Origin: Candidatus Latescibacterota bacterium
Lineage (GTDB): Bacteria > JAAXHH01 > JACQVL01
Reading direction: 5' to 3'
DNA: 33,002 nucleotides
Assembly (NCBI GenBank): GCA_016209865.1
Contig: JACQVL010000304.1
Location: 1 to 33,002, forward strand
Shown: in pieces, positions 1-33,002 of the stretch
Layout of the letters: every line of letters starts with the position of its first letter
Numbering within the stretch: the first letter of the stretch is position 1
Translations under genes and position numbers: made by a program
The notes under the pieces: model-generated
Told to the model about the DNA's origin: nothing
Databases searched by the model: none
The model's input: only the letters and a program-made list of their open reading frames with translations

Positions 1-724
1 CGGACGTCGAGTCGCGGGGGTCATGTCCAACGATGACGTGCAGGAGCCGGGCGCAGTCCTCGACATCCCTGGCCATCGGCCCGACCTGATCGAACGACGA
101 CCCGTACGCGATCACTCCGAACCGGGACACGCGGCCGTACGTGGGTTTCAGTCCGACGATCCCGCAGAACGCGGCCGGCTGCCGGATCGACCCGCCGGTG
201 TCCTCGCCCAAGGCGAGGATGGCCTGATGCGAGGCCAAGGCGGCGGCCGACCCGCCGCTCGACCCGCCCGGCACACGCTCACGGTCGAGGGGGTTGAGGA
301 CCGGGCCGTACCCGGAGTTCTCGTTCGACGACCCCATGCCGAACTCGTCCATGTTCGTCTTCCCGATGATGACCGCATCCGCCCGGCGCAGCCGTTCGAT
401 GACCGTGGCGTCGTAGGGGGGGACGAACCCGTCGAGAATCTTCGACCCGCACGTCGTCGGAATCCCGGCCGTGCAGATCGCGTCCTTGATGGCGATGGGG
501 ATTCCGGCGAGCGGGCCGACCGGCGCCCGGCGGGCGAGCCGGCGATCGATCTCCCGCGCCGTCGCCAGCGCCGCCTCGGCCTGGACGGTCAGGTACGCAT
601 GGATCGTCCCATCACGCTCAGCGATGTGGTCGAGCACCGAGGCGGTGACCGCTTCCGCGGTCGTCTCTCGCGTTTCGATCAGGCGCAACAGGTCGTGCGC
701 GGTACGTTCATGGAGACGCAGCAC
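1..724 (-). CDS. gatA: Asp-tRNA(Asn)/Glu-tRNA(Gln) amidotransferase subunit A, N-terminal part (continues beyond window start)
   Basis: Reverse strand reads [20 protein letters not shown]...[92 protein letters not shown], the amidase signature typical of GatA. GTG start at 724 preceded by AGGAGG. Not listed in the ORF track in this frame. Confidence 0.9.
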
Positions 725-823
725 GAGGGCCTCCTGGAATGCAAAAAAATATTCATCAGGACGGCTGGGGACGGATAAATCCCGATGAATCAGTACTGAG
801 CGTTCCAACGTGTCAACGTTCTT

Positions 824-1099
824 TCAGTACCAGCGGAAGTAGTACACGGCGACCACAATCCCGATGATGCTGATGATATTCACGTTGATCGTAAACCCGA
901 AGGTAATCGAACACACGACGAGCGGCAGTTTCGCCGGGGAGAATTCGTACACAAACGACTGGAGAAAGAATTTCTCGACCATGCTGCCCGGCAAGAATCG
1001 ACCGAAGACGAGACCGATCACTTCTCCTACCGCACTCCCCGCCAACGCACCGACGAGCAAGACAACGAGCAAGACGCCAAGGCCGCGTTTGCGGGCCAT
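824..1099 (-). CDS. small membrane protein, DUF4321-like
   Basis: 91 aa, two hydrophobic segments, pattern GxxxGxxxGEVIGxxxxxxLPGS...FFLQSF resembles DUF4321. Confidence 0.65.
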   Translation of the reverse strand: MARKRGLGVLLVVLLVGALAGSAVGEVIGLVFGRFLPGSMVEKFFLQSFVYEFSPAKLPLVVCSITFGFTINVNIISIIGIVVAVYYFRWY

Positions 1100-1161
1100 G
1101 TCCTACCTCCACAACCATGACAAGACACGGACGAGGGTCACGGAACTGCCTCCGTCCCGTG

Positions 1162-1932
1162 TCATTCCTCGATCGGCACGGCCACCTCCTCCTCTTCACG
1201 GACGAGGTGCACCAGCCAGACGAACACGCCAAACAGCACATACAGCAAGACGATCGGGAAGGACATGAGCTGAGGATCGATGCAGACGGCGGTCACCGCC
1301 GCGAGAAAGACGATGAGCTTGAGCACGGAGCGGACGCTATCGAACGCGAGTTTTGGCAGCGTCTGGTACGGAACGGTGCTGACCATCAACACCGACAGCA
1401 GCCCGACGAGGAACATGAACGGCCCGGCTAAGTGCACCTCTTCCCACCGGTCCCAGCAGAACAGGATGTAGGACGCGATGGAAATCGCCGCCACCGGGAT
1501 GGGCAGCCCTAAGAAGTCCTCCTTCTCAAACCCGCGCCCCTCGCCGAGGCCGGCCAGCCGCCGGTTGGTGAGCACGTTGAACCGGGCTAACCGCACCGTG
1601 CCGCATATCAGGAAAAAGAAGGCCGGCACCCACGTCCAGTGGCCGAACGGTTTGAGCATGTATAACAAGATCGCCGGGGCGACGCCGAACGAGATCACAT
1701 CCGCTAAGGAATCGAGTTCCACCCCGAACCGGCTCGTCCCGTGACTGAACCGGGCGACCTTCCCGTCGATGGCATCCAGCAACGAGGCGGCGATGATCAG
1801 CCAGGCCGCCCGCGCCGGATCACCGGCGGTGCCGTTGAAGCCATCGATGCTGTAGAGAATAGAGGCCACCCCGCAGTAGATACTGCCGAGGGTGAACAAG
1901 TTGGGAAATGCGACACGCGCCCACCGTTTCAT
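1162..1932 (-). CDS. pssA: CDP-diacylglycerol--serine O-phosphatidyltransferase
   Basis: CDP-alcohol phosphatidyltransferase motif DAIDGKVARFSHGTSRFGVELDSLAD; multiple TM segments; overlaps the psd stop by 4 nt. Confidence 0.9.
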   Translation of the reverse strand: MKRWARVAFPNLFTLGSIYCGVASILYSIDGFNGTAGDPARAAWLIIAASLLDAIDGKVARFSHGTSRFGVELDSLADVISFGVAPAILLYMLKPFGHWTWVPAFFFLICGTVRLARFNVLTNRRLAGLGEGRGFEKEDFLGLPIPVAAISIASYILFCWDRWEEVHLAGPFMFLVGLLSVLMVSTVPYQTLPKLAFDSVRSVLKLIVFLAAVTAVCIDPQLMSFPIVLLYVLFGVFVWLVHLVREEEEVAVPIEE

Positions 1933-2570
1933 CGGAGAACCCCCAGTATCGTTTCCCCGCCCCTGACCGTCATCCCGACCCGGGCGGTAATCGTCGCATG
2001 GATGGGTACAATCACGTCAACCCGGGACCCGAACCGGATGAGGCCGATTCGTTCTCCCGCCTGGACAGATTGTCCTTCCTGCACACGGCACACGATCCGT
2101 CGAGCTAAGAACCCGACGATCTGCTTGACGACGACCCGGCCGTACGGACTCTCAACCCCTAAGACGATCTGCTCGTTCTGCTGGGACGCTGTGCGTTTGT
2201 GGGCGAGCAGAAACCGTCCTTTGATATACTGCCGCGACCGCACGATGCCGGGGAGGGGCATCCGGTTGACGTGGACGTTCAGGAGGGAGAGAAAGACGCT
2301 GATCTGCACCGCCCGGCCGCCGACGAACGGCTCGTCGTCGAGTTCCTGGATGGCGACGACCTTGCCGTCTGCCGCCGACAGAATCAACCCGTCCCCTTCC
2401 GGGATCGTCCGTTCCGGGTCGCGGAAGAACAACCCCATCATCACGCTGCCCAGGCCGCTGACACCGGCCAACGGGACGAGGAGAGGACTCTCGCTCCATC
2501 GCATCAACACCAGGCAGACGACCATGACGACCCCTAAGGGGATCACCATGCTCCAGCCATCACGCGCCAT
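1929..2570 (-). CDS. psd: phosphatidylserine decarboxylase proenzyme (short type)
   Basis: 213 aa; SVFLSLLNVHVNRMPLPGIV and the self-cleavage-type motif RFGSRVDVIVP. Confidence 0.88.
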   Translation of the reverse strand: MARDGWSMVIPLGVVMVVCLVLMRWSESPLLVPLAGVSGLGSVMMGLFFRDPERTIPEGDGLILSAADGKVVAIQELDDEPFVGGRAVQISVFLSLLNVHVNRMPLPGIVRSRQYIKGRFLLAHKRTASQQNEQIVLGVESPYGRVVVKQIVGFLARRIVCRVQEGQSVQAGERIGLIRFGSRVDVIVPIHATITARVGMTVRGGETILGVLR

Positions 2571-2578
2571 AAGAACAG

Positions 2579-3883
2579 CTACGATCCTTCTTCCGTTCGC
2601 AGGGTGACCGTCATCGGCCGCCCTGCCCGCTCGATCAACAAACGGATGTCATCCCCGACGAGCGTCCCGTAGAGCGTCTCTTCCAGGTTGTCACGATTCT
2701 GAATCCGCTTCCCGTTGACCTCACGAATGACGTCCATCACGCGAAGGCCGGCCCTGGCGGCCGGACTGTTCCGGGCGACCCCGTTGATGAGCACCCCGCG
2801 CCGGTCCCGGATGCCCAGGTTCTCCGCTAAGAGCCAACTGATGTTCATCACGGACAGGCCGGTCCAGACCTCCCGCGGCTTCCCGAATTTGATCAGTTCC
2901 CCGACGACCTTCTTGGCGTGGTCGATCGGGATGGCGAACCCGATCCCTTCAGAGCCGCCGCTCTCCGAGATGATGAAGGTGTTGATCCCGATGACTTCGC
3001 CGGCCGCGTTGACGAGCGGGCCCCCGCTGTTGCCGGGGTTGATGGCCGCGTCCGTCTGGATCATGTCCCGGTAGACCGCCTGGCTGTCCCCGCTCTCCCG
3101 GCTGAAATCGCGCCCGACCGCGCTGACGACCCCGACGGTGACCGCCGGTTTCGCGTCATCGAGCGCCAGGCCTAACGGGTTGCCGATGGCGATCGCCCAT
3201 TCCCCGACCATCAGGTCAGACGACCGGCCGAGTGGGGCGAACGCCAGACCATCCGCATTGACTTTGAGCACCGCCAGGTCCGCCGTCTCGTTCGTCCCGA
3301 TCAGCCGGCTCTCTAAGGTACGGCCGTCTGTCAGCACCACCCGGATGCGCTGGGCGTTCTGGATGACGTGTGCGTTCGTCAGGACGTACCCTTCCCGGCT
3401 GATGACCACCCCGGAGCCGGAGCTGGGCACCTCCTGCAGGTATTCGCGCGGGATGGCCAGAAACCGTCCGAAGATCGGGTCGTCGAACAGCGTCGTGAAC
3501 CCGCGCTGACGGACGAACTGGGTGGCGATGATGCTGACGACGGCCGGACTCACCTGCTCGACCGCTTTGACGAGCGCCGTCCGGCGCGACTGGCTCACCT
3601 CATCGGTCGCCACCATCACCGCCGGTCGTGCCGCCAGGATATCCGGGGTCGATCGACCTTCAGGGCGGAGGGAGGGCGCGCCCACATCGCCATAGGATGA
3701 CCATGACGGCCGGGAGGTGGACACGTAGGGAATGAGGATGACCATCACCACGCCGCCGAGCACCAGACTCACGAGCGCAATGATCAGATAGGGTATAAGA
3801 CGCCGTCTTCGGGTCGGCGGGTTCGCCTGAGACGATCCGAGCAACGAGTCCATACGGGGTTCAGCGTGATGTACGCTGAGCAT
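2579..3883 (-). CDS. HtrA/Deg-type trypsin-like serine protease with TM anchor and one PDZ domain (start possibly 3853)
   Basis: N-terminal [29 protein letters not shown] catalytic motifs; C-terminal PDZ ([32 protein letters not shown]). Confidence 0.92.
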
Positions 3884-4514
3884 TCTTCCAATCTTCGAGG
3901 AAACGTTCCAGGCCGATATCGGTCAGCGGGTGTTTGACGAGACGATCGATCACCGCAAACGGCATCGTGGCGATGTGCGCCCCGGCTAAGGCGGCGTCGA
4001 TCACGTGCAACGGACTTCGGATGCTCGCCGCCAGCACCTCGGAGGCAAACCCGTAGTTCTCGCAGATCGTGACCAGGTCACGCACCAAATCCATCCCGAC
4101 ATGGCCGATATCATCCAGACGGCCGAGGAAGGGACTGATGAAGGTGGCCCCGACTTTGGCGGCCAACAGCCCCTGCGCGGCGGAGAAGACCAGGGTCATA
4201 TTGATCCGGATGCCCTTCTGACGGAGGATCTTCGTCGCCGCCAGCCCGGCCTTCGTCATCGGGGTCTTGACGACGATGTTGTGATGGATGCGCGCCAGCG
4301 CCTCTCCCTCGCGCACCATCCCGTCGGTGTCCGTGCTCGTCACTTCCGCGCTGATCGGGCCGTCGACGAGGGCACAGATCTCCCGAAGGCGGTCGAACGG
4401 GTCGCCCTCTTCCTTCGCCAGCAGCGACGGGTTGGTCGTCACCCCGTCGAGCACGCCGAGGGCGAGCGCCTGTTTGATCTCACCGATGCTGGCGGTATCG
4501 ATAAAGAATTTCAT
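3861..4514 (-). CDS. transaldolase (TalB/fructose-6-phosphate aldolase-like small form)
   Basis: [35 protein letters not shown] and [17 protein letters not shown] are diagnostic; start set at the MKFF methionine, 16 codons inside the ORF-track start. Confidence 0.93.
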
Positions 4515-4585
4515 GTCCCACCTCGCTGCACCAGGACACGCTGCGCGGTCAAGCCTACCCAACCGCTTCTTTATTGAACTTTGTT

Positions 4586-4614
4586 ATTATACGATAAGCG
4601 GAGAGAGAAGTCAA
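4586..4614 (-). promoter_or_regulatory. sigma70-like promoter for the transaldolase gene
   Basis: Reverse strand TTGACT-N17-TATAAT (TTGACTTCTCTCTCCGCTTATCGTATAAT). Confidence 0.75.
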
Positions 4615-4769
4615 TATCTTTTTCAGAGGATGTCAACCTCCAATTAACATAGATTTAACGTGAGCGAAACACAACTGAAACAAACCTCTCTTATACTGCA
4701 CGACGTTTTCCGTTCACCGTCAAGATGTGCTCCATTCACCCCCTGTCCCAGCAAGGAGGAGGCTACCCT

Positions 4770-6185
4770 GTGACACCAAAAGACGTCATCGCCTTCGCGA
4801 AAGAGAACAACGTCCAGATGGTCGATTTCCGGTTTATCGACCTGCCGGGCATCTGGCAACATTTCACGACGACGGTCGATGAGCTCGACGAAAGCACCTT
4901 CGAAGACGGAGTCGGGTTCGATGGGTCGAGCATCCGTGGGTTCCAGACGATCGATAAGAGCGACATGCTCCTCATCCCCGACCCGAACTCCGCTCAGCTC
5001 GACCCGTTCACCGCGGTGCCGACGCTGCTCCTGGTCTGCAACGTCAAGGACCCGGTGACCCTGGAGATGTACACCCGGGACGCCCGGTACGTCGCCCAGA
5101 AGGCGGAAGCCTACCTGAAATCGAGCGGCCTGGCGGACGTCGCCTACTTCGGCCCTGAGGCGGAATTCTACATCTTCGACGACATCCGGTTCGACCAGAA
5201 CCAACACTCCGGGTACTACTACGTCGATTCGTCCGAGGGGTTCTGGAACTCGGGCCGCGAGGAATCCCCCAACCTGGGCTACAAGATTCGCTACAAGCAA
5301 GGGTACTTTCCCGTCCCGCCGATGGACCAGTACCAGGACCTCCGGACGGAGATGGTGCTGACCCTCAAACGGATGGGCGTCCAGGTGGAAGTCCACCACC
5401 ACGAGGTCGGCACGGGCGGCCAGGCGGAGATCGACATCCGGTACGATACCTTAGCGAAGATGGGCGATGACTTGATGCTGTACAAGTACGTCATCAGGAA
5501 CATCGCCCACCGGCACGGGAAGACGGTCACCTTCATGCCGAAGCCCCTCTTCCAGGACAACGGCTCCGGGATGCACGTCCACATCAGCCTGTGGAAGAAC
5601 AAGAAGAACCTGTTCTTCGAAGCGGGCCGGTACGCGGACATCAGCACGATGGCACGTCACTTCATCGGCGGCCTCCTCAGGCACTCCGCCTCGATCTTGG
5701 CGTTCGCCGCGCCGACGACGAACTCGTACCGCCGACTGGTGCCCGGCTACGAAGCGCCCATCAACCTGATCTACTCGCAGCGAAACCGGAGCGCCTGCGT
5801 CCGCATCCCGATGTACTCGAAGAGCGAGAAGGCGAAGCGGATCGAGTACCGCTCCCCCGACGCGTCGTCCAACCCGTACCTCGCGTTCTCCGCCCTCCTG
5901 ATGGCCGGGCTGGACGGGGTCCAGAACCGGATCGAACCGCCCGACCCGATCGACCTCGACCTGTACGACCTGGAGCCGGAGCAGGCGGCGGAAGTGAAGA
6001 ACACCCCGGGGAGCTTAGACGAGGCGCTCAACGCCCTCGAACAGAACCACGAGTTCCTCCTCAAGGGGGATGTGTTCACCGACGACCTGATCCGCACCTG
6101 GATCGACTATAAGCGCATCAACGAGGTGGACGCGATTCGCCTGCGGCCGCATCCCTGGGAGTTCGCGCTGTACTTCGATATTTAA
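4770..6185 (+). CDS. glnA: glutamine synthetase type I
   Basis: VTPKDVIAFAKENNVQMVDFRFIDLPGIWQHFTT; GPEAEFYIFD; NGSGMHVHISLWK; NRSACVRIP. GTG start at 4770 after AGGAGGAGG. Tyr retained in DLDLYDLEPEQ, the usual adenylylation region. Confidence 0.97.
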   Translation: MTPKDVIAFAKENNVQMVDFRFIDLPGIWQHFTTTVDELDESTFEDGVGFDGSSIRGFQTIDKSDMLLIPDPNSAQLDPFTAVPTLLLVCNVKDPVTLEMYTRDARYVAQKAEAYLKSSGLADVAYFGPEAEFYIFDDIRFDQNQHSGYYYVDSSEGFWNSGREESPNLGYKIRYKQGYFPVPPMDQYQDLRTEMVLTLKRMGVQVEVHHHEVGTGGQAEIDIRYDTLAKMGDDLMLYKYVIRNIAHRHGKTVTFMPKPLFQDNGSGMHVHISLWKNKKNLFFEAGRYADISTMARHFIGGLLRHSASILAFAAPTTNSYRRLVPGYEAPINLIYSQRNRSACVRIPMYSKSEKAKRIEYRSPDASSNPYLAFSALLMAGLDGVQNRIEPPDPIDLDLYDLEPEQAAEVKNTPGSLDEALNALEQNHEFLLKGDVFTDDLIRTWIDYKRINEVDAIRLRPHPWEFALYFDI

Positions 6186-6270
6186 CCACCCATCCCACTC
6201 CCCTCTGCCCATCCGCTCCTCTGTCCCTCTGCAGGGGAGCAGGGAGGCAGGGGAGCAGGGGGGAGGGAGT

Positions 6271-7836
6271 GTGGTAGCTTTCCCCTTTTCGTCATCCTCA
6301 CCCGTCATCCCAGATGCCTCGACCGTGGCCGCGCTCCGCCAGATCGGGTTCCGTGAGCCGGAACGGGCGTGGTCTATCGCCCACCATCTCGTCCGGGTCG
6401 CGCGGGGGCTGTCCCCTTCACTCGCGCCGATCGACCGGCTGTTCGACGCGGTCGTGCGGTCGTTCGACCCCGAACGAGGCCTCAGCAACCTGGACGCGCT
6501 GTTCAGCCAGGCGGACGACCGGTCGGCGGCGGAGTTGTTCCGGCTGATCGATCAGCAGCCAGGAGTGGCACCGGCGCTCACCGCCCTCTGTGCCGGAAGC
6601 CAGTACCTGAGTAACCTCATCATCCACGACCCGACCCTCTTCCTCGCGTTAGCCGCCGAGAGTCCGGATTGGCGGCTCCGGAGCCGGGCAGAGATGTCCC
6701 GCGCCCTGTCTGCCGCGCTCGACACGGTGACGACGCTCGATGCGTGCCTGGCCTGCCTTCGGGCGTTCAAGAAGCGGGAAGACCTGCGCATCGGCCTGTG
6801 CGACCTCCTCAAGCACGCCGACACCGTCGATATCGTGCAGAGCCTCTCCGACGTCGCCGATGTCTGTCTTCAGGGGGCGTACGAGGTGTGTACGACGCTC
6901 CTCGAGCGCCAGCACGGGCCGCCCGTTCTCCGCGACGAGACCGGGTCGCGCCCGTGCGAGTTCGCGGTCATCGGGATGGGCAAACTGGGCGGTCAGGAGC
7001 TGAATTTCAGCTCGGACATCGACTTGCTGTACGTCTACTCCTCCACGGACGGGGCGACGACGTTCAGTCAGCTCTCCACGTACGAGTACTACCCGAAGCT
7101 CGCCCGGATGATCACCGACGCGGTCAGCCGGATCACGCCGGACGGGTTCGCGTTCCGGGTCGACCTCCGGCTGCGGCCCGAAGGCCGGGCCGGGGACATC
7201 GCCAACTCCGTGGACGGGTACCGGTGGCATTACGACGCCCTCGGCCAGATCTGGGAGCGCCAGGCGCTCATCAAAGCCCGCACGGTCGCGGGCAGCGCTG
7301 CGGTGGGAGATCGCTTCTTCGACGCCATCCGGCCGTTCGTGTTCCATCCGGAGGCCGACCCTCTCGTCCTGGACGACATCCACCGGATGCGGCTCAAAAT
7401 CAACCGGGCGCTGCTCGAACGCGGCAAGGGCGACCGCAACGTGAAGCTCGGTCCCGGCGGCATCCGGGAGATCGAATTCATCGTGCAAGGCTTCCAGTTG
7501 ATCTACGGCGGCGCGCAAGACTGGCCGTGGGAACGGAATACCCTCCGCGCCCTCGCCTGGATCACCCGGCACGGCTACCTGACCGAACACGAAGCGACCG
7601 ACCTCCGTGACGCCTACCTCTTCCTGCGTGACTTAGAGAACCGTATCCAGATGGCCGCCGGTCACCAGACCCACGACATCCCCCAGGGCGAGCGCGAGCG
7701 GGCCACTCTTGCCCGGACGATCGGCCTGGCCGGCCGGTCTGACGAGGAATCCGCCGACCTCCTCCTGACCCGGTACCGAACGCACACCGGCCGTGTACGG
7801 CAGATCTACGAACGGGTCTTCCACTCGACGTTGTGA
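6271..7836 (+). CDS. glnE: glutamine synthetase adenylyltransferase/deadenylylase homologue, N-terminal half only
   Basis: 521 aa; GMGKLGGQELNFSSDIDLLYVYSS, FRVDLRLRPEGRAGDIANS, VKLGPGGIREIEFIVQGFQLIYGG, DLENRIQMAAGHQTHDIP match the N-terminal nucleotidyltransferase half of GlnE; no C-terminal second domain follows. Confidence 0.85.
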   Translation: MVAFPFSSSSPVIPDASTVAALRQIGFREPERAWSIAHHLVRVARGLSPSLAPIDRLFDAVVRSFDPERGLSNLDALFSQADDRSAAELFRLIDQQPGVAPALTALCAGSQYLSNLIIHDPTLFLALAAESPDWRLRSRAEMSRALSAALDTVTTLDACLACLRAFKKREDLRIGLCDLLKHADTVDIVQSLSDVADVCLQGAYEVCTTLLERQHGPPVLRDETGSRPCEFAVIGMGKLGGQELNFSSDIDLLYVYSSTDGATTFSQLSTYEYYPKLARMITDAVSRITPDGFAFRVDLRLRPEGRAGDIANSVDGYRWHYDALGQIWERQALIKARTVAGSAAVGDRFFDAIRPFVFHPEADPLVLDDIHRMRLKINRALLERGKGDRNVKLGPGGIREIEFIVQGFQLIYGGAQDWPWERNTLRALAWITRHGYLTEHEATDLRDAYLFLRDLENRIQMAAGHQTHDIPQGERERATLARTIGLAGRSDEESADLLLTRYRTHTGRVRQIYERVFHSTL

Positions 7837-7893
7837 CCTCTTCCCTCCCCTTCCCAACTCCTTGTCGTTTTTGAAAAACTCGCCAAAAACTGA

Positions 7894-7923
7894 TTGACAG
7901 GCTCCTGTCAGGCGTATTATGAT
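7894..7923 (+). promoter_or_regulatory. sigma70-like promoter upstream of the HU/IHF gene
   Basis: TTGACA-N18-TATGAT. Confidence 0.7.
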
Positions 7924-7987
7924 AGAACTCAACTAAACCTCCGGAGAATCTGTAGGATAGTCGAGACGGTCAGAAAGGAGGCTCTGG

Positions 7988-8281
7988 ATGACCACCACCA
8001 AGAAGGATTTGGTGGAATCTGTGAGCGAACAGCTCAAATTGAAAAGAGAAGAGGTGTTTCCGATCATCGATCAGGTGTTCGTCACGATGCGGAAGGCGTT
8101 GATGACCGGGCATCGGATCGAGATCCGGGGGTTCGGCGTGTTTGAGGTGAAGGCGACGAAAGCGCGGACATCGGCACGCAATCCGCGGACGAGCCGGCTC
8201 GTCTACGTGCCCCCCGGCAAGAAGACCCGGTTTAAACCGGGGAAACTCTTAAAGGAAGCCCTTCGGGAGAATCACGAGTGA
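7988..8281 (+). CDS. HU/IHF family DNA-binding protein
   Basis: MTTTKKDLVESVSEQL...IEIRGFGVFEVKATKARTSARNPRT...PPGKKTRFKPGKLLKEAL; RBS AAAGGAGG. Confidence 0.95.
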   Translation: MTTTKKDLVESVSEQLKLKREEVFPIIDQVFVTMRKALMTGHRIEIRGFGVFEVKATKARTSARNPRTSRLVYVPPGKKTRFKPGKLLKEALRENHE

Positions 8282-9120
8282 GCGGGCGGCCGGCCGTACG
8301 TCCAGGCGTCTGGGTCTGCGCGGGACTCTGGTTCCTCCTGGTCAGCCCGGTCGCTGCTCAGGACCAAGCGGAACGAAAAGCGCTGGAGTGGTTCCAGGCT
8401 GGCGAGTTCGAACGGGCAAAGGTCGCCTTCCAGGACATCCTTACCGCCCGCCCGAACGACCCCTTCGCCCGGTACTGGCTCGGCCGGGCACTGTTGGCGC
8501 GTCATGAATCGACTCTCGCCCGCCTGACCTTCTTCCAACTGTTGAACGTGTCCCCTGCTTCGCCCTACACCCTGCCTGCCCGGCTGGGCATCGCGGAGAC
8601 GTTCCGCGCCGAGCGCGCGTTCGCCGAGGCAGTCAAAGCCTATCTCAAGGTCGAAGTGGACTTCCCGGACAGCGACAGCCTCCGGGGCGTCCTCTTGCGG
8701 GCCGGCCAATGTCTTGAGGCAGCAGGAAAACCGAACGAAGCCCAGAGCGTCTACCGGCGACTCTTCGACCGGTTCCCCGCCAGCGCGGAAGCGCGGGAGG
8801 CGCAAGATCGCGTCACCGCCCTGACACTGGCATCCCCTCCGGGGACGGCCACGGCGACCCCACCGCCCGCTCGCTCCCAGCCCTCCGGTTTTACCCTTCA
8901 GGTCGGCACGTTCAAGGATCGGAGCCGGGCAGAAGCCCTGCGGGCGCGGGTCACGCAGGCGGGACTGCTGGCCGAGATCGTCATCGCGGCGGGCAAGGAA
9001 CGGAAGGGCTACCGGGTCCTGGCTGGCCGGTTTCCGACGGCAGACAAAGCCAAGATAGCCGCCAAACGGCTGAAGCAGGAGAAGATCATCACGGAATATC
9101 GCGTGGTGCGGGGCCCGTAA
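8278..9120 (+). CDS. TPR-containing protein with C-terminal SPOR domain
   Basis: Signal peptide, repeated TPR-like helices, C-terminal FTLQVGTFKDRSRAEALRARVTQAGLLAEI...YRVLAGRFPTADKAKIAAKRLK (SPOR). GTG start overlaps the HU stop by 4 nt. Confidence 0.82.
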   Translation: MSGRPAVRPGVWVCAGLWFLLVSPVAAQDQAERKALEWFQAGEFERAKVAFQDILTARPNDPFARYWLGRALLARHESTLARLTFFQLLNVSPASPYTLPARLGIAETFRAERAFAEAVKAYLKVEVDFPDSDSLRGVLLRAGQCLEAAGKPNEAQSVYRRLFDRFPASAEAREAQDRVTALTLASPPGTATATPPPARSQPSGFTLQVGTFKDRSRAEALRARVTQAGLLAEIVIAAGKERKGYRVLAGRFPTADKAKIAAKRLKQEKIITEYRVVRGP

Positions 9121-9149
9121 TGGAAGGAGGGACACGGCGCGTCGTGCCC

Positions 9150-11711
9150 CTACTCCACCTGGCAGTACACCGAAGAGTCGGGCGCGGGGTCGATCCGCTT
9201 CACGTCCTCCGGGACGCTCACCTCAAACCACTGTGACCGCCGGTTGTTCCAGACGGTATGATCCATGACTTTCCCGTCTTTCATTCGGATGCGCAGGGGA
9301 ACCGGCATCGTGAACACCCGGCCCGACTGCTGCTGGACGAGCATCCCCCGGACATAGTACTGTCCGTCCCCGTCCTGGGCGCTGGTGTATTCGACCCGGT
9401 AGACCGGGAACCCGATGTCCGTGATCCATTGGTCAAAGAACCACGCCATATCCTGGTCCATGACTCGTTCGACGACCTTTTTGAAATCTGCGGTCGTGAC
9501 GGGGCCCCGGAAAGCGCTCTGGTAGAAGGCGGTCAGGATGGAGAAAAATCGCTCATCTCCGCAGACCTGCCGGAGCATGTGGAACACCATCGCCCCCTTG
9601 TCGTAGACCACCCCCTGGTACGACGTCTTGAGCCGCGTCCCGAGGGAGATCGCTCCTTCGCGGTCCACTTGCGTCGCCTGGGCGACGTGATCCTTCAGGG
9701 CGTTGTGGAACTGTTTCTGCCCGGCCGTCTGCTCGATGAACAGGTCCGCCGCGTACGTCGCCAGTCCCTCCGCCAGCCAGTTATCCCGGTACGTCCGCGG
9801 GACGACGATGTTCCCCCACCACTGATGGGCGATCTCGTGCGCCAGAAACCCGGTGAAGAACCGCTGCACCCGGAACCGTTCGTTCACCGGCAGCATCCGG
9901 TCGAGGATATAATCGCTCCGGAAGTAGATGCCCCAGAGCATCAACAGGGACGGCACTCCCTGGCCGAACCCGTACGAATCGGGCATCTGAATGATGTCGA
10001 GCTTGCTGAACGGGTACGTGCCGAACGTCCCGCTGTAGAACGGCAGAGCGGCGTCGACGAGCTGCAGGATCTCTTTCTCCCGCGACGCGGATTCCTGCAG
10101 GTCCTTCTTCGCGTAGACGGTGACGTTCACCCCGTTCGTCGTGTTCGACCGCGTCCGGTACTCGGAGAAAATCACCCCGAACAGGTTGATCGGTCGTGTC
10201 GACTGCCATCGTGAGACGGAGTAGCCCGGTTCATCCCACTCCGCCTGCTTCTCCCCGGTGGCGACCGTGACGAGCGCGTGGGGGACGCGCATCTCGAGGT
10301 CGAAGTGGAACGCATCCCGGTCGGAATGGCGGGGCAGCCACTGCTCGTTGTACAGCGGCGCGAACGACGACGGTTCCGGCTGCTGGATGATGTCCCCGTC
10401 GTACTGGAACGTCAACGTCGTCCGTTCTCCTGCGCGCAGCGGCGTGAGGAGCGGGACGGCGAGGAACGACCCTTCGTGGATGAAGAGCGCCCCTTCCCCA
10501 TCCGCGTAAGTCACCCGCCGGACGTTGAGCCGGTCGTTCAGGAAAAAAGCCGCGATCGAGACGGAGTCCGCCAGCGCCGTGACTTCGACCGTCGTGGTGG
10601 CGGTCAGCGTTTTTTTGTTCTTCGCCACGATCCCTCGAACCCCGTACCGCTCGATATGGAGGTGGGCCTTGCTCACCTGATGACGAGCCGCGCCCTCGTC
10701 GGTCTTCGTGAAGTGACACCAGAGGACGGGCGGAGTCAGTTTAAAATTCCTGGGGAATTCTGTCTTCTGAACGAGGCTGACTTCTTCCAGCTCAGCGGGG
10801 TTGTAGGAGTAGACGAGCCAGTTCCTCGGAGGGGTATCGAATTCGGCCTGGAAAAACTCCCGGTCGGTCGGGATGAACGACCACTTCGACTTGAGGGGGT
10901 TGACGGTCAGCGTATAATCTTTCTCGACCTGGCGCAGGAGACTCTGGGCTTGCTTGAACACCCTCTGATGCTCGACCCGCTCCAGTCGCGCCCCGGCGGT
11001 GAGGTCGCGGTACCCATCCGGGGAGAGGAGGACGACCATCCGGGTAAATGGTCCGGTGAGGGAATCTCCCTGGGCATGGGAGAATTTCTTCAACTGCTGC
11101 CGCTCCACCCGGTCTGATGGGGTGAAGGTGAACTCGCCCTGGCCGACGATGACCGCCCGGCCGATGCGTCCATCCGCCGACGCGGGGACGAGGAACCCGT
11201 TCGTGACGTGGAACACCATCGAATCGCGACGGATCGTCAGGTCGTCGAACCGGTAGACCTCGGAGGGAGTGGGACGGAAGCGGTATCCCACTTGCGAGCG
11301 CAGGAGCGGCTTGAACCGTTGGGGAGCCCATCGATTCCCGTCCCACGCGAAGAAGACTTTCCAGAGTTCCGCCTCCAGATGGTCATCGTCCTCGAAGAAG
11401 ACGATGATATTCACTTCGGGCTTCGTGAGCACGGAGTCGACGGGGATGTCGAGCAAGAAGCGGAGCCGGGCATCGGGATGGCGCTCGGCGACGGGTCGGT
11501 CTTTGGGGCTCAACAGTTCATCTAAGGACACACGGTCGACCGGCTTGCCGTTCAGGGCCGCAGACAGCTTCGTGAGGGCCGTCGCGATCCCCCGGCCATC
11601 GACGCGCGACGGAGCGTCGGCCGCGTGCGCGGGGCGCGGGGCGAACAGCAGGCACAGGGAGAGTACGATCAGGTGTCTACGAAACCGGTCGAGCGGAGAG
11701 CTCGCGCTCAT
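9150..11711 (-). CDS. M1-family zinc aminopeptidase-like secreted protein
   Basis: 853 aa; signal peptide; HEIAHQWWGNIVVPRTYRDNWLAEGLATYAADL (HExxH-x18-E); GMLVQQQSG/FDQW C-terminal context. Confidence 0.9.
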   Translation of the reverse strand: MSASSPLDRFRRHLIVLSLCLLFAPRPAHAADAPSRVDGRGIATALTKLSAALNGKPVDRVSLDELLSPKDRPVAERHPDARLRFLLDIPVDSVLTKPEVNIIVFFEDDDHLEAELWKVFFAWDGNRWAPQRFKPLLRSQVGYRFRPTPSEVYRFDDLTIRRDSMVFHVTNGFLVPASADGRIGRAVIVGQGEFTFTPSDRVERQQLKKFSHAQGDSLTGPFTRMVVLLSPDGYRDLTAGARLERVEHQRVFKQAQSLLRQVEKDYTLTVNPLKSKWSFIPTDREFFQAEFDTPPRNWLVYSYNPAELEEVSLVQKTEFPRNFKLTPPVLWCHFTKTDEGAARHQVSKAHLHIERYGVRGIVAKNKKTLTATTTVEVTALADSVSIAAFFLNDRLNVRRVTYADGEGALFIHEGSFLAVPLLTPLRAGERTTLTFQYDGDIIQQPEPSSFAPLYNEQWLPRHSDRDAFHFDLEMRVPHALVTVATGEKQAEWDEPGYSVSRWQSTRPINLFGVIFSEYRTRSNTTNGVNVTVYAKKDLQESASREKEILQLVDAALPFYSGTFGTYPFSKLDIIQMPDSYGFGQGVPSLLMLWGIYFRSDYILDRMLPVNERFRVQRFFTGFLAHEIAHQWWGNIVVPRTYRDNWLAEGLATYAADLFIEQTAGQKQFHNALKDHVAQATQVDREGAISLGTRLKTSYQGVVYDKGAMVFHMLRQVCGDERFFSILTAFYQSAFRGPVTTADFKKVVERVMDQDMAWFFDQWITDIGFPVYRVEYTSAQDGDGQYYVRGMLVQQQSGRVFTMPVPLRIRMKDGKVMDHTVWNNRRSQWFEVSVPEDVKRIDPAPDSSVYCQVE

Positions 11712-11861
11712 CGCAATCTCCCTGATGAGGATCCCCCTGTCGTACAGGCTTCGGGGCAGGATTGAATGAGGGAATCAAAACCCAGGAAAGGGAATAACAG
11801 TGGACGTAAAGTATGCATCCGAGAATGTGGTGTCAAGCAGATTCTGCTCACCGGTCATCTC

Positions 11862-12092
11862 ATGAATTGTGATGATTAAAATAGGTAACGGCTCTGATGA
11901 ATTTTGACGATCAAAATCGGTAAAGACCTGTAGGGGCGAATCTTGTATTCGCCCCGATGCGGGCGATCACAAGGATCGCCCCTACGGATGACCTGTTTTG
12001 ATTATCAAATCTCTGTAGGGGCGCAGCATTCTGCGCCCCTACAAAACCCCTACAACGATGGCCCATCTTGATCGTCAAATCTCATACAGGGT
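11862..12092. repeat. composite palindromic repeat region: degenerate 35-nt units, a 117-bp MITE-like unit (11897-12013) and a perfect 12-bp-stem hairpin (12015-12042)
   Basis: GTAGGGGCGAATCTTGTATTCGCCCC...GGGCGATCACAAGGATCGCCCCTAC; GTAGGGGCGCAG-CATT-CTGCGCCCCTAC; a second 117-bp copy at 25784-25900 with 2 mismatches. Confidence 0.9.
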
Positions 12093-12100
12093 GACTCCTC

Positions 12101-13798
12101 ATGCCCATCATCCGTGCCCAGACTGTGGCCGTCCGCCTGGACGGCCAGGTTGACGACCTGTTCCGCGACGTCTCGTTCGAGATCAACCCGCGTGATCGAG
12201 TCGGCCTCATCGGACCGAACGGGTGCGGGAAGACAACCCTGCTCCGGGTGCTGGCCGGAGAACTCCACCCGGCGTCGGGCGACGTCATCCGGCCCAAATC
12301 CTGGAACGCGCCCGGCTATCTCCGTCAGCAATCGACGTCGGCGCGCGACTGGCCGGTGCTCGATGAAGTCCTCTCCGCATTCCCCGGAGTCGCAGACCTG
12401 AAAGGTCGGCTCGTCCGCCTCGAAGCCCAGATGCGAACGCTTTCCGGGGCGGCGCTCGACCGGACGGTCATCGAGTACGGAGAGGTCCTCGATACCTTCC
12501 ATCGGGAACGGGGGTACGAGATCGAACGTGAAGCGGTGGAGGCGCTGCTCGGCCTGGGGTTCACGGCGGAGGTACTCTCCCTTCCCGTCGGCCACCTGAG
12601 CAGCGGGCAACGGACACGAGCGGAGCTGGCGCGCCTTCTCATCCAGCCATCCGACCTGTTGCTCTTAGATGAACCCACGAACCATCTCGACATCGACGGA
12701 CAGGACTGGCTCGAACGATACCTGGAGAGGTATGCCGGGGCGGTGGTCATCGTCTCGCATGACCGGTATTTCCTCGACCGGACGGTCTCCCGCATCCTTG
12801 AACTGCGGCGTGGTCGTCTCCGGGAGTACACGGGCAACTATACGTTTTATGCCGGGCAGCGCCGGTTGGAGGAGGAACGCGCCTGGGAGGAGTACGAACG
12901 CGCGGGGAAGGAGGAGAAGCGGCTCCGCGCGGCGCTGACGGAGCGAAGACGGGTGGCCCGGAAGGTGCAGGGCAAACCCAAGAGCCGCACCTACGACCCT
13001 AAACAGGCGGATTTCTACGCGCACAAAGCGGCCAAAGTCATGAAACGGGCGAAGGTGCTCGAGCGGCGGGTGGAGCTGCAGATCGAACAGCAGCAACAAA
13101 CCAAACCATTCATCGAAAAACAGACCGCCCTGTCTTTCCCGTCTGTCACCGCGACCAGCGGGGTTGTCGTGCATGCGACCGGACTCACGAAGGGATTTGG
13201 CCAGAAAATCCTGTTCGCCGATGCCGCGTTCTACATCACCGGGGGCCAGCGAGTGGCGGTCATCGGACGCAACGGGGCGGGGAAGACGACGTTGCTCCGG
13301 GTGCTCCTCGGTCATCTTCCTCCCGATACGGGCGAGGTCCGGTTCGGACGCCGGGTGCAGGTCGGGTACTACGGGCAAGAGCAGGAAGGACTCAACACGG
13401 ACCGGACGATCTTAGAGGAAGCGATGTCTGCGGGGAGCGTGGACGAGACCTGGGCGCGGACGGTGCTCGGGGCGTTGCTCCTTCGACGGGACAAGGTCCA
13501 TGACCGGGTTCGTACGTTGAGTCTTGGCGAGAAAGGCCGCGTCATGCTCGCCAAACTCCTCCTCTCCGGAGCCAATTGCCTCGTCTTAGACGAGCCGACG
13601 AACCATCTCGACATCGACGCCCGCGAGGCGGTGGAGGGGGCGCTGGCGGAGTATCCAGGAACGGTCCTGTTCGTCTCGCACGACCGCCGGCTGATCGAGC
13701 GCTTAGCGGATGCGATCATCACCGTGGCGGACGGACAGGCGCGGTATTATCCGGGGACGTATGAGGAGTATGTGGAGAAAAGAGAAATGATGGCGTGA
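12101..13798 (+). CDS. ABC-F family ATPase (Uup/YheS/EttA-like)
   Basis: Two ABC cassettes: GPNGCGKTTLLRVL/LSSGQRTRAELARLL/LLLDEPTNHLDID and GRNGAGKTTLLRVLLG/LSLGEKGRVMLAKLL/LVLDEPTNHLDID; charged linker; no TM domain. Confidence 0.93.
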   Translation: MPIIRAQTVAVRLDGQVDDLFRDVSFEINPRDRVGLIGPNGCGKTTLLRVLAGELHPASGDVIRPKSWNAPGYLRQQSTSARDWPVLDEVLSAFPGVADLKGRLVRLEAQMRTLSGAALDRTVIEYGEVLDTFHRERGYEIEREAVEALLGLGFTAEVLSLPVGHLSSGQRTRAELARLLIQPSDLLLLDEPTNHLDIDGQDWLERYLERYAGAVVIVSHDRYFLDRTVSRILELRRGRLREYTGNYTFYAGQRRLEEERAWEEYERAGKEEKRLRAALTERRRVARKVQGKPKSRTYDPKQADFYAHKAAKVMKRAKVLERRVELQIEQQQQTKPFIEKQTALSFPSVTATSGVVVHATGLTKGFGQKILFADAAFYITGGQRVAVIGRNGAGKTTLLRVLLGHLPPDTGEVRFGRRVQVGYYGQEQEGLNTDRTILEEAMSAGSVDETWARTVLGALLLRRDKVHDRVRTLSLGEKGRVMLAKLLLSGANCLVLDEPTNHLDIDAREAVEGALAEYPGTVLFVSHDRRLIERLADAIITVADGQARYYPGTYEEYVEKREMMA

Positions 13799-13802
13799 CA
13801 AG

Positions 13803-13876
13803 GTAGGGGCGATCCTTGTGATCGCCCGCATCGAGGCAAAGACCTGATACAGGGCGAATACAAGATTCGCCCCTAC
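13803..13876. repeat. inverted copy of the palindromic repeat core, carrying an extra ~19-nt insert
   Basis: GTAGGGGCGATCCTTGTGATCGCCCGCATCG-AGGCAAAGACCTGATACAG-GGCGAATACAAGATTCGCCCCTAC is the reverse complement of the 11931-11996 core plus an insert. Confidence 0.85.
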
Positions 13877-16104
13877 AACCTCCGTTCCACCCGCTTCAAC
13901 AACAGCGCGTTCGTCACGACGGAGACGGACGAGAACGCCATCGCTAAGCCGGCCCATTCGGGCCGGAGCAGGACGCCGAGCACCGGATAGAACAGCCCAG
14001 CGGCCAGGGGAATGCCGAGGACGTTGTAGAAGAACGCCCAGAAGAGGTTCTGTTTCACCTTCACCAGCGTCGCCCGTCCCAGCCGGATCGCCCGTTCCAC
14101 GTCTAACAGGTCGTTCCGGACGAGGACGATGTCTCCCGTCTCCCGCGCCACGTCCGCCCCTGAGCCGATAGCGATCCCGATGTCCGCGCGCGCGAGGGCC
14201 GGCGCGTCGTTGATGCCGTCCCCGACCATCCCGACCGTGACCCCCTGGCGCTGGTACTGTTCGATGATCTCGCTCTTGTGCTGCGGGAGCACCTCCGGGA
14301 CGACCTCATCCAGACCGACCGCCTCGGCCACCGCCCGCGCCGCCCGCTCGTTGTCGCCCGTGACCATCACCGTCCGGAGGCCGAGCGCCTTCAACCGCCG
14401 GATCGCCTCGGCGGCGTTCGGCTTGACTTCGTCCGCCAGGCCGATGATGCCGACGATTGTCCGATCCTGAGCGACGTACACGGTCGTCTTTCCCTGGGCG
14501 GTGAGCGCCTCGACGCGGTCCCGGACGGGGGCGACATCGATCCCGGCCGTCTCCATCAGCCGGGCATTCCCCACACGCAGGACGCCCCCGCCGTCGCGAC
14601 CGATGACCCCGCGCCCGCCATCCTCCTGCACGTCCGTCAGCCTGACGAGCTCAATCGCCCGCGCCTGGGCTTCCTGCACGACCGCGACGGCCAGCGGGTG
14701 GGTGGAGGCCTGTTCCCCCGATGCGGCGAAGCGGAGCACCTGCTCCCCGGTCAGCCCGTTGACCGGGATGATATCCGTCACGCGCGGCCGTCCAGCGGTG
14801 ATCGTCCCCGTCTTATCGAACAGCAGCACCTGGAGCCCGGCGACCTGTTCGAGCGCGGACGCCCGCTTAAACAGGATCCCCCGGTGCAGTCCGACTCCGC
14901 TCCCCACTAAGATGGCGGTCGGGGTCGCCAGGCCGAGCGCGCAGGGACAGGCGATGACGAGCACCGCCATCGTCGCGGTCAGCGCAAAGACGAACGAAGC
15001 ATGCAGGAGTCCGTACCAGACGAGGAACGTGAGCAGCGCGAGCCCGACGACGATCGGGACGAACACGCCCGCGACCGCGTCCGCGAACCGCTGGATCGGG
15101 GCTTTGTCCGCCTGTGCTTCCTCGACGAGCCGGACGATCTGGGCGAGAACCGTCTCCGACCCAACCCGGGTCGCCCGCACCGTAAGCACTCCGGAGGTGT
15201 TGATCGTCGCCCCGGTGACCGGGTCGCCCGGCCCCTTCTCCACCGGGAGCGACTCCCCGGTCACGAGTGACTCATCCACCGCCGCGTGCCCGTCGACCAC
15301 CTCGCCGTCGACCGGAATTTTCTCCCCCGGCCGCACGATGAGCCGGTCGCCGACGTTAACGGTCGAGGCGGGCACCTCCCGTTCCTCCGACCCGACGACG
15401 AGCCGGGCCCGGTCGGCCTGCAGCTCGAACAGCCGTTCCAGCGCCCGGCTCGCCCGGCCTTTCGCTCGCGCTTCCAGGAATTTGCCGAGCCGGACGAACA
15501 GGATGAGAAAGACAGCCACCTCGAAGAACTGGTGCTGGCCGGTGAACACGTCCGGGAGAAAGGTGACCAGGAGACTGTACACATAAGCGGACGTGATCCC
15601 CAGGGCGACGAGGACGTCCATGTTCGCCGTCCTATTCTTCAGCGCATAGTACGCCCCGCGATAGAACGCCAGCCCGGAGGTGAACTGAGCGCCGGTCGCG
15701 CAGAGGACGGTGAGGACCAGGACGGCGCCCGACAGATGACTGGACATCGAAGGGCCGACGGGGAGCATGGGGACAATCATCGGCAGGGCGAGAATGAACG
15801 TCCAGATCAGCCAGTTGCGGGCAGACCGGGCTTCGTCCGATTGCTCGGATCGGCGCGGTCTCGTCCCTGTCTGGACGAAGGCGGCGTAGCCCAGGTCTTT
15901 GACCTTGGCGGCGATGCGGGCCTGATCGACGGCATTCGGCGCGAACTCGACCGCCATCGTCTCGGCGGGGAGGTTGACGACGACTCGTTGGACGCCCGGC
16001 AACGCCCCCACGCCCTTCTCGATCGTCAGGGCGCAGTTGGCGCAACTCATCCCTTTGACCTGGAACGTCTGTTTTTCGAGAGAGGTTTCGACGGCAGTGT
16101 CCAT
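13873..16104 (-). CDS. copA: copper-translocating P1B-type ATPase with N-terminal HMA domain
   Basis: [16 protein letters not shown] (CxxC HMA), [13 protein letters not shown] (CPC), [25 protein letters not shown] signatures [11 protein letters not shown] and [17 protein letters not shown] fit the Cu(I) P1B-1 class. Confidence 0.92.
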
Positions 16105-16117
16105 TCTTGAGACCTCT

Positions 16118-16378
16118 TTATCCCTCCTCCTGCTCGCCCGGCTTGATCAGGTCCCGTTCGATCAGGGCGGTCTCGAGTTTCTGCACCGACTCGCGGAACT
16201 GCGACCAGGCATCGAGTGCGACGGTAATTCCTTTCTTACTGGGCAGGTATTCCCCGTCCTTCTCATAGAAAATTCGGATATCGGCGTACTCACGCCCTTT
16301 GAAGGCGGTGATACTGAACCGGTATTCTTCCTGGCTATTTTTCGAGAAGCTGGCGATCGTGTCGCTGGGTTCAGGCAT
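16118..16378 (-). CDS. PC4/p15-like transcriptional coactivator family (ssDNA-binding) protein
   Basis: 86 aa; [45 protein letters not shown] matches the PC4 core pattern. Confidence 0.82.
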
Positions 16379-16549
16379 AGCTGTTCACTCCTTCTCTCAC
16401 AGACGTGATTCCCTGTCTCTGATCACGATGTCTTCATCTATCACAGTCGAGGGAGGCCACAAAATCTCGTAAGGATACGTTTCTAAATGATTTATAGGTT
16501 CTATTTCTACACTACGGCAACATTTTTGGTCTGTCAAGGAATTTTCATC

Positions 16550-16578
16550 TTGTCATGGGCCCCATTTTCTGCTATAGT
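16550..16578 (+). promoter_or_regulatory. sigma70-like promoter of the aminotransferase gene
   Basis: TTGTCA-N17-TATAGT. Confidence 0.65.
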
Positions 16579-16598
16579 AGAGTTGTTGTGTTCATCGG

Positions 16599-17873
16599 AT
16601 GAGGGTCGCTGACCCCTGGATCGACCTCGGGAGCGAATGTATGGACTGGACGACATTGTATGCTGACCGGATGGCGCGCATCGGAGACTCGGCCATCATC
16701 GCACTGCTGAAACTCGCCGAACGACCTGACGTGATCTCGTTCGCAGGCGGGCTGCCCGACCCCAAGTCGTTTCCGATCCTCCGGATGAAGGAGGTGGTCG
16801 ATTGGGTGCTCGACCATGAAGGGGCGGCGGCGTTGCAGTACGGACCGACCGCCGGCTACTCGAAGCTGCGCGAATGGATCGCCGACCGGATGGGGCGTCT
16901 GGAGCAGACGCCGGTGACGGCGGACGGGGTGATCGTCACGAGCAGCGGGGTCGAGGCGCTGGATTTAATCGCGAAGGTCTTGCTCAACCCCGGCGATACC
17001 GTGATCGTGGAAGCGCCCACCTACTTAGCCGCTCTGCACGTCTTCCGGAGCTATCAGGCGGAGCTGGTGGACGTGCCGATCGATGCGGATGGGATGATCA
17101 TCGACGCGCTGGAGGAGCGACTGGCCGACCTGACCCGTCGCGGGATTCGTCCCAAGCTGCTCTACACCATCCCGACGTTCCAGAACCCAGCCGGGGTGAC
17201 CCTGGCCGCCGACCGGCGGCGGCGGTTAGTCGAGGTCGCCGACCGGGCTGGCGTTCCGGTGATCGAAGACCCGGCGTACGGCGAGCTGCGGTACGAGGGG
17301 GACCGGCTCCCGTCACTCGTCTCGCTCAACCCTGAGGGGGTGTTGTTCGCCAACACGTTCTCGAAAATCTTTGGTCCCGGCGTCCGTCTGGGATGGATTA
17401 CCGCCCCGCCCGGCGTGATCGCCCAACTCTGCCAGGCGAAGCAGGGGACTGACCAGTGCTCCAGCACCCTCGGGCAGCGGGTGGTGTACGAATACGGCCG
17501 GCGTGGACTGATCGAACGACAGGTCGCGGCCTCCCTGCCGCTGTACCGCGAAAAACGGGACTTGACCCTCGCCGCGATGGCCCGTTATTTCCCGTCTGGG
17601 GTGACGTGGACGCGGCCGGCCGGCGGGTTCTACTCCTGGGTCACCCTGCCCGACGGGGTCGAGACCGGCCCGATGCTCGAGTGGGCGATCGCCCATGAGC
17701 ACGTGGCGTACGTCTCCGGCCCGCCGTTCTATGCGGACGGCCGTGGCGCCAACCAGTTGCGGCTCTGTTTCAGCTTCGTCGCCCCGGACAAGATCGAGGA
17801 AGGCATCCGACGGCTGGGGCGGGTCATCGAACAGCACATCGAACTGCGTCACCACCGGAGACGACGGGAATAG
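16599..17873 (+). CDS. PLP-dependent class I/II aminotransferase (2-aminoadipate/aromatic aminotransferase-like; start possibly 16641)
   Basis: ISFAGGLPDPKSFP, LQYGPTAGYSKLREWIADRM, YTIPTFQNPAGVTL, EDPAYGELRY, NTFSKIFGPGVRLGW (PLP Lys). Confidence 0.92.
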   Translation: MRVADPWIDLGSECMDWTTLYADRMARIGDSAIIALLKLAERPDVISFAGGLPDPKSFPILRMKEVVDWVLDHEGAAALQYGPTAGYSKLREWIADRMGRLEQTPVTADGVIVTSSGVEALDLIAKVLLNPGDTVIVEAPTYLAALHVFRSYQAELVDVPIDADGMIIDALEERLADLTRRGIRPKLLYTIPTFQNPAGVTLAADRRRRLVEVADRAGVPVIEDPAYGELRYEGDRLPSLVSLNPEGVLFANTFSKIFGPGVRLGWITAPPGVIAQLCQAKQGTDQCSSTLGQRVVYEYGRRGLIERQVAASLPLYREKRDLTLAAMARYFPSGVTWTRPAGGFYSWVTLPDGVETGPMLEWAIAHEHVAYVSGPPFYADGRGANQLRLCFSFVAPDKIEEGIRRLGRVIEQHIELRHHRRRRE

Positions 17874-17915
17874 GACAGTGGTCGGTGGTCAGTAAAAACT
17901 TTCCTTCGTGTAGCG

Positions 17916-18548
17916 ATGATGAAATGTTGCCGTAGATGTCGTACCGTTCTGTCTATCACGATCGTCTCATTCATCCTGATGAATGGCTGGGGGATTTGGT
18001 CATCCGGGCAGCCTCTGTCTGCCCAGCAGCAGCCCCAGCAGAAGCCATCAGCCTCGCTCGACCTGGAACGAGCCCAAAAGCCTCAGGAACGCCTGCGTTT
18101 GCTCCGTCAGGCCATCCGCCAGAGTCCGAAAGAGGCCAACCTCTATTACCAGGCCGGGCAGATCGAGGAACAATTAGGACATTGGGAAGAGGCGCTCAGG
18201 GATTACCAGACGGCGTTTCAGCGCAACCCCGAATTCGTCGACGCCTACTACCGGGCCGGGCACGTGTCAGAACGGCTCGGAGAGACGTACTTCTTGGGCA
18301 AGAGCCGGGTCGTGAAAAAACCCAACCTCCGGTACGCGATTTCTCTCTACCAGCGAGCCATCCGGCTCAAACCGGATTTCAACGACGCCTATTACGTCCT
18401 GAGTCTGGCTCACCTCATGGACGGCGACCTGCGCCAGGCGAGCGAGACGTGTCAACAGCTCTGCCAACTTGAACCGGAGTCCGGGCGGACACGCCAGCTC
18501 GTCCAGCGGATCTACGAGCAGTATCTGACCCACAACAAGAAACAGTGA
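17916..18548 (+). CDS. TPR repeat protein, exported (paralogue 1)
   Basis: 210 aa; signal peptide; TPR units NLYYQAGQIEEQLGHWEEALRDYQTAFQRNPEFVDAYYRAG. Confidence 0.8.
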   Translation: MMKCCRRCRTVLSITIVSFILMNGWGIWSSGQPLSAQQQPQQKPSASLDLERAQKPQERLRLLRQAIRQSPKEANLYYQAGQIEEQLGHWEEALRDYQTAFQRNPEFVDAYYRAGHVSERLGETYFLGKSRVVKKPNLRYAISLYQRAIRLKPDFNDAYYVLSLAHLMDGDLRQASETCQQLCQLEPESGRTRQLVQRIYEQYLTHNKKQ

Positions 18549-18560
18549 GAGTGATTTCGT

Positions 18561-19193
18561 ATGCCCTGCACCGGCTCACCCTTAGCTTTCATGACTGTGA
18601 CCATCCTTCTTATGGCTCACAGTCTTGGAAACCTGCTCTGGCCTCCACTCGCCATCGCGCGCCAGCAGACTGAGAAGAGTCGGACGGATTCCTCGACGGT
18701 CACGAGCAGCATCGGCCGACCGGTCCAGAGTCCTCTCAGTCTTGATGAGATCCGCCAGGCGATTCGTCAGAACCCGAAAGACGCGAACCTGTACTACCGG
18801 GCCGGGCAACTCGAAGAAAAACGGGAGAATTGGGGCCAGGCGCTCAAGGATTATCAGACGGCGATCAAGCTCAACTCAAAGTTCGCCGACGCTCACTACC
18901 GGACCGGGATTGCCTGGGAGCAGACCGGGGAGATGTATTATGAAGGCAGACGGGTAGTGGGGGGGCCGCAGCGCAGTAAGGCGATCGATGCGTACAAGAC
19001 GGCCATCCGGCTCCGGCCGGATTTCGCGGAGGCGTACTACCGTCTGAGCCTCGCGTACTTGATGGGCAACAACCTCCGCAAGGCCAACGAAGCCTACCAG
19101 CAACTCTCCCAGTTGGAGCCGGACACCGACCGGACCCGCCAGCTCTTACGGCAGATCTACCACCACCATCAGGAACAAGCCCAGAAACGGTGA
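18561..19193 (+). CDS. TPR repeat protein, exported (paralogue 2)
   Basis: 210 aa; same layout and sequence similarity to 17916-18548 (NLYYRAGQLEEKRENWGQALKDYQTAIKLNSKFADAHYRTG). Confidence 0.8.
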   Translation: MPCTGSPLAFMTVTILLMAHSLGNLLWPPLAIARQQTEKSRTDSSTVTSSIGRPVQSPLSLDEIRQAIRQNPKDANLYYRAGQLEEKRENWGQALKDYQTAIKLNSKFADAHYRTGIAWEQTGEMYYEGRRVVGGPQRSKAIDAYKTAIRLRPDFAEAYYRLSLAYLMGNNLRKANEAYQQLSQLEPDTDRTRQLLRQIYHHHQEQAQKR

Positions 19194-19760
19194 TCACCAC
19201 CACGCTCGCTGAAGCGATGCGCGCGCTTCCTTCTTGATTTTCCACTGGGTGGTCACTTCGATCGCGGCGTTCCCCGGCACCTGGGCTCCGACGGCCGTCC
19301 GGGTATGGAACCCGATATCGGACCCGAAGACGAGCACCATCAGGTACGAGAAGCCCATGCCCGGGCCCGGGGTGTTGCCTTCATCCGGGGCGGTGTTGAC
19401 ATCCACGCGGGCATAGAGGAGTGCCTGGACTTTCGTGAAGTCGCCGATCGCGGCCTTGAGCCTGCCCAGGATCTGGAGTCCTACCTCCCACCCGGCCCAG
19501 AACCCCTCATCCAGACTCACATACCCGACCGCCGGGTTGCCCCCCACTTTGCCCTGTCCCGCCGTCATCCCGGAGAGGAACAGGAATCCCGTCTCCGCGT
19601 CGAACCGGACCGCCGCCAGCCGGCCGGGTTTCGACAGGTCGACTTTCGGAACCTTGATGCCCAGCTTCCTGATGCGGTCGTTGATGGACAGCCCGTCCAG
19701 TTGCTTCATCTTTGCGGTCAACTCGTCCGGGGTCATCGCCGGTTTGGTGCGTGCAGCCAT
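19194..19760 (-). CDS. RidA/YjgF-YER057c-UK114-like protein
   Basis: 188 aa; GFLFLSGMTAGQG, ALLYARVDVNTAPDE, FGSDIGFHTRTAVGAQVPGNAAIEVTTQW. Confidence 0.68.
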   Translation of the reverse strand: MAARTKPAMTPDELTAKMKQLDGLSINDRIRKLGIKVPKVDLSKPGRLAAVRFDAETGFLFLSGMTAGQGKVGGNPAVGYVSLDEGFWAGWEVGLQILGRLKAAIGDFTKVQALLYARVDVNTAPDEGNTPGPGMGFSYLMVLVFGSDIGFHTRTAVGAQVPGNAAIEVTTQWKIKKEARASLQRAWW

Positions 19761-19812
19761 GCCGTGCTCCTCTCTGGGTGGATGATGGATGATTGACGAA
19801 ATTTTCGATTTT

Positions 19813-19896
19813 GGATTTTAGATTTTGGATTGAAGAGCCTTTGTGGAGAGAGCCACCAAGCACAACACCTCGCCGTTAATCCAAAATCTAAAATCC
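19813..19896. repeat. 19-bp perfect inverted repeat
   Basis: GGATTTTAGATTTTGGATT (19813-19831) and AATCCAAAATCTAAAATCC (19878-19896). Confidence 0.9.
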
Positions 19897-19900
19897 GGAA

Positions 19901-20392
19901 TTATTTTTCTCTCTCGACGTAATCCTGAAAGACGAGGTGGAGCGCGTCGAGCAGGTGTTGAACCTTGAGGCGGAGTTCATCGCTCTCCAGATCGGTGATC
20001 GTCTCGAACGGAAGGGCGGTGTAGAAGCAGAACCACGGACGCTCGAAGAAATGATCCACCTCGTACCGCCCCGTCTCTCCCATATCGTCGAGCTCGACCT
20101 GGAGCATCTCGGTCAGGGTCTCCCCGCTCTCCAGTCCCCCATGTTCGATGGCGTCGTTGAGGCTCAGGTCCTGCGTGAGAAACCCCACCTGGATGACGCG
20201 ATCCTGAGGGCAGAACGCGACCTCATAGCAGGACTCACGGCCGACCTCGAACCGCACGACGAACTCCGCCTCCTTCCTTCGCTCGGTCGTCACGTCCACG
20301 ATCCGGACGAAACGGGGATCCCCCTCGAACAAATCGAGCGTCCATTCCCTGAACCTATCGGCCAATCGCTGTTCTATCTCTGACAATGCCAT
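19901..20392 (-). CDS. conserved hypothetical protein
   Basis: ORF continuous with good codon character; start set at MALSEIEQRLADRFREW (inside the longer ORF-track call to 20515). No family recognised. Confidence 0.65.
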   Translation of the reverse strand: MALSEIEQRLADRFREWTLDLFEGDPRFVRIVDVTTERRKEAEFVVRFEVGRESCYEVAFCPQDRVIQVGFLTQDLSLNDAIEHGGLESGETLTEMLQVELDDMGETGRYEVDHFFERPWFCFYTALPFETITDLESDELRLKVQHLLDALHLVFQDYVEREK

Positions 20393-20546
20393 GATCGATC
20401 TGTCCTCCTCGCGTGATCGGCTCGAGTCATCCTTTTCCCATCGCACTTGCGGTCTGAGCAAGCGATGACCCGCTCGGCAGCCCTTATAATGCAGACAACG
20501 GGTTTCCGCTGTCAAGGGTGGAAATCACCACGCCGCCAGAAAACGC

Positions 20547-20575
20547 TTGACGTCGTTTCTTGTTTCCTGTAGTTT
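20547..20575 (+). promoter_or_regulatory. sigma70-like promoter upstream of the ferritin-like gene
   Basis: TTGACG-N17-TAGTTT. Confidence 0.5.
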
Positions 20576-20647
20576 GCTGACCCGTAGCAATGATGTTGCT
20601 CCCTTGATCTCCTTCACATCAACCCTCTCCAACAAGGTGGTGTCACC

Positions 20648-21064
20648 ATGAACCCGAAACAGGCGTTAATACACGGGCTGAACGAGGATTTGAAACGGGA
20701 ACTGAGCGCGGTCATCCGGTATCTGTACCAGGCGAGCGTGGCCACCGGGATCATCGGCCACGAACTCCGGGAGATGTTGAAACAAGAGGTCGGCTCGGAG
20801 CTGGAGCACGCCAGATTCCTGGCGGACAAGGTCGCCGCCTTAGGCGGCAAACCGGATGTTACCGTTCCTCCCCTCGTTGAGCATAAGACCGCCCAGCAGA
20901 TGGCGAAGTACGACCTGACCCAGGAACGTGAAGTCATCAAAGCGTATACCGAACGAGTGAAACAAGCGGAGACCGCCGGGGAGCTCGGCCTGAAAGTGCA
21001 CCTCGAGAATATGCTCTCGGAAGAGACCGACCACGCCGAGGAACTGGAGCGGCTGATCAGGTAA
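20648..21064 (+). CDS. ferritin-like/bacterioferritin-like protein
   Basis: 138 aa; LNEDLKRELSAVIRYLYQASVATG...SELEHARFLADKVAALGGKP...ENMLSEETDHAEELERLI: paired E/ExxH metal-binding pattern. Confidence 0.82.
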   Translation: MNPKQALIHGLNEDLKRELSAVIRYLYQASVATGIIGHELREMLKQEVGSELEHARFLADKVAALGGKPDVTVPPLVEHKTAQQMAKYDLTQEREVIKAYTERVKQAETAGELGLKVHLENMLSEETDHAEELERLIR

Positions 21065-21130
21065 GACCGATTACGGGTTGCGGATTTATCGGTCAGCAAT
21101 TCAAGAGCAATAGTCTCAGGAGGGGCGGCT

Positions 21131-21559
21131 ATGGAGACGCACGAAGACCTCACACAGTCTGTCGAAGGTGGGGATGGGATCTTTGTCATCCGGGGGAGCG
21201 GCAATTGCCGTGAATGGAACGGGATTCACTACAAGATGGGTCTGTCGGCGAAGAACGTCGGCGCGCAGAAGCTGTCGATGAACGTCGCCACCGTCCCGCC
21301 CGGCGGGGTGGCGTACGCCCACGTTCACGTGGGGTTTGAGGTCATGCTCTACCTTCTGCACGGCCGGGTGCGCCACGAGTACGGGCCTGGCCTCAAGCAG
21401 GTGATCGACAACGAGGCCGGGGATTTCATCTACATCGAACCGGGAGTCCCCCACGAGGTGTTCAACCTGAGCGACACTGAACCGGTCGTGGCCGTGGTGG
21501 CGCGCTCCGACGCAGATGAGTGGCAACACATCATCCCGTACGACCGGAACAGCCTGTAA
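21131..21559 (+). CDS. cupin-domain protein
   Basis: 142 aa; GGVAYAHVHVGFEVMLYLLHGRVRHEYG...AGDFIYIEPGVPHEVFNLSD (cupin motifs 1 and 2). Confidence 0.88.
   Translation: METHEDLTQSVEGGDGIFVIRGSGNCREWNGIHYKMGLSAKNVGAQKLSMNVATVPPGGVAYAHVHVGFEVMLYLLHGRVRHEYGPGLKQVIDNEAGDFIYIEPGVPHEVFNLSDTEPVVAVVARSDADEWQHIIPYDRNSL
21522..21554 (+). repeat. 33-nt direct repeat, left copy (3' end of cupin gene)
   Basis: GGCAACACATCATCCCGTACGACCGGAACAGCC; 32/33 identical to 22660-22692. Confidence 0.95.
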
Positions 21560-21669
21560 ATCTTGTACTTCATGGGGGCCTGTTGTCTCGAAAGCTCACG
21601 AAAAGCTAACCAATTCGTGTCAAGTCCCGCTGAGCGTCCATCCTCATCCCACATTTCTTGTCGGACCTC

Positions 21670-21698
21670 TTGACACGCGAGACCAGATTTCTTATATT
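21670..21698 (+). promoter_or_regulatory. strong sigma70-like promoter
   Basis: TTGACA-N17-TATATT. Confidence 0.75.
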
Positions 21699-21704
21699 GG
21701 TTGG

Positions 21705-21778
21705 TGAAGATATCCCCCCTGTCCCTTCGGGGGCAGGGCGCGAGACCAAGTCCTTCGGGGCTTGGTCTCTGCTTTTTT
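21705..21778 (+). ncRNA. predicted short structured RNA / attenuated leader of the NYN gene
   Basis: Lies between the promoter and the intrinsic terminator. Hairpin 1 CCCTGTCCC-TTCG-GGGGCAGGG (21717-21738); hairpin 2 GAGACCAAGTCC-TTCG-GGGCTTGGTCTC (21742-21769); TSS inferred only. Confidence 0.5.
21742..21778 (+). terminator. rho-independent terminator
   Basis: 12-bp stem with UUCG tetraloop followed by TGC and TTTTTT. Confidence 0.8.
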
Positions 21779-21806
21779 ACCCACTGTAAGCCTCTCAGAA
21801 CGCCTC

Positions 21807-22430
21807 ATGCGAACGTCTGTCTATATTGATGGGTTCAACTTGTATTACGGCGCTCTCCGAGGGACGCCATACCAATGGTTAGACCTGAACAAAATGTGTT
21901 GCACGATCCTCCCCAAACACCAGATACACACCATCAAGTACTTCACGGCCCGAGTGAGCGCCCGACCGAATGATCCCGGTCAATCTGCGCGTCAGCAAAC
22001 CTACCTGAGAGCCTTACGGACGCTTCCCAACGTTGAGATCATCTTCGGGCATTTTCTGACGCATGAGGTGTACATGCCGCTCGCCGGGTGTCCCCCTCAG
22101 AATCAGCAGTATGTCAAGGTCATCAGAACCGAGGAGAAAGGGTCGGATGTCAATCTGGCGGCTCATCTGCTGAATGATGGGTACAAAGGGGAGTACGAGG
22201 TGGCGGTGGTGATCACGAATGACTCGGATTTACAGGCACCCATCAGAATTGTCCGTCAAGAGTTACAACTTCCTGTGGGCATCCTCAACCCGTACAGGCA
22301 GGCCAGCCGTGAACTGGTTCGCCATGCCTCCTTTGTCAAGACCATCCGGAAAGGGCTGCTCGCTGCCAGCCAATTTCCACCCACCTTGCAGGATTCAACG
22401 GGGTTGTTCTCGAAACCGAGTACCTGGTAG
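21807..22430 (+). CDS. NYN domain (DUF88/LabA-like, PIN-like nuclease fold) protein
   Basis: MRTSVYIDGFNLYYGALRGTPYQWLDL (YIDGFNL Asp), EEKGSDVNLAAHLLNDGY, VITNDSDLQAPI: NYN acidic residues; start set at 21807. Confidence 0.88.
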   Translation: MRTSVYIDGFNLYYGALRGTPYQWLDLNKMCCTILPKHQIHTIKYFTARVSARPNDPGQSARQQTYLRALRTLPNVEIIFGHFLTHEVYMPLAGCPPQNQQYVKVIRTEEKGSDVNLAAHLLNDGYKGEYEVAVVITNDSDLQAPIRIVRQELQLPVGILNPYRQASRELVRHASFVKTIRKGLLAASQFPPTLQDSTGLFSKPSTW

Positions 22431-22545
22431 GGGTATAATTGACCCCCAAAACTGGACCACGTGCTAAGATTGATGAGAAAGCAAAATCTTCCTCAGCAAA
22501 GCCTAAAAGAGGTCGTCTGAAAAAGCTAACCAGTAGCTAACGAAC

Positions 22546-22573
22546 TTGACATCACAGGACGGTTTTCTATAGA
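22546..22573 (+). promoter_or_regulatory. sigma70-like promoter upstream of kynU
   Basis: TTGACA-N16-TATAGA. Confidence 0.6.
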
Positions 22574-22629
22574 TTAGACAAAAGAGGGGCAAGAACGAAA
22601 CACAGACACCACAACACGTTGTGGAATCG

Positions 22630-22700
22630 GCATGATGAGGCGCTCTCGGCTGTGTGGAAGGCAACACATCATCCCGTACGATCGGAACAGCCAGGCGTGA
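22630..22700 (+). pseudogene. remnant of the 3' end of a cupin gene immediately upstream of kynU
   Basis: Frame reads ...RQHIIPYDRNSQA* against DEWQHIIPYDRNSL* of the intact cupin; contains the right copy of the 33-nt repeat (22660-22692). Confidence 0.65.
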
Positions 22701-23986
22701 TGAGCGATGGACGGCCGATGAGGGTTCGGACTGACCCTGGCTTCGCCCGCGAACAGGACGAGCGTGACGAACTGGCCGGGTTCCGGTCGCGGTTCGTCAT
22801 CGATGATCCCGCCCTGATTTATCTCGACGGCAACTCGCTCGGCCGGCTCCCTGTCGAGAGTGCGACTCGCGCCCAGCGGTTGGTTGGGGCTGAGTGGGGG
22901 CAACGGCTGATTCGCGGCTGGAACGAGGGATGGCTCGGTCTGGCTGAGCGTGTGGGGGCGAAGCTCGCCCGCCTGGTCGGAGCCGCCGAGGATGAGGTTA
23001 TCGTCGCCGACTCGACGTCGGTCAACCTCTTCAAGCTGGTCGCCGCCGCCTTGCAGGCTCGTCCAGGCCGGACGGTCGTCATCACGGATGACCTGAACTT
23101 TCCCTCAGACGTCTACATCCTCCAATCCGCCCTGAAGCTGGCCGGGCCGGCGCATCGTCTGGAGATTGTTCGCTCCCCCGACGGCCTGACGGTGCCCATC
23201 GAGACGCTGGCTGGGGCGATCGACTCCGATACCGCCCTGGTCGCGCTGTCGCACACCGCCTTCAAGAGCGGGTCTGTGTACGACATGGCTACCGTGACGG
23301 CGGTAGCCCACCGTGCGGGCGCGCTCATCCTCTGGGATGTGAGCCATTCGGTCGGCGCGATGCCGCTGTCGCTCGATCAGGCGGCCGTCGACCTGGCGGT
23401 GGGGTGCACGTACAAGTACGTGAACGGCGGGCCCGGCGCGCCGGCGTTCCTGTTCGTTCGCCGCGACCTGCACGACCGTCTGCACAACCCCATCGCTGGC
23501 TGGTTCGGCCACCAGGCTCAATTCGAGTTTACTTTGGAATACCGCCCAGCGCAGGGGATTCGGCGATTCCTCACCGGCACCCCCAGCGTCGTCTCCCTCG
23601 CCCTCATCGAGCCCGGCGTCGACCTGCTGCTCGAGGCTGGCCTTGAGCGGGTGCGAGCCAAATCCGTGCGCCAGACCGATTACCTGATCGCCCTGTGGGA
23701 GGCGCTCCTCGCGCCGGTCGGGTTCACTCTCCACTCCCCCCGCGACGCCGCGAGACGCGGGTCGCACGTCTCCCTCGGCCATCCTGACGGCCTGCGGATC
23801 GACCGGGCACTCATCGAGCAGATGCACGTCATCCCCGATTTCCGCTACCCGGATCACATCCGGCTCGGCGTCGCCCCGCTGTACACGACGTATACGGAGA
23901 TACACACCGCCGTCATGGCGCTGCGCACAGTGGTCGTGGAGCGGCTGTATGAGCAGTATCCGGCGACACGGCGCGGGGTGACGTAG
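22700..23986 (+). CDS. kynU: kynureninase
   Basis: IYLDGNSLGRLP, DNLNFPSDVYI-type segment, DVSHSVGAMPL, GCTYKYVNGGPGAPAFLFVRRDL, FRYPDHIRLGVAPLYTTY. ATG at 22700 overlaps the remnant's TGA (TGATG). Confidence 0.92.
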   Translation: MSDGRPMRVRTDPGFAREQDERDELAGFRSRFVIDDPALIYLDGNSLGRLPVESATRAQRLVGAEWGQRLIRGWNEGWLGLAERVGAKLARLVGAAEDEVIVADSTSVNLFKLVAAALQARPGRTVVITDDLNFPSDVYILQSALKLAGPAHRLEIVRSPDGLTVPIETLAGAIDSDTALVALSHTAFKSGSVYDMATVTAVAHRAGALILWDVSHSVGAMPLSLDQAAVDLAVGCTYKYVNGGPGAPAFLFVRRDLHDRLHNPIAGWFGHQAQFEFTLEYRPAQGIRRFLTGTPSVVSLALIEPGVDLLLEAGLERVRAKSVRQTDYLIALWEALLAPVGFTLHSPRDAARRGSHVSLGHPDGLRIDRALIEQMHVIPDFRYPDHIRLGVAPLYTTYTEIHTAVMALRTVVVERLYEQYPATRRGVT

Positions 23987-23999
23987 CGGTCTCTCGCAA

Positions 24000-24023
24000 G
24001 GGCGCAGCGCGCTACGCCCCTAC
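24000..24023. repeat. short GC hairpin related to the GTAGGGGCGCAG palindrome, between convergent genes
   Basis: GGGCGCAGCGCGCTACGCCCCTAC. Confidence 0.6.
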
Positions 24024-25708
24024 TTCTTGATCCTCACTTCTACCCTCTGTTTCCCCGGAGCGATCCGGCAGATCACCACGCCATTGGACAGGCCGTCCCG
24101 GTCGCTCCTGGCCGGGACCCACTGGCCGAACGTCTTGACGACCCCGCGCGCCCGCGTGTCTACCCGTGGGACATCCCACACCGCGATCGGGAATCGCTCA
24201 TAGGACTGCGCTGATTCGACCTCATACCGGTAGATGACGTGCCCACGCTCATCATGGACGGTTGCGTGGATCGTCACTCCAGCCAGATCAAGCATGGGCG
24301 CGCGCTCCGTCGCCGGGACCGTCCACGGCGGCGTGTAGTCATACAGGAAGGCCGGCTTCGGGCCGGGCCGGAGGAAGCCCGCTTTGAGGGACTCGTTCTC
24401 GATCACGAGGGCATCAGGAAACCGCTCCCCGATGTCGTGCGGGCGGTCGAGGTCGCCCTCCTGTGTGCGGGGCAGTCCGGTTAAGGTATCCGTCAGGTAC
24501 ACCGTCGTCTCGGGTGTAGCGGTGAACCGGCGAAGCCAGTATCTGGCCACATCCGCCTTGTGCGCGAACACCAGCCGGCTCGTCCTGGGTTTCCCGGACA
24601 GGTACTGAATGGTCAGCCGGTTCATCTCCACGGTGTCGAATTCGTCGCCCTCGATGGCGACCGAGAAGACGAACGGGGCCGACTGGCCGGCGTTGGCGAT
24701 GAGGTCATCGATTAGCGCGTAGAAGCGACTCATGTCGTCCGGCGACGCCCACCCCCGGAGCCGGTAGACGTCGGGGTCGAGGACGACAGGAGAGCCGGAC
24801 CGGGCGAGCAGGGTGTGCCCGCTGTGGGCGGGGAACCCGATGACTGCGTCGTCCGTCTTGCGGGCCGGCTTGCGGAAATCATCCTTCGCCATGTAATACG
24901 GCCGCTCCGGCAGACCGAACTGGCGGATGGTCTGGCCGGTCGCGTCGTCGACGACATCCTGATGGGGACACAGCCCGCCGATGCCCAGCACCCCGGACCG
25001 CCGGGCAGCCCGGACGATGGCGTTGCCGGGGGTGTGCATGTCGATCACCTCCGGCGCGCCGAACCCCAGGGCATCCCATCGCTCCCGCAACGCCCGCAGC
25101 GCCGCCGCCGCCTCGTCGTCCGACAGGCTGTGCAGGTTGGGGTCGCGCCGGCCCGCAAACCGCGAGTCGAGCGCATACAGCCCCATCCCGTCGAGGAAGG
25201 GGATGACCGCATCCCCGTAGAGCGCATGGAACGCACGGAGGGTCTTGTTGACGTCCCAGTCCGGATCGACTGACCGCTCATCCGTGATCATCGCGTCGTA
25301 ATCGACCGGCAGGCTGTTCGGGTGAAAATCCGGGTGGTACAGGTCGAGCTGGTTGCCTCGGGCGTGGCGGCTGGAGGCGATCGGCGTCCAGAAGGTGCAG
25401 ACGGCGTACGACTCGTCGATCACCGCGAACGAACGGAAGAGGTCGCCGAATCGCACCCGGTAATTCCCCGGCTGTTCCGGCTCGAACGTGACCGTGCCCC
25501 GTTTTTCCTCTCCCTCATCCCGCCAGACGATCCGTACCCCCTCGCCGACTGTAAACTCACGCTCCAGATAATTGGCGGTGACTTCAAGCGTCAGCGGGAG
25601 GTACTCTAATCGGCTCGTCAGATGGATGGTGATCGACTCGCCGAGATGGATCAGGCCGGGGTCGACGGTGATCGATTCGCCGAATTCGCGCATCGGACCT
25701 GGGTTCAT
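24020..25708 (-). CDS. uncharacterised 562-aa protein
   Basis: Long ORF with coherent protein-like composition (NQLDLYHPDFHPNSLPVDYDAMITDERSVDPDWDVNKTLRAFHALYGDAVIPFLDGMGLYALDS...); family not recognised. Confidence 0.8.
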   Translation of the reverse strand: MNPGPMREFGESITVDPGLIHLGESITIHLTSRLEYLPLTLEVTANYLEREFTVGEGVRIVWRDEGEEKRGTVTFEPEQPGNYRVRFGDLFRSFAVIDESYAVCTFWTPIASSRHARGNQLDLYHPDFHPNSLPVDYDAMITDERSVDPDWDVNKTLRAFHALYGDAVIPFLDGMGLYALDSRFAGRRDPNLHSLSDDEAAAALRALRERWDALGFGAPEVIDMHTPGNAIVRAARRSGVLGIGGLCPHQDVVDDATGQTIRQFGLPERPYYMAKDDFRKPARKTDDAVIGFPAHSGHTLLARSGSPVVLDPDVYRLRGWASPDDMSRFYALIDDLIANAGQSAPFVFSVAIEGDEFDTVEMNRLTIQYLSGKPRTSRLVFAHKADVARYWLRRFTATPETTVYLTDTLTGLPRTQEGDLDRPHDIGERFPDALVIENESLKAGFLRPGPKPAFLYDYTPPWTVPATERAPMLDLAGVTIHATVHDERGHVIYRYEVESAQSYERFPIAVWDVPRVDTRARGVVKTFGQWVPARSDRDGLSNGVVICRIAPGKQRVEVRIKK

Positions 25709-25783
25709 GCGGGTTGCTGGGAATGAACAGGGATGGGCAGGATGAACAGGATAGACAAAGAAATCCTATTTTACGACTTTCTT

Positions 25784-25900
25784 ATGAATTTTGACGACCA
25801 AAATCGGTAAAGACCTGTAGGGGCGAATCTGGTATTCGCCCCGATGCGGGCGATCACAAGGATCGCCCCTACGGATGACCTGTTTTGATTATCAAATCTC
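25784..25900. repeat. 117-bp MITE-like palindromic repeat, second copy
   Basis: 115/117 identical to 11897-12013. Confidence 0.95.
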
Positions 25901-25913
25901 ATTAGAACGCCTA

Positions 25914-27518
25914 CTACTCCACATCGCATAACAGCAGCGGCGGAATCTGATAATTCGTGATCTTCGGGTTAGGACCGACGTAGCTCTGTGCCCGTTCAAG
26001 CGCTTCCGGCAGGCTGTCCGCCGTCTCGAACCCCATGATGTCCGCCGGACGCTTCGTTCTTGGTTTCACGACGATCACCTTGCCAAGATAACTGAGCGCG
26101 TAGCAGCCCCAGTACCACATGTAGAACGGATGCACGCCGTGGTAGGCGTAAGAGTGCCGGTACAAGTCGATGTACTTCGGGTTGTACGCGAACTCCTGCT
26201 CGTACTTCTGTTCAACTGTCTTCGGATCCCGCGTGTCCGTCAGGACCCGGTTATAGAATTCAATGTACGACGGATGGTTGACTGGATGGAAATCTTCATG
26301 CAGCGGATAGAGTAAGATGTACACCCCGTCCCGCCGGATGAGCGGCTTGCCCCGGTAGAAGTTGAAAAAATAGCCGAGCGCGAGGCACATGACGAGGATG
26401 GGGTTCATGATCGAATTGACGTTGTACGGGCAGATGTACGGGACGCCGATGACGACGATGTCCGCCTGGCCGTTGACCAGCACGACTTGCTGTCTGTAGA
26501 TGTTGTTCAGCGTCTTCTCGTGGACGAAGTTCGTCCGGCCGGCATGGATGCCGGTCAGCCCGTAGGGTGCGTACATCTTGAAGAAGATGTCCCGTTTGAG
26601 GGAGGCGGGGAGCAGATCGGTCGACAGCTTATTGACGTGCAGGTTGAGCGTGTCGAGCAGGTTGAACCGGTGGTGCGGTTTTCTGAGGAACGTCAGCCAG
26701 TGCGGCACCCCGTCGTTATTCAGCGTCGTCTCGATCGTGAAGATGTTCATGTGCTCGGCGACCACCTTGCCCATCCGGTTGCACGAGTGGTGCATGGCGG
26801 AATGGGGTGGGTCGAAGTACGACAACGAATGCATCAGCGTATCGACGGTGTGGTGGTACCGGAGGCTCCGGTAGGTGCCCAGGCCGACCGGGACGGACTT
26901 GTTCCCGCCGTCCATCGAGACGAGGTTGATGTTGACGTAGATGAGCAGGTCGGATTCGACCGCCCGGCGGTTGATTTCGATCTCCTCTCCCTTTTCGGTC
27001 TTTCCCAGGAAGACGTTCCCATCTTTGTCCTCTGCATCGTGGTTGTACAACCGGTCTGGCGCGAAAGCATCGTAGATTGTCGAGCCGAGGACGCGGCGGA
27101 GTTCTTCCGGCGTCATCCGCCGGTGGAGGGACGTGGCCGCGATGAGATGGATGTCGGTCACCCCGGCGGCGGCGAGTTTCTTCAACACCGAGGTGATCAC
27201 CCGTTGGCGGATGTCGGGCGTGGTCATCGGCGGGAGCGGGAGCGAGATGTCATCGAACGCGATCGTGACTTTCATCCCCGTCCTGAGCTGGGCGGACAAC
27301 GGGTCGCAGCCGAGCGGATGCTCGAGCGCATGCTCGATGGCCTGGTCCACGTCCTGAATCGCGCGGAGCGGCGGCGGAGGATAGATCACGCGCGTGCCCA
27401 CGGGAAGGGACTCAGACATGAACCCTTCCCCGTAATGGAACAGAATCTTCTCCGATTTTTTCTCGACATATCTGATGCAGTCTGAGCGAGTATACAACGG
27501 AGAGTCAGGCATGAACAC
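25914..27518 (-). CDS. LarA-like (nickel-dependent lactate racemase family, DUF2088) protein; start possibly 27419
   Basis: VTIAFDDISLPLPPM, VTDIHLIAATSLHRRMTPEELRRVLG, NHDAED, VESDLLIYVNINLVSMDGGNKSVPVGLGTYRSLRYHH. Confidence 0.75.
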   Translation of the reverse strand: MFMPDSPLYTRSDCIRYVEKKSEKILFHYGEGFMSESLPVGTRVIYPPPPLRAIQDVDQAIEHALEHPLGCDPLSAQLRTGMKVTIAFDDISLPLPPMTTPDIRQRVITSVLKKLAAAGVTDIHLIAATSLHRRMTPEELRRVLGSTIYDAFAPDRLYNHDAEDKDGNVFLGKTEKGEEIEINRRAVESDLLIYVNINLVSMDGGNKSVPVGLGTYRSLRYHHTVDTLMHSLSYFDPPHSAMHHSCNRMGKVVAEHMNIFTIETTLNNDGVPHWLTFLRKPHHRFNLLDTLNLHVNKLSTDLLPASLKRDIFFKMYAPYGLTGIHAGRTNFVHEKTLNNIYRQQVVLVNGQADIVVIGVPYICPYNVNSIMNPILVMCLALGYFFNFYRGKPLIRRDGVYILLYPLHEDFHPVNHPSYIEFYNRVLTDTRDPKTVEQKYEQEFAYNPKYIDLYRHSYAYHGVHPFYMWYWGCYALSYLGKVIVVKPRTKRPADIMGFETADSLPEALERAQSYVGPNPKITNYQIPPLLLCDVE

Positions 27519-27618
27519 ATCCCTTCTATGCGCGACGAAGGACGGATCAACGGAGAGGAAACGAGAACGTCACAATATAATCATCATGACGGGAGCGCAG
27601 ACAGCATTTTTTTGCTCG

Positions 27619-29292
27619 TCACTGGTCACTCGTCACTGCCTTGATCACCACCAACGTCACATCATCGTACTGCGGGGCCTCTCCCTGGAAGTCGGCGACG
27701 GCCCGGCTGATCCCCTCTAAGATCGTCGCTGCACTGCCTGATCGGTGATCGGCTGCGACGGCTCGTAGTCGATCCTCCCCGAACAAGTCGTCCGTCGCGT
27801 TCATCGCCTCGGTCACCCCATCGCTGTAGAAGACGAGGAAATCCCCTGGATGGAAGACGACCCGCTGATCCTGGTAGACGGGATCGCCGACCAACAAGGG
27901 ATCGAGCCCCAGGGGTGGGCCTGCGCCTGGGACCTCGGAACCGGTGCCATCAGCTCGAACCAGCAAGGGACACGGATGACCGGCATTCGCAAGAGTCAGG
28001 GTGCGCATCGATGGGTCGAACACCCCACAACAGAACGTCGCGAAGACTTCGGGTGGGGTGGAGTGCTCCAGTCCATCCCCGATCCGGCGCATCAGGTCCG
28101 CCAGCGATTGCTCGCGTTCCAGCTCCGCCAGGAAGAGCGCCCGGAGGGTGGCCATCGTCAGGGCGGCCGGGACGCCCTTCCCGGAGACATCCCCCAACGC
28201 GACCCACGTCCGGCCGGAGCGATTCTTCAGCAGGTCGTAGTAGTCCCCGCCGACGCCACGGGACGGCCGGGTCGTCGCAGCGATGTCGAACCGCTCGACC
28301 GGCGGTAATCGCTTCGGCAGGAGGTGCTGCTGGATGCGTGTAGCCACGGCGACCTCCTTCTCCAGTCGCTGCTTTTCCAGCGCGTCACCGTACAACCGGG
28401 CGTTCTCGATGGCGATGGCAGCCTGGGCGGCGAACCCGGCTAACAGCCGGCGGTCATGCTCCCCGACCCGATCCCCCGCGCTCATCCGCTCGGCCACCAG
28501 CGTCCCGATTCCCTGGTTGCCGACGTGCAGGGGCGCGGTCACGAACGACTGGATGCCGATCCGCCGCATCACTTCCCTGTCCGCGCTGACTGGGGGGATG
28601 TTGACGTTTTCGACTAAGATCGGCCGGTTTTGTGTGACCGTCAACACGACAGCGACATCCTCTTGATCCAGCCCGTACTCCAGGCGTGACACGAACGGAA
28701 AGGCCTCGGGCGCCACGCCCGAGCACCCCCGGAAGCGCAGCAGACCGGCGTCTTCGTCGACGAGCATGAGAAATGAACGCTCGAAGCCGAGGGTCTGTAC
28801 GATCCCGTCTAAAATCCGCTGGATGACCTGATCGAGGTCGAGCACCGACGTGATGACCGTGCCGATCTCGCACAGCGTGCTCAATTCCCGCATGCGTTGA
28901 TCTAAGGAGACCTGCATTTCGTACTTGTCCACCGCCAGGCGGATGTCCGTCTCCAGGTCGCGCGGCTCCCACGGCTTCGAGATGTAGCGGTGGATCTGTC
29001 CGGCGTTGATCGCCCCGATGATCGCGTCGAGGTCGGCATACCCGGTCAGCATCATCCGGACGCTGTGCGGGGCGACGGTCCTGGAGCGTTCCAGGAACTC
29101 GACCCCGGTCATCGCGGGCATCCGCTGGTCGGAGATGATCAACGCCACGTCGCGCTGGGACAGCAGGTCGAGGCCCGCCGCGCCGCTCGTCGCCGTCAGC
29201 ACGTCGTAATCCTGCTCTAAGGAGAGTTGCAGGGATTGCAGGATATCCGGTTCATCGTCCACGATCAGGACGGTGCGGCGGCGTTCAGGCAT
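27619..29292 (-). CDS. response regulator: REC + GAF + SpoIIE/RsbU-type PP2C phosphatase
   Basis: LIVDDEPDI...LIISDQRMPAMTGVEFL...SKPWEPRDL (REC); GAF region; GVGGDYYDLL...ALGDVSGKGVPAALTMATLRALF...FYSDGVTEAMN (PPM). Start at MPERRRTVLIVDDEPD. Confidence 0.93.
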   Translation of the reverse strand: MPERRRTVLIVDDEPDILQSLQLSLEQDYDVLTATSGAAGLDLLSQRDVALIISDQRMPAMTGVEFLERSRTVAPHSVRMMLTGYADLDAIIGAINAGQIHRYISKPWEPRDLETDIRLAVDKYEMQVSLDQRMRELSTLCEIGTVITSVLDLDQVIQRILDGIVQTLGFERSFLMLVDEDAGLLRFRGCSGVAPEAFPFVSRLEYGLDQEDVAVVLTVTQNRPILVENVNIPPVSADREVMRRIGIQSFVTAPLHVGNQGIGTLVAERMSAGDRVGEHDRRLLAGFAAQAAIAIENARLYGDALEKQRLEKEVAVATRIQQHLLPKRLPPVERFDIAATTRPSRGVGGDYYDLLKNRSGRTWVALGDVSGKGVPAALTMATLRALFLAELEREQSLADLMRRIGDGLEHSTPPEVFATFCCGVFDPSMRTLTLANAGHPCPLLVRADGTGSEVPGAGPPLGLDPLLVGDPVYQDQRVVFHPGDFLVFYSDGVTEAMNATDDLFGEDRLRAVAADHRSGSAATILEGISRAVADFQGEAPQYDDVTLVVIKAVTSDQ

Positions 29293-29313
29293 GGATGACT
29301 CCTCTGACTGAGC

Positions 29314-29400
29314 GTTAGAACGTTTGAACGTTGGCACGTTAGAACGTTCTAACCAGATTTGCAATAACGTTCCAACGTTTGAACGTTCTAACGTTCTAAC
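29314..29400. repeat. 8-bp tandem palindromic repeats GTTNNAAC (five + four units)
   Basis: GTTAGAAC GTTTGAAC GTTGGCAC GTTAGAAC GTTCTAAC ... GTTCCAAC GTTTGAAC GTTCTAAC GTTCTAAC; one unit (GTTGGCAC) deviates from the consensus. Confidence 0.93.
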
Positions 29401-30587
29401 GTTTCTTTGATCGGCAGGACGATCGTAAACGTGCTCCCCTGCCCGATCTCGCTGTCCACTTCGATCCGCCCACCGTGTTTCTCGACGATCCCGTAGCTGA
29501 TCGACAGGCCCAGGCCGATGCCCTGGCCGACGGGCTTAGTCGTGAAGAACGGCTCGAACAGGTGGGAGCGGTGTTCGGGAGCGATCCCCTGGCCGTTGTC
29601 CCGGACGGCAACCCGGACGGTCTGATCGTCATCGACTCGCGTCGTAATCCAGATGTCTCCGTGGCCCGGGATGGCGTCGATCGCGTTCGACACGAGGTTC
29701 ATGATAACCTGATTGAGCTGTCCCGTGTAGCATTCGACGGGCGGGAGATTCCCATACTCACGGTGCAGGGTGATGCGATCCTTCAAGCGATGCTCGAGCA
29801 ATGCCAGGGTGCTGTCAATCCCTTCGTGCAGGTCGACCATCTTCCGTTCCACTTCATCCAGGCGGGAGAACGTCCGCAGGCCGAGGACGATGCGTTTGAT
29901 CCGTTGCGCTCCGTCGGCGCAGCTCTCGATCAGCCGGTCGAGGGTCTGGAACGCGTTCGAGGCGTGGTCGGCGGCGTCCGGGGCGAGAGAGGCCGACTCA
30001 CAGACGGTCTTCACCATGCCCACGTAGCGCCGGAAGTGGTCCATGTTGGCGTAGATGAAGCTGATGGGGTTGTTGAGTTCGTGGGCGACCCCGGCGACGA
30101 GTTTCCCTAAGGCGGCCATTTTTTCGGAGTGCACGAGCTGCGCCTCGGCCGCCTGGAGTTGTGCCAGTGCCTCCTTCAGGCTGTTCCGTTCCTGTGCCAG
30201 TTCCCGCTGCAGCCGGCCGATCCGGAGGGCGCTTCGGATGCGGGCGTGGAGGTCGTCCGGTTCGAACGGCTTGGTGATGTAATCATCCGCGCCCGCGTCC
30301 AGCCCGTTCACTTTGTCCTCTAAGTGGGCCTGCGCGGTGAGAAGGATGACCGGGGTGATGACATGGCGTTCGGAAGCCCTGAGCCGCCTGACCACCTCCA
30401 GCCCGTTCAGGCCGGGCATCCGCACGTCCAGGAGGATCAGGTCGGGGGCGCATGCGTCGGCTTTCTGCAGCGCCTCGATGCCGTCCTGGGCCGTGACGAC
30501 GTCGTAGTCCTCCTCCAGTTCCTGTTCGAGCAGGTCGAGGTTGGACGATTCGTCATCAACGATGAGAATAGTGGGTTTGTCCGGCAT
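29388..30587 (-). CDS. REC domain + sensor histidine kinase
   Basis: [10 protein letters not shown]...[17 protein letters not shown]...TKPFEPDDL (REC); [24 protein letters not shown] (H-box); [28 protein letters not shown] (HATPase). Confidence 0.95.
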
Positions 30588-30589
30588 GA

Positions 30590-30602
30590 GATGCCCTCTC
30601 AG
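30590..30602. repeat. 13-nt direct repeat flanking the DUF5678 cassette (copy 1)
   Basis: GATGCCCTCTCAG, identical to 30910-30922. Confidence 0.9.
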
Positions 30603-30627
30603 GCCTTCCTGTGGGGTTTCAACACAA

Positions 30628-30828
30628 TCATACTACTAAGTCCTTGTCTGCGGCGGGAACTTTGTGAATAAAGGGTGCTTTGCCGTGCCGTTCCGCCTCT
30701 TGTAATACGGTTTTGAAATCTTTGCCATGAGCCACAACAGCCTCTCCGATGATAGCAATATACTCACCGGTATATTGGGTCTCTAACTCCGGATGGGTTA
30801 GAAACCAACTGTATTCTTTCGGTAACAT
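30628..30828 (-). CDS. DUF5678-like small protein
   Basis: MLPKEYSWFLTHPELETQYTGEYIAIIGEAVVAHGKDFKTVLQEAERHGKAPFIHKVPAADKDLVV; start chosen after GAGGAG. Confidence 0.75.
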   Translation of the reverse strand: MLPKEYSWFLTHPELETQYTGEYIAIIGEAVVAHGKDFKTVLQEAERHGKAPFIHKVPAADKDLVV

Positions 30829-30843
30829 CTGTTGCTCCTCTCC

Positions 30844-30894
30844 AGCCCCGTTCACGGGGCTTCGTCCATTCAGCCCACCGCTTCGGCAGCGGGC
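30844..30894 (-). ncRNA. two GC-rich hairpins in the leader of the DUF5678 ORF (structured RNA candidate)
   Basis: Minus strand GCCCGCUGC-CGAA-GCGGUGGGC then UGAAUGGACGA then AGCCCCG-UGAA-CGGGGCU. Confidence 0.45.
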
Positions 30895-30909
30895 GAAAGA
30901 GGCAACTCG

Positions 30910-30922
30910 GATGCCCTCTCAG
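30910..30922. repeat. 13-nt direct repeat flanking the DUF5678 cassette (copy 2)
   Basis: GATGCCCTCTCAG. Confidence 0.9.
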
Positions 30923-31281
30923 TCTCCGAGCAACCGTTGGACCTTCGCGTACAGCTCCTCCACGTCGATCGGCTTGGTCAGGTAGGCGTTACACCCCGCT
31001 TTCAGGGCGCGCCGGTCGTCCCCGGCCATCGCGTGGGCAGTCACGGCGATGATGGGCACGTCCCGGAGGGCTTCCATCGCCCGAATGCGAGCGACCAGCG
31101 CCCAGCCATCCAGTTTGGGCAGCGACAGGTCGGTGAGGATCAGGTCCGGGCGCTCCGTCTCGGCGAGTGCCAGGCCCTGGAGGCCATCGACTGCCTCGAC
31201 GATCGCGTAGTCCTCCTCCAGGAGCTGCACGATCAGGTCGCGGTTCATCTCGACGTCTTCGATGACGAGGATTTTTTTCAT
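30919..31281 (-). CDS. single-domain (CheY-like) response regulator
   Basis: KKILVIEDVEMNRDLI...LILTDLSLPKLDGWALV...VTAHAMAGDDRRALKAGCNAYLTKPID. Confidence 0.95.
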   Translation of the reverse strand: MKKILVIEDVEMNRDLIVQLLEEDYAIVEAVDGLQGLALAETERPDLILTDLSLPKLDGWALVARIRAMEALRDVPIIAVTAHAMAGDDRRALKAGCNAYLTKPIDVEELYAKVQRLLGD

Positions 31282-32969
31282 GGCCTAACCCCCCGCAACT
31301 CGCGGAGCAGCGCGTCCCGATCCAACCCGGCCTTCTGCAGCACGCCACTCACGCGCTCCCGCAACAACGTCCGCTCCCTCTCGCTCAAGTCCTTTGCGGT
31401 CACCACCACCACCGGAATCGCCCGCAGCGCCGGGTCGGCCTGCAACCGCTCGATCACCGCAAACCCGTCCAGCTCCGGCATCAGCAGGTCGAGCAAGATC
31501 GCGTCGGGACGGACACTCTGGATCATGGTGAGCGCTTCTTGCCCATCAGCCGCCGTCCGCACCCGGTAGGCCGTCCCCTCCAGCATCTGCGTCAGCAGAC
31601 TCCGCACGTCCGGGTCGTCGTCCACGATCAGGACGTCGTGCCGGTCCGCCCCCGCCAGCCGCGCCAACGCGGCCAGCAGCACCTCCCGCCGAATCGGCTT
31701 GACCAGATACTCCTGCACTCCCAGCCGGGAGGCCAGCACCCGGTTCTCCACGACCGAGATCACGATGATCGGAATGTCCTGCGTCTCCGGGTCGGTCTTC
31801 AGCGTCGCGATCGCCTCCCAGCCGTCCTTCCCCGGCAGGAGAATGTCCATCAGCACCGCCGCCGGATGGAGCGCCTTCACCTGAGCAATCCCCTCGTCCG
31901 CATTCCCCGCGCCTACGACCCGATAGCCCGCCTCGGCCAGGTCCTCCTGCACCAGAGTGATCACGTTCGGATCATCATCGATGGCGACGATAAGAGGTTT
32001 CAGGTTCCAGGTTTCAGGTTCCAGGGCGGCCTTCGGTTGATCGGGGGTTTGCAACCTGGAACTTGGAACCTGGAACTTGGAACTCTCCCCGTACCGCATC
32101 GGCACCCGCACCGTAAACGTCGAACCTGTGCCCACCTCGCTCTCGACCGTGATCGTGCCGCCTAAGAGTTCGGTCAGTTTCTTCGTGATCGACAATCCCA
32201 GGCCCGTGCCCCCGTACCGCCGGGTCGTCGACCCGTCCACCTGCCGGAACTCCTCGAAGATGTACTCCAGCGCCTCCGGCGGCATCCCGATGCCCGTGTC
32301 CGCGACCGCGATCGCCAGCAAGGCGGCCTCGTCGTGCGTGACCCGCACCGTGACGGAACCCGATTCGGTGAACTTGAGGGCATTGCTCAGCAGGTTGATG
32401 ATGATCTGCTTCAGCCGGGCTTCATCCGTGTGGGCCGACCCGACGTCGTCAGCGATCTCCTGCGTGAGCCTCACCCCCGCCTTGACCAGCGGACTGACCG
32501 TCGCGCAGCAGGTGGTGATGAGCTGTTGCACGTCGCAGGGCGCGGCCTGGATATCCACCCGGCCGGCCTCGATCTTGGACAGGTCGAGGATGTCGTTGAT
32601 GAGGGTGAGCAGGTGATCCGCGCTCAGCTTCACCTTCTCCAGGTTCTCCCGCTGCCGCGCAGGCAGCGCCTCCGCCCCCCGGTCCGTGGCGAACCAGATA
32701 TTCCCGTCCCGGTCCTCGAAAATGTTGCGTACCTCGCCAGCCAGGCCGGTGCTCCGGTCGAAGGTCGTCCAGCGCCACCGCTCCAGCACCGGGTCGGGCG
32801 AGGTCACGCGGAGCGCCTCCACCGCCAGGGCAGGGGAATTGCAAAATGAAAATTGCAAAATGCAAATTGCAAACAGACCCAACCCCCTAACCCCCTTCCC
32901 CGAGGGGGAAGGGGGAACAGGCATGTCTTCTCCCCTCTCCCTTCGGGAGGGCAGGGGTCGCGACCTCAT
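31278..32969 (-). CDS. hybrid histidine kinase-like protein: partial propeller repeat, truncated DHp, HATPase, two REC domains (true start uncertain)
   Basis: WRWTTFDRSTGLAGEVRNIFEDRDGNIWFAT (Reg_prop-like) joined to LPARQRENLEKVKLSADHLLTLINDILDLSKIEAG, then DEARLKQIIINLLSNALKFT, GTGLGLSITKKL, then two REC domains (AVLMDILLPGKDGW; AILLDLLMPELDGF). Confidence 0.85.
   Translation of the reverse strand: MRSRPLPSRRERGEDMPVPPSPSGKGVRGLGLFAICILQFSFCNSPALAVEALRVTSPDPVLERWRWTTFDRSTGLAGEVRNIFEDRDGNIWFATDRGAEALPARQRENLEKVKLSADHLLTLINDILDLSKIEAGRVDIQAAPCDVQQLITTCCATVSPLVKAGVRLTQEIADDVGSAHTDEARLKQIIINLLSNALKFTESGSVTVRVTHDEAALLAIAVADTGIGMPPEALEYIFEEFRQVDGSTTRRYGGTGLGLSITKKLTELLGGTITVESEVGTGSTFTVRVPMRYGESSKFQVPSSRLQTPDQPKAALEPETWNLKPLIVAIDDDPNVITLVQEDLAEAGYRVVGAGNADEGIAQVKALHPAAVLMDILLPGKDGWEAIATLKTDPETQDIPIIVISVVENRVLASRLGVQEYLVKPIRREVLLAALARLAGADRHDVLIVDDDPDVRSLLTQMLEGTAYRVRTAADGQEALTMIQSVRPDAILLDLLMPELDGFAVIERLQADPALRAIPVVVVTAKDLSERERTLLRERVSGVLQKAGLDRDALLRELRGVRP
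31995..32084. repeat. repeat/inverted-repeat array inside the hybrid kinase CDS
   Basis: GGTTTCAGGTTCCAGGTTTCAGGTTCCAGGG ... AACCTGGAACTTGGAACCTGGAACTTGGAAC. Confidence 0.85.
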
Positions 32970-33002
32970 GGGAGCGACAGGTTGGGTGGTGGGTCGGGGG
33001 AG

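Follow-up and report, generated by a model that had tools for sequence, protein, structure and literature searches.

A 1.1-kb cassette between a cupin gene and kynU

We analyzed a window of 33,002 nucleotides, positions 1 to 33,002 of contig JACQVL010000304.1 of a Candidatus Latescibacterota bacterium (GCA_016209865.1), in which a cupin gene (21131-21559, +; 142 aa; Pfam Cupin_2, E 7.6e-11), an NYN-domain gene (21807-22430, +; 207 aa; Pfam NYN, E 7e-9, above cut-off) and the kynureninase gene kynU (22700-23986, +; TIGR01814, above cut-off) lie in tandem. A 33-nt direct repeat is present at 21522-21554 and 22660-22692 on the same strand, with 32 of 33 positions identical and a start-to-start distance of 1138 bp. 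When up to 3 mismatches were allowed, only these two copies were found in the window, against 0 in 100 shuffles, and a whole-genome search with the segment found the core only at these two places. The left copy forms the last codons of the intact cupin gene, and this C-terminus is genuine, as the best distant homologue ends in NVVPYDQ followed by a stop. The right copy is a displaced remnant, which reads RQHIIPYDRNSQA followed by a stop in the cupin frame, and its TGA overlaps an ATG of kynU (TGATG, 22698-22702). Outside the core, similarity stops abruptly (22/60 identical to the left and 12/40 to the right). The intervening segment (21555-22659) has the lowest GC content of any 1.1-kb stretch of the window (0.519 against 0.623), and its only recognized protein gene is NYN, with no integrase or transposase seen. 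The observation made in an earlier note, that repeats of the cupin end flank an NYN cassette, was thus confirmed.

Just inside each repeat, we found a pair of AGCTMAC motifs with 11-bp spacing (21593-21610 and 22524-22541, +), which the earlier note had missed. With up to one mismatch, these are the only two such pairs in the 3.75-Mb genome (a reversed-pattern control gave 0 forward and 1 reverse match). They resemble the arm sites of a recombinase and are candidates for such sites, but it remains possible, though tentative, that they are operators of a transcription regulator, since the right pair lies 4 bp before the TTGACA -35 box of a promoter-like site facing kynU (22546-22575, +). By contrast, the left pair is 59 bp upstream of its promoter, and no regulator gene was recognized in the cassette. 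The insertion may have given kynU a new promoter.

Probable insertion of the cassette at gene 3' ends

The earlier note proposed that a segment carrying only the NYN gene and its regulatory DNA had been inserted between translationally coupled cupin and kynU genes, regenerating the cupin 3' end. This interpretation is supported in part. The anatomy fits attL and attR, with a direct repeat at a gene end and a regenerated gene, and insertion that regenerates the 3' end is well supported. To determine whether a cupin-kynU ancestor existed, as the note had suggested checking, we searched 15 genomes of the same order. None has the NYN gene. They do have kynU, and the 14 loci examined (about 55-61% identical) show no cupin just upstream, but these genomes also lack a close cupin homologue, so that this neither confirms nor refutes the proposed ancestor. 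Named kynU relatives have neither gene nearby, and no empty cupin-kynU site was found. The right repeat is absent from every kynU locus except that of the window, which speaks against a conserved kynU leader. BLASTN of the segment against plasmids and phages gave no match.

We next examined the flanks of other NYN loci (numbered here with the prefix L; genomes with the prefix G). Of 112 loci with enough flank, nine have flanking direct repeats scoring 22 or more, against 28 of 1566 random genomic segments, a 4- to 5-fold enrichment. This enrichment is moderate, so repeats alone do not prove insertion at the other loci. In two of the nine besides the window, the repeat is clearly the 3' end of the upstream gene, hsdS-like in L083 and hisA in L100 (gene names from reading the translations), with cassettes of 987 and 1016 bp. 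The repeats of L087, L084 and L059 are not clearly gene ends, and the strongest repeats of L150 lie far from the gene on the upstream side, with uncertain meaning. For hisA, in a Chloroflexota genome (G223), two relatives (G099 and G143) hold the empty site: hisA runs straight into the sequence that follows the remnant in G223, and the two alignments overlap by 62-64 nt, the duplicated end. The right copy continues into the native flank.

These observations do not establish the route of recombination. No integrase is encoded in the segment, and the three integrases found elsewhere in the genome are not tied to this element. Homologous crossover is a serious rival to site-specific integration, although we consider an origin of the repeat by single-crossover homologous recombination of a circular donor carrying the gene 3' end, or by a local duplication, somewhat less likely than not. 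Repeats at other loci are longer and more diverged (66-119 nt), and G183 and G287 already carry hisA-RNA-NYN followed by a HisA/HisF paralogue, so the donor of the G223 cassette may have been linked to hisA. RNA-NYN lies between hisA and a HisF-like gene in some Chloroflexota, and in relatives the HisF-like gene is preceded by a lone RNA without NYN (L217, L216, L215 and L129). By contrast, the core in the window is only 33 nt and sharply bounded, with the paired motifs inside both ends.

A structured RNA gene linked to NYN

The DNA upstream of NYN, which the earlier note had taken as regulatory, contains a separate structured RNA gene (21707-21778, +). A promoter predicted from sequence (TTGACA-17-TATATT, 21670-21698, +) has a -10 element that ends 8 nt before the start of the RNA match, and the RNA consists of hairpin 1 (21717-21738), a CGCGA linker and hairpin 2 (21742-21769), which is followed by a U run and would act as terminator. 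The same architecture precedes NYN homologues in unrelated genomes. In an alignment of 29 sequences, 12 of 14 pairs showed two-sided compensatory changes, and the covariation score exceeded all 500 shuffles and every slid control; this covariation is explained by a nested two-hairpin structure, the analysis being confined to nested pairs. No Rfam family matched above its gathering score, only RNAI of plasmid origins being found. A covariance model, R1, scored the window at 74 bits (E 6e-18), although the window is itself a training sequence.

We then searched 301 Chloroflexota genomes with R1 and obtained 106 hits, of which 70 lie within 500 nt of an NYN gene, 68 upstream on the same strand and 2 downstream and convergent. 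Since most of the 29 training sequences come from these genomes, we also searched 54 NYN loci from viral contigs that were not used for the model, recovered with an alignment rather than a single protein as query. All 32 hits (31 loci) in the 265 kb searched are adjacent to NYN, although some of these loci are near-duplicates of each other. Several NYN loci without a model hit still show the architecture by eye. The NYN-RNA pair recurs in bacteria of many phyla, on plasmids and in phages. A second RNA subtype (ACUCAACCCC..GAUUAAGUUC..GGGGUGAAAA plus terminator) precedes distant NYN homologues on proteobacterial plasmids and phages (L068, L071, L072, L074-L076, L078, L197, L200, L205 and L210); its covariation is weaker (5 of 17 pairs), and being too diverged for the model, the plasmid RNAs are grouped by architecture only.

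In most loci the RNA lies just upstream of NYN on the same strand and ends in a terminator-like hairpin, an arrangement that is also that of an attenuated leader. However, in L056 (a Paenarthrobacter plasmid), L062 and L165/166/168 (mycobacterial prophage type), L107 and L154, the RNA is downstream and convergent with its own promoter-like sequence, and in L164 it is upstream and divergent. Folded two-hairpin candidates in L151 and L156-158, and probably one read by eye in L035, are also divergent. Ten Chloroflexota NYN loci have two RNA copies, and Salmonella plasmid pUA1144 has four tandem hairpin units spaced 29-33 nt before the terminator, whereas the window has a single copy. Intact RNAs persist next to truncated NYN fragments (L116, 1501-1768; L134; L143) or frameshifted NYN genes. 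These results indicate that the RNA is not a cis leader, and a cis-acting attenuator or riboswitch-like element that only controls NYN expression is unlikely. About a third of the Chloroflexota hits lack a nearby NYN. Lone copies lie at intergenic sites (L120-L140), several in the same context in different genomes, and 22 lone RNAs had no common neighbor; they are possibly orphan antitoxins, or the RNA may have another, independent role.

A predicted NYN nuclease and its possible RNA antitoxin

The NYN fold was predicted with high confidence (AlphaFold pLDDT 94.6), and the best structural matches by Foldseek were VPA0982 (2qip, E 1e-8) and the NYN domain of eukaryotic MARF1, with a similar predicted fold and acidic active site but sequence identity of 11-15%; neither is known to have an RNA partner gene. 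D8, E110, D114 and D139 are invariant in 32 sequences and D141 is present in at least 90%, and the C-terminal P..W is also conserved in homologues. The protein matches the PADLOC candidate defence gene HEC-09 (PDLC04163, E 3.1e-43 over residues 2-207), for which only a protein model is listed and no RNA partner or mechanism was found described. The one paper found that mentions HEC-09 correlates it with phage susceptibility, not resistance, in Pseudomonas strains (PMC12447246). Homologues occur on 449 plasmid records of many genera and in 70 of the 301 Chloroflexota genomes, with up to five matching stretches in one. Some plasmid members, including L071, are annotated as 6-hydroxy-3-succinoylpyridine hydroxylase or HspA, which sits oddly with the NYN domain and could be re-examined.

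Taken together, these findings are best explained, with fair though not high confidence, by a compact, horizontally acquired cassette of two genes, a structured RNA of roughly 65-72 nt and an NYN-domain (PIN-like fold) nuclease, in which the RNA is most likely an antitoxin that binds and inhibits the nuclease. In this view, most transcripts would stop at hairpin 2, giving excess RNA, and read-through would give the nuclease mRNA; when the RNA supply falls, by cassette loss or phage takeover, the nuclease would cut cellular RNA. The cassette would have entered at the end of the cupin gene, supplying a replacement end and pushing the original one in front of kynU. Our analysis demonstrates the repeats and insertion-like anatomy, the conservation and covariation of the RNA, its linkage to NYN in variable orientation, its retention beside decayed NYN genes and the conservation of the catalytic residues, whereas RNA binding, toxicity, neutralization, phage defence and the recombination route are inferred, without expression, toxicity or binding data. 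Alternatively, the RNA might be a guide, cofactor or activator of an RNA-dependent defence nuclease, given the tight pairing in any orientation and the HEC-09 assignment. We consider this unlikely, because no variable guide-like segment is apparent and the RNA persists beside broken NYN genes, as expected for an antitoxin rather than a cofactor.

Like the type III toxin-antitoxin systems ToxIN, CptIN and TenpIN, the cassette has a small structured RNA (in some loci as tandem ~33-nt repeats), then a terminator and a predicted RNase gene, with plasmid and phage spread. However, the toxin candidate has the predicted NYN/PIN-like fold rather than the Kid/MazF-like fold of ToxN/CptN; the RNA forms two hairpins, often with a UUCG-type loop, not an established pseudoknot; it is often a single unit whose second hairpin is the terminator; and its gene can be divergent or convergent. 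The module would work like type III but should not be called a member, because the toxin fold differs and direct inhibition is only inferred. Genomic islands and prophages integrated at gene 3' ends (icd type) also show a direct repeat of the gene end, a supplied replacement end and a displaced original end, but the cassette is only ~1 kb, lacks an integrase and has different target genes at different loci. Phage morons are likewise self-contained promoter-gene-terminator units inserted between genes, but the cassette includes an RNA gene and is found on plasmids and chromosomes too. No paper pairing NYN with an RNA antitoxin was found, although prior description cannot be excluded because preprints and most subscription journals lay outside the search.

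It is about as likely as not that these loci represent a previously unrecognized class of RNA-controlled NYN nuclease modules, found from Chloroflexota to Klebsiella plasmids and mycobacterial prophages, in which an independent RNA gene placed in any orientation silences the nuclease, and which travels as an integrase-less ~1-kb cassette that inserts at gene 3' ends and rebuilds them. If the antitoxin reading is correct, HEC-09, whose relatives are carried on hundreds of sequenced plasmids, many of Klebsiella and E. coli, would gain its missing partner and a mechanism. It would also add a second nuclease fold to RNA-antitoxin systems, provide a new RNA family for Rfam, and offer a minimal mobile cassette whose mode of insertion can be tested.
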